The notes under the pieces: model-generated
What the model saw: only the letters and a program-made list of their open reading frames with translations
What the model was told of the DNA's origin: nothing
The model's database searches: none
Shown: positions 1 through 64,000 of the stretch, in pieces
Numbering within the stretch: position 1 is the first letter of the stretch
Layout of the letters: every line of letters begins with the position of its first letter
Assembly: GCF_009377195.2 (NCBI RefSeq)
Contig: NZ_VJXX01000001.1
Location: 1,612,001-1,676,000, forward strand
Direction: 5' to 3'
DNA from: Arthrobacter bussei
GTDB taxonomy: Bacteria; Actinomycetota; Actinomycetes; Actinomycetales; Micrococcaceae
DNA: 64,000 bases
Position numbers and translations under genes: made by a program

Positions 1-1709
1 GCCGCCACGACTGCCCCCGCGGTCAGGGTGACATCGGCGGCGGCGGTGTCGACAGCTGTCCGGGCGGTGGCGATGAGACCGGTCTGGATGACCAGAGCCG
101 CGTCGAGGTTCACCTGGGCAGTCTCGACCAGTTCCTCCTGGGCCGCCAGCTGTGCGTTGGCGTCAGCGAGCACTCCGTTGGCCGTTGCGACGGCGGCCGT
201 CGCGGTGGCGAGGACGCCCTGCGCTGTCGTGAGCTGTACCTGCAGCGCGACGACGGCGTCTTCGAGACCCGGAACCGCAGCTTCCGCTGCATCGAGATCT
301 GCCTGTGCGTCCACAACGGCCTGCTCGAGCGCGGGCTGAGTGACCGTGGTCGCCGTGGTGAGGTTCGCCTGCGCGGTCAGGACGGCGTCGGCCAGACCGG
401 GCAGGGCCGCGTTCGCCGCGTCGAGGTCGGCCTGCGCCGACACGACCGCATCATCGAGGAGGTCCTGGGCGGTGACGGCCGCGTCGACGGCTGCCTGTGC
501 GTCGGTAGCGGTGGCGTCCAGCGTCGCCTGTGCCTCGAGGGCCACGTCGACGGCGTCCTGCGCTTCCGTGGCGTCCGCGTCGAGTCCGATCTGCAGCTCG
601 AGGGCGGCGTCGAGGTCCGTCCGCACGTCCTCGACAGCGACATCGAGATCGCCCTGTTCGTCAAGGGCAATGTCGACGGCCTCCTGAGCAGCGACGGCGT
701 TGGCGTCCAGGTCCACCTGGGCGTCGAGGGCGTCGCCAAGGTTCGTCTCCGCCGCCGTGACGGCGGCGTTGAGCTCCGCCTGGACCGCGGTGGCGTCGTC
801 GACATCGGTCTGCGCCGTGTCGGCGGCAGCATCCAGGCCCACCTGGGCGTCGAGGGCCACATCGAGACCGTCCTGCGCCGCCTCGGCGGCAGCATCCAGG
901 CCCACCTGGGCGTCGAGGGCCACATCGAGACCGTCCTGCGCCAGCTCTGCGGCAGCATCCAGGCCCACCTGGGCGTCGAGGGCGAGATCGACATCGGTCT
1001 GCGCCAGCTCTGCGGCATCATCCAGCGGATCCTGCGCCTCGAGGGCCAGGTCGAGCGCGGCCTGGGCTGCGAGGGCGCTCTCGTCGAGCGGGATCTGCGC
1101 CTCCACGGCTGCATCGAGCAGGGCCTCGGCTGCCGTGACATCGTCCTGGAGGCCGGCGAGGACCTCGACGGCGGCAGTGACATCCGCCTGGGCGGCATCG
1201 ATGGCGGCCTGCAGTTCCGCAGCGGCGGCGATGCCGAGCGCGAGGGCTGCCTCGGCGTCGTCGACATCGGCCTGCGCGTCCGCGAGGGCCTGCGTCGCGA
1301 TGTCCAGCTCGAGCTGCGCGGCGACGACCGCCGCGTCGAGCGGTGCCTGATCCTCCTCCGCCGCGTCGAGGGCCTCCTGCGCGGCGACGACGGCGGCCTG
1401 CGCGTCGGCGAGGACGATCAGCGCCGCGTCGAGCTCGGCCTGGGCGTCCGCGGTGTCACCCGGAACGGCGGCGACAAGTGCGTCGCGCTCGGCGAGGGCC
1501 ACGAGGACGGCCTCGAGTGCGGCCGAGAGCTCGCCCTCCAGGGCCTGGTCGATCTCCGCGTTGGCGAGGGCAGCCCGGAACAGATCCTGGGCGGCAAGGC
1601 ATTCGGCGGAGCCGGGAGCGGCGTTGGCCGGCGCGGCCGTAAAGAAAAGACCGCCTGCTACGAGAGCGGCGGTCGAACCAGCGGCAAGAATTCGGTTGTG
1701 CTGAGCCAT
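1..1709 (-). CDS. Secreted Ala/Asp-rich 21-residue-repeat coiled-coil protein (3' end outside window)
   Basis: Function unknown. Reading leftward from an ATG at 1709 the frame stays open for 569 codons to the window edge, so the C-terminus is missing. An AGGGGA ribosome site lies about 8 bases upstream. Residues 1-30 look like a signal peptide: a short N-terminus with one Arg, an Ala/Gly/Leu/Val core and a TAAPANA-like cleavage site. The rest is almost only Ala, Asp, Val, Leu, Glu, Gln and Thr, in units of 21 residues (three heptads) of the type (V/D)GLDAAAExAQ followed by an acidic stretch ending LDAQ. This pattern predicts a long helical or coiled-coil rod with strong negative charge. No catalytic motif is visible. 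It may be a surface stalk or adhesin; a sorting signal, if any, would be in the missing part. Other frames are also open here because of codon bias. Confidence 0.8.
   Translation of the reverse strand, partial: MAQHNRILAAGSTAALVAGGLFFTAAPANAAPGSAECLAAQDLFRAALANAEIDQALEGELSAALEAVLVALAERDALVAAVPGDTADAQAELDAALIVLADAQAAVVAAQEALDAAEEDQAPLDAAVVAAQLELDIATQALADAQADVDDAEAALALGIAAAAELQAAIDAAQADVTAAVEVLAGLQDDVTAAEALLDAAVEAQIPLDESALAAQAALDLALEAQDPLDDAAELAQTDVDLALDAQVGLDAAAELAQDGLDVALDAQVGLDAAAEAAQDGLDVALDAQVGLDAAADTAQTDVDDATAVQAELNAAVTAAETNLGDALDAQVDLDANAVAAQEAVDIALDEQGDLDVAVEDVRTDLDAALELQIGLDADATEAQDAVDVALEAQATLDATATDAQAAVDAAVTAQDLLDDAVVSAQADLDAANAALPGLADAVLTAQANLTTATTVTQPALEQAVVDAQADLDAAEAAVPGLEDAVVALQVQLTTAQGVLATATAAVATANGVLADANAQLAAQEELVETAQVNLDAALVIQTGLIATARTAVDTAAADVTLTAGAVVA
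831..1019. repeat. Near-identical 63-bp tandem repeat
   Basis: Units begin at 831, 894 and 957, exactly 63 bases apart, each opening ATCCAGGCCCACCTGGGCGT on the plus strand. The first two are almost identical; the third diverges near its end. Each unit encodes 21 residues of the repeat protein. More diverged units with the same period extend on both sides. Confidence 0.9.
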
Positions 1710-2041
1710 GACAGATTTCCCCTAGAAACAATGCATCTCTGAGTGATGCGAGCCAGCCGGACGCCGTTGAACCTGAGGATTTCCTGAGACCGCGTCCTAC
1801 TCCTTATGGCACACCATGCCTGTAGCGCCCGCCACGGCCGCGCGGCTAGAGTTTCGTGGCCGATCGGTCACCCGCTCGCGTGCCGCAACGGGACGAAATC
1901 AGCCGGATGGTCAGGCTGGCCGCTCGGATGTAGCCGGATGGCTACCCGGGTGTCGAACGGTTACCCGGGTATCCAATGCAGGACGAGGGCCGCGGGGACC
2001 GTGGCACGAACGGACTGGTGAAGGTGCCACGGGTGAGCGGA
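1710..2041. other. Intergenic region, no gene seen
   Basis: This 332-base gap lies between the start of the repeat protein and the stop of the FAD oxidoreductase. It should hold the promoter of the repeat-protein gene, but I could not pick convincing -35 and -10 elements. A TACCCGGGT 9-mer occurs twice near 1938 and 1962. Short open frames here look like shadows. Confidence 0.5.
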
Positions 2042-3481
2042 TCAGAGACCGAGGGCCGGCACCGGGAGGCCGAATTCGCGCCGGAGGGCGAGCTTCGCGG
2101 CGTTGAAGCCGGCCATCCCATGGACGCCGGGACCGGGCGGCGTGGACTGCGAGCACAGATAGACGCCCTTCAGCGGAGTGGCCCAGGGCCGGATGGAGGG
2201 CACCGGACGGGCTACGATCTGCCGCAGGTTCACCGCTCCGCTGCTGAAATCACCTCCGACGTAGTTCGCGTTGTAGGCCTCGAGATCGCTCGCCGTCGTC
2301 GTGTGGGTGCGGACGATGACGTCCCGGAAGCCGGGCGCGAAGCGTTCGATCTGCGCGGTGACGGCCTCGGCCATGTCACGGGTGGAGCCGTGTGGGACAT
2401 GGCAGTACGTCCACAGGGTGTGCCGGCCCTCGGGCGCGCGGGTCGGATCGAAGGACGACGGCTGGGAGAGGAGCACGTAGGGACTGTCCGGGTGCACGCC
2501 CTGGTTGACCTGCTTCTCCCCCGCGACGATCTCCTCGCGCGTGCCACCGAGATGGGCGGTCCCGGCCCGTCGCAGGTCCGGATGCGTCCACGGCACGGGG
2601 CCGGACAGGATGAAGTCCACCTTGCAGGCCGCGTTCCCGTAGGTGAACGCCTCGAGGGCCCTCCTGTAGGGACCGGTCAGGCGGCCGCGGGCCATCGCCT
2701 GGAACGTCGTGGGAGCGACGTCGAGCAGGACCGCCCGGGCGCCGGACACCTCGGCGAGGGTGTCGATCCTGCTTCCCGTGACCAGCTCCCCGCCGTGGCG
2801 CGTCACGTCGAGGGCGAGGGCGTCGGCGATGGCCTGGGACCCGCCGACGGGGATCGGCCAGCCGACCGTGTGCGCCAGGAGGTTCAGCACCAGACCCGCT
2901 CCGGCCCCGGTCAGGGACGGGAGTGTGCCGACAGGATGGGCCATCACACCGGTCACCAGCGCCTTCGCCTCGTCCGTCCGGAAACGGCGGTTCCAGGTGG
3001 GCAGGCCCTGGTCGAGGACCGAGAGGGCGAACCGCAGGGCTGCCTCCGGCTTCCTCGGGATCCGCACCACGTGGTTGAGGGTGAAGGCGAGGATCGCCTG
3101 CTCGCGGTCGCTGAGCGGCTGCACGAGGCGCCGGTAGGCTTCGCCGTCGACGCCCAGCCCGGCAACCGTGCGCTCCATGCTGCGGTGGGCCACCCCGGCC
3201 CGGCCGCCGTCGAGCGGATGGGCGAAGGACACGTCGGGGACGGCGAAGCCGATGCGCCGGCTGAGTTCGAAGGCCCGGAAGAACGGCGACGCGAGCGCCA
3301 TCGGGTGCACAGCGGAACAGAAGTCGTGGAGGTGGTCCCGTTCCATCAGTTCGAGCGATCGGGAGCCGCCGCCGATGGTCGCGGCGGCCTCGTGCACCCG
3401 GACCGACAGTCCGGCGCGGGCCATGACGACGGCGGCGGCCAGCCCGTTGGGACCTGCGCCGACGATCTCGACATCAACCAT
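2042..3481 (-). CDS. FAD-dependent NAD(P)-type oxidoreductase, phytoene-desaturase superfamily
   Basis: A 479-residue flavoprotein. The N-terminus (residues 3-25) is a dinucleotide-binding fold with GAGPNGLAAA, followed by the conserved acidic/Gly segment (HEAAATIGGGSRS). The C-terminus has the second FAD motif common to CrtI-like amine-oxidoreductases (GVYLCSQSTPPGPGVHGM, about residues 435-455). Length and both motifs fit the large family of uncharacterised actinobacterial phytoene-desaturase-like oxidoreductases. No carotenoid genes are adjacent, so a carotenoid role is not supported. The substrate cannot be deduced. It is followed upstream by the FemAB-like gene after a 42-base gap and may share its transcript. 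Confidence 0.8.
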   Translation of the reverse strand: MVDVEIVGAGPNGLAAAVVMARAGLSVRVHEAAATIGGGSRSLELMERDHLHDFCSAVHPMALASPFFRAFELSRRIGFAVPDVSFAHPLDGGRAGVAHRSMERTVAGLGVDGEAYRRLVQPLSDREQAILAFTLNHVVRIPRKPEAALRFALSVLDQGLPTWNRRFRTDEAKALVTGVMAHPVGTLPSLTGAGAGLVLNLLAHTVGWPIPVGGSQAIADALALDVTRHGGELVTGSRIDTLAEVSGARAVLLDVAPTTFQAMARGRLTGPYRRALEAFTYGNAACKVDFILSGPVPWTHPDLRRAGTAHLGGTREEIVAGEKQVNQGVHPDSPYVLLSQPSSFDPTRAPEGRHTLWTYCHVPHGSTRDMAEAVTAQIERFAPGFRDVIVRTHTTTASDLEAYNANYVGGDFSSGAVNLRQIVARPVPSIRPWATPLKGVYLCSQSTPPGPGVHGMAGFNAAKLALRREFGLPVPALGL

Positions 3482-3523
3482 GGGGACGTCCTCTCCTGGC
3501 GCCGCCCGGCCTGTCCGCCGGGG

Positions 3524-4618
3524 TCATGTGCTCTCGGTGGTCACTCCGCTGCGCCGGGTCCGCACCCGTCCGGACACCCGCGCCACCGCCCGCCGGACGA
3601 CAGCCGGTGCCGCCCGGCGGCCCCGCAGCAGCGCGGAGACGGCAGTGTAGCGCCCCGGCCGCAGCGGGATGTCGTAGGTGGTGGGCACGACGACGACGTT
3701 CTTCGAGAAGTTGCGCTTGAAGGTGGTGACGTTCGCCAGCGACGGGTAGTTCTCGCTCTCGATCCCGGTCAGGCCGCAGGCGGTGTTGCCCCCCGCCTTC
3801 AGCGTCCGGAAGGCCTCCCACAGGAGCAGGTAGGGCGCGAAGGTGGTGCGTGCCGCGTGCGTGCTGCCGGCGAAGTAGTAGACGGCGTAGCCGCGGTACT
3901 CGGTGGTGATCAGCCAACTGAGGGCGGCATCGTCCCGATAGGCGACCATCAGCCGCAGGTGGTCACCGAGGACGGAGAGCAGTGTCTCGTAGTAGGACGA
4001 GTCGAAGGACTGGAACCCGTCGCGTTCCGCGGTCTCCTGCATGATCGGGAACAGTTCCCGCGCGAAGACGGCTTTCCATTCCTCCCGAGGAATATGCCGG
4101 ACGGTCACGCCGTTCCGCTGGGCCCGGCGGATGCTGTTCCGCGCATTGGGGCGGAAACTGCGGAGGAGGTCCGCTTCGGACGGCGTCAGGTCGACGACGA
4201 TCTCCCGTTCGTACCAGCCGTGCTCGATCGGGCCGCTCGCCGGGGACTGCAGGGTGGCCACCTGCATGCGGACATACAACGGATCGATCCCGGGATGATC
4301 GCGGAACTGCTCCCGCACCGTCTCCATCAGGACCTTCTCGGCCGCAGGGGTCCTGTCCGCGAACCAGACAGGGCCGTTGACGGAGACGACGGACTCCCGG
4401 GAGCGCCGCACCACGTGCACATAGCCTGCTAGCGCCACGAGAGCGCCCGCGGCGTCCTCGTAGGCCCAGATACCCAGTGCCGCCCGTCCGAGCGCGAGCT
4501 CGAAGTCCACCCAGTCCGGAGTCTGCTCGAGCGGAATCAGCACGTCGGGGTGGGCGGCGGCGATCGCGTCGAACGCAGCCCGGTCGAGGGGGCGAGCGGT
4601 CAGGGATGGTGCTGTCAC
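3524..4618 (-). CDS. FemAB/GNAT-fold peptidoglycan-bridge aminoacyltransferase-like protein
   Basis: A 364-residue protein resembling the FemX/FemA/FemB aminoacyltransferases, which add amino acids from aminoacyl-tRNA to the lipid II side chain. Supporting features are the early WVDFEL-like segment, a central FRPNARNSIRRAQRNGVTVR stretch typical of the family, and a second acyltransferase half with WLITTEYRGYAVYYFAGS and a LLLWEAFRTLKAGG helix. The frame is open upstream to 4801, but a GTG at 4618 with a GGAAG site is preferred. It fits the conserved domain start and avoids overlap with the upstream glycosyltransferase gene. The exact amino acid transferred is unknown. Confidence 0.75.
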   Translation of the reverse strand: MTAPSLTARPLDRAAFDAIAAAHPDVLIPLEQTPDWVDFELALGRAALGIWAYEDAAGALVALAGYVHVVRRSRESVVSVNGPVWFADRTPAAEKVLMETVREQFRDHPGIDPLYVRMQVATLQSPASGPIEHGWYEREIVVDLTPSEADLLRSFRPNARNSIRRAQRNGVTVRHIPREEWKAVFARELFPIMQETAERDGFQSFDSSYYETLLSVLGDHLRLMVAYRDDAALSWLITTEYRGYAVYYFAGSTHAARTTFAPYLLLWEAFRTLKAGGNTACGLTGIESENYPSLANVTTFKRNFSKNVVVVPTTYDIPLRPGRYTAVSALLRGRRAAPAVVRRAVARVSGRVRTRRSGVTTEST

Positions 4619-4725
4619 TGATGGTCTTCCGGTGGGAGTCGTCTCGTCAGGGGTGTCCGCCGGCCGGCAGGCCGGTCGGCGCCCGTCACGCTGATGCCGG
4701 GAGGCGTTCGCGCGGTCCGGCCAGC

Positions 4726-6222
4726 CTATCGGAGCGGAGCGAACGGCACGGCGTCCGGGGGCGCACCGGTCGCCCTCCGTCCCGCCTTGCGCCGACGCCA
4801 CCCGTGGTGCAGCGTGAAGCGGTCGTCGGCGTGATCGAACGGCCCGCCCTGCGGATCATCGATGCCGATCCGCCGGACCACGTCCTCGCCGGGCGTCCGG
4901 ATCTCCCGGACGACGACCAGGAGGACGTATGCCGTGGTGAGAATATGCGCGATCACCGCACAGGCATAGGTACCCAGCCCGAGATTGTGTTCCACCGCGC
5001 CTCCACTGGTCATCCCGCCGAGGTACAGCCAGACAGCCCACCAGTGCAGCACCTCGACGAGCTGCCACACGAGCACCACCCGCCATCGGGGGACGGCCAG
5101 CGCCAGGAGGGGTACGAGCCACAGCGCGTACTGGGGCGAGTAGACCTTGTTGCACAGGACGAACGCCCCGACGATGAGGAGGGCCAGCTGTGCGAGGCGC
5201 GGGCGGCGTCCTGCGCGCAGCGTGAGGACGGCGACGCCCAGGCAGGCCAGTGCGAAGAGGGCCACGGCCGCGATGTTGATGGCGGCGGGTGTGAGGGTGG
5301 GCGCTCCCGACTCCCGGGCCAGCGCGTTGTACACGTACCACCCCGAGGAGAATCCGGCGTCGCGGTCCTCCGAGAAGGTCAGGAAATAGCCCCACGCCGC
5401 GCGGTCCCGCAGGAGGAAGGGGACATTGACCGCGAGCCACGCGAGCGTCGTGGCCGCGGCTGCCAGGAGGAACGGCCTGTACCGCCCGGAGCGGATGGAA
5501 AGGACGAGGACCGCCCCGAGGATCAGGACGGGGTAGAGCTTGACCGCTGTGCCGAGGCCCCAGAGAGTCCCGGCGAGGAGCGGGCGCTCACGGGCGAAGG
5601 CGAGCATCCCCGCGGTCGCGAGTGCCACCGCCCACAGGTCCCAGTTGATGCTGCCGGAGAGGATGATGACGGGGGCGACGGCGACGATGGCCGCATCCCA
5701 GGGTCGGCGGGACGCCAGGCGGAGGGTCGCGAGGACGGTCAGGATCCACACGGCGGCCAGCAGAACCATGTTCAGGTCGAAGTACAGGAGGGTCTTCGCA
5801 GCGAGGTCGGGGCCGGCCACGAGGGCCTCGACGAGGACCGCGGTCCCCGAGGCCAGCAGACCGAGGAGCACGGGGTATTCGAAGAGCGCTCCCGGGGTGA
5901 TGAACGGCAGCACACCCTCGCCGAGTCCGCGGCTCCGGTACAGCTCCGTCCAGTCGGAGTAGCACGCGCGGTAGAAGTACTCGGGGGAGGACCACCCGGC
6001 CACCCGGCAGGGGTTCTTCACGACGATCGCCAAAACGGCGGAGCAGACTGTCAGGAGGATCAGCACGCGGGGGACGGTGAACCACCGTGGAGCCACGCGT
6101 CCCGGGTCGGCGTGGCGCCCGAGCGCACCGCCGGCTCCTTCGGTCAGGGGTATCAGGAGGTGGTCGGACCTGCTCGGAACACTGATGCGGTAAGGCCCTC
6201 GCCTGCCTGTCCCGGAGCTCAT
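4726..6222 (-). CDS. GT87-family polyprenyl-phosphate-dependent mannosyltransferase-like membrane protein
   Basis: A 498-residue polytopic membrane protein with about ten hydrophobic helices, beginning near residue 50 (VPRVLILLTVCSAVLAIVV). Features of the GT87 (DUF2029) family are an acidic loop after the first helix (PEYFYRACYSDWTELYRSRG), the WGLGTAVKLYPVLIL segment and the KVYSPQYALWLVPLLAL segment. GT87 enzymes use polyprenyl-phosphate sugars on the outer face of the membrane; the acceptor here is unknown. It is divergent from ino1, and a related membrane protein near ino1 is also known in mycobacteria, which suggests a link to inositol-lipid or cell-envelope glycan synthesis. Confidence 0.75.
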   Translation of the reverse strand: MSSGTGRRGPYRISVPSRSDHLLIPLTEGAGGALGRHADPGRVAPRWFTVPRVLILLTVCSAVLAIVVKNPCRVAGWSSPEYFYRACYSDWTELYRSRGLGEGVLPFITPGALFEYPVLLGLLASGTAVLVEALVAGPDLAAKTLLYFDLNMVLLAAVWILTVLATLRLASRRPWDAAIVAVAPVIILSGSINWDLWAVALATAGMLAFARERPLLAGTLWGLGTAVKLYPVLILGAVLVLSIRSGRYRPFLLAAAATTLAWLAVNVPFLLRDRAAWGYFLTFSEDRDAGFSSGWYVYNALARESGAPTLTPAAINIAAVALFALACLGVAVLTLRAGRRPRLAQLALLIVGAFVLCNKVYSPQYALWLVPLLALAVPRWRVVLVWQLVEVLHWWAVWLYLGGMTSGGAVEHNLGLGTYACAVIAHILTTAYVLLVVVREIRTPGEDVVRRIGIDDPQGGPFDHADDRFTLHHGWRRRKAGRRATGAPPDAVPFAPLR

Positions 6223-6439
6223 GCGTCGAGCCTAGCCGTCCTGTGCCGCCGGCCGGTGGTGCTCCTCCACCGGCGGGATGCACGGTCCCGTCGGCAGGCA
6301 CTGCAGCACGGCCGGCGGACGGCGAGGAATGGCACGGCATACGTCGGCGTTATGAACTGAACGTAGACTGGCAATTCCTGCCGACCGCGCCCAGGGTGAT
6401 GACGGCCGGGGCATATTCAACGGGCTTTCGAGGAGAACT

Positions 6440-7525
6440 GTGGGACAGAACCCCATTCGCGTGGCAATCATTGGAGTCGGCAACTGTGCCGCGTCGCTGG
6501 TGCAGGGAGTGCACTACTACCGGGACGCGGATGCGTCGGGGGCCATCCCCGGCCTCATGCATGTCGAGTTCGGCAAGTACCACGTGGGGGACGTGCAGTT
6601 CGTGGCGGCGTTCGACGTCGACGGCAAGAAGGTGGGCCACGACCTCGCCGAGGCCATCGGAGCGAGCGAGAACAACACCATCAAGATCGCGGACGTACCG
6701 CCCACCGGCGTCATCGTGCAGCGCGGTCACACCCTGGACGGCCTCGGCAAGTACTACCGCGAGACCATCGTCGAGTCCGACGAGGAGCCGGTGGACATCG
6801 TCGCCCAGCTGAAGGCCTCGAAGGCCGACGTCCTGGTCTGCTACCTGCCGGTCGGTTCCGAGCACGCGGCGAAGTACTACGCCCAGTGCGCGATCGACGC
6901 GGGCGTCGCCTTCGTCAACGCCCTCCCCGTCTTCATCGCCGGCACCAAGGAGTGGGCGGACAAGTTCACCGAGGCGGGCGTCCCGATCGTGGGCGACGAC
7001 ATCAAGAGCCAGATCGGCGCCACCATCACCCACCGCGTGATGGCGAAGCTCTTCGAGGACCGCGGCGTGACGCTGGATCGCACCTACCAGCTGAACGTCG
7101 GCGGCAACATGGACTTCAAGAACATGCTGGAGCGGGACCGCCTCGAGTCCAAGAAGATCTCCAAGACCCAGGCCGTGACCTCCAACGTCAAGGCCGAACT
7201 GCGCGCCAATGACGTGCACATCGGTCCTTCGGACTACGTGGCCTGGCTCGACGACCGCAAGTGGGCGTTCGTGCGCCTCGAGGGACGCAACTTCGGCGAC
7301 GCCCCCGTCTCGCTCGAGTACAAGCTCGAGGTGTGGGATTCCCCGAACTCGGCGGGCGTGATCATCGACGCCATCCGCGCGGCGAAGATCGCCCTGGACC
7401 GCGGTATCGGCGGCCCCATCCTCTCCGCCTCGAGCTACTTCATGAAGTCCCCGCCGGAGCAGTACGCGGACGACATCGCCCACGAGAAGGTCGAAGCCTT
7501 CATCCGCGGCGAGATCGACCGCTAG
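6440..7525 (+). CDS. ino1: myo-Inositol-3-phosphate synthase
   Basis: A 361-residue enzyme converting glucose-6-phosphate to inositol-3-phosphate with bound NAD. The Rossmann motif is at the N-terminus ([14 protein letters not shown], residues 8-21), and the family segments [23 protein letters not shown] and [12 protein letters not shown] are present. Length matches actinobacterial Ino1. Translation starts at GTG 6440 behind a clear GAGGAGAACT site. In actinobacteria the product feeds phosphatidylinositol lipids and mycothiol; mshA, about 4 kb away, uses the same intermediate. Confidence 0.96.
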
Positions 7526-7557
7526 GACCGGCCGGAGACGTCAGGACCAGCAGCACA

Positions 7558-7591
7558 CCGGAGGCCGGGACGGCGACGTCCCGGCCTCCGG
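7558..7591. terminator. Hairpin between convergent ino1 and fhs
   Basis: A perfect 15-bp GC-rich stem (7558-7572 pairing with 7577-7591) is closed by a GCGA loop of the GNRA type. There is no T-tract, so it may be a GC-hairpin terminator acting on both converging genes. Confidence 0.7.
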
Positions 7592-7692
7592 CATACCGGC
7601 TGCGTCGTGTCCGAGGTGCGATCGCGGGGTCGCGAAACTTCTCGCCGCCTCGAGGGTGCGGGGCCTGAACGACGCCGGTCGTGCGGCGGTCC

Positions 7693-9360
7693 TCAGAACA
7701 GCCCGACCGCGTTCCCGTCGGCGTCGACGTCCATCCGGAGTGCCGCGGGCTCCCTGGGTAACCCGGGCATCGTCATCACGGAACCCGTGAGCGCCACGAT
7801 GAACCCTGCACCCGTCTTCGGGATGAGGTCCCGGACGTGCACGGTGAAGCCCTTCGGCGCCCCGAGCACGGTGGCGTCGTCGGAGAACGAGTACTGCGTC
7901 TTGGCCATGCAGACGGGAAGCCCCGACCAGCCGTTCGCCTCGATCTCCTTCAGGCGCCGCAGTGCGGGAACGGAGAAGTCCACGCCGTCGGCCCCGTAGA
8001 TCTCCTGGACGATCGTCCTGATCTTGTCCTCGACCGGAAGGTCGAGGTCGTACAGGTGGGAGAACGTCACAGGGCGTTCCAGCGCCGCGAGCACCGTCGC
8101 CGCGAGGTCGTCGCCTCCCGGACCGCCACCGCCCTGACCCCAGACGTCGGCCACGGCCGCGTCGATCCCCTCGCCCGCACACCAGTCCATGAGCCAGTCG
8201 AGTTCCTCGTCCGTGTCCGTACCGAACCTGTTGATGGCCACCACCGGAGCCACACCGAACTTCTCGACATTGCGCACATGGCGGAGCAGGTTGGCGGTAC
8301 CCTCGCGCAGGGCGTCGATGTCGGCAGTGGCGAGATCCGATGTAGGGACCCCTCCGTGCATCTTGAGGGCCCGGATGGTCGCGACGACGACGACGGCGTC
8401 CGGCGCCACGTCGGCGACGCGCGCCTTGATGTCCATGAACTTCTCGGCACCGAGATCGGCACCGAATCCGGCTTCCGTGACGACGATGTCCGCGAGGCTC
8501 CGAGCCGTCCGGGTGGCGATCACCGAGTTGCAGCCGTGGGCGATGTTGGCGAAGGGTCCGCCGTGGACGAGGGCCGGCGTCCCGGCGATGGTCTGCACGA
8601 GATTCGGCTTGATGGCGTCCCTGAGCAGCAGCGCCAGTGCTCCTTCGACCCCCAGATCCCCGACGGTGAGCGGCGCGCGATCGAACGTGTACCCGAACGT
8701 GATCGCGGCCAGGCGTGCCTTCAGGTCGTCGAGGTCCCGTGCGAGGCAGAAGACCGCCATGATCTCCGACGCCACGGTGATGTCGAAACCGTCCTGCCGC
8801 GGGGTGCCCTGCGCCGGGCCGCCGAGGCCGATGACGACCTCGCGCAGCGCGCGGTCGTTGACGTCGAGGACGCGCTTGAAGGTGATGCGGCGGGGGTCGA
8901 TGCCGAGTTCGTTGCCCTGGTGGATGTGGTTGTCGATCAGCGCCGCGAGCGCGTTGTTCGCCGAGGTGATGGCATGGAAGTCGCCGGTGAAGTGGAGGTT
9001 GATCTCGTCCATCGGCAGCACCTGCGAGTAGCCCCCGCCGGTCGCACCGCCCTTCATGCCGAGCACCGGCCCGAGGGACGGTTCCCGCAGCGCGATCATG
9101 ACGCGCTGCCCGGCCCGTGCGAGGGAGTCGGCCAGCCCCACCGTGCAAGTGGACTTCCCCTCGCCGGCCGGCGTCGGGCTCATCGCGCTGACGAGCACCA
9201 CCCTGCCCGGCGCGCGGCCGTCGTCGGGCAGCAGGCGCGGGTCGATCTTGGCCTTAAACCGTCCGTGGAACTCGAGTGCCTCCCGGGGGATCCCCGCGGC
9301 ATCGGCTATGTCCTCGATGGGCCTGACCGCAGCGGCGCGGGCAATCTCAAGATCGCTCAT
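7693..9360 (-). CDS. fhs: Formate--tetrahydrofolate ligase
   Basis: A 555-residue ATP-dependent enzyme forming 10-formyl-tetrahydrofolate from formate in one-carbon metabolism. The P-loop [10 protein letters not shown] is at about residues 62-71, followed by the family signatures [20 protein letters not shown] and [11 protein letters not shown]. The central [13 protein letters not shown] and the C-terminal [12 protein letters not shown] are also present. Full length for the family. It converges on ino1 and lies just downstream of the phosphatase-like gene on the same strand, 27 bases away, so co-transcription is likely. Confidence 0.96.
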
Positions 9361-9387
9361 GCAGCCAACCTATCAGCGGCTCCTGCG

Positions 9388-10167
9388 TCAGGCCGCCGGG
9401 AGCCCTGCGCGTTCCAGGACGTAGGCGATCAGCGGATCGTAGAGGCCGGGGCAGACGTTGTCGTCGAGCGGCACGGCCACCTCGAGCTGGCCCTGAGCCT
9501 CGGAGACGAAGAGTCCCGGGTCGTTGCAGTCGGCGAAGCCGATCGTCGGCAGCCCCGTGCTTGCCGCCTGTCCGGCCCAGCCGTGGTCGGCCACCACGAG
9601 GTCGGGCACGCCTGCGGGGTCCGTGGCCAGAGTCTCGAGGCTGAGCCGCATCGGCTCCGGGAGATGGGTGTGCATGAGGCCGCCGTGCTGGTGCCAGGCG
9701 AGCACGCCGAAGATCTGCCGGATGTCACCGGCCCGGAAGCGCCGGCCCTCGGGAACCCGCACCACGGTGGCGCCGACGGCCGCGGCGGCGCGCGCTAAGG
9801 CCGCGTGGACGGGCAGCAGGCCGGCCGGGTGACCGGTGGCGAAGAGGATGCGTTCCTTCCGGTGGGCGGATGCGCCCAGCCGGTCGGCGAAGCGGTCGAG
9901 CGCAGCCACGCACAGCGAGCCGTCGATGGTGTCCTGTCCCTCGACGAGGCTGCGGTCCGCGCTCGTGCCCACGCGCCGGTGCATGAGGTCGAAGACCTCG
10001 TCGTAGCTCCACTCCCGGGTGAGGGCGACGCCGAACTCGAGGTTCTCGTTGCCCTCGAGGAACAGGCGCATGTGCCGCAGGTTGTCCTGCCGGGGTGTGG
10101 CCACCTCACCGGTGATGCGGACGGAGTCGAGGTAGGCGGCGAGCTCGGCGGAATTCACGCTTCCCAT
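9388..10167 (-). CDS. Conserved actinobacterial phosphatase-like protein
   Basis: A 259-residue cytosolic protein that I recognise only as a type often annotated as a phosphatase next to mshA or fhs in actinobacteria. Visible features are a helical N-terminus, ERILFATGHPAGLLPVHAALA, a QHGGLMHTHLPEPM segment with several His residues, and VVADHGWAGQA with Asp-His that could bind metal. The C-terminus holds GFADCNDPGLF. The specific reaction is unknown. The short spacing on one strand between mshA, this gene and fhs suggests one transcription unit. Confidence 0.55.
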   Translation of the reverse strand: MGSVNSAELAAYLDSVRITGEVATPRQDNLRHMRLFLEGNENLEFGVALTREWSYDEVFDLMHRRVGTSADRSLVEGQDTIDGSLCVAALDRFADRLGASAHRKERILFATGHPAGLLPVHAALARAAAAVGATVVRVPEGRRFRAGDIRQIFGVLAWHQHGGLMHTHLPEPMRLSLETLATDPAGVPDLVVADHGWAGQAASTGLPTIGFADCNDPGLFVSEAQGQLEVAVPLDDNVCPGLYDPLIAYVLERAGLPAA

Positions 10168-10231
10168 CCTAGGTGGGCGGGACCGACCGGACGGGCGGGC
10201 GGGCGGGCGATTCAGGGTGGGACTGCCAGGT

Positions 10232-11479
10232 TCAGCGTGTTGTCGCGGCAGGGAAGCGATCGACGGCGGTGCGGTAGCTCTGTGCGGTCAGCAGGGCCGT
10301 GCGCTGCCACCCGAAAGCCAGCGCGTGGGTGGCAGCGCCGCGGCCGAGCCGCTCCCGCAGCCCGTCGTCGTCGTGCAGGCGTTCCAGGGCATCCGCCCAC
10401 TCATGAGCCGAGTGTCCGTCCACGAGGAGGCCGCTCCGGCCGTCGCTGATCGCCTGCGGGAGCCCGCCGACGTTCGCTGCGACGACGGGCGTACCGCAGG
10501 CCTGTGCCTCGAGCGCCACGAGACCGAAGGACTCGCTGAAGGACGGCATGACGACGGCGTCCGCCGCTCGGAACCACTGCGCGAGGTGCGCGGCCGTGAC
10601 GGGAGGGTAGAGGCGGATGTCCTCGGTGAGGCCGGCGTCGTCGATGAGCGGCTGGAGGGCGAGCGCTTCCGATCCGCTGCCGGATCCGAGGATGCTCACC
10701 GCCAGTCGAATGTCCGGACGGCGGCGGCGGAGTTCGGCGGCCGCGGCCACGAGCACCTGGGGGCCCTTGAGCTTCTGGATCCGGCCCGCGAACACCACGT
10801 GGAACTGCTCCGGAGGGAAGGCAAGTGCCGCACGGGCGGCGGTGCGGTCTCCGGAATGGAACGTCGAGAGGTCGACGCCGGGAGCGACGACGTCGATCCG
10901 ATCCGGTGAGGCCCCGTAGAGCGAGACGAGTTCTGCCGCCTCCGTGCTGGTGTTGGCGATCAGGCGGGCGGCGCCGTCCACGATGTCCTGTTCACCCGCG
11001 GTCCTGGCCGCGGGCTCGGGCGCTCCGAGCGCCTTCATGCGGAGATCCTTCACCTTGGCCATGGTGTGCATGGAATGCACCAGCGGAAGGCGCATCTCGC
11101 GGCTCAGGGTCAGGCCGACCGCCCCGGACACCCAGTAGTGCGAATGGAGGACGTCGAAGTGACCGTCGGCCAGGAGGTCGGCGACGTCCGTGATGGCGTC
11201 GGCGAACGCGTCGGTCAGGCCGGGCAGCGCTTCTTTCGGGATGCGGCGACGGGGCCCGGCTTCGAGGTGGTGGACCACGACGCCGTCGCCGAGAACTTCA
11301 CGGCTGGGCCGTCCCTCGCCGGCTTCCCGGGTGAAGATCTCGACATCGATCCCCACCCGCGCGAGTTCCCGCGCCGTGCTCCTGACGTAGACGTTCATCC
11401 CACCGGCATCGCCCCTGCCGGGTTGCTCGAGCGGGGAGGTGTGCAGGGAGAGCATCGCTACGCGCCGGACGGCGGACAC
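10232..11479 (-). CDS. mshA: D-inositol-3-phosphate glycosyltransferase (mycothiol step 1)
   Basis: A 415-residue GT4-type glycosyltransferase that joins N-acetylglucosamine from UDP-GlcNAc to inositol-3-phosphate, the first committed step of mycothiol synthesis. Characteristic features are LSLHTSPLEQPGRGDAGGMN at residues 10-29, the HSHYWVSG segment, and the C-terminal nucleotide-sugar region with MPSFSESFGLVALEAQACGTPVV. Length and motifs match MshA closely. The substrate is supplied by Ino1, encoded about 4 kb away. Confidence 0.95.
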   Translation of the reverse strand: MSAVRRVAMLSLHTSPLEQPGRGDAGGMNVYVRSTARELARVGIDVEIFTREAGEGRPSREVLGDGVVVHHLEAGPRRRIPKEALPGLTDAFADAITDVADLLADGHFDVLHSHYWVSGAVGLTLSREMRLPLVHSMHTMAKVKDLRMKALGAPEPAARTAGEQDIVDGAARLIANTSTEAAELVSLYGASPDRIDVVAPGVDLSTFHSGDRTAARAALAFPPEQFHVVFAGRIQKLKGPQVLVAAAAELRRRRPDIRLAVSILGSGSGSEALALQPLIDDAGLTEDIRLYPPVTAAHLAQWFRAADAVVMPSFSESFGLVALEAQACGTPVVAANVGGLPQAISDGRSGLLVDGHSAHEWADALERLHDDDGLRERLGRGAATHALAFGWQRTALLTAQSYRTAVDRFPAATTR

Positions 11480-11607
11480 GCTTCCTCCCTTCCGACCGGC
11501 GGTGAGGGAGAGGCCGGTCGAGTGACCCTCACGACCCTATAACGCGCTGTTCGCGCGCCGAATTCCGGGGCCGGACGGGAGCGCGACCGTCGCGCCCGAC
11601 CACGGCG

Positions 11608-11635
11608 GAAGCCCGCGCCGGGAAGCGCGGGCTTC
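11608..11635. terminator. GC-rich hairpin upstream of mshA
   Basis: A perfect 11-bp stem (11608-11618 with 11625-11635) closed by a 6-base loop. It lies downstream of the small gene at 11764-12138 and upstream of mshA on the minus strand, so it may end transcription of the former. No T-tract follows. Confidence 0.5.
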
Positions 11636-11701
11636 GCTCGTGGTGGGGCCGTCACCGCCGGGTCCTTCTGGGGTGAGGGCGTTCGACGCCCGTCCTTCGA
11701 C

Positions 11702-11751
11702 GGGGTGGCCCGGCCAGGATCGCTGCAGTGACCGCTGCACCCGGCCACCCC
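11702..11751. repeat. Inverted repeat after a small hypothetical gene
   Basis: GGGGTGGCC at 11702-11710 is complementary to 11743-11751. The arms enclose a 32-base interior. It lies 12 bases beyond the stop of the minus-strand small gene and could be part of its terminator. Confidence 0.4.
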
Positions 11752-11763
11752 CGCGGGCGGACG

Positions 11764-12138
11764 TCATTTGATGTAGAGCATGTGGCTCGGCTGTTCGAAG
11801 CGCAGTGAATCGTCCCAGGGACCGCGGGACCGGCTGCTCAGGATGCGCCCCCAGAGCGAGAGGCCGTTCCGCCACCTGGCGAGCAGGCGCTGCACCTCCT
11901 CCCGCCGGTGGAATCCAGGCATGGGCACCGCTGGTACTCCCGGCAGGTCCTCGAGGATCGGACCCGGGGAGATGTCGACCAGTGGCGTCAGTGAGCCACT
12001 CATGATGAAGTCGCCCCGGACGGGAGGAGGCTGCAGTGGTGGAGGTGCGGGAGCGCGTGCTTCCGCCGCCGTCGTCCCGGGCGGTCGGGGAGCTGATTGT
12101 TCGTCGAATTGGGCAGGGCTGGGCCGTGAATTGGGCAT
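11764..12138 (-). CDS. Small hypothetical protein, proline-rich N-terminus
   Basis: A 124-residue protein of unknown function. Residues 1-42 are Pro/Ala-rich and probably disordered. From residue 46 (MSGSLTPLVDISPG) the sequence becomes ordered, with a Pro-turn segment (GPILEDLPGVPAVPMPGF), a basic helix (RREEVQRLLARWRNGL) and a hydrophobic C-terminus ending in Lys. An internal start at Met46 is possible. The start at 12138 has only a weak GAAAG site. No membrane segment or catalytic motif is seen. It sits 131 bases beyond another small gene of the same direction in a locally AT-richer stretch. Confidence 0.5.
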   Translation of the reverse strand: MPNSRPSPAQFDEQSAPRPPGTTAAEARAPAPPPLQPPPVRGDFIMSGSLTPLVDISPGPILEDLPGVPAVPMPGFHRREEVQRLLARWRNGLSLWGRILSSRSRGPWDDSLRFEQPSHMLYIK

Positions 12139-12269
12139 GACAGACTTTCGAGGAATGAATTCGGGCAGAAAGAGCCGCGAAAAGGGAATTCAGGAAGAAG
12201 ATATGGGGAAGCCGCGCACGGATGCGGGTCGAGGCGAGGTCGGCCGGCTAGTGCCGGTGCGCGGACTTC

Positions 12270-12461
12270 CTAGTGCGAACGGACAACGAAGGCGGGATCG
12301 GTTCGCGGCGTGTAGGTCCTGCCGAGCATGGTATTCACAATCTCCACCTCCATTTCATGGATTGCAGTCGGGTCCGGGTGGCCGGGGCGACACTCGAGGA
12401 TCGAGTTGGGAAGCCCCAATGGCACATACGTAAAGCTACCGTATGAATGTCGCTCCGGCAT
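12270..12461 (-). CDS. Very small hypothetical protein (63 aa)
   Basis: The 63-codon frame from the ATG at 12461 gives a plausible protein with hydrophobic, Pro and Gly turns (FTYVPLGLPNSILE), an acidic helix (IHEMEVEIVNTML) and a C-terminus ending VVRSH. The same frame is open further upstream, but that part is Arg-rich and looks like a shadow of the DUF418 gene. The ribosome site is poor, so the start is uncertain. It is divergent from the DUF418 gene, whose GTG lies 48 bases away. No family is recognised. Confidence 0.45.
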   Translation of the reverse strand: MPERHSYGSFTYVPLGLPNSILECRPGHPDPTAIHEMEVEIVNTMLGRTYTPRTDPAFVVRSH

Positions 12462-12509
12462 AGCCCGCCGGCGGAAATAGTTCGGGGAATTCTGGAAAGA
12501 GGGAATTGT

Positions 12510-13664
12510 GTGTCCGATCGCCTGACGACGTCGGTCCGTGTACCGGAGATCGACGCGCTCCGCGGTCTGGCCCTCTTCGGCATCCTGATGGTCAACGTGT
12601 GGTTCTTCGCGGACCCGGGCGGGCCGGCGGGCGGTCCGGCGGGCGGTCCGGCGGGCGGTCAGATCTCGGACCAGGCGGTGAGGCTCCTCGTCGCGACGTT
12701 CTTCGAGGGCAAGTTCTACCTGCTGTTCTCGCTGCTCTTCGGTTACGGCTTCGTGGTGCTGAGGGACTCGACGACGCCGCACACCGTGCGGGTGATCGGC
12801 CGGCGACTCGCCGCGCTGGGCGTCCTCGGGGTCCTGCACGGTCTGACCCTCTTCTACGGGGACATCCTGGTGACCTACGCGCTTGCGGGGACGCTCCTGC
12901 TCGCCACCCGCACCATGACGACGAGGGCGCGATGGGCAACTGCCGCCGCGATCACCGCGGGGGTGTCACTGCTCATCATCGGATCGGCGCTCCTCGTCCT
13001 GGCCGCCGGACCTGCGGGAAGCGGAGCGGCCGCCCTCGGACCGGGGACCGCGTCGGACACTCCCGGCGAGGCGTTCGCCGCCAACGCCGGGACCTACGGT
13101 GCCATCCTGCCGTCCGTCGTCCTGTTCCAGGGGCCGCTCGCCCTCGCCGCATTCCATGCGGGTGCCGCCCTCGCGGAGCGGGGCGTCCTGCGGCCGCACC
13201 CACCGTCCCGCCGCGTCCTCGTGCGCGTGGCCGTGGTGGCCCTGCCGCCGGGCCTGGCCGTCTCTGCCCTGCAGGCCCATCTGGCACAGCAGGGCGGCGA
13301 GGGGCTGTCCCTGCTTGCCACGGGCCTGTCGGTCGCAGCCTCACCCCTCGTGACGATCGGGTACGCTGCGGCCTTCCTCCTCCTGCTCCGCAGCCGGCCG
13401 GGGCGTGCGCTCGGGAGAGTGATGGCGGGTGCGGGCCGCATATCGCTGAGCAACTACCTCGGGCAGTCGCTGATGCTGTGCCTCGTCTTCACGGGCTACG
13501 GCTTCGGTCTGGCGGACCAGGTCCCCCTTCCGGCGGTGCCGGTGGTCGTCGTCGGGCTCTACGCTCTCCAGCTGGGCGCGAGCCATCTCGTCCTGGCGCG
13601 GTTCGGTACCGGCCCGGTGGAAGCAGCGCTGCGCCGGTTCGTGCGGCGCACCCCGGCGCTCTGA
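12510..13664 (+). CDS. DUF418 (YeiB-like) membrane protein
   Basis: A 384-residue polytopic membrane protein of unknown transport or enzymatic role. It starts VSDRLTTSVRVPEIDALRGLALFGILMVN, matching the conserved DUF418 opening. The C-terminal half holds GAGRISLSNYLGQSLMLCLVF, typical of the family. About nine membrane helices are visible. I chose the GTG at 12510 because of the AGAGGG site 7 bases upstream; the frame extends upstream to 12447 without a good site. A Gly/Pro/Ala loop after the first helix is encoded by a 12-bp tandem repeat. Confidence 0.8.
   Translation: MSDRLTTSVRVPEIDALRGLALFGILMVNVWFFADPGGPAGGPAGGPAGGQISDQAVRLLVATFFEGKFYLLFSLLFGYGFVVLRDSTTPHTVRVIGRRLAALGVLGVLHGLTLFYGDILVTYALAGTLLLATRTMTTRARWATAAAITAGVSLLIIGSALLVLAAGPAGSGAAALGPGTASDTPGEAFAANAGTYGAILPSVVLFQGPLALAAFHAGAALAERGVLRPHPPSRRVLVRVAVVALPPGLAVSALQAHLAQQGGEGLSLLATGLSVAASPLVTIGYAAAFLLLLRSRPGRALGRVMAGAGRISLSNYLGQSLMLCLVFTGYGFGLADQVPLPAVPVVVVGLYALQLGASHLVLARFGTGPVEAALRRFVRRTPAL
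12621..12656. repeat. 12-bp tandem repeat inside the DUF418 gene
   Basis: Three units of GGTCCGGCGGGC (the first with one change) encode a GGPA repeat in the loop after the first membrane helix. Copy-number change would alter the loop length in steps of four residues without a frameshift. Confidence 0.75.
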
Positions 13665-13746
13665 GCACCCGTCGGTGCACGACGGGGACCGCCTCCAGAT
13701 CCGGCGGCGGCGGCAGTGGCGGTGGCAGTGGCGGCGGCCCAGCGCC

Positions 13747-14397
13747 TCAGAGGTTCCAGTGCACGATCGCCGGAGTGCGCTTGTCCCAGCCGAGCGCACA
13801 GACGGCGGCGGTGCCGAGGACGAGGCGGCGTCCCTCGATCGCTCCGAATTGCAGCCACCGCGCCGCGACGATCCGCAGGAAGTGCCCGTGGGCCACCAGC
13901 AGCGCGTTCTCGATCGGCTTCGCCCCGGGCTCACGGTCGGCGGGAGTACCGCAACCGGCCTGGATCCTGGCGATCACGCGGTCGGCGCGCTCGGACACCT
14001 GGTCGAGCGTCTCGCCGTTCGGCACGCCGTCGTCCCAGATGAGGTAGCCCGGATTCTCCTCGCGGACCATCGCGCTGTTGCGGCCCTCGTTGTCGCCGTA
14101 GTCCCACTCGTGGGCGAACGGAAGGATCTCGGCATCGGGGAAGCCGGCGAGCTCCGCCGTGCGGGTGGCGCGCTGGAGCGGTGACGTGACCACGAGGTCG
14201 AAGTCGACTCCCTCGAGATGCCCACGCGCGGCCAGAGCCTGCTCCTCACCGTGCTCGGTGAGCGGGAGATCCGTGAGGCCCGTGTAGCGGCCGTCCCGGG
14301 ACCACTCCGTCTCGCCGTGCCGGAGGAGCCACAGCTTCGGCAGGGGCGTCCCGGCCGGGGTGAGGTCCGGTGCTGCGGCGCCTGTCATGGGCTTCAT
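13747..14397 (-). CDS. Histidine phosphatase family protein
   Basis: A 216-residue phosphoglycerate-mutase-like phosphatase. The catalytic motif LLRHGETEW is near residues 24-32, and conserved family positions appear in SPLQRATRTAEL and VAHGHFLRIV, with a second catalytic His in the latter. The substrate is unknown. The ATG at 14397 overlaps the pcnA stop codon (ATGA) and has a GGAGA site inside the end of pcnA, so the two are translationally coupled. The frame is open to 14436, but the overlap start is better. Confidence 0.85.
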   Translation of the reverse strand: MKPMTGAAAPDLTPAGTPLPKLWLLRHGETEWSRDGRYTGLTDLPLTEHGEEQALAARGHLEGVDFDLVVTSPLQRATRTAELAGFPDAEILPFAHEWDYGDNEGRNSAMVREENPGYLIWDDGVPNGETLDQVSERADRVIARIQAGCGTPADREPGAKPIENALLVAHGHFLRIVAARWLQFGAIEGRRLVLGTAAVCALGWDKRTPAIVHWNL

Positions 14398-15839
14398 GGT
14401 GTGCTCTCCTGGGATTCGGGCTGCTCGCTCCACCACCGGCGGAGCTTGGTCTCGGCGGCGGCCGGGTCGTGGGGGCCGTGCTCCATGCGTTCCTCGAGCA
14501 GGAACCGGTAGGCGCGGCCCACCACGGGTCCGGGCCGGATGCCGAGCAGGTCCATGATCTGCCCGCCGTCGAGGTCCGGGCGGATGGCGTCCAGCTCCTC
14601 CTGCTCGGCCAGCGCGGCGATCCGGGTCTCGAGGTCGTCGTAGGCGAAGGCCAGACGCTCGGCCTTCCGCCGGTTCCGCGTCGTGACGTCGGAGCGCGTC
14701 AGGCGGTGGAGGCGCTCCAGCAGGGGGCCGGCGTCGCTCACGTAGCGCCGTACCGCGGAATCGCTCCAGCCGGCCTCTCCGTAGCCGTAGAACCGCATGT
14801 GCAGCTCGACCAGCCGGGACACGGCCTTGATCGTGTCGTTGTCGAACCGCAGCGCGCGGAGCCTCCTGCCCGTCAGCTTCGCTCCCACGGCGTCGTGATG
14901 ACGGAAGCTGACCGCACCCCCCGGCTCGAACTTGCGGGTGGCGGGCTTGCCGATGTCGTGCAGGAGCGCGGCGAGGCGCAGGACGACGTCGGGCGCGGGA
15001 ACCGGTCCGTCGTCGTCCGTCTCCAGCTCGCAGGCCTGCCGCAGCACCGTGAGGGAGTGCTGGTACACGTCCTTGTGGCGGTGGTGCTCGTCCGTCTCGA
15101 GGCGCAGGGCCGAGACCTCCGGGAGGACGTGGTCCGCCAGACCGGTGCCCACCATGACGTCGATCCCCTCGTCCGGTGCCGCCCCCCGGATCAGCTTCAC
15201 CAGCTCGTCGCGGACCCGCTCCGCCGAGATGATCGAGATGCGCTCCGCCATGGCGGTCATCGCCTCGGCCACGTCGGGTGCAACGGTGACGCCCAGCTGC
15301 GACACGAAACGCGCGGCGCGCATCATGCGGAGCGGATCGTCGGAGAACGACGACGAGGGCGCACCGGGCGTCCGGAGGATCCCGGCATGGAGATCACGGA
15401 CGCCGCCGAAGAGGTCCACGAGCTCGAGGGACGGCAGGCGGAGGGCCATCGCGTTGATCGTGAAGTCACGTCGCACGAGGTCCTCGTCGAGGCTCGTGCC
15501 GAAGGCGACGGTGGGATTGCGCGACGCCGGATCGTAGGCCTCCGCGCGGTAGGTGGTGATCTCGATCTGGAAACCGTCCTTGCGGAGACCGATGGTCCCG
15601 AAGGCACGGCCGATCTCCCAGTAGGCGTCCGCCCAACGCCTGATGAGGGCGATCGTGCGGTCGGGGTCGGCGTCCGTGGTGAAGTCGAGGTCCGGTGACA
15701 CGCGGCCGAGGAAGAGGTCCCGCACGGGCCCGCCCACGAGGGAGAGCTCATGACCCGCAGCGTCGAAGAGCTCGCCGACCTCGAGGACAACGGGAGGAAG
15801 CGGTGCGGTGAGTGTCGAGGTGTCCAGCAGGTGCGCCAT
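14394..15839 (-). CDS. pcnA: CCA tRNA nucleotidyltransferase (HD-domain type)
   Basis: A 481-residue enzyme of the poly(A) polymerase / CCA-adding family that adds or repairs the 3' CCA of tRNAs. The nucleotidyltransferase domain has LVGGPVRDLFLGR at residues 34-46 and the metal-binding DLDFTTD at 50-56. The RNA-binding region has DEDLVRRDFTINAMAL and DPLRMMRAARF. A C-terminal HD domain is marked by LAALLHDIGKPAT. The arrangement pcnA, NUDIX gene, murJ is common in actinobacteria near the origin. Coupled by a 4-base overlap to the downstream phosphatase gene. Confidence 0.93.
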   Translation of the reverse strand: MAHLLDTSTLTAPLPPVVLEVGELFDAAGHELSLVGGPVRDLFLGRVSPDLDFTTDADPDRTIALIRRWADAYWEIGRAFGTIGLRKDGFQIEITTYRAEAYDPASRNPTVAFGTSLDEDLVRRDFTINAMALRLPSLELVDLFGGVRDLHAGILRTPGAPSSSFSDDPLRMMRAARFVSQLGVTVAPDVAEAMTAMAERISIISAERVRDELVKLIRGAAPDEGIDVMVGTGLADHVLPEVSALRLETDEHHRHKDVYQHSLTVLRQACELETDDDGPVPAPDVVLRLAALLHDIGKPATRKFEPGGAVSFRHHDAVGAKLTGRRLRALRFDNDTIKAVSRLVELHMRFYGYGEAGWSDSAVRRYVSDAGPLLERLHRLTRSDVTTRNRRKAERLAFAYDDLETRIAALAEQEELDAIRPDLDGGQIMDLLGIRPGPVVGRAYRFLLEERMEHGPHDPAAAETKLRRWWSEQPESQESTP

Positions 15840-15979
15840 AGTCCCTTAAGGGTGCCAGATGGGGCGCCGTTTCCCACACCGTGAGCGGGTCCGCGACGGC
15901 TGCGGCCCGGGCTTGCCAGCGGCTCCGCACCGGGCCGCGCCGTCATCCCCTCCGCTTAAAGATCGTTAGAGTGGTCGGT

Positions 15980-16510
15980 ATGGACCGGCCCGTTCCGAGT
16001 GCTCCGAAGCGCACCCCGTTGACAGTGTCAATGGGAACCACGGGTATGCCTGCCGTACAGCACCAGCTCCCCACGGTGGAGGAGGTCTCGGCCGGGGGGA
16101 TCGTCATCGATGCCTCCAGGGAGACCCTCGACGTCGCCATCATCGCCCGACTCAATCGCGGCGGACGCCTCGAATGGTGTCTGCCGAAAGGCCATCCGGA
16201 GGGTGCGGAGAACAACGAGGAAGCGGCGGTCCGCGAGATCGCCGAGGAGACCGGCATCGAGGGCAGGATCGTCTCGGCGCTCGGGAGCATCGACTACTGG
16301 TTCACGGTCAGCGGCCACCGCGTGCACAAGACCGTGCACCACTACCTCCTCATCGCGACCGGCGGGTACCTGACCATCGAGAACGATCCGGACCACGAGG
16401 CCGTCGACGTCGCCTGGGTGCCGCTGCAGGAGCTCGGCCGCCGGCTGTCCTTCCCCAACGAGCGCCGCATCGCCGACCTCGCCCGCGAAGTCCTTCCCGA
16501 ACACCTCTGA
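15980..16510 (+). CDS. NUDIX hydrolase
   Basis: A 176-residue protein with the NUDIX box GHPEGAENNEEAAVREIAEE at about residues 72-91, which binds Mg and hydrolyses nucleoside-diphosphate-linked compounds. The following GSIDYWFTVSGHRVHKTVHHYLL and EVAWVP-like segments resemble the family found beside murJ in actinobacteria. The substrate is unknown. Start is uncertain: the frame is open from 15881, and ATGs at 15980 and 16031 are possible. A TTAGAGT element just before 15980 could act as a -10 for a leaderless transcript. Confidence 0.85.
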   Translation: MDRPVPSAPKRTPLTVSMGTTGMPAVQHQLPTVEEVSAGGIVIDASRETLDVAIIARLNRGGRLEWCLPKGHPEGAENNEEAAVREIAEETGIEGRIVSALGSIDYWFTVSGHRVHKTVHHYLLIATGGYLTIENDPDHEAVDVAWVPLQELGRRLSFPNERRIADLAREVLPEHL

Positions 16511-16587
16511 CCCGGCCGCTCCCGTACTGCCCGCCCCGCAGTGACCCGTCGCCGTCGTCGGGCCGTGGGGTGAGACGATGGGAAGCG

Positions 16588-18315
16588 ATGTCTGACACGA
16601 ACACCGCCTCGATCCCCCTCCATGACGCCCGAGGGCCCGTCCGCGACGATCCGTCCGCTCCCCGCAGCGGCTCGACCGCCCGGTCGAGCGCCATCATGGC
16701 CGCCGGGACCCTCGTCTCCCGGATCCTCGGTCTCGTCCGGGTGGCACTGCTCGCCACCGCCATCGGCGCCTCGGGCCAGGTCTCGGACCTGTTCACCTCG
16801 GCCAACAACCTTCCGAACTTCCTCTACCTCATGCTCGCCGGTGGCGTGTTCAACGCCGTCCTGGTCCCGCAGATCATCAGGGCCAGCCGCCAACCCGACC
16901 GCGGCGCGGACTACGTCAGCCGGCTCCTGACCCTCGCGGCCATGGCGCTCCTGGTCCTCGCCGTCCTCGCGACCCTCGCAGCCCCCTTCATCGTCGGGGT
17001 CACCACCAGCTTCACGGGCGAGAAGCTCGCCCTTGCCACCACCTTCGCGTTCTGGTGCCTGCCGCAGATCTTCTTCTACGGCATGTACGCGGTGACCGGG
17101 CAGATCCTCAACGCGAACGGATCCTTCGGTCCGTACATGTGGGCGCCGGTGGTCAACAACATCGTGTCGATCGCCTTCCTGGTGGTCTTCATCGTCCTGA
17201 TGGGGAGCGAGCAGGCAGAGCGGCACAGTCCCGGGACCTGGACATCGACGCAGACCCTGCTTCTCGCCGGCGGCACCACCCTCGGTATCGTGATCCAGGC
17301 GCTCGTGCTGTTCATCCCCCTCAAGCGGCTCGGTCTCGGGCTGCGGCCGAAGTTCGGCCTGCGTGGAACGGGGCTCGGCCGCACCGGCAGGCTCGCTTCC
17401 GTCACCATCGTCACGATGCTGATCGGCAACGGCCTCTATCTCGTCAACCAGCGCGTCGCCACCATCGCCACCGATGCCCGCCCGGCCCTGCTCGCGCAGG
17501 ATCCACCCGTCGAGATCGCCGGTCTGACCAACCTCGAGTTCGGCTCCATGGTGTACCAGCTGCCGCACGCCGTCATCGCCCTGTCCCTGGCCACGGTCAT
17601 GTTCAACCAGCTCTCCTCCGCACACGCGGACGGCAACCTCCCCGCGGTCCGCGCGACCCTGTCGCAGGGCCTGCGGATCATCGGCGTCGCGACGGTGTTC
17701 GGATCAGCCGCACTGCTGACCTTCGCGGGTCCCCTCGGCGTCCTCTTCAGCGAATCCGCCGAGAGCGCTGCCCTCAACGGTGTGATCATCGCGATCCTCG
17801 CGATCGGGGCGCCATTCCTCAGCGCCAATTTCTTCCTCACCAGGGTCTTCTACGCCGGAGAGGACGTGAAGACGCCCCTGAAGATCCAACTCGTCCTCTC
17901 GGTCGTCGGGGTGGTGCTCGCCCTCGTCGCCGGCATGTTCGACCCCCGCCTGATCGTCCCCATGCTGGCCGTCGCCTATTCGCTGGGCAACGTCATCGCG
18001 GTGGCCGTGAGTCATACCTTCCTCACCCGGTCCATCGGCCGCTACGGTGCCGGGCACGTCTTCGACGTCCATGTCCGCCTGGCCGTCGCCGGGATCGTCG
18101 CCGCGCTCGCCGGTACGGCGCTGTGCTGGGCGTTCGGCGGCTACGACGCCGACGGCTTCCTGTGGCAGTCGAAGCTGAACGCCCTGCTGGTCCTCGCGAT
18201 CGGTGGTGTGCTGATGGGAGTGGTGTACCTGGGCATGCTGAAACTGCTCCGGATCCGCGAACTCGATGAATTCGCAGGCCCTCTCCTCGCGCGTTTCCGC
18301 CGGAGCGGCGCCTGA
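16588..18315 (+). CDS. murJ: Lipid II flippase MurJ (MviN-type)
   Basis: A 575-residue membrane protein moving lipid II across the cytoplasmic membrane for peptidoglycan synthesis. After a short hydrophilic N-terminus, the family opening SSAIMAAGTLVSRILGLVRV is at residues 31-50. It is followed by about fourteen helices and the conserved TSANNLPNFLYLMLAGGVFNAVLVPQ and FLSANFFLTRVFYAGEDVKTPLK. The start is the ATG at 16588 behind GGGAAG; upstream frame belongs to noncoding or NUDIX sequence. It ends at the last helix and lacks the long cytoplasmic pseudokinase tail fused to MviN in mycobacteria; that part is the next gene. Confidence 0.93.
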   Translation: MSDTNTASIPLHDARGPVRDDPSAPRSGSTARSSAIMAAGTLVSRILGLVRVALLATAIGASGQVSDLFTSANNLPNFLYLMLAGGVFNAVLVPQIIRASRQPDRGADYVSRLLTLAAMALLVLAVLATLAAPFIVGVTTSFTGEKLALATTFAFWCLPQIFFYGMYAVTGQILNANGSFGPYMWAPVVNNIVSIAFLVVFIVLMGSEQAERHSPGTWTSTQTLLLAGGTTLGIVIQALVLFIPLKRLGLGLRPKFGLRGTGLGRTGRLASVTIVTMLIGNGLYLVNQRVATIATDARPALLAQDPPVEIAGLTNLEFGSMVYQLPHAVIALSLATVMFNQLSSAHADGNLPAVRATLSQGLRIIGVATVFGSAALLTFAGPLGVLFSESAESAALNGVIIAILAIGAPFLSANFFLTRVFYAGEDVKTPLKIQLVLSVVGVVLALVAGMFDPRLIVPMLAVAYSLGNVIAVAVSHTFLTRSIGRYGAGHVFDVHVRLAVAGIVAALAGTALCWAFGGYDADGFLWQSKLNALLVLAIGGVLMGVVYLGMLKLLRIRELDEFAGPLLARFRRSGA

Positions 18316-18387
18316 CCCAACCGCCCGGGAAACGCCGGGGCGACCGGTAGCATGGGTAAAAATCAGCCATGCTTGCGGGAGGAACAC

Positions 18388-19992
18388 GTGCCAGAAGCAG
18401 TAGACGTCGGTTCAGTGCTGGGCGGCCGGTACAAGGTGACCGCCTACGTACTGGCATCTGCTGAGAAGGATCTCGTGCTCGACGGCGTCGATCAGGTCCT
18501 CAACCGGCCCGTCAGCATCCTCGTCGCCTCCTCCGGGAACGCCTCGCAGGTGGCGGCCAGCGCTCGTGACCTGGCGACCGGAGACAGGAACAGTGCCATC
18601 CAGGTGCTCGATCTCGGCATCACGGACACCGGCACCTACCTCGTCACCAACCGCACCCCGGCAGCGGACATGCTGGACCTGATCGTCCAGCAGGATCCGC
18701 CGCGCGAGGACCAGCCCTTCGTGGAGCCGTTCTTCACCGACACGCTCGGTTCGGAGATCTTCGGCGGCCCGCGATCCACCGAACCCGAGTCCTACGACGA
18801 CGACCACGAGGACGACCACGACTACCGGCACCAGCGGAGGCCGCGCATCTCGGGTCTCCGTAACCGCTTCGGACGCCACGGCGCGGAGGATTCCCGGCAG
18901 GACGGCACCTCGGACCTTCCGCCCGTCCAGGCGGAGGCCGCACCCGACAACCGACCGTCCTCCCACCGGGTTCCGCCGCCGCCGAGCCGCCGCCCGGGAG
19001 GAGCAGCCACCGACGAGCCGCACCGGCGCTCCGAGGACGCCGACCGCCGCCCATCGGGTGCCGGAGGAGCAGCCTCCGAAGAGCAGGAACGGCGTTCCGA
19101 GGACGCAGACCGCCGCGCATCGGGTGCCGGAGGAACAGCCGTCGGAGCGGGAGCGGCAGGCCTGGCGGCCGGAACGGCCGCGGCCTCCTCGTCGCCGTCG
19201 TCGTCCGCCCGTGCGGCTTCCCTCTTCCCGCTCTCGGGAGACAGGGACGTCAGCGACGACAGCGACGGGTACGACGACACCGATCGGGACGAGTACGACG
19301 ACGAAGACAGCAACGGTCGCAGGTTCACCCGGGTCCTCGTGGGTGTCGTGCTGACCGTGGTCCTCGTCGTCGCGGTGGTCCTCGCGGCGACACAGCTCGG
19401 ATCCATCTTCGACGGCAGCCCTGTCGCCGACCCCGCGACGGAGCAGGCCAGCGCCGCTCCCGCAACGGAGGACGCCACCGCGCCGGCCCCGGCCGAGACT
19501 GCTTCCGCCGAGCCCACACCCGCGCCCGTCACTCCCGTCATCACCGGGATCACCCGTGTGGTGCCCGACAACCCGGGGCTCGACGCGGCCAATGATGTCA
19601 CCCTGCCGTCGATCATCGACGGCAACCCGGCGACCTTCTGGGGCAATCAGGTGTACGCGAGCGACAGCTTCGGCGGACTGGCGACCAACCTTGCACTGGT
19701 CGTCCAGCTGGAAGAGGAGTCGACCATCGCCCAGGTGGCCATCGACCAGCTCAACGGAGCCGGCGGAAGCTTCTCCGTGCTCGTCAATGACCAGCCGACA
19801 CTCGAGGGTGCGGAGCAGATCGCCCAGGGCGGCTTCACGTCCCCCACCGTCTCGCTGCCCATCCCCGCAGGAGCGGACGGACCGCGCACCGGCCGTTTCG
19901 TCATCGTGAACTTCACCCAGCTGCCGCGCCTGTCGAACATCCAGGCCCAGTATCCGTTCGGCCTGAGGATCGCCGAGATCCGGGTGAGCTGA
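18388..19992 (+). CDS. MviN-associated pseudokinase-like membrane protein with C-terminal extracellular domain
   Basis: A 534-residue protein that resembles the C-terminal half of mycobacterial MviN. Residues 7-110 look like a reduced protein-kinase N-lobe (LGGRYKVTAYVLASAEKDLV). The position of the catalytic Lys reads VSIL, so ATP-dependent activity is unlikely. A disordered region of about 190 residues follows, with Arg-Arg-Ser-Glu-Asp repeats. A single membrane helix is near residues 316-338 (LVGVVLTVVLVVAVVLA). The C-terminal 160 residues resemble a galactose-binding-like fold (PSIIDGNPATFWGNQVY). The GTG at 18388 has a strong GGGAGGA site. It is probably a scaffold for MurJ and the FHA protein FhaA. 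Confidence 0.7.
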   Translation: MPEAVDVGSVLGGRYKVTAYVLASAEKDLVLDGVDQVLNRPVSILVASSGNASQVAASARDLATGDRNSAIQVLDLGITDTGTYLVTNRTPAADMLDLIVQQDPPREDQPFVEPFFTDTLGSEIFGGPRSTEPESYDDDHEDDHDYRHQRRPRISGLRNRFGRHGAEDSRQDGTSDLPPVQAEAAPDNRPSSHRVPPPPSRRPGGAATDEPHRRSEDADRRPSGAGGAASEEQERRSEDADRRASGAGGTAVGAGAAGLAAGTAAASSSPSSSARAASLFPLSGDRDVSDDSDGYDDTDRDEYDDEDSNGRRFTRVLVGVVLTVVLVVAVVLAATQLGSIFDGSPVADPATEQASAAPATEDATAPAPAETASAEPTPAPVTPVITGITRVVPDNPGLDAANDVTLPSIIDGNPATFWGNQVYASDSFGGLATNLALVVQLEEESTIAQVAIDQLNGAGGSFSVLVNDQPTLEGAEQIAQGGFTSPTVSLPIPAGADGPRTGRFVIVNFTQLPRLSNIQAQYPFGLRIAEIRVS

Positions 19993-20160
19993 CCGCGCCG
20001 AGTACCGGGTGCTCCACTCCCGACAGGGAATCGTCGTCGAGCACCGGCCGGCGTCGTCGACGGAATAAGCGTATGTGTGGTTCCGTTGAGGGAAGTGTCC
20101 GCGGATGTGACCGGACCGGCCATATCAGCGATGGAGAAGACAGAAAGGTCTTTCGAGAAC

Positions 20161-21219
20161 GTGACAACCCAAACCGAGGTCCAGTTGGACGCGCCCACCG
20201 CCCAGAGCACGGAAGGCGAGCAGAAGATCCACGACGTCATCATCGTCGGATCGGGGCCGTCCGGCTACACGGCGGCCGTGTACACGGCGCGTGCGAACCT
20301 GAAGCCCGTGATGATCGCCAGCTCCGTCAAGGCCGGTGGTGAGCTCATGAACACCACGGATGTCGAGAACTTCCCCGGGTTCCCGGAAGGCGTCATGGGC
20401 CCGGACCTCATGGAGCAGTTCGAGAAGCAGGCCCGCCGATTCGGCACCGAGATCCTCTACGAGGACGTCGTGAAGGCGGAACTCTCCGGAGACGTCAAGA
20501 AGCTCACCATCGCAACGGGCGAGGAATTCCTGGCCCGATCGGTGATCATCTCGACCGGATCCGAGTACCGCGAGATCGGTCTGGACGACGAGAAGCGCCT
20601 GTCCGGTCACGGTGTGAGCTGGTGTGCCACCTGCGACGGCTTCTTCTTCCGCGACCAGGACATCGCCGTCGTAGGCGGCGGTGACTCTGCCATGGAGGAG
20701 GCGCTCTTCCTCACCAAGTTCGCGCGGTCGGTGACGGTGATCCACCGCCGCGACACACTCCGCGCGTCGAAGATCATGCAGGACCGCGCCTTCGCCCACG
20801 AGAAGATCTCCTTCCTGTGGAACTCCGAGGTCGTCGGCATCCACGGGTCCGACAAGGTCACCGGACTCAAGTTGGCGAATATCGCCGACGGCACGACGAG
20901 TGATATCGAGGTGACCGGGGTGTTCGTTGCCATCGGCAACGATCCTCGCGTCGATCTCGTGAAGGACCAGCTCGAGCTGACGGTGGAAGGCACCATCGCG
21001 GTCCAGGGGCGGACGTCGAAGACCTCGGTTCCCGGCGTCTTCGCCGCCGGCGATGTCATCGACCCGACCTACCGCCAGGCAATCACCGCATCCGGCAGCG
21101 GATGCGTGGCCGCCCTCGACGTCGAGCACTACCTGGCCGACACCGTGAGCGCATCCCAGACAGCAGCACGCGTGCCGACGCCTCCGGCGGAAGCCGTGTC
21201 CGAGAACGCTTCCCTCTGA
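20161..21219 (+). CDS. trxB: Thioredoxin reductase
   Basis: A 352-residue FAD- and NADPH-dependent enzyme that reduces thioredoxin. The FAD motif IIVGSGPSGYTAAVYTARA is near residues 27-45, the redox-active pair is C155-A-T-C158, and the NADPH motif VVGGGDSAMEEALFLT follows. The C-terminal GVFAAGDVIDPTYRQAITA completes the FAD site. An extra C-terminal tail of about 30 residues is Ala/Ser/Pro-rich. Starts at 20077 or 20131 are possible, but the GTG at 20161 best matches the family. It is followed by trxA after 25 bases. Confidence 0.94.
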   Translation: MTTQTEVQLDAPTAQSTEGEQKIHDVIIVGSGPSGYTAAVYTARANLKPVMIASSVKAGGELMNTTDVENFPGFPEGVMGPDLMEQFEKQARRFGTEILYEDVVKAELSGDVKKLTIATGEEFLARSVIISTGSEYREIGLDDEKRLSGHGVSWCATCDGFFFRDQDIAVVGGGDSAMEEALFLTKFARSVTVIHRRDTLRASKIMQDRAFAHEKISFLWNSEVVGIHGSDKVTGLKLANIADGTTSDIEVTGVFVAIGNDPRVDLVKDQLELTVEGTIAVQGRTSKTSVPGVFAAGDVIDPTYRQAITASGSGCVAALDVEHYLADTVSASQTAARVPTPPAEAVSENASL

Positions 21220-21244
21220 TCGATCAATCACAAGGAGTAACGCA

Positions 21245-21571
21245 ATGAGCAATGCAAAGGATGTGACTGACGCGTCATTCGACGCCGACGTCCTGCAGGC
21301 GAGCAAGCCCGTCATCGTCGATTTCTGGGCAGAGTGGTGTGGCCCCTGCCGCATGCTCTCGCCGATCCTCGACGACATCGCAGCCGAGCACGCCGAGAAG
21401 GTCGACGTCGTGAAGGTGAACGTCGACGACAACCCCGCTATCGCCGCCAAGTACGGAATCACCTCGATCCCCGCCGTCTACGTCTTCAAGGGAGGCGAGG
21501 TCGCGGCGACCTCCATCGGCGCCAAGCCGAAGCAGGTACTCGAGCAGGAGTTCGCAGCTTTCATCAACTGA
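21245..21571 (+). CDS. trxA: Thioredoxin
   Basis: A 108-residue thioredoxin with the active site W31-C-G-P-C35, the cis-proline segment TSIPAVYVFKGGE and typical total length. It is reduced by TrxB, encoded just upstream. The AAGGAG site lies 7 bases before the ATG. A strong terminator follows 16 bases after the stop. Confidence 0.96.
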   Translation: MSNAKDVTDASFDADVLQASKPVIVDFWAEWCGPCRMLSPILDDIAAEHAEKVDVVKVNVDDNPAIAAKYGITSIPAVYVFKGGEVAATSIGAKPKQVLEQEFAAFIN

Positions 21572-21587
21572 TCGCCTGACGTACTGA

Positions 21588-21616
21588 GGGACCCGCCGGA
21601 AGGCGGGTCCCTTTTT
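21588..21616 (+). terminator. Rho-independent terminator of trxBA
   Basis: A 10-bp stem (21588-21597 with 21602-21611) closed by GGAA and followed by TTTTT. A textbook intrinsic terminator. Confidence 0.93.
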
Positions 21617-22227
21617 CGTGCTGTGGACCGCACGGGTGACAGGACTGAGAGTCGACGACATGTCAGGTCTGCCTCCGTGCACCACATTGGGCGGTGTGCC
21701 GACCGACCGCCGCCACCATGGCTCGATCCATGTCCTCTGCGCAGTGAACGACGTGCGTCCGAAGAGCTGACCCTGATGAGGCCGGGAGGGCATCGGGGGA
21801 GCTTGGCTTCCCTTCCGGTCAGTGATGTCTCGTGGCCCGCTCCGCTCGGGGCCCCGCTGTCGTGGAGATATAGACGTGGCCTATGAGCGGCCTGGTCAGC
21901 CACACCACAAGTGCTGCGCCTGCAACAGACTTCCGGACCGTCTGGACCCGATGCGCGGCACGCGCGTGGTGAGCGGCGACTCCAGGTACGACTCCTCGTA
22001 CGGCTCCTGTACGGCTCCTGTGGGGTTCCTGCCCGAGGAGCGAGAATCGGCATCGCTAGCTCAATCAGATTGAGGACAGCGACCGCAATACCAGCGAGAA
22101 GAGCATCATCCTTGCGACGAGCTCTGCAGTCATCGGGCGGAGGCCATGCCACCGGACAACAGCGGAGGCGCGTATCGGCTCCTGCGACAGACGCCGAGCT
22201 CCAGGTGGTCCTGTCATGAGGAATCCA

Positions 22228-22243
22228 TGTTCCACGTGAAACC
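22228..22243. other. parS site 1
   Basis: TGTTCCACGTGAAACC matches the ParB-binding consensus TGTTNCACGTGAAACA at 15 of 16 positions. Confidence 0.9.
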
Positions 22244-22755
22244 CATAAGAACCTGTTTGCGGGTACAGCATCGCAAAAACACCTCAGACCAATTGCATCC
22301 AGTTCAGGGCGATGTCACCAGTGATCTGGTGGGCGGCTGGGAAGCCATATCTCCGCGCATTGGGGCCAACACCGGGACCTCCAACAAAAACATAGGGCGA
22401 AGGCTCCCTGATCAAGCACCTCAGCAATAGCAGCCTCGAATACGCCACAAACGAAGACCGTACATGCTGCACACGAAGACGGAGCGATGGCGTCGCCCTC
22501 TTTCACGATGGTGGTAGAGGTCAGGCATAAAGCTCGGCGCCACTCCAAGCGCCTTTTCCTACGCTGCTCTCCCGTGGAATCGGGATGGGGACGGCGCTCC
22601 TGCCAGGAGTTCCTCAGCTCGCTGAATCGATGAACAGTGCATCGTCCGCACATTGCTCGACCGGTCTGCAGCATCACGTCCACGTATAGTCCCGAAACTC
22701 TACCTGTCTCCCTGAGAGCGAAGCATCAGCCCTTCGATCACTGTTCTCCCTTGGA

Positions 22756-22771
22756 CATTTCACGTGAAACG
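22756..22771. other. parS-like site 2
   Basis: CATTTCACGTGAAACG keeps the central TTTCACGTGAAA palindrome but differs at three outer positions. Confidence 0.7.
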
Positions 22772-22944
22772 AGAGGGCGGAGACAGAAGACTGACCCGCT
22801 GCGAGTTGGCCAAACGATCGGTCCGGCATCGGCGCGTGGTTGCTCGCCTCTGCTTGATCCATTCGCAACTAAGCCGCAAGAAGAAGAAGCGGTGACAACT
22901 GAGGCCCTCCAAAGCATCGAGTCACGTTTCACAGCATTGGATAG

Positions 22945-22960
22945 CGTTTCACGTGGAACC
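22945..22960. other. parS site 3
   Basis: CGTTTCACGTGGAACC has the GTTTCACGTGGAAC core and differs from consensus only at the ends. Confidence 0.85.
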
Positions 22961-23386
22961 ACAATAGCGCTCCCATCAACAGAGAGCCGCATCTTGCCTT
23001 ACGGGATCCCGTACTGATTCCGGGCCAGCACGTACTAGGGGTAACTCGAAGCTGCCTATCCTGATCGTCGGCCCGACAGGTAGGAATCGCACGGACCGGA
23101 AGGGAGGGGATCCGCGCGCGGCCGGTGCCCTCGATGAGGAGCGTGCACTCCTGTAGCAGAGTAGGGGGTCCCATCGGACGTTCGTTCAGCCGATCCTCAC
23201 ACGTTCGATTGCTGGCTCGATAGCCGTGAACTCCGTTGGTAGTAGGAGCACCGACGCACGCAGTATTCGGTAGCAGCATGCCCGCATCAGGCGGACCAAG
23301 TCCCTGAGAAGCGACGCACCTGCCCTGTTCTGGGGGACATGCTTCATGGGAGAGCGATCGCGACAACATCAAGATCGAAGCAGCCC

Positions 23387-23402
23387 GGTTTCACGTGGAA
23401 CA
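23387..23402. other. parS site 4
   Basis: GGTTTCACGTGGAACA differs from the consensus mainly at the first base. Confidence 0.9.
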
Positions 23403-23860
23403 TGTACTGAGCCCCACGGATTGCAGTGGTCGGCGCCCGCCGGCTGATCATGGGAGCCAACAGGTTCTGCAAGCTAGCTGCCAGCTGCACACCTACGTAC
23501 GCCGCCCCAGTGAATCCTGACTGCTTCAGATAGCCTCGTGCTGCCCGTGGCCACGGCCATGGTCTTACGAGCCACGTCAAGCTCATTCGGACTGATCCCA
23601 CGGCCACTGAAGTCTTTCCTGGCAATCTGGCGGCAGTGCTCGAGCCCAAAACCTCGCGAAGCGTTCAACTCGACGGTCACGCGCTTGCGCGAACGCACGG
23701 CCGCAACGACATCAAGCCTCCCCATGAGGAGAGGGAGCATGCTGTCATCGTGCGAGCATGACCTTTCCGGGTGGAGTTTCCGCCAGGAGCATGGAGGAAT
23801 CTCCCGCCGAGCGACGGAGGAACTGCTCGATGCACAGCCCCTCCGATCCTCCCGCGGTCA

Positions 23861-23876
23861 GGTTTCACGTGAAACT
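23861..23876. other. parS site 5
   Basis: GGTTTCACGTGAAACT has a perfect 14-base palindromic core. It is the site closest to the parB stop codon. Confidence 0.9.
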
Positions 23877-23960
23877 CTGGGACCAAGACGCAACTCCGCA
23901 CGGACCATTGCTGAGAAGAACAACATCAGCTCCTGCAGCTCGTACGCGAGGGACGAATAC

Positions 23961-25448
23961 CTACTCGGCGGTGGGGGCGAGAACCCCAATGATCCTGTTC
24001 AGGTCATCAACACTGGCGAACTCGATGCTGACACGGCCCTTCTTTGCACCCAGGGTGATCTTCACACTGGTGTCCAGCCGATCGGCTAGCGACGTAGCCA
24101 GATAGTCGAGCCGCTCATGACGAGCGCCGTCCTTCGGTGTGGAAGGCTTCGAAGCCCGCCTCAAACCACCACTCAGAGCAACAATCTCCTCCGTGGACCG
24201 AACAGACAAACCTTCGGCGACGATTCGTTGAGCCAGCTTCTCCATGTCGACAGGGTCTGCAAGGCCGAGTAGCGCACGGGCGTGGCCTGCGGACAGAACC
24301 CCTGCGGCGACCCGGCGCTGAACGAGCGGCGGTAGCTTCATCAAGCGCAGAGTATTGGAGATCTGAGGACGGGATCTTCCCAGGCGTCCGGCTAATTCGT
24401 CATGCGAACACCCGAAGTCCTCGAGAAGCTGCTGATATGCCGCCGCCTCCTCCAGTGGGTTCAACGCGCTCCGGTGAAGATTCTCCAGCAGGGCATCACG
24501 CAGGAGGTCATCGTCGAGAGTGACGCGGATGATCGCCGGGATCGTCTCCATCCCGGCTTCACGCGAGGCTCGCCAACGGCGCTCACCCATGACCAGTTCA
24601 TATCGGGGTTCACCCGGCTCTTGGGAAGGCCTCACGACGATCGGTTGTAGTACCCCGATCTCGCGGATCGAATGCACCAGTTCCGAGAGCTCATCCTCGT
24701 TGAATTCGACGCGAGGTTGCTTGCGGTTCGGATGGATGGCGTCCAGCGGGAGATCCGCGAAGCTCGCACCAGGTACCTCGACCAGACCTTCAGCGGCGCC
24801 GGCACCCCTCGTGTCCATGGCACTGACCGCCCCCTCGGACGCGTCACTGCTCGACGTTTCACGTGAAACACGCTCAGTCGATCCGGCAGGACCGCGGCGA
24901 AGCGATCCCTCTTCCTTGCCTGTGGAATCAGGATCTGAGGTGGGCGACTGCAGCGGCTGGTCGTCCTCCGGGCGTTGCGACACAACGGATTCCGTCGCGG
25001 CGTTCGGCTCAACCGCGTCCAGTGCCGGGATCTCGCTCTGTTCCCCGAACTCCGTAGACGTCGGCATCGGTGGGTCGCCGGCCGACCTCGGCTCGTCGTT
25101 GTTCCCTGCCTCAGACTTCGACGGCTGCTTCCCGCCGACACCGGACGCCGCCTTTCGAACGGTCTTCCCAACTCGTTTCGTTTGGGCATCCAGAACATTC
25201 TTGTTGATCCCACTGCGCAGGGCGGACGAGTACGATCGTGGCTGCTCTGCCACGTCGTCCTCGGTCACGCGCTCGAAGAACAGGTCGACAGGCCGCCCTC
25301 CCTGCTTGCGGTCGTTGCTGTTCGTCTGGGGAACCTCTCCGGTCGCACCCGTCGGTTCCGCTGCCGGGAGGACCTGCTCCTTCTCCGTCGGTGCACTGGG
25401 GATCAGAGCACCCAGTCCTCGACCTAATCCGCGCCGTTTCTCAACCAT
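23961..25448 (-). CDS. parB: Chromosome-partitioning protein ParB
   Basis: A 495-residue CTP-dependent DNA clamp that loads at parS and spreads to organise the origin. The basic N-terminus [15 protein letters not shown], known in other ParBs to contact ParA, is at residues 4-18. The ParB/Srx domain begins near residue 230 ([14 protein letters not shown]), with the CTP-site segments VMGERRWRA and [17 protein letters not shown] helix-turn-helix follows ([18 protein letters not shown]), and a dimerisation domain is at the C-terminus. Between them is an unusually long, low-complexity linker of about 210 residues. The ATG at 25448 has an AAGGA site. A parS site lies within its own coding sequence. 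Confidence 0.95.
24855..24870. other. parS site 6, inside parB
   Basis: CGTTTCACGTGAAACA differs from the consensus at one base. Read in the parB frame it encodes Val-Ser-Arg-Glu-Thr at residues 194-198, within the linker. Confidence 0.92.
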
Positions 25449-25522
25449 GTCATTCCTTCCGGGTGTGGACCGAAAGCCCACCAGTACAGTTCAGGGGTTC
25501 GGATCACCCGGACCCGCAACTC

Positions 25523-26620
25523 CTATGAACGCGAAGCGATCTCCGCGGCGGCTTCCTGATACGACAGCGCACCACTCGAGGAGGGATCGTAGGTCATGAC
25601 GGTCTGCTGGTAGCTGGGGGCTTCGGAGATGCGGACGGAGCGAGGAACCACAGCCTTCAGGACCTGCTCAGGGAAGTGCTCCCGTACCTCAGCCGCGACC
25701 TGCGCCGCGAGGTTCGTCCGACCGTCGTACATGGTCAGGAGGATGGTCGAGACAGCGAGATCCGCATTGAGGTGCTTCTGGATCATCTCGATGTTCTTCA
25801 GGAGCTGGCTCAATCCCTCGAGCGCGTAGTACTCGCACTGGATAGGGATCAGCACTTCCTTGGCCGCCACGAAAGCATTGACGGTGAGGAGGCCGAGACT
25901 GGGGGGACAGTCGATGAACACGAAGTCCAGCCGTGGCTCGCCCTTCTCCTCCCTTTCCTTCGCGTAGACATCGATGGCACGGCGAAGGCGTTGCTCCCTC
26001 GCAACCAGGGACACCAGTTCGATCTCAGCCCCAGCGAGATGGATCGTCGCCGGCGCGCAGATGAGGTTGGGAACGTCAGGGCAAGGCGCAACCACCTCAC
26101 GGAGGGGAACGTCATCGATGAGAACGTCGTAAATGGAATCAACATCAGCATGGTGGTCGATGTTGAGTGCGGTCGAGGCGTTGCCCTGGGGGTCGATGTC
26201 GATCACGAGGACCTGCAGCCCCGCGGTGGCCAGCGCGGCGGCGATGTTGACCGTCGTCGTCGTCTTGCCCACCCCGCCCTTCTGATTGCTGATGGTCATG
26301 ATGCGCGTGTTGTGCGGCTTGGGGAGTTGCTTGCCCATCAGCTTCTCCCGACGCTTCGCTTCGTTCGCCAGCTCCCGTCCGAGAGGCGACGAGTCGTCCA
26401 TCGTCTCCATCACGCTTCCGCCCCGGGTCGCCTTCTTCGTCGTTGTATCGGCAGAGCCGACCGTCTTGCTGTGCGCTGCCACAGTTTCACGTGGAACAAC
26501 TCCAGTATTCGCAGGATCTGCAAACACTCCCGGTTGTATTTCGCGCAGGCCGACCGAAAGCTTGTTGCCGAGGGCCCGATGGGTCTCGATCTTCTTCACG
26601 GGGGCGTCCTTGATGGTCAC
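25523..26620 (-). CDS. parA: Chromosome-partitioning ATPase ParA
   Basis: A 365-residue Walker-type ATPase that drives movement of ParB-bound origins. The deviant Walker A KGGVGKTTT is near residues 113-121, followed by IDIDPQGNAST and FVFIDCPPSLGLLT. The N-terminal extension of about 100 residues before the core is longer than in many homologues. The start is the GTG at 26620, directly after an in-frame TGA; its ribosome site is weak, but GC-rich third positions support coding from there. An alternative ATG lies at 26410. A parS site falls inside the extension. It is followed by parB after a 74-base gap. Confidence 0.94.
   Translation of the reverse strand: MTIKDAPVKKIETHRALGNKLSVGLREIQPGVFADPANTGVVPRETVAAHSKTVGSADTTTKKATRGGSVMETMDDSSPLGRELANEAKRREKLMGKQLPKPHNTRIMTISNQKGGVGKTTTTVNIAAALATAGLQVLVIDIDPQGNASTALNIDHHADVDSIYDVLIDDVPLREVVAPCPDVPNLICAPATIHLAGAEIELVSLVAREQRLRRAIDVYAKEREEKGEPRLDFVFIDCPPSLGLLTVNAFVAAKEVLIPIQCEYYALEGLSQLLKNIEMIQKHLNADLAVSTILLTMYDGRTNLAAQVAAEVREHFPEQVLKAVVPRSVRISEAPSYQQTVMTYDPSSSGALSYQEAAAEIASRS
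26483..26498. other. parS site 7, inside parA
   Basis: AGTTTCACGTGGAACA differs from the consensus at one base. In the parA frame it encodes Val-Pro-Arg-Glu-Thr at residues 42-46 of the N-terminal extension. Confidence 0.9.
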
Positions 26621-26739
26621 TCAGTTGCTCACTCTCACATGCCAGACGTCGTTATCTACAAGGGTAGCCGGAACAGAGTGTGACACAGCCGCCATCTGTC
26701 GGAGAGGTGGGTGAGCCTGCGCGAGCAGGGGAACGGGGA

Positions 26740-27411
26740 TCAGCGGATCCGTACGGGAATCCGCACCACCGTCGTCGGCTCCTCCAGCAATGAATCGCCG
26801 ATCGTCACGATCTCGGGCGTTCCGCCTCCCAGCTTCCGGATGACCTTCTTCGCCTTCTCGATCTCCTCGGACGCGCCACGCCCTTTGATCGCGAGCACCT
26901 CTCCGCCCGGGCGAGCCAGGGGAATTGTCCAACCTGCCAGCGTCGTGAGGGCGGACACCGCGCGGGCCGTCACATAGTCGCCTGCGACAGCACCGACTAC
27001 TTGCTCTGCCCTCGCCCGGTGAACCGTCACGTTCTCGAGTCCGAGGTCCCGGACGACCTCGTTCAACCAGATGACCCGCCGCTCCAGGGGTTCCACCAGG
27101 TGCAGCTCGAGGTCCGGACGGGCGATGGCGATCGCCACGCCAGGCAGGCCGGCACCGCTTCCGACGTCCACGACCGTTGTATCCGCCGTCATCAGGTCGG
27201 CGACCACCGCGCAGTTGAGAACATGGCGTCCCCACAGTCGAGGGACCTCCCGTGGCCCCAGGAGACCCCGTTCCATGCCGGACGATGCGAGATGGGCGAC
27301 GAAGGAGCGAGCAGTCTCTATCCGGCCCCCGAAGATGCTCTCGGCCGCGGCGAGTTCGTGCCGACTGGGTTCAGGAATCCCCCCCGGCTCCTGATCCGGG
27401 CTGTCAGTCAT
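26740..27411 (-). CDS. rsmG: 16S rRNA (guanine-N7)-methyltransferase RsmG
   Basis: A 223-residue SAM-dependent methyltransferase modifying a guanine in the 530 region of 16S rRNA. The SAM motif VVDVGSGAGLPGVAIAIARP is near residues 78-97, with GYVTARAVSALTTLAGW-like and family motif RLWGRHVLNCAVV. The frame is open to 27537, but the ATG at 27411 matches the family and overlaps the jag stop by 8 bases, indicating coupling. Confidence 0.93.
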   Translation of the reverse strand: MTDSPDQEPGGIPEPSRHELAAAESIFGGRIETARSFVAHLASSGMERGLLGPREVPRLWGRHVLNCAVVADLMTADTTVVDVGSGAGLPGVAIAIARPDLELHLVEPLERRVIWLNEVVRDLGLENVTVHRARAEQVVGAVAGDYVTARAVSALTTLAGWTIPLARPGGEVLAIKGRGASEEIEKAKKVIRKLGGGTPEIVTIGDSLLEEPTTVVRIPVRIR

Positions 27412-28024
27412 CGCTCGGCGACACGACGATGTGTCGCGCCTGACCCTCGCCCTCGGACTCACTGACGAGCCCGAGATCGGCGACGACGTCGTGCACGATC
27501 TTCCGTTCGTAGGCGGACATGGGAGCAAGGGCGACATCCTCGCCGCTTTCCTTCACCTTGTCGACGGCCTCCTGCGCTACCGCAGTCAGCTCCCGCCCAC
27601 GCTTGTCACGATAGCCGTCGACGTCCAGCACCAGCCGGGACCGGGCGTCGGTCGCGGTCAGGACACTGAGTCGGGTGAGCTCCTGCAGTGCCTCGAGGAC
27701 CTCCCCATCGGCGCCGACGAGTGCCCCGAGACCTGTGTCCGCGGACCCCTCGGACACGATGGAGATGTAGGTGCGGCCACTTCGCACCTCGATGTCGATA
27801 TCCCCGTCGATATCGGCGATGTCCAGGAGTTCCTCGAGATAATCGGCAGCGACATCGCCCTCCTCGTCCAGTCTCGACGACCTCGATCCCGCCGGACCCT
27901 CCGTCTCCTCGGCAGGATTCACCTCGTGGGCGTCCACTTCCGAGGTCTCCGCCTGTTCGGACTCACCCTGGTCCATCCCGTTCGGGTCGAGCTCGGGAGC
28001 CTGTTCTTCGTTGTCTACGCTCAT
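27404..28024 (-). CDS. jag: Jag/KhpB-like RNA-binding protein (KH and R3H domains)
   Basis: A 206-residue protein. Residues 1-55 are acidic and probably disordered. The KH domain contains TGLGALVGADGEVLEALQEL (about residues 97-116), and the C-terminal R3H domain has MSAYERKIVHDVVADL (near 168-183). KhpB-type proteins bind many RNAs and affect cell-shape control in other bacteria. It sits between yidC and rsmG as in many bacteria and overlaps both. Confidence 0.9.
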   Translation of the reverse strand: MSVDNEEQAPELDPNGMDQGESEQAETSEVDAHEVNPAEETEGPAGSRSSRLDEEGDVAADYLEELLDIADIDGDIDIEVRSGRTYISIVSEGSADTGLGALVGADGEVLEALQELTRLSVLTATDARSRLVLDVDGYRDKRGRELTAVAQEAVDKVKESGEDVALAPMSAYERKIVHDVVADLGLVSESEGEGQARHIVVSPSDD

Positions 28025-28983
28025 CGCTTCTTCCTCTTCTTCCGCTGGGGCTGGACGCGCTGCACCCGGGCCTCCGGAACGGACTCGATGGCGGGCTCGG
28101 TCTTCCGCTCACCGAGGAGCGGCACCATGGGCAGACCCTTCTTGGCGCGGCGATCAGCCAGTGCCTTCGCAGCGGGCGATCCCGGCGTCGGCATCCTCCG
28201 GATGACGTAGAACTGCTGGGCCATGGTCCACACATTGGTGGTGGTCCAGTACACGAGGACACCGATCGGGAAGTTGATGCCACCGATCCCGAAGACCAAC
28301 GGGAGGATGTAGAGCATGATCTTCTGCTGACGCATGAAGGGGCTCTGCATGGCCTCCTCGGACATGTTCTTCGCCATGATCTGCTTCTGCGTGATGAACT
28401 GAGAAGCTGTCATCGCGATGATCATGATGACGGAGAGGATGATCACGCTGATGTTCCCGTCGGCTCCGAAGCTGCCGAGGAAGGTGGACGAGAGGGGAGC
28501 ACCGAAGATGGTGGCGTCGTCGAACTGGCGGACGGACTCCGGGGACAGGGCGCCGATCTCGATGCCCTCCTCGCTCGCGCGGGAGATCCCGTTGAGGACC
28601 GTGAAGAGCGCGAAGAAGAACGGCATCTGGATCAGGATCGGCAAGCAGGCAGCGAACGGGTTCGTCCCGTGCTTCTTGTAGAGCGCCATCTGCTCCTGCG
28701 TCATGGCCTGGCGCGAGAGCTGGTCGGTCTTGCCCTTGTACTTCTGCTGCAGCTTGCGGAGATCCGGCTGCAGGGCCTGCATCCCGCGCTGCGCCTTGAT
28801 CTGCTTGACGAAGACCGGGATCAGTGCAGCACGGATGACCACGACGAGGCCGACGATGGAGAGCACCCAGGTCCACCCGGATGCCGGGTCCATTCCGAGG
28901 AACGAGAAGCCCTCGTGGAACATGAACATGATCCACGACACGAGCCACCTGAACGGCGCCAGGATCGTCTCAAAAAAACCCAT
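28021..28983 (-). CDS. yidC: Membrane protein insertase YidC
   Basis: A 320-residue membrane insertase. It has the start MGFFETILAPFRWLVSWIM, the first helix VLSIVGLVVVIRAALIPVFVKQ with the conserved Arg in the membrane groove, and the cytoplasmic hairpin LQPDLRKLQQKYKGK. It also has the helices LPILIQMPFFFALF and LPLVFGIGGINFPIGVLVYW. The C-terminal tail is basic (QPQRKKRKKR), which in related proteins binds ribosomes. The stop overlaps the jag start by 4 bases (ATGA). Confidence 0.95.
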   Translation of the reverse strand: MGFFETILAPFRWLVSWIMFMFHEGFSFLGMDPASGWTWVLSIVGLVVVIRAALIPVFVKQIKAQRGMQALQPDLRKLQQKYKGKTDQLSRQAMTQEQMALYKKHGTNPFAACLPILIQMPFFFALFTVLNGISRASEEGIEIGALSPESVRQFDDATIFGAPLSSTFLGSFGADGNISVIILSVIMIIAMTASQFITQKQIMAKNMSEEAMQSPFMRQQKIMLYILPLVFGIGGINFPIGVLVYWTTTNVWTMAQQFYVIRRMPTPGSPAAKALADRRAKKGLPMVPLLGERKTEPAIESVPEARVQRVQPQRKKRKKR

Positions 28984-28985
28984 AA

Positions 28986-29348
28986 TCAGTTTGCTCCTCG
29001 AGCCGCCGGGCGGCTTTCGTCATCGGCCGGGATGACCGGGTGGTTCAACACAACAATCGAAGGGATTTTCCCGTCCGGAAATATCCTGGAACCCGCGGGT
29101 ACGTGGTCCACGCCGCCGTCGTTCCATGGGTGGCAGCGGGCCACCCGCCGTGCGGCGAGCCACGTTCCCCTCAGGAAACCGTGGACGGTGACCGCCTCCA
29201 ATGCATAGGCGGAGCAACTCGGGTAGAACCGGCACACTTGGCCGTACAGCGGAGAGACGACCTTCCGGTACGCGATCAGGAGCCCGATCGCTGCGAGGCG
29301 TGGCAGACCGCTGAGGAAGGCCAGCACATCGACGGCGACCTTCCTCAC
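28986..29348 (-). CDS. yidD: Membrane protein insertion efficiency factor YidD
   Basis: A 120-residue protein with the conserved [20 protein letters not shown] and [22 protein letters not shown], then the [13 protein letters not shown] signature. It assists YidC-dependent insertion. The start is the GTG at 29348, which overlaps the rnpA stop (GTGA); the open frame to 29513 is within rnpA. It ends 2 bases before yidC. Confidence 0.93.
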
Positions 29349-29725
29349 GATACTCTGCCTTCCTTCTCCGGGACCTGCGGCCGCTCCAGCTTCCGTGCCA
29401 CCGCGGCGAGGCCTCCCGTCACGTCCCGGCGCACCTCTGCCCACTCGGCGCCGGCCGAGGCGGGAAGTGCGCGGACGACGACGTCGAAACCCTGCGGGTG
29501 TGTCCGGATCCACTCCGCCATGACATGGCGCAGCCTTCGCTTAACGAGGTTCCGCGCGACGGCGTTCCCGACATTCTTCCCGACGATGAAACCGACCCGG
29601 GAGGGTGCGTCCGCCGGCGTCCTGCACCCGTATAGCACGACGTTCCGGCGCCCTGAACGGACACCGGAACGTACGGTACGTGCAAAATCCGCCGCTGCTC
29701 GCACCCGATGGATCACCGGGAGCAC
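29345..29725 (-). CDS. rnpA: Ribonuclease P protein component
   Basis: A 126-residue basic protein of RNase P, which trims the 5' ends of tRNAs. The family motif [23 protein letters not shown]-type ([17 protein letters not shown]) is central, and the N-terminal [15 protein letters not shown] aligns with the family. The frame extends to a TTG at 29737; I chose the GTG at 29725 because the family usually begins there. Neither has a strong ribosome site. Confidence 0.92.
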
Positions 29726-29807
29726 AGGACGGACCAATCCACGGAGGGAAGAGGAGAGCCTGCGCCGGCGTGATCACCCGAGGGCTGCATGGCGGGGAGG
29801 GAACCGC

Positions 29808-29945
29808 TTAGGCCGAGAGTTCGGTACGGCCCTTGCCGCGGCGCGCCGACAGGATGGCGCGGCCTGCGCGGGTGCGCATGCGAAGACGGAAACCGTGCTT
29901 CTTGGCACGACGGCGGTTATTCGGCTGAAAGGTCCGCTTGCTCAC
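29808..29945 (-). CDS. rpmH: 50S ribosomal protein L34
   Basis: A 45-residue ribosomal protein beginning [18 protein letters not shown] after the GTG and ending [10 protein letters not shown], nearly invariant in actinobacteria. The TGGAGT site lies upstream of the GTG at 29945. The longer frame to 30068 is noncoding. Its divergence from dnaA marks the origin-proximal border. Confidence 0.96.
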
Positions 29946-30406
29946 TGTAGTTACTCCAGAACGATCTTGAGATGCGTCCGGCCCATTGCAACAAGGGGGA
30001 AGAACAGACTGACGCGATGAAGGTGTACATCCGACACTCGCGGGAGAGCTGTCACATCCCGAGGCCACTTCGTACCCGGGAACATCTGTGATGGCATGCG
30101 AAATGCAGACATGTTGGACTACATAACGTTAGGGGACGCGGCTCAGGGGCGTCAAACTCGCGGCAGGTCGGCTGTGGACCATCGTTCTCTACAGCCTGTG
30201 GACAACCGGTGCCGGACCAACAGTACACGCCCGCTCCCGAGCTCCCCGTGAGGGTCTTCACACCCCCGTGCAGGCCCCGTAGGTCCGCTATCTTCTGTAA
30301 TTTCCATCCTCTAGTCTTGCCATGGTCCGTTTATCCACGCTTGTGTACAACTCTGTGGATGACGGACCTTTTCGAGGGTGGATTGCAGAGCCAAGAGGGG
30401 TTTTCC
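29946..30406. promoter_or_regulatory. rpmH-dnaA intergenic region with DnaA boxes
   Basis: This gap holds the divergent promoters of rpmH and dnaA. A perfect minus-strand DnaA box TGTGGACAA is at 30197-30205. A second group lies just before dnaA: TTATCCACG at 30331-30339, TTGTGTACA at 30341-30349 and TGTGGATGA at 30354-30362. Such boxes allow DnaA to repress its own gene and may be part of a bipartite origin. Promoter hexamers could not be assigned with confidence. Confidence 0.75.
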
Positions 30407-31819
30407 GTGGGTACAGATGAGGTAAACGACGTAGGGAGCTCCTGGCGTAAAGTCATCCGGACCCTCGAGCAGGACGATCGGGTCACTCCACGGCAGCGGG
30501 GCTTCATGGTCCTGGCCCAGGCGCAGGGGCTCATCGGTACCACCATGCTGATCGCAGTTCCCAACGAACTCACGCGTGAAGTGCTGCAGACGCAATTGAA
30601 GAGTGCGCTCGACGAAGCCCTGCACGATGTCTTCCGCGAGGACATCCAGTGCGCCTTCGTCATCGACCCGGAGCTGACCCCCGTCAGGGAGGAGGAACCG
30701 GATCCCGAACCGGAGGAATCCTCCCCGGAACCCAAGGGCGAGACGAAGCCGTCGCCGACACCACCGAGCAACTCGCACGAGTTCGGCCGGCTCAACCCGA
30801 AGTACATCTTCGACACCTTCGTCATCGGATCCTCCAACCGCTTCGCCCACGCTGCTGCCGTGGCTGTCGCCGAAGCACCGGCGAAGGCCTACAACCCCCT
30901 GTTCATCTATGGCGACTCGGGCCTCGGGAAGACACACCTCCTGCACGCCATCGGGCACTACGCCCGCCATCTGTACACGGGTATCAGGGTCAGGTACGTG
31001 AATTCGGAGGAATTCACCAACGACTTCATCAACTCGATCCGGGACGACGAGGGATCGAGCTTCAAACAGACCTATCGCAACGTGGACATCCTCCTCATCG
31101 ACGACATCCAGTTCCTCTCCGGCAAGGACCGGACGATGGAGGAGTTCTTCCACACCTTCAACGCGCTGCACAACCACAACAAGCAGGTCGTCATCACGTC
31201 GGACCTGCCACCCAAGCAGCTGATCGGGTTCGAGGAGCGCATGCGGTCCCGCTTCGAATGGGGTCTGCTGACCGACATCCAGCCACCCGAACTGGAGACA
31301 AGGATCGCGATCCTGCGCAAGAAAGCGATCAGCGACAGTCTGAGCGCGCCCGACGACGTCCTCGAGTACATCGCCTCGAAGATCGCCACCAACATCCGGG
31401 AGCTCGAGGGGGCTCTGATCCGGGTGACGGCGTTCGCCAGCCTGAACCGGCAGCAGGTCGACGTCAACCTGGCGGAGATCGTCCTCAAGGACCTCATCTC
31501 CGACGACGGCGCCCGGGAGATCACGTCGACGGTGATCATGGCGCAGACGGCCGACTACTTCCAGATCAGCATGGAGGAGTTGTGCAGCAAGTCGCGGACA
31601 CGCACCCTTGTCACTGCACGGCAGATCGCGATGTATCTGTGCCGGGAGCTGACGGACATGTCGCTTCCGAAGATCGGCGCCGAACTCGGCGGACGTGATC
31701 ACACCACCGTCATCCATGCGGACCGGAAGATCCGGGAACTCATGGCCGAACGCCGGGCGATCTTCAATCAGGTCACTGAACTGACCAACCGGATCAAGCA
31801 CAAACAACGCGAAACGTGA
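30407..31819 (+). CDS. dnaA: Chromosomal replication initiator DnaA
   Basis: A 470-residue AAA+ ATPase that binds DnaA boxes and opens oriC. Domain I is residues 1-75 ([12 protein letters not shown]). Domain II is an acidic, Pro/Glu-rich linker to about residue 125. Domain III has Walker A GDSGLGKT at 169-176 and Walker B LLIDDI at 228-233. Domain IV has the DNA-binding signature [14 protein letters not shown] from about 429. I chose the GTG at 30407, behind AAGAGGGG. The ATG at 30359 lies within a DnaA box and has no ribosome site. Confidence 0.96.
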
Positions 31820-32292
31820 GCCCGCCTATCGGAGCGAGAGCCCCCGTCGGTAATTAACAGGTGTGGACACAGCTGTGGATAAACCCCTCCCTCAGCCCGG
31901 TCATCCTGAGGACAAACCCCCTCCACCCTGTGGATGCCCGGAATTACAAGGATCTTGCCCACAGGAGGCTCCTGTCGACCGTTCTGCCGACCCACACCTT
32001 GTCCACAGGCCACTTCGGTGCAAGCCCGCGGCCGCAGCGGGTTATCCACAGAATCCACAGCAGTTATTAACACTACGAACCTTAAACTTCAAAAGTTCTT
32101 CAGATAACATTCCACGTCCCGCCCCACGCCGATCCCCGGGACCTCCGCCCCGCTTCGCGGACGCGATGTCCGGCTAAGCTTTCACCCAGTAGGGTTGTAG
32201 TTCCCCGTGCCCGGGCACCTCCGTGGACGACGTTGGACCCATCACCCGCCGGCTGCGCCGGTGGCTGTTTTTTTGAAAGGCGGCACTGCTCC
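31820..32292. other. Replication origin oriC (dnaA-dnaN region)
   Basis: The 473-base gap has a dense array of DnaA boxes. Perfect 9-mers are TGTGGATAA at 31874, TTGTCCACA at 31999 and TTATCCACA at 32042. Looser boxes are at 31862 (TGTGGACAC), 31929 (TGTGGATGC), 31955 (TTGCCCACA) and 32051 (GAATCCACA). Right of the last box is the AT-rich segment 32060-32110, with TTATTAACAC and CTTAAACTTC, the likely unwinding element. Gene orientation flips outside the dnaA-rpmH border, as expected near an origin. Confidence 0.93.
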
Positions 32293-33417
32293 GTGAAATT
32301 CAGAGTTGAGCGGGATGTACTGGCGGAGGCTGTCTCCTGGACCGCACGCTCGCTGTCTCCACGCCCGCCGGTGCCCGTTCTCGCAGGACTGCTCATCAAG
32401 GCGGAAGCAGGAACACTCAGCCTCGCCAGCTTCGACTACGAGATCTCCGCGCGCCTCGAGATCGCCGCGGATGTCCTCGAAGAAGGCACGATCCTCGTGT
32501 CAGGCAGGCTCCTCGCCGATATCTGCCGCAGCCTTCCGTCCGCTCCCGTCGAGGTCGCCACCGACGGCTCCAAGGTCACCCTCACCTGCCGGAACAGCCG
32601 CTTCAACCTCGCCACCATGCCGGAAGGTGAATACCCGGAGCTACCGAAGCTGCCCGACGTCAGTGGTGTCGTGGACGGAGAAGCGTTCGCCCAGGCCGTC
32701 TCCCAGGTGATCATCGCCGCCAGCCGGGATGACACGTTGCCCATCCTGACCGGTGTCCGCATGGAGATCGAGGACGATCTCATCACGCTGCTCGCAACCG
32801 ACAGGTACCGTCTGGCGCTCCGCGAAGTGTCCTGGAAGCCGACCACCCCTGGCATCTCGACCAGCGCACTCGTTAAGGCGAAGACCCTCAACGAGGTGGC
32901 GAAGACACTGGGCGGGGCCGGGGACCTCAACATCGCGTTCTCAGCGGACTCGGAACTGATCGGATTCGAATCAGGCGGTCGACGCACCACCTCGCTCCTC
33001 GTGGATGGTGACTACCCGAAGATCCGTTCGCTCTTCCCGGAGAAGACCCCGATCCACGCAACGGTCCAGACCAGCACCCTGGTCGAAGCGGTACGTCGTG
33101 TCTCCCTCGTCGCAGAGCGGAATACACCCGTCCGCCTCGCCTTCACCGATGGTCAGGTCACGCTCGACGCCGGCACCGGCGAAGACGCACAGGCATCCGA
33201 GGCCATCGAAGCGACCCTGGACGGCGACGACATCACCGTCGCCTTCAACCCCCATTACCTGAGTGAGGGTCTGGGTGCCTTCAGCAGCCCGTATGTGCGC
33301 TTCTCCTTTACCTCACCTCCGAAACCTGCGGTCATGTCCGCCCAGGATGACGTCACGGGTGAGGACAGGGAAGACTACAGGTACCTGCTGATGCCCGTGC
33401 GGCTCCCCAACCAGTAG
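32293..33417 (+). CDS. dnaN: DNA polymerase III beta subunit (sliding clamp)
   Basis: A 374-residue clamp with three similar domains. It starts VKFRVERDVLAEAVSW, contains VPVLAGLLIKAEAG, TLPILTGVRMEIEDD and TDRYRLALREV, and ends DYRYLLMPVRL, the usual C-terminal hydrophobic-binding segment. The GTG at 32293 is preferred; the frame extends to 32233 in the origin region. The AAAGG site is rather distant. Confidence 0.96.
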   Translation: MKFRVERDVLAEAVSWTARSLSPRPPVPVLAGLLIKAEAGTLSLASFDYEISARLEIAADVLEEGTILVSGRLLADICRSLPSAPVEVATDGSKVTLTCRNSRFNLATMPEGEYPELPKLPDVSGVVDGEAFAQAVSQVIIAASRDDTLPILTGVRMEIEDDLITLLATDRYRLALREVSWKPTTPGISTSALVKAKTLNEVAKTLGGAGDLNIAFSADSELIGFESGGRRTTSLLVDGDYPKIRSLFPEKTPIHATVQTSTLVEAVRRVSLVAERNTPVRLAFTDGQVTLDAGTGEDAQASEAIEATLDGDDITVAFNPHYLSEGLGAFSSPYVRFSFTSPPKPAVMSAQDDVTGEDREDYRYLLMPVRLPNQ

Positions 33418-33481
33418 GCCGCCGGCAGGCACAGCGATCGGCCTCACCCTCGGCCGAACTCACCGTCAGAAGGAGAATCTC

Positions 33482-34378
33482 ATGCATATCGGCCTCATCG
33501 GACTCGGAAAAATGGGTTTCAACATGAGAGGTCGGTTGCGGGAGAAGGGCATCGAGGTCACCGGATTCGACCGGAGTCCCGACCGCACCGACGTTCCGAG
33601 CCTCGAGGAGCTCGTCGGGGCGCTCCCCACCCCGCGGATCATCTGGGTGATGGTTCCTGCGGGGCAGATCACCGACGCGGTGGTGAAGGACCTCTCCGAG
33701 CTCCTGAGCCCGGGCGACCTCGTGATCGACGGCGGCAACTCGAAGTTCACGGACGATCAGATCCACGCGACCCTGCTCGCGCAGAAGGGCGTCAGGTTCC
33801 TCGACTGCGGCGTGTCCGGCGGGGTGTGGGGCCTGGAGAACGGCTACGGACTCATGGCCGGAGGGACCCAGGAGGACATCGAGCTCGCCATGCCGATCTT
33901 CGACGCGCTGCGTCCCGAGGGCGAGCGTTCCGAGAGCTTCGTCCACGTCGGGGACGTCGGTGCCGGTCACTACGCCAAGATGGTCCACAACGGGATCGAG
34001 TACGGACTCATGCAGTCCTACGCCGAGGGGTACGAGCTGCTCGAGGCCAAGGACATCGTCAAGGACGTCCACGGCACCTTCGCCGCATGGCAGAAGGGGA
34101 CCGTCGTGCGGTCCTGGCTCCTGGACCTCCTCGTCAAGGCGTTGCAGGAGGACCCGGGACTGTCGAAGATCGCCGGCTACGTCGAGGATTCGGGTGAGGG
34201 CCGCTGGACGGTCGAGGAAGCCATCGCCAACTCCGTGCCCGCGCCCGCCATCACGGCCGCCCTCTTCGCCCGCTTCGCCTCACGTCAGGACGATGCACCC
34301 GCGATGAAGATGGTCGCAGCACTCCGCAACCAGTTCGGCGGTCACGCCGTCAAGCCCGCCCAACCGAAAGCGGAGTGA
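33482..34378 (+). CDS. gnd: 6-Phosphogluconate dehydrogenase, decarboxylating (short type)
   Basis: A 298-residue enzyme of the oxidative pentose-phosphate pathway, of the shorter GndA/YqeC-like class. The N-terminal Rossmann motif is LIGLGKMGFNM, the family signature VIDGGNSKFTD is near residues 80-90, and the catalytic Lys lies in GHYAKMVHNGIEYG. AGAAGGAG is a strong ribosome site. Its position between dnaN and recF is typical of actinobacterial origins. Confidence 0.93.
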   Translation: MHIGLIGLGKMGFNMRGRLREKGIEVTGFDRSPDRTDVPSLEELVGALPTPRIIWVMVPAGQITDAVVKDLSELLSPGDLVIDGGNSKFTDDQIHATLLAQKGVRFLDCGVSGGVWGLENGYGLMAGGTQEDIELAMPIFDALRPEGERSESFVHVGDVGAGHYAKMVHNGIEYGLMQSYAEGYELLEAKDIVKDVHGTFAAWQKGTVVRSWLLDLLVKALQEDPGLSKIAGYVEDSGEGRWTVEEAIANSVPAPAITAALFARFASRQDDAPAMKMVAALRNQFGGHAVKPAQPKAE

Positions 34379-34388
34379 GTGGTGCCCG

Positions 34389-35606
34389 GTGTACGTTGAG
34401 CACCTCTCGCTCACCGGGTTCCGCAGCTACCCGCAGCTCGACACGGACATAGGCCCTGGGACCACGGTTTTCGTGGGACCTAACGGTGTCGGCAAGACCA
34501 ACATCGTCGAGGCCGTGGGGTATCTGGCCTCGCTGTCCTCCCATCGGGTCAGTACCGACCGGCCCCTCATCACCTTCGGAGAGAACAGGGCGATCATCCG
34601 CGGACGGCTGGTGCGTGGGGAGCAGCGGACCACCGTCGAGGTGGAGATCAATGCCGAGACCGCCAACCGGGCCCGCATCAACCGCTCGAATCCCGTACGG
34701 GCACGTGATGCCGCCGGGATCCTGAAGACCGTGCTCTTCGCACCGGAGGACCTCGCCCTGGTGAAGGGGGACCCTTCCGGTCGACGACGGTATCTCGACG
34801 ACGTCATGGTCTCGCTGCTTCCCCATCAGTCCGCCCTCCGCGCCGATTACGAGCGTGTCCTGAAACAGCGGAACGCTCTCCTGAAGTCGGGCCGGGCCGC
34901 CGGGCGGTTCTCGGCCGCCCACGAGTCGACCCTCGACGTCTGGGACCAGCACCTCGCCGAGGCGGGGGCACGCCTGCTGTCCGCGCGGCTGGTGCTCGTC
35001 GGACAACTCCGGCCGCTCGTCCAGCGGGCCTATGCGGAGTTGACGGACGGATCGAAGTCCGCGGAGCTCGCCTATGCCTCGAGTGTCTCCGATTCGACGA
35101 CTGCCGATTCCGGCGCCGATGCTGACGATCCGATCGCCGTACCCGGTGACGGCACGGAGAACACCCTGCGGGGTATGGACGTCCCGGCACTGACCCAGCT
35201 GTTCGTCGATACCCTGCTGCGGCACCGGAAGAAGGAACTGGAGCGCGGGCTCTCCCTCGTGGGACCGCATCGGGATGATCTCGGCCTGGTACTCGGAGGT
35301 GCGCCCGCGAAGGGATACGCGTCCCACGGTGAGACCTGGTCCATGGCACTCGCCCTGAGGCTTGCCTCCTACTACCTGCTGCTGCAGGAGGACCGGACAC
35401 CCGGGGGTGGTCCCGTGCTGATCCTCGACGACGTCTTCGCGGAGCTCGACGCCGAGAGGCGCCACAGGCTCGCGTCGATCGTGGCGCCCGCCGAACAGGT
35501 GCTGGTGACCGCCGCGGTGGGCGACGACATCCCCGATGCCCTGGTCGGTCGACAGATCCGCGTGGTGTCCGGTGGAATCGATGCAGGGGGTACCCTTCAT
35601 GCCTGA
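34389..35606 (+). CDS. recF: DNA replication and repair protein RecF
   Basis: A 405-residue SMC-like ATPase that assists RecA loading at gaps. Walker A GPNGVGKT is at residues 30-37, the signature segment is GYASHGETWSMALALRLA, and Walker B is GPVLILDDVFAELD. A stretch rich in Asp/Ser/Ala (residues 235-256) before the signature appears to be an added loop. The GTG at 34389 lies 10 bases after the gnd stop. Confidence 0.94.
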   Translation: MYVEHLSLTGFRSYPQLDTDIGPGTTVFVGPNGVGKTNIVEAVGYLASLSSHRVSTDRPLITFGENRAIIRGRLVRGEQRTTVEVEINAETANRARINRSNPVRARDAAGILKTVLFAPEDLALVKGDPSGRRRYLDDVMVSLLPHQSALRADYERVLKQRNALLKSGRAAGRFSAAHESTLDVWDQHLAEAGARLLSARLVLVGQLRPLVQRAYAELTDGSKSAELAYASSVSDSTTADSGADADDPIAVPGDGTENTLRGMDVPALTQLFVDTLLRHRKKELERGLSLVGPHRDDLGLVLGGAPAKGYASHGETWSMALALRLASYYLLLQEDRTPGGGPVLILDDVFAELDAERRHRLASIVAPAEQVLVTAAVGDDIPDALVGRQIRVVSGGIDAGGTLHA

Positions 35607-36213
35607 CCCCGAGGCCAGTGAGGAGCCAGAGAATATACGACAGTCGGCATATTCCGATGGTGGTATGACTCCCGATCCTCCTGACGATGCGGGTGACCGT
35701 GGTCCCAGGGCTGCTTTCCCCGAGCAGGACGCTCCCCAGGCCCTGCTGAACCGCCTGCGGAACGCCTCCGCGTCGCGTGGCACTCCACGCGAAGCCGCCA
35801 CCCGGAAGCCGGCGAAGACGGCCCGCAGGCGCTGGTCCCCGGATCCGGTCTACGGGGGGCGTGATCCCGAGGGAGTGGGGAACGTCTTCTCCCGCATGCT
35901 CGCCGAGCGGGGGTGGAGGTCTCCGGTCGCCGTCGGATCGGTCCTCTCACGCTGGGACGAGATCGTCGGCGCGGACATCGCAGCCCACTGCGTACCGGAG
36001 AGCTTCGACGCGGACACGGTCCTGGTGAGGTGCGACTCGACAGCCTGGGCCACGCAGTTGCGCCTCATCACGCCGCAGGTCCTTCAGCGGTTCGAGGTGG
36101 AGCTCGGTCCCGGAGTCGTCACGCGCCTGTCCGTCGTCGGGCCGGCGGCGCCCAGCTGGCGGAAGGGCGGGCGGACCGTGAAGGGCCGCGGTCCGCGTGA
36201 CACCTACGGATGA
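35599..36213 (+). CDS. DciA-family (DUF721) replicative helicase accessory protein
   Basis: A 204-residue protein with a long charged N-terminus and a C-terminal DUF721 domain. That domain has LAERGWRSPVAVGSVLSRWDEIVGADIAAHC (in part residues 98-128) and LVRCDSTAWATQLRL. DciA proteins load DnaB in many bacteria that lack DnaC. The ATG at 35599 overlaps the recF stop by 8 bases and has a GGGGGT site. The gene lies between recF and gyrB, as in other actinobacteria. Confidence 0.88.
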   Translation: MPDPEASEEPENIRQSAYSDGGMTPDPPDDAGDRGPRAAFPEQDAPQALLNRLRNASASRGTPREAATRKPAKTARRRWSPDPVYGGRDPEGVGNVFSRMLAERGWRSPVAVGSVLSRWDEIVGADIAAHCVPESFDADTVLVRCDSTAWATQLRLITPQVLQRFEVELGPGVVTRLSVVGPAAPSWRKGGRTVKGRGPRDTYG

Positions 36214-38481
<2,268 letters not shown>

Positions 38482-38621
38482 GCCGACACCCGGCATCTTG
38501 CCGGCGCGACGAAATCTGCTCGTTCCTCGCAGATATTGAGGCGCCTACACAAGATGTCGGGCACCGGCCGGCGACCGCGTCTCCTTTGTGGTCGAGAACC
38601 TTTCACGAACGGAACTGATTC

Positions 38622-41287
<2,666 letters not shown>

Positions 41288-41291
<4 letters not shown>

Positions 41292-41824
41292 GCTCGGCCA
41301 ACACCAACCCGCGCTCGTCGAGCGGACAGGTCCGTACGTCCGGGGCCCCGCCACGGGTGAATGCCCCGGCGCGTCCGACACAGCGTCCAGCCTCCGCAGG
41401 CGCCCAGCAGAGCAGGCCGCCGCAGCGTCCCGGGCTGGTGAGGCCGGCCCCCAAGGCCAAGGCCCGCAAGGCTCGGCTCCTCGTCAGCAAGGTGGACCCC
41501 TGGTCCGTCCTCAAGATGTCCTTCCTGCTCTCGGTCGCGCTCGGCATCGTCACCGTCGTCGCATCCTTCGTGATCTGGACCGTCCTGGACCTGACCGGAA
41601 TCTTCGACGGGGTGAACGAGCTGCTCCGTGAGATAGCCGGATCGGAGAGCGGCGGCTTCGATCTGCGGCAGTTCGCTTCGCTTCCCCAGGTGCTGTCTTT
41701 CGCCACCATCATCGCGGTGGTGAACGTGGTGCTCCTGACGGCACTCGCCATGCTCTCGGCCGTGCTCTACAACATCTCTTCGACGCTGGTCGGCGGGATC
41801 GGTGTGACCCTCACTGACGACTGA
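41288..41824 (+). CDS. DUF3566 domain membrane protein
   Basis: A 178-residue protein with a disordered, basic, Pro/Arg-rich N-terminus of about 60 residues. The DUF3566 segment [26 protein letters not shown] follows, with two membrane helices and the C-terminal [22 protein letters not shown]. The family always sits just after gyrA in actinobacteria, but its function is unknown. The GTG overlaps the gyrA stop (GTGA) and has GGAGGT upstream. Confidence 0.9.
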
Positions 41825-41856
41825 ACTACCGGCCTCTTCGGATCTCCGGGTGCGAT

Positions 41857-41886
41857 TTGAAGAATGCCGAGACACTGCTGTAAAGT
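41857..41886 (+). promoter_or_regulatory. Candidate promoter of tRNA-Ile
   Basis: TTGAAG at 41857-41862 and TAAAGT at 41881-41886 are 18 bases apart and lie about 25 bases upstream of the tRNA. Confidence 0.6.
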
Positions 41887-41911
41887 CGTATCTCGGCCCG
41901 AAGAGGTATCG

Positions 41912-41985
41912 GGGCGTATAGCTCAGGCGGTTAGAGCGCTTCGCTGATAACGAAGAGGTCCCAGGTTCAAGTCCTGGTACGCCCA
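41912..41985 (+). tRNA. tRNA-Ile (GAT)
   Basis: A 74-base cloverleaf. The acceptor stem GGGCGTA pairs with TACGCCC, the anticodon loop is CTGATAA, and the T-arm GGTTCAAGTCC is normal. The discriminator base is A; CCA is not encoded. Confidence 0.96.
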
Positions 41986-42023
41986 CGGATCCACCACTCG
42001 CAGGGAACTGCAAGGAGATTGTC

Positions 42024-42140
42024 GTGAAGAAGATGCTGATCGCAGCAGCAGCTGCAGCCGGTCTTCTCGTGTACAAGCGATGGCAGGATTCGGAGAAGAG
42101 CAAAACCGTCTGGAGCGATGCGACGGACGACGTGATCTAG
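42024..42140 (+). CDS. DLW-39 family small protein (38 aa)
   Basis: A 38-residue protein starting MKKMLIAAAAAAGLLVYKRW, from a GTG with a clear AAGGAG site. It has a short Ala-rich hydrophobic helix, a basic patch, and the acidic tail with a Trp (TVWSDATDDVI) that is typical of the DLW-39 family. The family is found just after gyrA in actinobacteria; its role is unknown. It lies between two tRNA genes. Confidence 0.88.
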   Translation: MKKMLIAAAAAAGLLVYKRWQDSEKSKTVWSDATDDVI

Positions 42141-42182
42141 ATCCGCCGGAGGGTGTGACCGTCGAGGTCGGCACTCCGATTC

Positions 42183-42255
42183 GGGGGCATGGCGCAATTG
42201 GTAGCGCACCTGCTTTGCAAGCAGGGGGTTCGGGGTTCGAGTCCCCGTGCCTCCA
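42183..42255 (+). tRNA. tRNA-Ala (TGC)
   Basis: A 73-base cloverleaf with acceptor GGGGGCA paired to TGCCTCC, anticodon loop CTTTGCAAG (TGC) and T-arm GGTTCGAGTCC. CCA is not encoded. Confidence 0.96.
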
Positions 42256-42360
42256 CCGAGAGGAAGTCCCGGTCGACGACCGGGACTTCCTGCGTTAAGG
42301 GGTCCTGCCGTCCTGGACCATGCGGTCGTCGGACGACACCCGGTGCCATAGTGTTGCCGG

Positions 42361-43278
42361 GTGATCATCTTCCTCTCGATCCTGGGCGTGATCGGTGTGT
42401 CTGCATCGGGCCCGATCATGGCCGCCACGGCGGCGCCCGTCCTCGCCATCGCCTTCTGGCGGAATCTGATCGGCGCTGTCCTCATGGGCGGCCCTGCCGC
42501 CGTCTCCAAGCGCGCGGAGTTCGCCGCCCTCCGAGGCCCCGACGTGCGCCGGCTCTCGATCGCTGCCGTCGCCCTCGCTCTCCACTTCGTCTGCTTCATC
42601 TCGGCGCTCAAGCTCACTTCGGTAGCGGCCGCAACCGCCCTCGTGTGCCTGCAGGTCGCCTGGATAGCCCTGTTCAACGCCCTGCTGGGCTCCCGGCCGC
42701 ACGGTGCCGTCGTCGCCGGGCTGGGCGTCGCGTTCGTCGGCGTCGTGATCATCACCGGCTTCGATCTCTCGCTGTCGCGGGACGCCCTGCTGGGTGACCT
42801 CCTGGCGCTCGCAGGAGGGGCGCTGGCAGCCGTCTACCAGATGGCCGGCGCGGCAGCCCGGAGGACCATGTCCACGGGAACGTACACCACCCTCTGCTAC
42901 GGGGCCTGCGCCGTGATCCTCCTGATCCTGTGCGCAGCCACGGGACAGCCGGTGACGGGTTTCAGCCCAGCCGCCTGGGTGGGGATCCTGGGGGTGACAC
43001 TCATGGCGCAGATCATGGGTCATTCGGTGTTCAACCATCTGCTGGCCGTGATGAGCCCCCTGGTCGTCTCAATGATCATCCTGCTCGAGATCCCCGGTGC
43101 CGCCGTCCTCGCCGCTGTATTCCTCGGCGAGAAACTACCCGGAGGGACCTACGGCGGGCTCGTGCTGATCCTCCTGGGGCTGGCGGTGGTCATCAGGGGA
43201 CAGCAACGACGCCGGCGGCGTCGTCCCGCATCCGGTTCATCCTTGGCGGCGCAACCTCCCGTTCTCGGTGGCGACTAG
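42361..43278 (+). CDS. EamA/DMT-family transporter
   Basis: A 305-residue membrane protein with ten helices in two five-helix halves, as in the drug/metabolite transporter superfamily. Conserved features are PVLAIAFWRNLIGA after the first helix and VVSMIILLEIPGAAVLAAVFLGEKL near the end, the latter being the common EamA signature. The substrate is not predictable. It ends in a basic, disordered tail. GTG start at 42361. Confidence 0.85.
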   Translation: MIIFLSILGVIGVSASGPIMAATAAPVLAIAFWRNLIGAVLMGGPAAVSKRAEFAALRGPDVRRLSIAAVALALHFVCFISALKLTSVAAATALVCLQVAWIALFNALLGSRPHGAVVAGLGVAFVGVVIITGFDLSLSRDALLGDLLALAGGALAAVYQMAGAAARRTMSTGTYTTLCYGACAVILLILCAATGQPVTGFSPAAWVGILGVTLMAQIMGHSVFNHLLAVMSPLVVSMIILLEIPGAAVLAAVFLGEKLPGGTYGGLVLILLGLAVVIRGQQRRRRRRPASGSSLAAQPPVLGGD

Positions 43279-43328
43279 GCGTCGTTCTGTCTATGCCTAG
43301 GGAAGAATATGAGACAGGACCACGAAAA

Positions 43329-43352
43329 AGCCCCCGGTCGATTCCGGGGGCT
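43329..43352 (-). terminator. Intrinsic terminator for the 43373 gene
   Basis: GCCCCCGG (43330-43337) pairs with CCGGGGGC (43344-43351) around a 6-base loop. On the minus strand it is followed by CTTTTTC, so it ends the leftward gene. It may also act weakly on the rightward transporter gene. Confidence 0.85.
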
Positions 43353-43372
43353 TCTCCGTGGTGTGCCCTGAA

Positions 43373-44257
43373 TCAGGCTTTGGGCTCGTCGTCCGTCGAC
43401 TTCGCCGCATGCTTGGCCGACTCGGTGACGTCCTTCGCCTTGTCGGCGACCTTCTCGGCTGCTGCTGCCGTCCCGGTCGTCGCCGAATCGTCCGAGCCAG
43501 CGGCTCGGTCAGCCGCTTCCTTGATGGTCGCGACGACGTCCTTGGCCTCCTGCGACTTCTGGCTGGAGACGGGAGCCGGGGACGCCTTGATCGGAGCGGG
43601 CGTCTTCCATGGATCCTCGACCGGCTTCGATGCGCGCCATGCAGCTACTCCGGCCACGACGGCGGCTGCCAGGATGCCGAAGATGAGCCAGCCCTTCCCG
43701 GACTTGCGGGACTGGTTCTTCCTGAGCTCCTTCGATGCCTGGAGAGTGGCGGCTGCGAGTCGCTTCTGGGCGTTCTTCACGGCCTTCTTGTCACCGGTCA
43801 CCCTGGTGACGGCCTTCTCCACGACGGGAGGCACGGAAGCGGCAGCGAGCGACCGGGAGGCACTGTCCGCGGCCTCACCGAGCCGGTTGGACAGGGCCGG
43901 CAGGTAGCCTTCGACGACCTTCTCCTTCGCGGACGTGAGTGCAGGGGCCGCTTTGTCCAGCGTCCCCTGGATCTTCGGCGTGGTGCCGTCGATGACCTGC
44001 GTGATGCGTGGTCCGACCTTGTCGAGTCCGTCCTGGATCTTCGGGGTCACCACGGCGATGCCGCCCGAGATCCCCTCCGCGGCCTTGCGGTACGTGTCCT
44101 GAAGAGCGGGACCAGCGGTCTCCACGCCCTTGTCCCAGCGGGGCTTCGCCCAGTCGTAGGCGTGGGTCACGTGGGGAGTGGCCCAGTCACGGGCGGCCGC
44201 TACGCCCGCAGCGACGTTCTCCTCGAGCTCGTGCGTGACGCGTTCGTTCTTCTTCAC
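43373..44257 (-). CDS. Helical membrane-anchored protein of unknown function
   Basis: A 294-residue protein. The first 175 residues are amphipathic helices rich in Ala, Lys, Asp and Val with repeated VTPKIQDGLDKVGPRI-like segments. A basic stretch (RKNQSRKSGKG) leads to a single membrane helix near residues 187-206 (WLIFGILAAAVVAGVAAW). The C-terminal 80 residues are Ala/Ser/Lys-rich and disordered. The GTG at 44257 has a strong GGAGG site; upstream frame to 44362 is not needed. No catalytic motif is visible. It resembles uncharacterised actinobacterial phasin- or apolipoprotein-like helical proteins. Confidence 0.75.
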   Translation of the reverse strand: MKKNERVTHELEENVAAGVAAARDWATPHVTHAYDWAKPRWDKGVETAGPALQDTYRKAAEGISGGIAVVTPKIQDGLDKVGPRITQVIDGTTPKIQGTLDKAAPALTSAKEKVVEGYLPALSNRLGEAADSASRSLAAASVPPVVEKAVTRVTGDKKAVKNAQKRLAAATLQASKELRKNQSRKSGKGWLIFGILAAAVVAGVAAWRASKPVEDPWKTPAPIKASPAPVSSQKSQEAKDVVATIKEAADRAAGSDDSATTGTAAAAEKVADKAKDVTESAKHAAKSTDDEPKA

Positions 44258-44421
44258 AAAAACCTCCAGGGGGTGGTTACTCGTTTTCCTCAGCCTACGT
44301 TGCATGGCGCAGCGCATGCCATCCGCGGGCTCAGCAAGGGCGGGTTTGACCACGCGTTTCACTGTGCGCGGAATGCGTCTCCCCCAGCTTATTGTCAGTA
44401 CCCGCGTGGAAGAATGGCGCC

Positions 44422-44964
44422 ATGACTGCTATTCCGACCGCAAAAGCGACCATCCACACCAACCAGGGCGACATCGAGGTGAACCTCTTCGGCAACCATG
44501 CTCCCAAGACGGTGAAGAACTTCGTCGGTCTCGCCACGGGCGAGATCGCCTGGACCCACCCGCAGACGGGTGAGGAGTCGAACGCCCCCCTGTACAGCGG
44601 CACCATCTTCCACCGCATCATCAAGGACTTCATGATCCAGGGCGGGGATCCCCTCGGCCAGGGGATCGGTGGACCGGGCTACAAGTTCGACGACGAGATC
44701 AACCCCGATCTCTCCTTCACCGAGCCGTACAAGCTGGCCATGGCCAATGCCGGCCTGCAGGGTGGCCGTGGCACCAACGGGTCCCAGTTCTTCATCACCT
44801 CGGTTCCCACGACCTGGCTTCAGGGCAAGCACACCATCTTCGGTGACGTCACGGACGAGGAATCCCGCAAGGTCGTCGACACGCTGAACTCGATCCCGAC
44901 CGACATGAGGGACAAGCCCCTCGACGACGTGGTCATCGAGAGCATCACCGTGGAACAGCTCTAA
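44422..44964 (+). CDS. ppiA: Peptidyl-prolyl cis-trans isomerase, cyclophilin type
   Basis: A 180-residue cytosolic cyclophilin. The catalytic motif SGTIFHRIIKDFMIQGGDP has the conserved Phe and Arg, and the active-site segments NAGLQGGRGTNGSQFFIT and HTIFGDV follow. No signal peptide is seen. The ATG at 44422 gives the family length; the frame is open from 44392. Confidence 0.94.
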   Translation: MTAIPTAKATIHTNQGDIEVNLFGNHAPKTVKNFVGLATGEIAWTHPQTGEESNAPLYSGTIFHRIIKDFMIQGGDPLGQGIGGPGYKFDDEINPDLSFTEPYKLAMANAGLQGGRGTNGSQFFITSVPTTWLQGKHTIFGDVTDEESRKVVDTLNSIPTDMRDKPLDDVVIESITVEQL

Positions 44965-44968
44965 CCGG

Positions 44969-45841
44969 ATGTCCTATGGAGTCCCCGCGCCCGACGCCGG
45001 CAGCCAGCAGGCGCCGGTCTGTCCCCGCCATCCTGATCGCATCAGCTACGTGCGGTGCCAGCGGTGCGGACGACCGGCGTGCGCCGATTGCCAGAGGCCT
45101 GCACCCGTAGGCTTCCAGTGCGTCGATTGCATCCGGGAACAGGCGGCCAACACGCCTGTCCGCCGGAATGCGTTCGGTGGCATCGCGCGCGGGGGCTCAC
45201 CCATCGTGACCTACATCCTGATCGGTGTCTGTCTGGTGGTCTTCCTCCTCCAGCTCGTCGTTCCGGGCGTCACCCGGGCCTTCTCCTACGCGCCCATCTA
45301 TACGGCGGGGGCCGGCGGGATCATTCCCGCGGAACCCTGGCGCATGGTGACGGCCGCGTTCCTCCATTCGCCGTCCTCCTTCCTGCACATCGCCTTCAAC
45401 ATGTACGCGCTGTACATCCTCGGCAAGGTGCTCGAGCCATCGATGGGGCGGGCCAGGTTCCTTGCGCTCTACCTCGTCTCCGCCGTCGGCGGTTCCGTCG
45501 GGGTCCTGCTGCTCAGCAATGTCCAGCAATCGGTGGTCGGCGCGTCCGGGGCGGTCTTCGGTCTCTTCGGGGCCCTGTTCATCGTCCAGCGCAAGCGTGG
45601 AGGCGACGTACGCCAGATCGTCGTCCTGATCGCACTCAACGGCGTCCTCGGGTTCGTGGTGCCGGGCATCGCCTGGCAGGCCCACCTGGGTGGTCTCCTC
45701 ACGGGCGCCGCCTGTGCCGCTGTCATCGCCTATGCCCCGAAGGGTGTTCGGCAGGCGGGACTGCAATGGGCGGGCCTGGCCGGTGTCGTGGTACTCCTCG
45801 GCATCCTGACCTTCGTCGGGGTCACGCTCCTCCCCGTATGA
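44969..45841 (+). CDS. Rhomboid family intramembrane serine protease with N-terminal zinc finger
   Basis: A 290-residue membrane protease. Residues 18-54 hold paired Cys/His (CPRHPD, CQRCGRPACADCQ, CVDC), a B-box-like zinc ribbon. The six-helix rhomboid core has the catalytic Ser193 in GASGAVFG and His239 in WQAHLGGLL, and the H-bonding HIAFNMYALY before it. Both dyad residues are intact. The natural substrate is unknown. It follows ppiA after 4 bases and ends in a strong hairpin. Confidence 0.92.
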   Translation: MSYGVPAPDAGSQQAPVCPRHPDRISYVRCQRCGRPACADCQRPAPVGFQCVDCIREQAANTPVRRNAFGGIARGGSPIVTYILIGVCLVVFLLQLVVPGVTRAFSYAPIYTAGAGGIIPAEPWRMVTAAFLHSPSSFLHIAFNMYALYILGKVLEPSMGRARFLALYLVSAVGGSVGVLLLSNVQQSVVGASGAVFGLFGALFIVQRKRGGDVRQIVVLIALNGVLGFVVPGIAWQAHLGGLLTGAACAAVIAYAPKGVRQAGLQWAGLAGVVVLLGILTFVGVTLLPV

Positions 45842-45852
45842 GGTCAGCAGGA

Positions 45853-45890
45853 CGAGGAAGGGCCGATGCTGGAGCATCGGCCCTTCCTCG
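45853..45890 (+). terminator. Strong hairpin after the rhomboid gene
   Basis: A perfect 18-bp inverted repeat (45853-45870 with 45873-45890) lies 12 bases beyond the stop codon and is followed by TTGTCC. Confidence 0.85.
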
Positions 45891-46040
45891 TTGTCCACAG
45901 GGCTTATCCACAGCGGGGATAACTTACACACATGTGATTCCACAGCTGTGGATAAGCGGGGCCCGGAATCCCGGGCTCTTTCGTGAATCATCAACAATTT
46001 TGTGCACATCTGTGGATAACGTCATGCACACCGTGTGTAC
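45891..46040. promoter_or_regulatory. Secondary DnaA-box cluster
   Basis: Four strong DnaA boxes lie within 130 bases: TTGTCCACA at 45891, TTATCCACA at 45904, and TGTGGATAA at 45947 and 46011. A weaker TTGTGCACA is at 46000. The interval is also AT-richer than its surroundings (GGGATAACTTACACACATGT and ATCAACAATTTTGT). It is about 14 kb from oriC, between two genes that end there. Candidate roles are DnaA titration or reactivation, or a second initiation element. Confidence 0.8.
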
Positions 46041-46056
46041 AGCCGGGAACTGCGGG

Positions 46057-48104
46057 TCAGTATCCGAAGATCGACCGGCGAATCGGTTCGGCCAGGGTCT
46101 GCGCGAAGGAATCGGTGATGTGGTTGTCGCGGTACACGAGGACGTTCCCGACCACGTAGGGACATGTTCCTTCACGGCAGAATGCACCCGAGAGGTCCAC
46201 CACGGAGACTCCCTCGAGACCTTCTGCTGCTTCGAGCATCGGATCGTCGGCCTGTTCCCCCTGCGGACGGTCCACGCAGTCGTCCATGACGTCCTCGCTC
46301 CTCTCCACGCACTCGGGGGCGCCTGTCGGGACGGCAGGGGTGAGTCACTGATGACACGAACGTCGATGCCGGCCTCGACGAGCCGCTTCCATGCCGAGCG
46401 ATAGCCCTCCACGGCCTCGTCGCGGGAACGCCACGTCCAGCTCAGCTCACGCTCGTATCCCGCCGGTCGGAAGTTGCTGGTCACCACCATGTCCGGAGGG
46501 TCGGCGAGCAGGGTCTGCAGGGTCAGCTCATTCCGCTCGATGCAGTCGCCGAAGACTGCCGCGCCGCTCCCGAGGGGCGCAGCACTGAAGGGACACCCGT
46601 TCCGCACCTGTGCGTCGAGGATGAAGCCCTCCTGCCGGAACACCGCATCCAGGGGAGACAGATACTGCGCTGCATGGGAGTCCCCGACCAGCACGGCTCG
46701 ATCCGCACCTTCTGCATCGCCGTAACGACAGGCGTCGGCTTCCATCTCGCTCGGTTCCCACAGCAGGCACCCGTTGCCCGCGAGCTCATTCTGATCTCCG
46801 CTCGCCAGGGCAGGATCCGGCTGGACGGGCGCAGCCGCGACATCCGACCTCTCCCAGGCCGCAGCCCCCGGGTACACGGCCGGGTCCAGGGAGGCGCCGA
46901 GATCCTGCGCACTCTTGAGGGTGATCAGGCTCCACGGGAGAGCAGCGGCGGTGAGGGAGAGGACAAGGAGGCCGGAGCCGAGGACGTAGGAGTACCGCTT
47001 CAGTTCACGGCCCGGCTGTCGGTCCCCGCCTGTACGGCGTCCTGCCGTACGGGCGCGATTGAGCGGGAGTTCGATGAACCGAGTACTGGTCCATGCCAGC
47101 AGCACGGCGGACACGAGGATGATGGCGCCGTCGAGCACCGAGGGCTGCCGCTCGACGACGAACAGGTAGAGCACGATCAGCGGCCAGTGCCACAGGTACA
47201 GCGAATAGGAGATGTCGCCGATGAAGACGGCTGGGCGGATCGACAGGACCCGGACGAGTCCGGAGGCACTTCCGTGTGCGGATCCGGCGGACAGGACGAG
47301 AAGGGTGCCAAGCACCGGCACTGCAGCGATCCAGCCCGGGAAGGCGAGCTCGGTGGAGAAGGTTGCCGCACCGGCGGCGATGAGCAGCGCGCCCAGGACG
47401 AAAGAGACATCGGCCGCACCACGACGGAGGGCCGGTGCGGTGACGGCCAGGATCCCTCCTGCCAGCAACTCCCACAGGCGGGTGGTGGTTGCGAAGTAGG
47501 CGATGTCAGGATCGGACCCGGAAAATGACACGGAGTGGATGAGGGATGCGGCGCCGAGAAGCGTCAGCGCTGTGACGATGAGGCGCGATCGACGCGCCGG
47601 GCTCCGATCCCCGATCGACCTCACCACCAGCAGGATGAGAAGAGGCACGACCAGGTAGAACTGTTCCTCGACCGCGAGCGACCAGAAGTGCTGGAGGGTG
47701 GAGACCGGTCCGCCGGCCTGCTCGTAGCTGGTGGAGGCGAGGGCGAGGTTCCAGTTCTGCGCCTGCAGCGCGGAGGCAACGACGTCCCTGGCGAGCTGGG
47801 TCCAACGGCTCGCCGGGAGGATCAGGAGCGAAGCGACGGTCGTCACGGTGAGGACGACGGTCGCCGCCGGCATGAGCCGCCGGATCCGCCGGCGGTAGAA
47901 CGCAGCGAGATCGACGCTCCCCGTCCGCGCCGCCTCCCTGGCGAGGGAGCCCACGATGAGATACCCGGAGATGACGAAGAAGACGTCCACGCCCACGAAT
48001 CCCCCGGGCAATGCTTCTGGTACCAGGTGGTAGACGACGACCAGCAGCACCGCGACCGCACGGAGTCCCTGGATGTCGGTACGCCGCGGCACTGCCGTAC
48101 TCAT
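46057..48104 (-). pseudogene. OafA/YrhL-type acyltransferase with SGNH domain, frameshifted
   Basis: A large O-acetyltransferase-like gene. The N-terminus STAVPRRTDIQGLRAVAVLL, GGFVGVDVFFVISGYLI and TLQHFWSLAVEEQFYLVVPL define the membrane acyltransferase-3 domain. After about residue 370 comes an SGNH hydrolase-like domain with VLVGDSHAAQYL (Ser of the GDS motif). The frame is broken in a run of five G (46315-46319, plus strand). One base more would join the frame ending VISDSPLPSRQAP to the one reading ERSEDVMDDCVD and then VYRDNHITDSFAQT, which holds the DxxH motif. Read as one gene it ends at 46057. It may be a true mutation, slippage, or a sequencing error. Confidence 0.85.
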
Positions 48105-48284
48105 CGGCCTGTGCTCCGTCCGGCATCGGGTCGAGCCGCCACTGCCACCGGGAAAGCGCACAAACAGTTGATTCTGCCGGCGTCAAGCAAATAATTCACT
48201 GTGACATTGTGACCCACGCCCTGGCCGTTCCGGGGCAACGGGCGAGGTTACGGGATGGATGTCCCCCGGGCGCGCACTACCCGG

Positions 48285-48533
48285 TCAGCGCCACCGGGTG
48301 GTCATCAGGAACCCGATGATCGCGATGCCGAACCCGACCAGGATGTTCAACGAACCCCAGGCCTCCACGGGCAGGGTGGACTCGGAGATGTAGAACGTGA
48401 TGATCCAGAGCAGGCCGACGATCATCAGGCCGAACATGACGTACTTGTACCAGGCCGGATTCGGCTTGGGTTGCGAGGACTTCGCGGCGGGTGCCGTGGT
48501 GCTGGCTCTCTTGCGGGGCTTCGACTCGGGCAC
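48285..48533 (-). CDS. crgA: Cell division protein CrgA
   Basis: An 82-residue membrane protein. A basic N-terminus is followed by PAWYKYVMFGLMIVGLLWI, a short external loop, and a second helix ending FLMTTRW, the CrgA signature. CrgA coordinates FtsZ- and PBP-linked septum events in actinobacteria. It is divergent from the class E sortase gene. Confidence 0.93.
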   Translation of the reverse strand: MPESKPRKRASTTAPAAKSSQPKPNPAWYKYVMFGLMIVGLLWIITFYISESTLPVEAWGSLNILVGFGIAIIGFLMTTRWR

Positions 48534-48713
48534 GGCTTCTCCTCGACGGGGTGCAGCCGCGGATCAGCCGCACCGATGGTCTCGCTGGCCGCTCGAAGGT
48601 GCCCGGGCCCGCAGGATATCCTGAGGGAGAAGCGACACCCGGCGGCCCGGTTCTCCGACGATTCTAGCCAAGAACCGCGGCCGATCAGTGCATCCCGAGC
48701 GGCAGGAGCGGCA

Positions 48714-49529
48714 GTGGCCAGGTCTACGCTCGATGCCGCTCCCGCGACCGGTGCCGATCGCGGAGCCGTGCGCCGCCGTCGTTCGCCCCTGCAGCTGATC
48801 GTCCAGATCGTCGGCGAGCTGCTCATCACGGCCGGGCTGGTGCTGCTGCTGTTCGTCGCCTGGGAGCTGTGGTGGACGAACATCGACGCGGACATCAAGC
48901 AGGATCAGGCGCTCGAGGAGTTCTTCTCGGACGTCCCCGTTCCTCCGGCAACGGCCGGACCTGCCCCCTCGGCCGGATCCGTACCGCCGGTCGGTGAGGA
49001 CTTCGGGGAGCCCGCCGTGCTCGAGCAGGCTGCCCTCACGGGGACTTTCGGTGTGGCCTACATCCCCCGCTTCGGGGAGGACTATTCCCGCCCCATCACC
49101 GCCGGAGTCGGGACGGAAGTGCTCGACAACCTGGGACTGGGCCACTATCCGGGAACCGCCGCTCCAGGCCAGGTGGGCAACATCGCCCTTGCCGGGCATC
49201 GTCAGACGCACGGTCAGGTCCTCGACCAGATCCACACCCTCGTTCCCGGGGACCGCATCTACCTGCAGACCAGGGATGGGTACTACACCTACGTGTTCCG
49301 CAACACCGAGATCGTCCTTCCGGACCAGGTCGACGTGATCGCCCCCGTACCCACTGATCCGGCCGCCGAGCCGGTGGACCGGATCCTCACACTGACCAGC
49401 TGCAATCCGCGCTTCGGGGCGCAGGAGCGTATCATTGCCTACTCGGTGATGGAGTCCTGGCGTCCGCCGGAGGCCGGTCCTCCGCCCGAGATCGCGGAGC
49501 AGGTCGCCCGCACCGCAGGACGTGGATAG
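48714..49529 (+). CDS. Class E sortase
   Basis: A 271-residue membrane-anchored transpeptidase that attaches proteins to the cell wall. One N-terminal helix (residues 23-45, LIVQIVGELLITAGLVLLLF) is followed by an extracellular catalytic domain. The catalytic residues are visible: His162 in ALAGHRQTHG, Cys230 in TLTSCNPRFG and Arg239 in QERIIAYSV. The TLTSC motif is that of class E. The GTG at 48714 has a GGAG site; frame is open upstream. Substrates would carry LAXTG-type signals. Confidence 0.9.
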   Translation: MARSTLDAAPATGADRGAVRRRRSPLQLIVQIVGELLITAGLVLLLFVAWELWWTNIDADIKQDQALEEFFSDVPVPPATAGPAPSAGSVPPVGEDFGEPAVLEQAALTGTFGVAYIPRFGEDYSRPITAGVGTEVLDNLGLGHYPGTAAPGQVGNIALAGHRQTHGQVLDQIHTLVPGDRIYLQTRDGYYTYVFRNTEIVLPDQVDVIAPVPTDPAAEPVDRILTLTSCNPRFGAQERIIAYSVMESWRPPEAGPPPEIAEQVARTAGRG

Positions 49530-49534
49530 GGCTC

Positions 49535-49696
49535 ATGTACGGACTGATATTCCGGGCACTTCCCGGCCCGCTGTGGGTGCGCATCCTGCTGTCGGTGATG
49601 CTCGTGGTGGCGGCTGTGGCCGCCCTCATGGTCTTCGTCTTCCCCTGGTTCTCGCAGTTCAACCCGCTCACGGATTCAACGATTGGTTCCCCGTAA
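49535..49696 (+). CDS. Small single-helix membrane protein (53 aa) between sortase and pabA
   Basis: A 53-residue frame begins MYGLIFRALPGPLWVRILLS and has one long membrane helix (VMLVVAAVAALMVFVFPWF), then a short tail ending in SP. The start lies 6 bases after the sortase stop and the stop is 4 bases before pabA, so the three appear co-transcribed. No family is recognised. A ribosome site is not clear (GGATAGGG near it). Confidence 0.65.
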   Translation: MYGLIFRALPGPLWVRILLSVMLVVAAVAALMVFVFPWFSQFNPLTDSTIGSP

Positions 49697-49699
49697 CTC

Positions 49700-50344
49700 A
49701 TGGCTGACATCACCCGCATCCTCGTCGTCGACAACTACGACAGCTTCGTCTACACGCTGGTCGGCTACCTGCAGGAACTGGGTGCCGAGACCACGGTGGT
49801 CAGGAACGACGACGTCACCCTGGCGGAAGCCGAGGACATGGCGGCCTCACGTGACGGAGTGCTCATCTCGCCGGGCCCCGGTACGCCGTCCGAGGCGGGC
49901 GTCTGCGTGGACCTCATCCGCTGGTGCGGCGAGCAGGCGAAGCCGATGCTCGGCGTCTGCCTGGGCCATCAGGCCCTCGCAGAGGCGTACGGAGGCCGGG
50001 TCACCCACGCGCCCGAGCTCATGCACGGGAAGACGTCGCTGGTCGAGCACGACGGCACGAGCGTGTTCCGCGGCCTGCCGTCGCCGGTCACCGCTACCAG
50101 GTACCACTCCCTCGCCGCGGTCAGCGACGACGTCCCGGCGGACCTCGCCGTCACGGCCCGGACCGCGAGCGGCATCATCATGGGCCTCGAGCACCGGACA
50201 GCGCCCCTGACGGGCGTGCAGTTCCACCCTGAGTCCGTCCTCACCGAGGGGGGCTACCAGATGCTGGGAACGTGGCTGGAGTCCCTCGGTCTCGAGGGCG
50301 CCGCCACCCGGGCCGCAGGGCTCAGTCCGCTCATCGCCCGTTAG
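49700..50344 (+). CDS. pabA: Glutamine amidotransferase of anthranilate/aminodeoxychorismate synthase
   Basis: A 214-residue class I amidotransferase giving ammonia to chorismate-using synthases. The N-terminal ILVVDNYDSFVYTLVGYL, the catalytic Cys in GVCLGHQALAE and the His-Glu pair in GVQFHPESVLTEGG are intact. TrpG and PabA cannot be separated from sequence alone; its place next to the kinase cluster and sortase matches PabA-type genes of actinobacteria. It ends 13 bases from the convergent pknB. Confidence 0.88.
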   Translation: MADITRILVVDNYDSFVYTLVGYLQELGAETTVVRNDDVTLAEAEDMAASRDGVLISPGPGTPSEAGVCVDLIRWCGEQAKPMLGVCLGHQALAEAYGGRVTHAPELMHGKTSLVEHDGTSVFRGLPSPVTATRYHSLAAVSDDVPADLAVTARTASGIIMGLEHRTAPLTGVQFHPESVLTEGGYQMLGTWLESLGLEGAATRAAGLSPLIAR

Positions 50345-50357
50345 TGGCGCGAGCGGT

Positions 50358-52313
50358 CTAGGTGCCGTCCTCCGTGGGGCGGGTCTCGGATCCGCCGTCG
50401 TCCGGCCCCTCCGTGGGTTGTCCACTGGGCTGATCCGACGGAGTCGGGCCCGGTTCCGTCGGTTCCGTCGTCGGGGCGGGGGGCGCCTTGGCAACGGTCA
50501 GGACGATCTCCGTTCTCTGGTCGACCTGCGACCGCGCCTCGGCGGACTGGTCCGTGACGATGCCCGGCGCCACCACGCTGTTCTCGGCCTCGCGGACGGT
50601 GAACGCCAGCTGGACAGCCGGATCCGCCAGGAGGGCCTCTGCCTGTTGCACGGTCAGGTCGGTCAGGAGCGGCACCACCACCTTGCCGTTCGAGAGCACC
50701 AGATCCACGGCGCTGCCGGCCGGTACCATCTGTCCGGCTTGCGGACTCGTGGTGAGGACACGGCCCTGCGCGACCTCCGCGCTCGTCTCCTCCGTCACGG
50801 CGCCACCGCGCAGGCCGAGCTCCTCGAGCTGGTCACGGGCGGAGGCTTCGGTCAGTCCAGCGAGCGAGTCGGGTACCGCGATGTTCGCGGGACCCTGCGA
50901 GACCGTGATGTTCACGCGCGAGTCCGGGTCCACGGAGGCGCCTCCGGACGGGTCGGACGAGATGACGTTGCCGTCCTCCACCGTGGCGTTGTACTGCTCG
51001 TCCGAGGAGGGCACCAGCCCGGCGTCCACGATGGCGTCCGTCGCATCCGCCTCCGTCATCCCGACGAGTTCGGGCACGACGACGGTGGCGGCAGCCGGTT
51101 CTGGGCGTTCACCCGAGATCGTGGTGAGCAGGGCGTAGCCGCCGGCGAGCACCAGCAGCACGGCGACGAAGAACACGGTGAACCACGCGGCCCGGGAGGA
51201 CCGCCGTCGGCGGTCCGTGTGGCGGTCGCGGTCGTTCCCACGGTCCAGGACGTCGAAGTGATCGTTCTCGGAGTCCTCCGCAGCCGTCGTGCGGTCGGGA
51301 AGGCCGCGCTCGGCGGGGACGCGTTCCATGGCCCGGGTCCGCGGATCGGAGACCACCGCCGCTGCACCCGCGAGCGACGCTGCGCCGGGACCGGTGGCGG
51401 ACGCAGTTCGTCCGGTGACGTCCAGGGCTTCGGTGCGCAGGGCACCGGTCGCCGCGAGGACGATTCCCCGGCCGGCATCCAGCAACGCCCTGCGGAAGGC
51501 GGCGGCGTCCTGGAACCTGTCCTCCCGGTCCTTCTGCAGTGCCCTGGCCAGGACGGAGTCGAGGGCAGGCGTGACAGCGGGGTTGAAGCTGCTCGCCGCC
51601 GGTGCCTCCTCACGGACGTGCTGATACGCCACGGAGACCGGACTGTCGCCGACGAACGGCGGCCGGCCCGTGAGCATCTCGAAGAGCAGGCACCCGGCGG
51701 AGTACAGGTCACTCCGCGTGTCGACGGTCTCCCCGCGAGCCTGTTCGGGTGAGAGGTACTGGGCGGTCCCGAGGACCGCCTGGGTCTGCGTCATGGTGGC
51801 CTGGGAATCAGCCATCGCACGGGCGATGCCGAAGTCCATGACCTTGACGTCGCCGTCGGGTGTGATCATGACGTTGGCAGGCTTGATGTCGCGGTGCACG
51901 ATGCCGGCCTTGTGGCTGTACTGCAGGGCGCCGAGCACACCGGCGAGATACGTGATGCTGTCCTCCGGCGTCAGGTCGCCGGCCTTCACATGGTCACGGA
52001 GGGTCCGGCCCTTCACGTACTCCATGACGATGAACGGCACCCGGACCTCGTGCTGCGGCCGGTCCGGGATCTCCTCCTCGCCGGTGTCGTACACGGCGAC
52101 GATGCTCGGGTTGTTCAACCCGGCGACCGCCTGCGCCTCCCGCCGGAACCGCGACTGGAACAGCGGATCCCGTGCGAGGTCCTGGCGCAGCACCTTGATC
52201 GCGACGGACCGGCCGAGCCGCAGGTCGCGGCCGAGGTGCACGTCGGCCATGCCGCCGCGGCCGATCAGCTCGAGCACCTCGTAGCGCCCGTTCAGGATCC
52301 GGTGATCGGTCAT
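50358..52313 (-). CDS. pknB: Ser/Thr protein kinase PknB with PASTA domains
   Basis: A 651-residue membrane kinase sensing muropeptides or lipid II. The kinase domain has the Gly loop LIGRGGMADVH, Lys40 in AIKVL, HRDIKPANVM and the activation loop VLGTAQYLSPEQA. A basic juxtamembrane segment leads to the helix WFTVFFVAVLLVLAGGYALL near residue 400. Three extracellular PASTA units follow, each ending IVTVSQG-like, then an acidic Thr/Pro tail. It ends the cluster on the minus strand, 37 bases after pknA. Confidence 0.94.
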   Translation of the reverse strand: MTDHRILNGRYEVLELIGRGGMADVHLGRDLRLGRSVAIKVLRQDLARDPLFQSRFRREAQAVAGLNNPSIVAVYDTGEEEIPDRPQHEVRVPFIVMEYVKGRTLRDHVKAGDLTPEDSITYLAGVLGALQYSHKAGIVHRDIKPANVMITPDGDVKVMDFGIARAMADSQATMTQTQAVLGTAQYLSPEQARGETVDTRSDLYSAGCLLFEMLTGRPPFVGDSPVSVAYQHVREEAPAASSFNPAVTPALDSVLARALQKDREDRFQDAAAFRRALLDAGRGIVLAATGALRTEALDVTGRTASATGPGAASLAGAAAVVSDPRTRAMERVPAERGLPDRTTAAEDSENDHFDVLDRGNDRDRHTDRRRRSSRAAWFTVFFVAVLLVLAGGYALLTTISGERPEPAAATVVVPELVGMTEADATDAIVDAGLVPSSDEQYNATVEDGNVISSDPSGGASVDPDSRVNITVSQGPANIAVPDSLAGLTEASARDQLEELGLRGGAVTEETSAEVAQGRVLTTSPQAGQMVPAGSAVDLVLSNGKVVVPLLTDLTVQQAEALLADPAVQLAFTVREAENSVVAPGIVTDQSAEARSQVDQRTEIVLTVAKAPPAPTTEPTEPGPTPSDQPSGQPTEGPDDGGSETRPTEDGT

Positions 52314-52350
52314 GAGCCGCCGTCCTCCCGGTGACGGTTCGAGGAGCAGG

Positions 52351-54150
52351 TCATGATCCCGAGGCCGCCGTCGCTGTAGGGGCGGGCGTCGAGGTGGCCG
52401 GCGAGGGTGTCGTCGGCGCGGGTTCCGGCGCGGCCGGGGGACCGGCCGAGACCACGTAGTCGACCTGCGTACCCGGATCGAGGGCGGCTCCCGCGCCTGG
52501 ATTCAGACGCAGCACGGTGCCCGCCGGCTGCTGCGATTCCTCGCTGCCGACGTTGACGGGCCTCAGCCCGAGTTCGACGAGGATGCTCTCGACCTCCGCG
52601 GAAGGACGACCCTGCAGGCCGCCGGGAACAGTCACCTGTTCGACCGGTTCAGGACCTCGGGAGACGGTCAGGGTGATGTCCGTCCCGGGTCGCTGGAGTC
52701 CACTGGGATTGATGGCGATGACGGTACCGGGGTCCTGGTCGGCGAACTCCTCCACGACATTGACGCCGAATCCGAGGGCGATGAGGCGCTGTGTGGCCTC
52801 CTGCTGGGAGCGTCCGAGGAACTCGCTCGGCGAGATGGTCACCGCTTCGTCGGCCTCGGTCGTGCTGGGAGAAGGGGAAGGGGACGTGCTGCTCGGCGTC
52901 GACGAGGGGGACCTGCTCGGCGTCCGTGCCGGCGTGGCGCTCGCCGACGAACTGGTGGTCTCGGCCGGGGTGTTCCCGGCGTCGTCCCCGGCCAGGATGG
53001 GCTGCAGGACGAGGAACGCGATCGCCGCCAGGGCGAGCAGCAGCAGGACGATGAGCGGGATCAGCCAGGGGCTCCGCCGGTTCTCCTCCTCGCGGTAGGG
53101 CGGGACGGGGTCGAGGACGTCCGGGTCCTCCTCCGACCAGTCCTTCGACGCCGCGAGTCCGGCGGCACCACCGGCTGCGGCGGGCGCGGCGACGGTGGGC
53201 AGGGCGGAGGTGGTGGGCGCCGGGACCGCCGTCGTCGCCTGGGTGTCCTGCCGCGGAACAGCGGCGGTCGGTGTGTCCGCCCCGGCCGCGAAGGCGAGCA
53301 TGCCGGGTACGGCCGCCTCGGCGGCCCGGACGTCACCGGCACGGATGGCGTCCACGGCGCGCGCCAGCGATTCGGCGTCGCGCGGCCGGTCGGCGGGATC
53401 CTTGGCGAGCATCGAACCGATCAGGGCACGGACGGGCCGCGGGATCGATTCGGGCAGGGGCGGCGGGGGGTCGTTGACCTGCGCGAGGGCGATCGCGATC
53501 TGCGACTCACCGGAGAACGGCCGGCGCCCGGCCAGCAGCTCGTAGCCGATGACGCCGAGCGCGTAGATGTCGGAGGATCCCGTGGCCGGCTGCCCCGTGG
53601 CCTGCTCGGGTGCGAGGTACTGCGCCGTGCCCATGACCTGGCCGGTCGCGGTCAGGGGGACCTGGTCCGCCAGGCGGGCGATGCCGAAGTCGGTGATCTT
53701 CACCCGTCCGTCGGGCATGACGAGGATGTTCCCGGGCTTCACATCACGGTGCACGAGACCCTGGCGGTGGGCGACGGCGAGGGCCAGGGCGGTCTGCCCC
53801 ACGATGGAGAGCGTCCGGTCCGGCGAGAGCACCTGCTCCTTCTCGATGACCGCGGACAGCGGCTGACCGGGGACGAGCTCCATGACGAGGTAGGCCGAAC
53901 CCCCCTCCTCGCCGTAGTCGAAGACGTTGGCGATCCCCTCGTGGTTCAGCAGCGCCGTGTGGCGTGCTTCGGCGCGGAAGCGGTTGAGGAAGGCGGGATC
54001 CCCGGAGTACTCCTCCTTGAGGATCTTGATGGCGACGACCCGGCCGAGGATCTGGTCGCGCGCCTTCCAGACCTCGCCCATGCCGCCGATGGCGATGCGA
54101 TCGGTCAGCTCGAACCTGCCGCCCAGGGTGATTCCTGTTGTGGGCCTCAT
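52351..54150 (-). CDS. pknA: Ser/Thr protein kinase (PknA-like) with PASTA domains
   Basis: A 599-residue membrane kinase. The kinase domain holds [12 protein letters not shown], Lys42 in [18 protein letters not shown] and [13 protein letters not shown]. After an Ala/Thr/Pro-rich segment comes the helix [19 protein letters not shown], then a Ser/Thr/Pro stalk and two PASTA-like repeats ([20 protein letters not shown] and [20 protein letters not shown]). The ATG at 54150 overlaps the pbpA stop (ATGA), so the longer frame to 54801 is a shadow. Mycobacterial PknA lacks PASTA units, so this is a fuller version. Confidence 0.9.
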
Positions 54151-55589
54151 CTGTTCAACACCGCCTCTATGAGTCTCTTGGCACTGGGTGAGGTCAATTG
54201 CTGACCAGTGGGGATGTCCACGTTCTCCATCACGATCGATATGGCCACCTGCGGGTCGTCCGCGGGAGCGAAGCCTGTGAACCATGCGTTGTCCCCGACG
54301 TCGGAGAACTCGGCCGTTCCTGTCTTGCCGGCGACGGCGACACCGGGCACCTGGGCGCCGGTCGCGGTGCCGTTGTCCACGACGTTGACCATCCAGTCCG
54401 TGAGCTGGTCCGCCGTCTCCTGGCTGACCGACTGCTGCATGAGCTCCGGTTGCGGGGACTCGATGAGTTCGAGGTCCGCCGCGCGGATGGACTTCACGAG
54501 CTGCGGCTTCATGAGTTGGCCGTCGTTCGCGATGGCCGCCGCGACCATGGCCATCTGCAGGGGCGTCACACGCGTGTCGAACTGCCCGACGGAGGACTGC
54601 GCGAGCTCGGGTTCCGAGAGGTCCGACGGGAAGCTGCTCGCCACCACGTCGGTCGGGATCGTGAACGTCTCTCCGAAGCCGAACCGGGCGGCCTGTTCCT
54701 GGATGGCCTCTTCGCCGAGATCCAGGGCGATCTGCGCGAACGCCGTGTTGCAGGACTGCTCGAGCGCGAACTCCAGGTCCGCCGTCGGCCTGCTCGCACA
54801 ACCCCCCGCGACGAAGTTCGGCAGGGCGTACTCGATACCCGGGAACTCGAGGGCGGGCGGATTCGGGATCTGGGACTCGGCGTCGTAGCGGCCCGACTCC
54901 AGGGCTGCCGCGGCGTCGATCAGCTTGAACACCGAACCGGGAGACACGAGGGACTCCGTTGCAGGATTGGTGTAGAACGACAACCCCGGCTGTTCGGACA
55001 GTGCCGCGGCGTTCTCGGCGATGACGCCCGTGTCGTGACCGGCGAGCAGGTTCGGGTCGTACGTCGGCTTGGACACCATCGCGAGGATGTTGCCCGTCGA
55101 GGGTTCGAGGACCACGATCGAGCCGCGCTGGCCCTCCGGGATGAGATCAAAGGCGAGCCGCTGGATCTCGGGGTCGATGGTCAGCTCCACGTTCGCGCCC
55201 TGGGCATCCACACCGGAGAACAGCCGCACCACGCGGTCGTAGAAGAGCGAACTGTCCGTCCCGGAGAGGATCTCGGTCTCCGCCAGTTCGAGCTGGGACG
55301 ACCCGAGGGAGAGCGAGTAGTAGCCCGTGAGGTGTGCGTACAGCTCCGGTTCGTTGTACACACGCCGGTAGTTGAACTGGTCGCTGGACGGGACGGACTC
55401 CGCGATCGCCCGACCATCCACCAGGAGGGCGCCGCGCTGGCGGCCGAACTCCTGGTAGAGCTGGCGGCTGTTCCACGGATTCCCCGTCAGTTCCTCGGCC
55501 TGGAAGAACTGGACGAAGGTGAGGGAGCCGAGCACGAGGGCGAACATGCCGATCGCCACGACCCACGCACTGCGGATGGCCTGGTTCAT
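54147..55589 (-). CDS. pbpA: Class B penicillin-binding protein A
   Basis: A 480-residue membrane-anchored transpeptidase. After one N-terminal helix (residues 8-26), the transpeptidase motifs are S219-V-F-K222, S279-C-N281 and K422-T-G424, all intact. It cross-links peptidoglycan, probably with the RodA-type glycosyltransferase encoded just upstream, whose stop overlaps its start (ATGA). Spacing and length match mycobacterial PbpA. Confidence 0.95.
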
Positions 55590-57004
55590 CGGGTGGTCTC
55601 CTTCGCCGACTTCTTGGGCTTGCCGCTGACACCGAGCGCCTCAGGGAATGAATCCTTCATCGGAGCGCTGGGCGCGGGCCGGCGTGCTGTCTCGGAGATG
55701 AGCAGGATCAGCGCCACGATCAGCCAGTTGGCCAGCAACGAGGACCCACCCGCGGACATGAAGGGCGTCGTGAGCCCGGTGAGGGGGATCAGCCGCGTGA
55801 TACCGCCGATCACGACGAAGCACTGCAGGGCGATCGTGAAGGACAGGCCGCAGGCGAGCAGTTTGCCGAATCCGTCCTTGGTCCCTAGGGCGGCCCGGAT
55901 ACCACGCGAGACGAGCAGCACGTAGAGCATGACGATCGCGACCACGCCGATCAGCCCGAGCTCCTCGCCGAGAGCCGCGATGATCATGTCGCTGTTGGCA
56001 TATGTCACCAGGTCAGGACGCCCTGCCCCCAGCCCGGTGCCGATCAGACCGCCGTTCGCGAGGCCGAACAGGCCCTGCACCACCTGGGCGCTGCCGCCGG
56101 GAGCCCGGTCGTAGACCTCGGGTGCGAAGGCGTTGATCCACGAGTCGAAGCGGAGGGCCACATGGCTGAAGAGTTCGAGGGCGACGAAGACTCCGACGCC
56201 GATCATCGCCAGGCCGATGAGTACCCAGCTGACACGGCTCGTGGCGACGTAGATCATCACCATGAAGAGTCCGAAGAAGAGGATCGAGGAGCCGAGGTCG
56301 CGCTGGAAGATCAGCACGCCGATGCTCACGAGCCAGGCGGCCGCCATGGGGGCCAGATCGCGGAACCGGGGTAGCTGGAGGGGCCCGATCTTCTTGCCGG
56401 CCAGCAGGATCAGATCGCGATTGGTCGAGAGGTACCCGGCGAAGAAGATGGCGAGGGTGATCTTCGCGATCTCACCCGGCTGGAACGTCCCGAATCCGAC
56501 GGAGATCCAGATCCGCGCGCCGTTGATCTCGAGGCCGAGCGGGGTCAGCGGCAGCAGCAGCAGGATGGCGCTGACGATCAGCGAGATGTAGGTGAACCTG
56601 CGCAGGATCCGGTGGTCGCGCAGGACGATCAGCAGGATCGCTGCCGAGCCCATCGCCACGGCGGTCCAGAGCACCTGCTGCGGTGCGACCTGGACGAAAT
56701 CGGGGTTCACCTGCGCGGCCGACAGATCGAGGCGATGGATCATCGCCAGGCCCACCCCGTTGAGGGCGACGACGATGGGAAGGATCACTGGATCGGCATA
56801 CTTCGCCTTGACCCGCAGGATCACGTGGATGAACAGACTCATGATGCCCAGGGTGATGGCCTGCGACCAGAAATAGTCCCCGAACGGCTCCTCGCGCCCG
56901 ATACCCGCGAGGTAGTTCGCGCCGACGGCGACCGCGAGGGCCAGGAGTAGCAGGAAGAGCTCGATGGTCCGCCGGGACCTCGGGACGGTCAGGACATCAC
57001 TCAT
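55586..57004 (-). CDS. rodA: SEDS-family glycosyltransferase RodA/FtsW-like
   Basis: A 472-residue ten-helix membrane protein that polymerises lipid II. The SEDS signatures GARIWISVGFGTFQPGEIAKI, FQRDLGSSILFFGLFMVMIY and GLIGTGLGAGRPDLVTYANSD (each in part) and IPLTGLTTPFMSAGGSS are clear. The ATG at 57004 overlaps the pstP end by 8 bases; the frame to 57211 is a shadow of pstP. A basic tail ends the protein. Confidence 0.94.
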   Translation of the reverse strand: MSDVLTVPRSRRTIELFLLLLALAVAVGANYLAGIGREEPFGDYFWSQAITLGIMSLFIHVILRVKAKYADPVILPIVVALNGVGLAMIHRLDLSAAQVNPDFVQVAPQQVLWTAVAMGSAAILLIVLRDHRILRRFTYISLIVSAILLLLPLTPLGLEINGARIWISVGFGTFQPGEIAKITLAIFFAGYLSTNRDLILLAGKKIGPLQLPRFRDLAPMAAAWLVSIGVLIFQRDLGSSILFFGLFMVMIYVATSRVSWVLIGLAMIGVGVFVALELFSHVALRFDSWINAFAPEVYDRAPGGSAQVVQGLFGLANGGLIGTGLGAGRPDLVTYANSDMIIAALGEELGLIGVVAIVMLYVLLVSRGIRAALGTKDGFGKLLACGLSFTIALQCFVVIGGITRLIPLTGLTTPFMSAGGSSLLANWLIVALILLISETARRPAPSAPMKDSFPEALGVSGKPKKSAKETTR

Positions 57005-58712
57005 TGGCTGCACCTCCGCAGTCGACGGGGGACGGAGCCGCGCCTGCGGAGGCGCCGGGGGAAGGGGTGGTGGCAGCGCTCGTGGACGCGCTCGCGGACG
57101 GGCTCGCGCTGCCGCTCGTGGTTGCTGTGGAGGAGGGACCCGGCGATGCACCCCGGGAGCCTGGCCCGGACGACGGCGAGGCGGGCGCCGTGGGCTGCGG
57201 ACCTGCAGCATCGGAGGGCGTTACAGCTGACGAAGCCGACGGGGCGGGAGCGGGCGCCGATCCCGACGGGGCGGGAGCGGGCGCCGATCCTGAGGGGGAG
57301 GGGGCCTGGGGCGAGGGCGATGCCGTGCCTGTGCCGGCGGGATCGCAGGACACGGCGCGCAGTTCTCCGCGGAGATCGCCGATGATCCGCTGGGCCTCCT
57401 CGAGGCCCGCGGCGGGAAGGGTGTTGGCGACCTGGGACCGCTGGTACTCGGGGAGGTTCGAGACCGGGATGTCCGTCGTCTCGTAGAGCGTGCTGAGGCT
57501 GATGGGACCGATCCGTTGGGGGACGCCGGTGAAGATGGCCACGCGGTTGTCCGCCTCGGCGACGTAGTACCGCGTCTGCGTCCAGGTGTAGCCGAGGCCG
57601 AGTACGGCGACGAGGATCAGGGTCATCAGGGACAGGAATGCCGGGACGAGCCAGCGCCGCTTCCGCACCGGCTGCTCGTCCTCGTCCTCGTCCACGGCGG
57701 CACCTCCGGCACCGTGGGTCAGCATCATCGCGGCCCGGCGCTCGGTGGACCGCTGCGTCACGATCGGAATCTGGCCGGTCTCGGTCGCCAGGGCCGCTGA
57801 CCCGACGAGGACGTGCGGCCTCGTGAGGAGGTCCTGGCGGATGACGTCGGCCCGGATGGCCGTTCCCGGCAGGTCTCCCTGCGCGTCGATCGCGCGCGAG
57901 GCAGCATCGCCTGCAGCGGAGGAGCCGTCCCGCTCGCCCGCTGCCTGGCGTGCGGGCGGGATGGATGTGGGCGGCGCGACGTCGCCGTCCGCCTCCGCCA
58001 CCTCGACGACGGCGATGGTGATGTTGTCCGGGGAACCACCCGCGAGGGTCAGTTCGACCAGCGTGTCGACGCAGTCGCGCAGGTCGGTGGTCTCCCGCAT
58101 CACCTGCTCGACGACGCGATCCGGGAGGACGGCGTTCAGTCCGTCCGAGCAGAGCAGCCACCGCTCGCCGGGCTCGGCGTCGAACGCGTGGAGGTCCAGC
58201 TCCGGGCTCGCATCGACGTCACCGAGGACCCGCATCAGCACGTTCTTGTGCGGATGGACATCCGCTTCCTCGGGTTTGAGGCGGCCCTCGTCGATCAGCC
58301 GCTGGACGAAGGTATGGTCCGTGGTGATCTGCTCGAAGACGCCGTTCTTCAGGCGGTAGGCGCGGGAGTCACCGATGTGCGCCAGGTTCAGCGTGCGGTC
58401 CTCGAGGAGGACGGCCGTCACCGTGGTGCCCATACCGGCCAGTTGGGGATTGGTCGCCACGAGTTCGGAGAGCAGCGAGTTCGCGGTCTGGATCTCGTCG
58501 GCGAGGTGCGTCGCGGCGTCACCGTCGTGGCTGCCGTGGTCGAGGTGGACGAGATCCAGGACAGTGGACGCGGACGCGACGTTGCCGCCTGCATGCCCGC
58601 CCATGCCGTCGGCGACGACGGCGAGGTAGCGGCCTACGTAGGCCGAATCGTCGTTCTTCGCCCGCACCATGCCCACGTCGGAGCGGGCGGCGAACCTCAG
58701 GGCAAGCCGCAC
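56997..58712 (-). CDS. pstP: PP2C-family Ser/Thr phosphatase PstP
   Basis: A 571-residue membrane-anchored phosphatase that reverses PknA/PknB phosphorylation. The PP2C motifs RAKNDDSAYV, VVADGMGGHAGG, LLCSDGLN and GGSPDNITIAVVEV carry the metal-binding Asp residues. A membrane helix (PAFLSLMTLILVAVLGLGYTW) is near residue 360. The extracellular part ends in an unusually long Pro/Ala/Ser/Gly tail. Two 27-bp repeats at 57238-57291 encode Ser-Ala-Pro-Ala-type units in it. Confidence 0.93.
   Translation of the reverse strand: MRLALRFAARSDVGMVRAKNDDSAYVGRYLAVVADGMGGHAGGNVASASTVLDLVHLDHGSHDGDAATHLADEIQTANSLLSELVATNPQLAGMGTTVTAVLLEDRTLNLAHIGDSRAYRLKNGVFEQITTDHTFVQRLIDEGRLKPEEADVHPHKNVLMRVLGDVDASPELDLHAFDAEPGERWLLCSDGLNAVLPDRVVEQVMRETTDLRDCVDTLVELTLAGGSPDNITIAVVEVAEADGDVAPPTSIPPARQAAGERDGSSAAGDAASRAIDAQGDLPGTAIRADVIRQDLLTRPHVLVGSAALATETGQIPIVTQRSTERRAAMMLTHGAGGAAVDEDEDEQPVRKRRWLVPAFLSLMTLILVAVLGLGYTWTQTRYYVAEADNRVAIFTGVPQRIGPISLSTLYETTDIPVSNLPEYQRSQVANTLPAAGLEEAQRIIGDLRGELRAVSCDPAGTGTASPSPQAPSPSGSAPAPAPSGSAPAPAPSASSAVTPSDAAGPQPTAPASPSSGPGSRGASPGPSSTATTSGSASPSASASTSAATTPSPGASAGAAPSPVDCGGAANE
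57238..57291. repeat. 27-bp direct repeat in the pstP tail
   Basis: Two copies of GACGGGGCGGGAGCGGGCGC plus the following GATCC-type end (57238-57264 and 57265-57291) encode a nine-residue Gly-Ser-Ala-Pro unit in the extracellular tail. Confidence 0.85.
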
Positions 58713-58714
58713 TC

Positions 58715-59203
58715 CTACGGCCTCAATTCGATGACCGTCTTGCCGATCCGGATGGGGACGCCCGGTTCGACGGGCAGCGCACGCGTGAGCTGGGCGCCGG
58801 CAAGATACGTCCCGTTGGTGGATCCGAGGTCTTCGATGAACCAGCGGCTGCCCTGCGGGAACAGTCGCGCGTGGCGGCCGGATGCGTAGTCGTCCTCGAG
58901 GACGAGCGTCGCCTCCTGCGCCCGACCGAGCAGGATGGGGCTCGCCGCCAGATCCAGGGTGGTTCCCGTGAGTGGCCCCTCGGTGACGACCAGTCGATGG
59001 GCGGCGGCCCGCGCGGGTGGAGGTTCCTCGACGAGCTCCGGGTTCTTGCGGATCTCCCGGGCGGTGGGCGTCCCGACCTTGTTGCGTCGGCCCACCACGA
59101 GATCCCGCCGCAGGGCGCCGACCGTGCTGAGGACCAGGATCCAGAGGAGGATGAGGAACCCGAAGCGCAGGAGCGTGACGGTGAGCTCGCCGGCTTCGCT
59201 CAT
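58715..59203 (-). CDS. fhaB: FHA-domain membrane protein FhaB/FipA
   Basis: A 162-residue protein with an N-terminal membrane helix (LTVTLLRFGFLILLWILVLS) and a C-terminal forkhead-associated domain (ILLGRAQEATLVLEDDYASGR and DLGSTNGTYLAG) that binds phosphothreonine. In mycobacteria this protein links FtsZ to FtsQ and is controlled by PknA. The stop lies 2 bases from the pstP start, and its ATG overlaps the fhaA stop by 4 bases. Confidence 0.93.
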   Translation of the reverse strand: MSEAGELTVTLLRFGFLILLWILVLSTVGALRRDLVVGRRNKVGTPTAREIRKNPELVEEPPPARAAAHRLVVTEGPLTGTTLDLAASPILLGRAQEATLVLEDDYASGRHARLFPQGSRWFIEDLGSTNGTYLAGAQLTRALPVEPGVPIRIGKTVIELRP

Positions 59204-59940
59204 CGCTGCCCGCCCTCGCTCTGTGCCTGGACGAGCCGGAAGGTCAGACGCGACCGTCCCATGGTGATCATGGAGCCATCCGTCAGTTCGGCCTGGCCAT
59301 TGACGCGCTGCCCGTTGACGTAGCTCCCGTTCGTGGACCCGAGGTCGACGGCGTAGGTGCGGCCTCCCTGGCTGCGGATCTCGAGATGGCGCCGGGACAC
59401 ACCGGTGTCATCGACGAGGATGTCCGCCTCGGACGAACGTCCGAGCACGATCGACGGGGAATTGAGCGAGTAGCGCCGGCCGTCGACGTCGAGGACGGCC
59501 TGGTATCGGGTGGGCTGGCGCCGCGGGGCGGCCGGCGCGGGCGGAGCGGACGGCCGCCGCGCCGCCGCCTCCTTCTCGATGGAGGAATCGATCTCGAAGA
59601 CGCCCGCCTTCAGATCCGGGTCGTGTTCGAACGAGACGCGGACCGGACCCTGCAGCGTGTACTGCTGACTGTTGACGTGCGCGATCACGACGTCGCACAG
59701 TTCCTCGGCAAGGGCCGAGCCCCACTGCTGTGCACGTTCGAAGTCGGAGTCGGAGAGGCGCGCGGAGAAGACGTTGGGAGCCAGCGTGCGGCCCTGCGCG
59801 AGAACGAGGGAGCGGGTGTCCAGTTCCTTGCGGAGCGCACTCGCGATCTCGAGTGGCTGGACCTGGGACTTGGAACCCGTGGTGAAGGCACCGCGGACCA
59901 GCTTTTCGAGCCCGCGTTCCACGTTGTCCAGAATGCCCAT
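59200..59940 (-). CDS. fhaA: FHA-domain protein FhaA (DUF3662)
   Basis: A 246-residue cytosolic protein. The N-terminal DUF3662 domain starts MGILDNVERGLEKLVRGAF. It is followed by a Pro/Ala linker and an FHA domain (SIVLGRSSEADILVDDTGVS and DLGSTNGSYVNG). In mycobacteria FhaA binds the phosphorylated MviN pseudokinase and slows peptidoglycan synthesis. The ATG at 59940 has a GGAGGAGG site; the frame to 60006 is unneeded. It is the first gene of the operon. Confidence 0.93.
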   Translation of the reverse strand: MGILDNVERGLEKLVRGAFTTGSKSQVQPLEIASALRKELDTRSLVLAQGRTLAPNVFSARLSDSDFERAQQWGSALAEELCDVVIAHVNSQQYTLQGPVRVSFEHDPDLKAGVFEIDSSIEKEAAARRPSAPPAPAAPRRQPTRYQAVLDVDGRRYSLNSPSIVLGRSSEADILVDDTGVSRRHLEIRSQGGRTYAVDLGSTNGSYVNGQRVNGQAELTDGSMITMGRSRLTFRLVQAQSEGGQR

Positions 59941-60258
59941 CGTCCGCCTCCTCCCCCGTGCCGCCCTGTGGCCCCGGCCCTGCCAGCGGTCTGCTGGGGG
60001 CTTCACCCGGTCCTTCTGACGGCAGCGTCCAGCCGGGCATGTTCCCTCCGATACTACTGGGAGCCTCCGGGAATGGGCTCCAGGGAGGCCGTGCCCGGAT
60101 CACTTTGTCCTAACGATCGCCCGGCGCGCGCTCGGGCCCGGTGTCGCCGTCGAGCTCCGTGCTGCGTCCGGTTTAGGTGATTGCGGTAGCGCTCGGCTAT
60201 GCTTGTCTCTGCTGTTCACAACACCTGCGCCTGGCGCACGGAGTTGGAATCTCGAATT
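59941..60258. promoter_or_regulatory. Promoter region of the fhaA operon and tRNA-Leu
   Basis: This 318-base divergent gap holds no gene. On the minus strand TAGTAT (60051-60056) is a likely -10 for fhaA. On the plus strand TATGCT (60198-60203) is a candidate -10 for tRNA-Leu. Neither has a convincing -35. Confidence 0.4.
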
Positions 60259-60341
60259 GCGCGAGTGGCGGAACGGCAGACGCGCTGGCTTCAGGTGCCA
60301 GTATCCGAAAGGGTGTGGGGGTTCAAATCCCCCCTCGCGCA
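60259..60341 (+). tRNA. tRNA-Leu (CAG)
   Basis: An 83-base class II tRNA. The acceptor GCGCGAG pairs with CTCGCGC, the anticodon loop CTTCAGG reads CAG, and the long variable arm is present. CCA is not encoded. Confidence 0.95.
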
Positions 60342-60360
60342 CAGTGCAGTGACATATCAG

Positions 60361-60390
60361 GAAGGGCCTCCGCTCAGCGGGGGCCCTTCC
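60361..60390 (+). terminator. Hairpin after tRNA-Leu
   Basis: GAAGGGCC at 60361-60368 pairs with GGCCCTTC, with the inner bases also mostly paired. It lies 19 bases past the tRNA and probably ends its transcript. Confidence 0.75.
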
Positions 60391-60491
60391 TGCGTTCGGC
60401 CGGACGGCCAACGTCGGCATCAAGTTGATTGACACAAGCAACGGTCAGTTGTTCACTGAGTGCATCGCATCCACTCAGGAGGAGCTCGATC

Positions 60492-61529
60492 ATGAAGACA
60501 TCCAGAACAGTCGCCGCCCTGTCGCTCGCAGTGTTGCTTGCGTCCGGAGCGGCTGCCGCACCGGCCGTCGCCGTCGGTGAAGGCCCGAACTACGGTGGCA
60601 ACGAGACGATCAACACGTCGATCCTGCACACGTACGACAAGATGGTCGCAGAACTGAAGAAACAGGATGCACGCCAGCCGGCCATGGAGCTGGAGGTGAT
60701 CGGGCAGTCGGTCAAGGGACGCGATCTCTATCTCGCGAAGTACATCTCCGACCCGGACAATCCCACCATCCTCTACCTGACCCAGCAGCACGGGAACGAG
60801 CAGCTGACCACGGAGGGGGCGCTCGAGTACATCAAGCACCTCGGGACGGGCAAGACGAAGGGCGTGCTCGACGGCGTCAACATCCTCGTCGTCCCGATGC
60901 TCAACCCGGACGGGGCGATGGGCGACGTCGACTTCCCGCTCGACGGGTACATCGCCGACGGCGGCAGGACCCTGACCCGCGCCAACGCGACCGGGACGGA
61001 CCTCAACCGCGACCACGTGGCGAAGATCCAGCCGGAGACGCAGGCGCTGCACGAGAACGTGATGAGCGTCTACGGCATCGACTACATGATCGACCTGCAC
61101 CACCAGGGCACGCAGAGCGAGCGCGACGGCGAGCTGGTCTCGGGGTCGATCCTCTTCCCCACGACGCCGAATGCCGATCCCGCCGTGGTCGAGGGGTCGA
61201 AGCGTCTGGGCGCCGTCGTGTTCGACGCCGTGGATTCGACGGGTTGGGGCCACCTCGGCCGCTACGTGGGTGGTTCGGCCGAGACGATCAGTCGCAACGG
61301 CATCGCCGTCGAGTACGGCATCTCGACGCTGCTGTTCGAGATGCGCGGCATGTCCGACAACACGAACGAGTCCGCGGTCCTCGGGCAGAAGAGCAACGGC
61401 TACCTCATCAAGCAGACGGTGACCACGCTGGATGCCACGGCGCGGGCCATCGCTGACGGCTCGATCGATACGGCGGACACCTCGTTCTGGGACACGCTCG
61501 CCGAGCAGACCACGCGCGACACCGAGTAG
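60492..61529 (+). CDS. Secreted M14-family zinc carboxypeptidase
   Basis: A 345-residue secreted peptidase. The N-terminus MKTSRTVAALSLAVLLASGA is a signal peptide, with Ala-rich cleavage near residue 27. Zinc ligands are visible as H100-x-x-E103 in QQHGNE and His203 or His204 in DLHHQG. The substrate-binding segment LNPDG follows, and a catalytic Glu283 is in FEMRG. The AGGAGG site precedes the ATG by 10 bases. The substrate is unknown. It may release amino acids or trim cell-wall peptides. Confidence 0.88.
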   Translation: MKTSRTVAALSLAVLLASGAAAAPAVAVGEGPNYGGNETINTSILHTYDKMVAELKKQDARQPAMELEVIGQSVKGRDLYLAKYISDPDNPTILYLTQQHGNEQLTTEGALEYIKHLGTGKTKGVLDGVNILVVPMLNPDGAMGDVDFPLDGYIADGGRTLTRANATGTDLNRDHVAKIQPETQALHENVMSVYGIDYMIDLHHQGTQSERDGELVSGSILFPTTPNADPAVVEGSKRLGAVVFDAVDSTGWGHLGRYVGGSAETISRNGIAVEYGISTLLFEMRGMSDNTNESAVLGQKSNGYLIKQTVTTLDATARAIADGSIDTADTSFWDTLAEQTTRDTE

Positions 61530-61565
61530 CGGTCCTGCCCCGCGGCTTCCGCCGACCGGCACCGG

Positions 61566-64000
61566 TCAGCGGAAGTCGCGGGACTTCGTGGTCGCCTTCA
61601 GCTGCAGCACTTCGATGCGGTCCGCCACGATGTTCACGATCCCCTCCGAGGACCGCTCGAGGACGCCGCGAACGATCACGCTGCTCGCCTCACGGGCCAC
61701 CCTGCGGTGCCGCTGCCAGACACCGACCGAGCAGATGACATTGACCAGGCCGGTCTCGTCCTCGAGGTTCATGAAGGTGATGCCGCTCGCCGTTGCGGGG
61801 CGCTGCCGGTGCGTGACGACACCCGCCACCTCGACCCGCCGTCCCGACTCGGAGGTCTTCAGTTCGACGGCGGTCAGGGCACCCCGGCGCTTCAGCCTTT
61901 CCCTGGCATGGCGTACGGGGTGGTCGTCAGGAGTGATGCCCGTGGACCAGAGATCTGACCCGACCTTGTCGATGTCCGAGAGCTCGGGCATCAGCGGGGG
62001 CTGGATGTAGACCGCCGTCCCCTTGATCTGGCCCTCGCGTTCCGTGGAGGCGGGTCCGGCGTTCCAGAGCGCCTCCCGGCGGGTCAGGCCCATCGAATCG
62101 AAGGCGCCCGAAGCAGCAAGGGCCTCGAGCTGGCCCGCATCGGCCCCCGTTCGCCGCGCGAGGTCCGGCATGTCCTCGTAGGGTCCGTTGAGCTCCCGTT
62201 CGGCGACGATCTTCTCCGCCAGCTTCAGCCCGAGCGTATCCACGCTCGCGAGCCCCAGGCGGACCGCGTAATTGCCGTCACGGCGGTGCGGGGTCGAGTC
62301 GAAGGGCGTGTCACGGTCGAAGTACCCGACAGGAGGCTGCTCGTCCTCCGTGCAGCAGTCCATGCCGGTGGTCCGCTTCCGGAGGTCCTCCGGCGGCTCG
62401 TACCCTTCCAGCGGCTCGAGGTCGGCGTGGACGCCCGAGTGCAGGATGTCCGGGCGCAGGACGACGGCACCATGCCTCCGTGCATCCGCCACGAGGGTCT
62501 GGGGTGAGTAGAACCCCATGGGCTGCGCACGCAGGAGCGCCGCGAGGAAAGCCCCGGGATAGTGGAGCCGGAGCCAGGCGCTGACATAGACCAGCAGGGC
62601 GAAGCTGATCGAGTGGCTCTCCGCGAAGCCGAAGTTCGCGAAGGCGTGGATCTTGTTGTAGATCGCATCCGCGACCGGGCCGGTGATGCCGTTGGACTCC
62701 ATGCCCTCGTACAGCTTGGCCTTCAGGGAATCGATCCGCTCCTCGCCGCGCTTGGAACCCATCGCGCGGCGCAGGAGATCGGCGTCCGCTCCGGAGCAGC
62801 CACCCACCACCATGGCCATCTGCATGAGCTGCTCCTGGAAGAGGGGCACACCGAGCGTCCGTTCGAGCACGGGCTTGAGGTCGGGATGGATGTACCGGAC
62901 CTCCTCCTCGCCCATCTTCCGCTTGATGTAGGGGTGCACGGCACCGCCCTGGATGGGTCCGGGCCGTACGAGTGCCACCTCGATCACGAGGTCGTAGAAC
63001 TGGCGTGGCAGCAGGCGCGGGAGCATCCCCATCTGGGCGCGGCTCTCCACCTGGAACACCCCGACGGAATCCGCGAAGCACAGCATGTCGTACACGCCCT
63101 GCTCCTCCTTGGGGATGGTGTGCAGCTCCCACGTCTCACCGAAGTGCTGCTCCACGAGGTCGAAGTTGTACTGGATCGCAGCGAGGATCCCGAGGCCCAA
63201 CAGGTCGAACTTCACGAGTCCCATCCAGGCGCAGTCGTCCTTGTCCCACTGCAGCACGGTCCGGCCCTCCATGCGACCATGCTCGATAGGGCATACTTCC
63301 CCCACCGGTCGGTCGGTCAGGACCATGCCCCCCGAGTGGATGCCCATGTGGCGCGGGAACCTGAGGACCTCCTGGGCCAGGCCCACCACCGACTCCGGGA
63401 TGTCGTGGTCGTCGCTCGAGACGAGCCCGCCCCAACGCTCGATCTGCTTGGACCATGCGTCCTGCTGGCCGGGGCTGTGCCCCAGGGCCTTTGCCATGTC
63501 CCGGACGGCGAACTTGGGACGGTAGGTGATGACGTTGGCAACCTGTGCGGCGTTGAACCGTCCGTACTTCCGGTAGACGTACTGGATGACCTCCTCACGG
63601 CGGTCCGAATCGAAGTCGACGTCGATGTCCGGTTCCTCGTCCCGCATGCTGGAGAGGAACCGTTCGAACGGGAGCTGGTACTTGATGGAGTCGACAGCCG
63701 TGATCTCGAGCAGATAGCAGACCGCCGAATTGGCGGCCGACCCCCGTCCCTGGCAGAGGATCCCGTTGCGACGCGCGTAGTGCACGAGGTCATGGACGAT
63801 CAGGAAGTACCCGGGGAAGTTCTTGTCCTCGATCACCTCGAGCTCGCGCTCGATCCGTTCCCGGACGTCCGCACGGTTCCCGTAGAGCTTGTCCGCCCCC
63901 TGCCAGACGAGCTCACGGAGGTAGCTCATCTGGGTATGGCCCTCCGGCAGGTCGATGTTCGGCAGGCCGGGTTTCACGCTGCGGAGCGTGAAGGAGAGAT
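61566..64000 (-). CDS. dnaE2: Error-prone DNA polymerase DnaE2 (5' part outside window)
   Basis: The C-terminal part, about 811 residues, of a C-family polymerase used in damage-induced mutagenesis. The frame runs open to the window edge, so the PHP domain and start are missing. The catalytic Asp triplet is in EEPDIDVDFDSDRREEVIQY, and the fingers segment LVRPGPIQGGAVHPYIKRK is present. A helix-hairpin-helix segment is near LARRTGADAGQLEALAASGA, and an OB fold follows (VEVAGVVTHRQRPATASGIT). The motif order and the QGRGSAANS segment favour DnaE2 over DnaE1. Partners such as ImuB are not in view. Confidence 0.9.
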   Translation of the reverse strand, partial: LSFTLRSVKPGLPNIDLPEGHTQMSYLRELVWQGADKLYGNRADVRERIERELEVIEDKNFPGYFLIVHDLVHYARRNGILCQGRGSAANSAVCYLLEITAVDSIKYQLPFERFLSSMRDEEPDIDVDFDSDRREEVIQYVYRKYGRFNAAQVANVITYRPKFAVRDMAKALGHSPGQQDAWSKQIERWGGLVSSDDHDIPESVVGLAQEVLRFPRHMGIHSGGMVLTDRPVGEVCPIEHGRMEGRTVLQWDKDDCAWMGLVKFDLLGLGILAAIQYNFDLVEQHFGETWELHTIPKEEQGVYDMLCFADSVGVFQVESRAQMGMLPRLLPRQFYDLVIEVALVRPGPIQGGAVHPYIKRKMGEEEVRYIHPDLKPVLERTLGVPLFQEQLMQMAMVVGGCSGADADLLRRAMGSKRGEERIDSLKAKLYEGMESNGITGPVADAIYNKIHAFANFGFAESHSISFALLVYVSAWLRLHYPGAFLAALLRAQPMGFYSPQTLVADARRHGAVVLRPDILHSGVHADLEPLEGYEPPEDLRKRTTGMDCCTEDEQPPVGYFDRDTPFDSTPHRRDGNYAVRLGLASVDTLGLKLAEKIVAERELNGPYEDMPDLARRTGADAGQLEALAASGAFDSMGLTRREALWNAGPASTEREGQIKGTAVYIQPPLMPELSDIDKVGSDLWSTGITPDDHPVRHARERLKRRGALTAVELKTSESGRRVEVAGVVTHRQRPATASGITFMNLEDETGLVNVICSVGVWQRHRRVAREASSVIVRGVLERSSEGIVNIVADRIEVLQLKATTKSRDFR

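Follow-up and report, generated by a model that had tools for sequence, protein, structure and literature searches.

An intergenic cluster of DnaA boxes, arranged around a conserved palindrome, is found about 14 kb from oriC in Arthrobacter bussei. The boxes are rare in this genome, their spacing and position are conserved, and the palindrome (dyad) is also conserved and has few other sites. Our analysis causes us to consider the site a DnaA-binding control locus that restrains re-initiation of replication, and neither a promoter nor an origin, with a probability of roughly 0.58. This kind of site is already known. What appears to be new, judging from the literature searched, is its recurrence between rhomboid and crgA genes in many families, the spacing of its boxes, and a dyad with a putative small regulon.

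Boxes and dyad at the site

In the window, meaning the whole stretch of 64,000 nucleotides that was analysed, positions 45891-46019 contain DnaA boxes of which three are perfect, one is TTGTCCACA and one is weaker. This agrees with the preliminary description, which had claimed four strong boxes and a weaker one in two orientations, and the span is 129 bp. The claim of an AT-richer interval also holds, with a GC content of 50.3% for positions 45891-46041 compared to 67.0% for the whole window. Likewise, the separation of about 14 kb from oriC is confirmed, where oriC is the dnaA-dnaN gap (about 31820-32298). The features of the site and its flanks are given below, with invariant columns counted in an alignment of 31 genus sequences.

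44969..45841, + strand: rhomboid-family membrane protein gene, left flank (Pfam PF01694)
45854..45889, + strand: 15-bp perfect inverted repeat directly past the rhomboid stop, read from the sequence
45891..45899, + strand: DnaA box 1, TTGTCCACA; 7 of 9 columns invariant
45904..45912, + strand: DnaA box 2, TTATCCACA, 13 bp after box 1, a recurrent spacing; 6 of 9 columns invariant
45914..45922, - strand: weak facing DnaA box 3, TTATCCCCG, with two mismatches; 5 of 9 columns invariant
45922..45939, no strand: conserved 18-bp dyad ACTTACACACATGTGATT, consensus AATNACACNNGTGTNATT; 17 of 18 columns invariant
45938-45944: TTCCACA arm facing box 4; 7 of 7 columns invariant
45947..45955, - strand: DnaA box 4, TTATCCACA; 8 of 9 columns invariant
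46000..46008, + strand: weak DnaA box 5, TTGTGCACA; 3 of 9 columns invariant
46011..46019, - strand: DnaA box 6, TTATCCACA, at a facing distance of 11 bp from box 5; 8 of 9 columns invariant
46022..46042, no strand: two more weak box-like sequences, TCATGCACA and TGTGTACAG, read from the sequence, which carry on an 11-12 bp rhythm
46057-48161, - strand: acyltransferase/SGNH gene between the site and crgA (domain match)
48285..48533, - strand: crgA cell-division gene, separated from the site by the acyltransferase gene (Pfam PF06781)

Box 3 is located 10 bp after box 2 and closes a triad, and stronger versions of it are found in other families. Beyond box 6, 10 of the 22 columns from 46020 to 46041 are invariant in the 31 genus sequences. 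The inverted repeat is probably a transcription terminator hairpin that lacks a T run; a scan for consensus terminators at the site found none. Among the 32 distinct genus sequences, 21 have an exact hairpin with arms of at least 8 bp ahead of box 1, although its sequence differs among them.

The two genes that were said to converge on the site deserve a qualification. The rhomboid gene does run into it, whereas the right-hand gene is the acyltransferase/SGNH gene, which is apparently frameshifted near its 3' end. In the assembly, the 3' part of this gene seemingly lies in another frame, by sequencing error or decay. In relatives the convergent partner at this junction is crgA: 26 of the 32 distinct genus sequences have it after the rhomboid gene (21 of them within 700 bp), and the other six have no convergent crgA within the stretch examined. 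Such facing gene ends argue against a promoter. They agree with a control site bound by DnaA, as do the position and the way the boxes are arranged.

There are five matches to TTWTNCACA in the window, three at the site and two in oriC, compared to 0.34 expected from shuffles. A genome-wide box count, proposed earlier as a check, covered the whole assembly (3.63 Mb in 42 contigs) and gave eight perfect copies of TTATCCACA, with three at the site, two in oriC and three single. The pattern TTNTNCACA has 89 genome-wide matches (45+44), five of them at the site, compared to 29 (10+19) for the backwards pattern, and a Poisson scan gives a probability of about 1e-8 for five within 129 bp anywhere. 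Chance clustering is therefore rejected on the basis of the shuffles and the Poisson scan. As in an oriC-proximal cluster, several boxes occupy a short intergenic region near oriC beyond chance. The density is indeed like that of oriC, as had been claimed: allowing at most one mismatch from TTATCCACA, there are four boxes in the 129 bp here and three in the dnaA-dnaN gap.

The same genome has a second cluster upstream of dnaB (Pfam DnaB), with seven loose boxes in about 180 bp. It lies outside the window, about 87 kb away across oriC (L191 4171-4353, which is G000:C9 about 1557170-1557352), and no dyad was found in it. By the loose definition it is about equally dense, and thus the rhomboid-side site is not the sole candidate for a DnaA sink.

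Conservation at the rhomboid-crgA junction

The site was expected to lose credit if relatives lacked it, and it is clearly present after the rhomboid gene in relatives, as would be expected for an oriC-proximal cluster. The comparison joined the 17 closest of 80 rhomboid loci found by sequence similarity with 30 further loci; once 15 exact duplicates were dropped, there were 32 distinct genus sequences, with L004 and L016 counted in the genus by rhomboid identity only. A profile was built from 31 of these, leaving out L099, which has a run of N; L197 and L198 were added later. The profile also matches these three unused sequences. Thus, the element is present in all 34 distinct genus sequences, comprising 31 used to build the profile and three that are independent.

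All of the 17 closest loci (L001-L017) have at least four boxes located 50 to 194 bp past the rhomboid stop, with a box spacing of 0/13/56/119-121. In the 31-sequence alignment, the 43-bp spacer has no invariant column, compared to 17 of 18 for the dyad and 8 of 9 each for boxes 4 and 6, and this suggests purifying selection on the boxes and the dyad. The 13-bp direct-pair pattern is present in 31 of 35 genus genomes compared to one of 22 other genomes searched. The genus genomes without it are G002, G004, G017 and G034, yet the profile matches them as well. Two tandem matches to the element are found in Paeniglutamicibacter terrestris and in one Micrococcaceae MAG (L051 4891-5319; L055 4971-5385).

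The distance from the dnaN start to the rhomboid end is 13.2-14.7 kb in all ten family members measured. More broadly, it is under 60 kb in 35 of 45 genomes (G222 was left out) and 74-411 kb in the other ten, where the argument from early duplication given below is weaker.

For the class, 40 loci were picked by hand to span families, mostly one or two from each, including four from Micrococcaceae and four from one Streptomyces-like genus. The interval could be measured in 28 loci, those in which crgA is convergent and at least 30 bp separate the genes; ten have no convergent crgA match in the stretch and two have shorter intervals. At least one loose box (at most one mismatch from TTATCCACA or TTGTCCACA) is found in 27 of these 28 rhomboid-crgA intervals and at least two in 24. 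In some distant genomes, the rhomboid gene by which the junction was located could be a paralogue. There are 104 boxes in the 21,545 bp of intervals compared to 4.6 expected from dinucleotide shuffles, and the rest of these loci, 170,370 bp in length, contains 37. Since this site type recurs at the same junction in many families of Actinomycetes, we regard it as a probable ancient brake or timer of replication.

This recurrence is not universal, which counts against the control-locus reading. Four of the 28 intervals have one box (L120, L132 and L145) or none (L146), and no box follows the rhomboid gene in the stretch examined for L119, L131 and L134. A 13-bp pair is located 4.3 kb past the rhomboid gene in L134, just beyond the stretch scanned for boxes. 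The exact 13-bp direct pair has 31 matches in 26 of 148 class genomes compared to two matches for the reversed control, and 14 of the 31 lie at most 5 kb downstream of rhomboid. A rule that the site always follows crgA was rejected because the loci with long inserts are split between both neighbours, with boxes beside crgA in L125, L133, L147, L148 and L150 and beside rhomboid in L112, L117 and L124.

There are four to six boxes in the intervals of the Streptomyces-like genus (L135-L138). We call it Streptomyces-like because its four genomes have 6-11 chaplin matches and a dnaN placed centrally on a long contig. Six weaker chaplin matches are also found in G273, from another family.

Spacing was counted in 120 loci (80 plus 40), which are related, such that the pairs are not independent events. 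Pairs in the same direction are most frequent at 12 and 13 bp (28 and 71 pairs, 99 in total), and facing pairs at 10 and 11 bp (23 and 37, 60 in total). There are no back-to-back pairs at 10, 11 or 13 bp, and three at 12 bp. Triads composed of loose boxes are found in 27 of the 120 loci; the triad of the window requires a third box with two mismatches. According to PMC11317965, ChIP in E. coli indicates a preference for boxes 2-3 bp apart, which is 11-12 bp from start to start.

The dyad and its other sites

The dyad abuts the triad, is not a DnaA box, and is the most conserved neighbour of the boxes in the genus. It is probably a site for a second DNA-binding protein. In 96 of 119 loci a dyad match scores 11 or more out of 14 (L070 was dropped, having almost no downstream sequence), a count that is partly circular because the consensus was derived from the same loci. 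An independent test is provided by a genome-wide search with a reversed control, in which AATNACACNNGTGTNRTT with at most one mismatch is matched in 106 of 119 genomes of the order and the reversed control in 12; G069 gave reversed-control matches only.

In the 40-locus set there are 34 dyad matches in 27 loci, compared to about two expected anywhere from mononucleotide shuffles. None of the 34 is further upstream than 40 bp before the rhomboid stop, and where crgA is convergent (23 matches) all of them lie before the end of that gene. The four Streptomyces-like loci (L135-L138) have boxes and no dyad scoring at least 11, which counts against the control-locus reading.

The dyad pattern with at most two mismatches occurs in only seven places in the A. 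bussei genome, compared to one for the reversed control. The only perfect copy precedes a DUF3263 gene and falls within the adjacent ung frame when that frame is read at its longest. Copies with one mismatch are found ahead of nrdR, of a whiB gene and of an NlpC/P60 gene, and copies with two mismatches are found in two other places and in the DnaA-box cluster itself. The best other sites are as follows.

L184 1501-1518, L185 1501-1518, L186 1501-1518, L187 1501-1518: dyads before DUF3263/NapA-like, NrdR, WhiB and NlpC/P60 genes

None of these four has a loose DnaA box within its 3-kb locus, and thus the dyad seems to act without DnaA elsewhere. Possibly, to judge from their sequences, these sites constitute an undescribed small regulon. 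Among the matches listed from the order, which fall in 30 loci, there is a shared WhiB-family gene beside the site in nine (by Pfam in six) and a DUF3263 gene in five (by Pfam in three). A rhomboid gene is present by coordinates in seven, with the site downstream of it in six and upstream in L172, and the remaining nine loci were left unassigned.

WhiA, whose motif is GACAC, is disfavoured as the dyad binder because the first letter of the dyads varies. For BldD, the half-site looks like the dyad half, but the spacer differs by one base. A literature search with the letters of the motif, which most subscription papers lay outside, found no actinobacterial report of the dyad. The DUF3263/NapA-like protein is a possible partner, since the only perfect dyad copy precedes its gene, and it may bind the dyad. 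It scores 142.9 against the NCBIfam model 'nucleoid-associated protein NapA', which is under the cut-off of 160. It also matches PDB chains 9n2n and 9n2g, where 'Fis family transcriptional regulator' is the label of the depositors and not proof of kinship with E. coli Fis. Mycobacterial NapA is described as an AT-preferring nucleoid protein in PMC7177045.

Probable restraint of initiation and alternative explanations

Several DnaA molecules would occupy the triad (boxes 1-3), box 4 and a second array formed by boxes 5 and 6 and the two weak sequences, wherein a separate protein on the dyad between the boxes would shape the complex. Because it is only about 14 kb from oriC, the locus would be copied soon after initiation. 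The doubled site would then take up or inactivate DnaA, such that premature re-initiation is restrained, which is also the reported effect of datA and of the clusters near oriC in Bacillus and Streptomyces. Restraint is the presumed direction of the effect: according to PMC4585315 and PMC5742627, clusters of DnaA boxes in B. subtilis and in S. coelicolor repress initiation at the wrong time, and for this reason we prefer a restraining site with a partner and consider a DARS-like site its main rival.

The preliminary description had offered a datA-like or DARS-like control site on the one hand and the remnant of an origin on the other. A control site of the datA, DARS or cluster kind is the best class, and the remnant is not supported. 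What that interpretation overlooked is the recurrence beyond Micrococcaceae, the pairs and triads with their recurrent spacing, and the fact that the most conserved part is another palindrome that is not a DnaA box.

A more specific proposal, drawn from the sequences and put forward tentatively, is that this is a composite replication-timing site of Actinomycetes at which a DnaA triad acts together with a nucleoid protein bound to the palindrome, in the manner of IHF and Fis at DARS2 and of IHF at datA, with a DUF3263/NapA-like protein as the potential partner. If true, one small regulon would connect a DnaA brake with the supply of nucleotides, with WhiB as a regulator of division and with the crgA-side site. 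Should the partner be a NapA-like protein, then replication control, dNTP synthesis and division would come under one regulator.

One alternative is a DARS-like reactivation site, at which the triad would position DnaA such that ADP is released, ATP-DnaA is regenerated and initiation is promoted. The three-box topology with a facing pair resembles that of E. coli DARS1 and DARS2, in the window only by way of a third box with two mismatches. Specifically, two same-direction boxes plus one facing box make up the DARS1 core as read from K-12 (L152), with a forward box at 3108, a reverse box at 3122 and a further reverse box at 3134. PMC10380432 similarly describes DARS as a head-to-head pair plus a third box and names the DNA-bending proteins IHF and Fis as partners of DARS2. 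However, the facing distance is mostly 10-11 bp here compared to 14 bp in DARS1, which places the boxes on another helical face. The triad spacings found (10-12 and 12-14 bp) do not match the 14 and 12 bp, start to start, of the DARS1 core, and the third box in the window is weak. In addition, DARS sites are far from oriC, and closeness to oriC is more reminiscent of datA. Topology is undecisive by itself, since datA too has a facing pair, at 12 bp (L153). Thus, a DARS-like function seems rather improbable to us.

E. coli datA resembles the site in that its DnaA boxes are intergenic and surround the binding site of a protein other than DnaA, and its facing pair is accompanied by a direct pair 12 bp apart. 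The protein site in datA is for IHF, whereas here a different palindrome lies between the boxes in another gene context, and so the layout is analogous only.

The presence of the dyad counts against the control-locus reading in that the locus could mainly serve another regulator. The DnaA boxes would then be secondary at a site for a DNA-binding protein with a role in linking division genes or in organizing the region around the origin. Within the genus the dyad ranks first in conservation, the wide occurrence of its near-identical pattern in the order is noted above, and its four best other sites are free of loose boxes. However, the boxes are conserved beside the dyad and persist without it in L135-L138, which leads us to regard this explanation as unlikely.

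A transcriptional function for crgA or rhomboid, such as a roadblock or antisense control at the facing gene ends, might explain why the site keeps between these genes in many families. However, both genes end at the junction wherever crgA is convergent (26 of 32 genus sequences and 30 of 40 class loci), and with inserted DNA the boxes stay by one neighbour or the other. A sigma-70 scan found no promoter-like sequence at the site, which is a weak test for actinobacteria. This function is therefore very doubtful, and a neighbour's promoter as the main role was rejected because the flanking genes face the junction. A search of positions 44000-49000 against Rfam found no structured-RNA match at gathering score.

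A remnant or auxiliary origin would agree with a box density above that of the dnaA-dnaN gap, but it is scarcely credible because the site adjoins rhomboid and acyltransferase/crgA genes in place of dnaA or dnaN and remains separate from oriC across many families. In the AT-richest 40 bp, the GC content is 35% compared to 30% in oriC, a difference that is small and not decisive. A windowed GC skew has no clear switch even at oriC and is thus uninformative on this point.

The control of the number of replication starts in Actinomycetes is poorly known compared to that in E. coli. The fixed spacing, fixed junction and attached palindrome make a defined deletion target in many genera, and the palindrome offers a route to the partner protein. 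Literature searches on DnaA boxes in Arthrobacter, on actinobacterial clusters, and on DnaA with rhomboid and crgA found nothing on the site, with most subscription papers outside the search, and part of the novelty may be already in print. Reportedly, oriC-proximal DnaA-box clusters have been described for Streptomyces coelicolor (Smulczyk-Krawczyszyn 2006) and Bacillus subtilis (Okumura 2012). According to citing papers, those of B. subtilis are similar to our site in placing DnaA boxes that restrain initiation near oriC, but they belong to another phylum. The S. coelicolor cluster is from the same bacterial class, has boxes close to oriC and is said there to repress untimely initiation.

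The Streptomyces-like genomes have boxes at the rhomboid-crgA junction and also a further cluster, and either could be the site of 2006. The dnaB-side cluster of A. bussei was rejected as a homologue of this further cluster, because there is no tblastn match between the reading frames of L191 and L192-L194 and the flanking genes differ. The further cluster is found in three of the Streptomyces-like genomes, 84-98 kb away across oriC (L192 3604-3915, L193 3687-3998 and L194 4095-4407). It is located between pheA and serS in L192, the one that is annotated, and is possibly the cluster studied in 2006.
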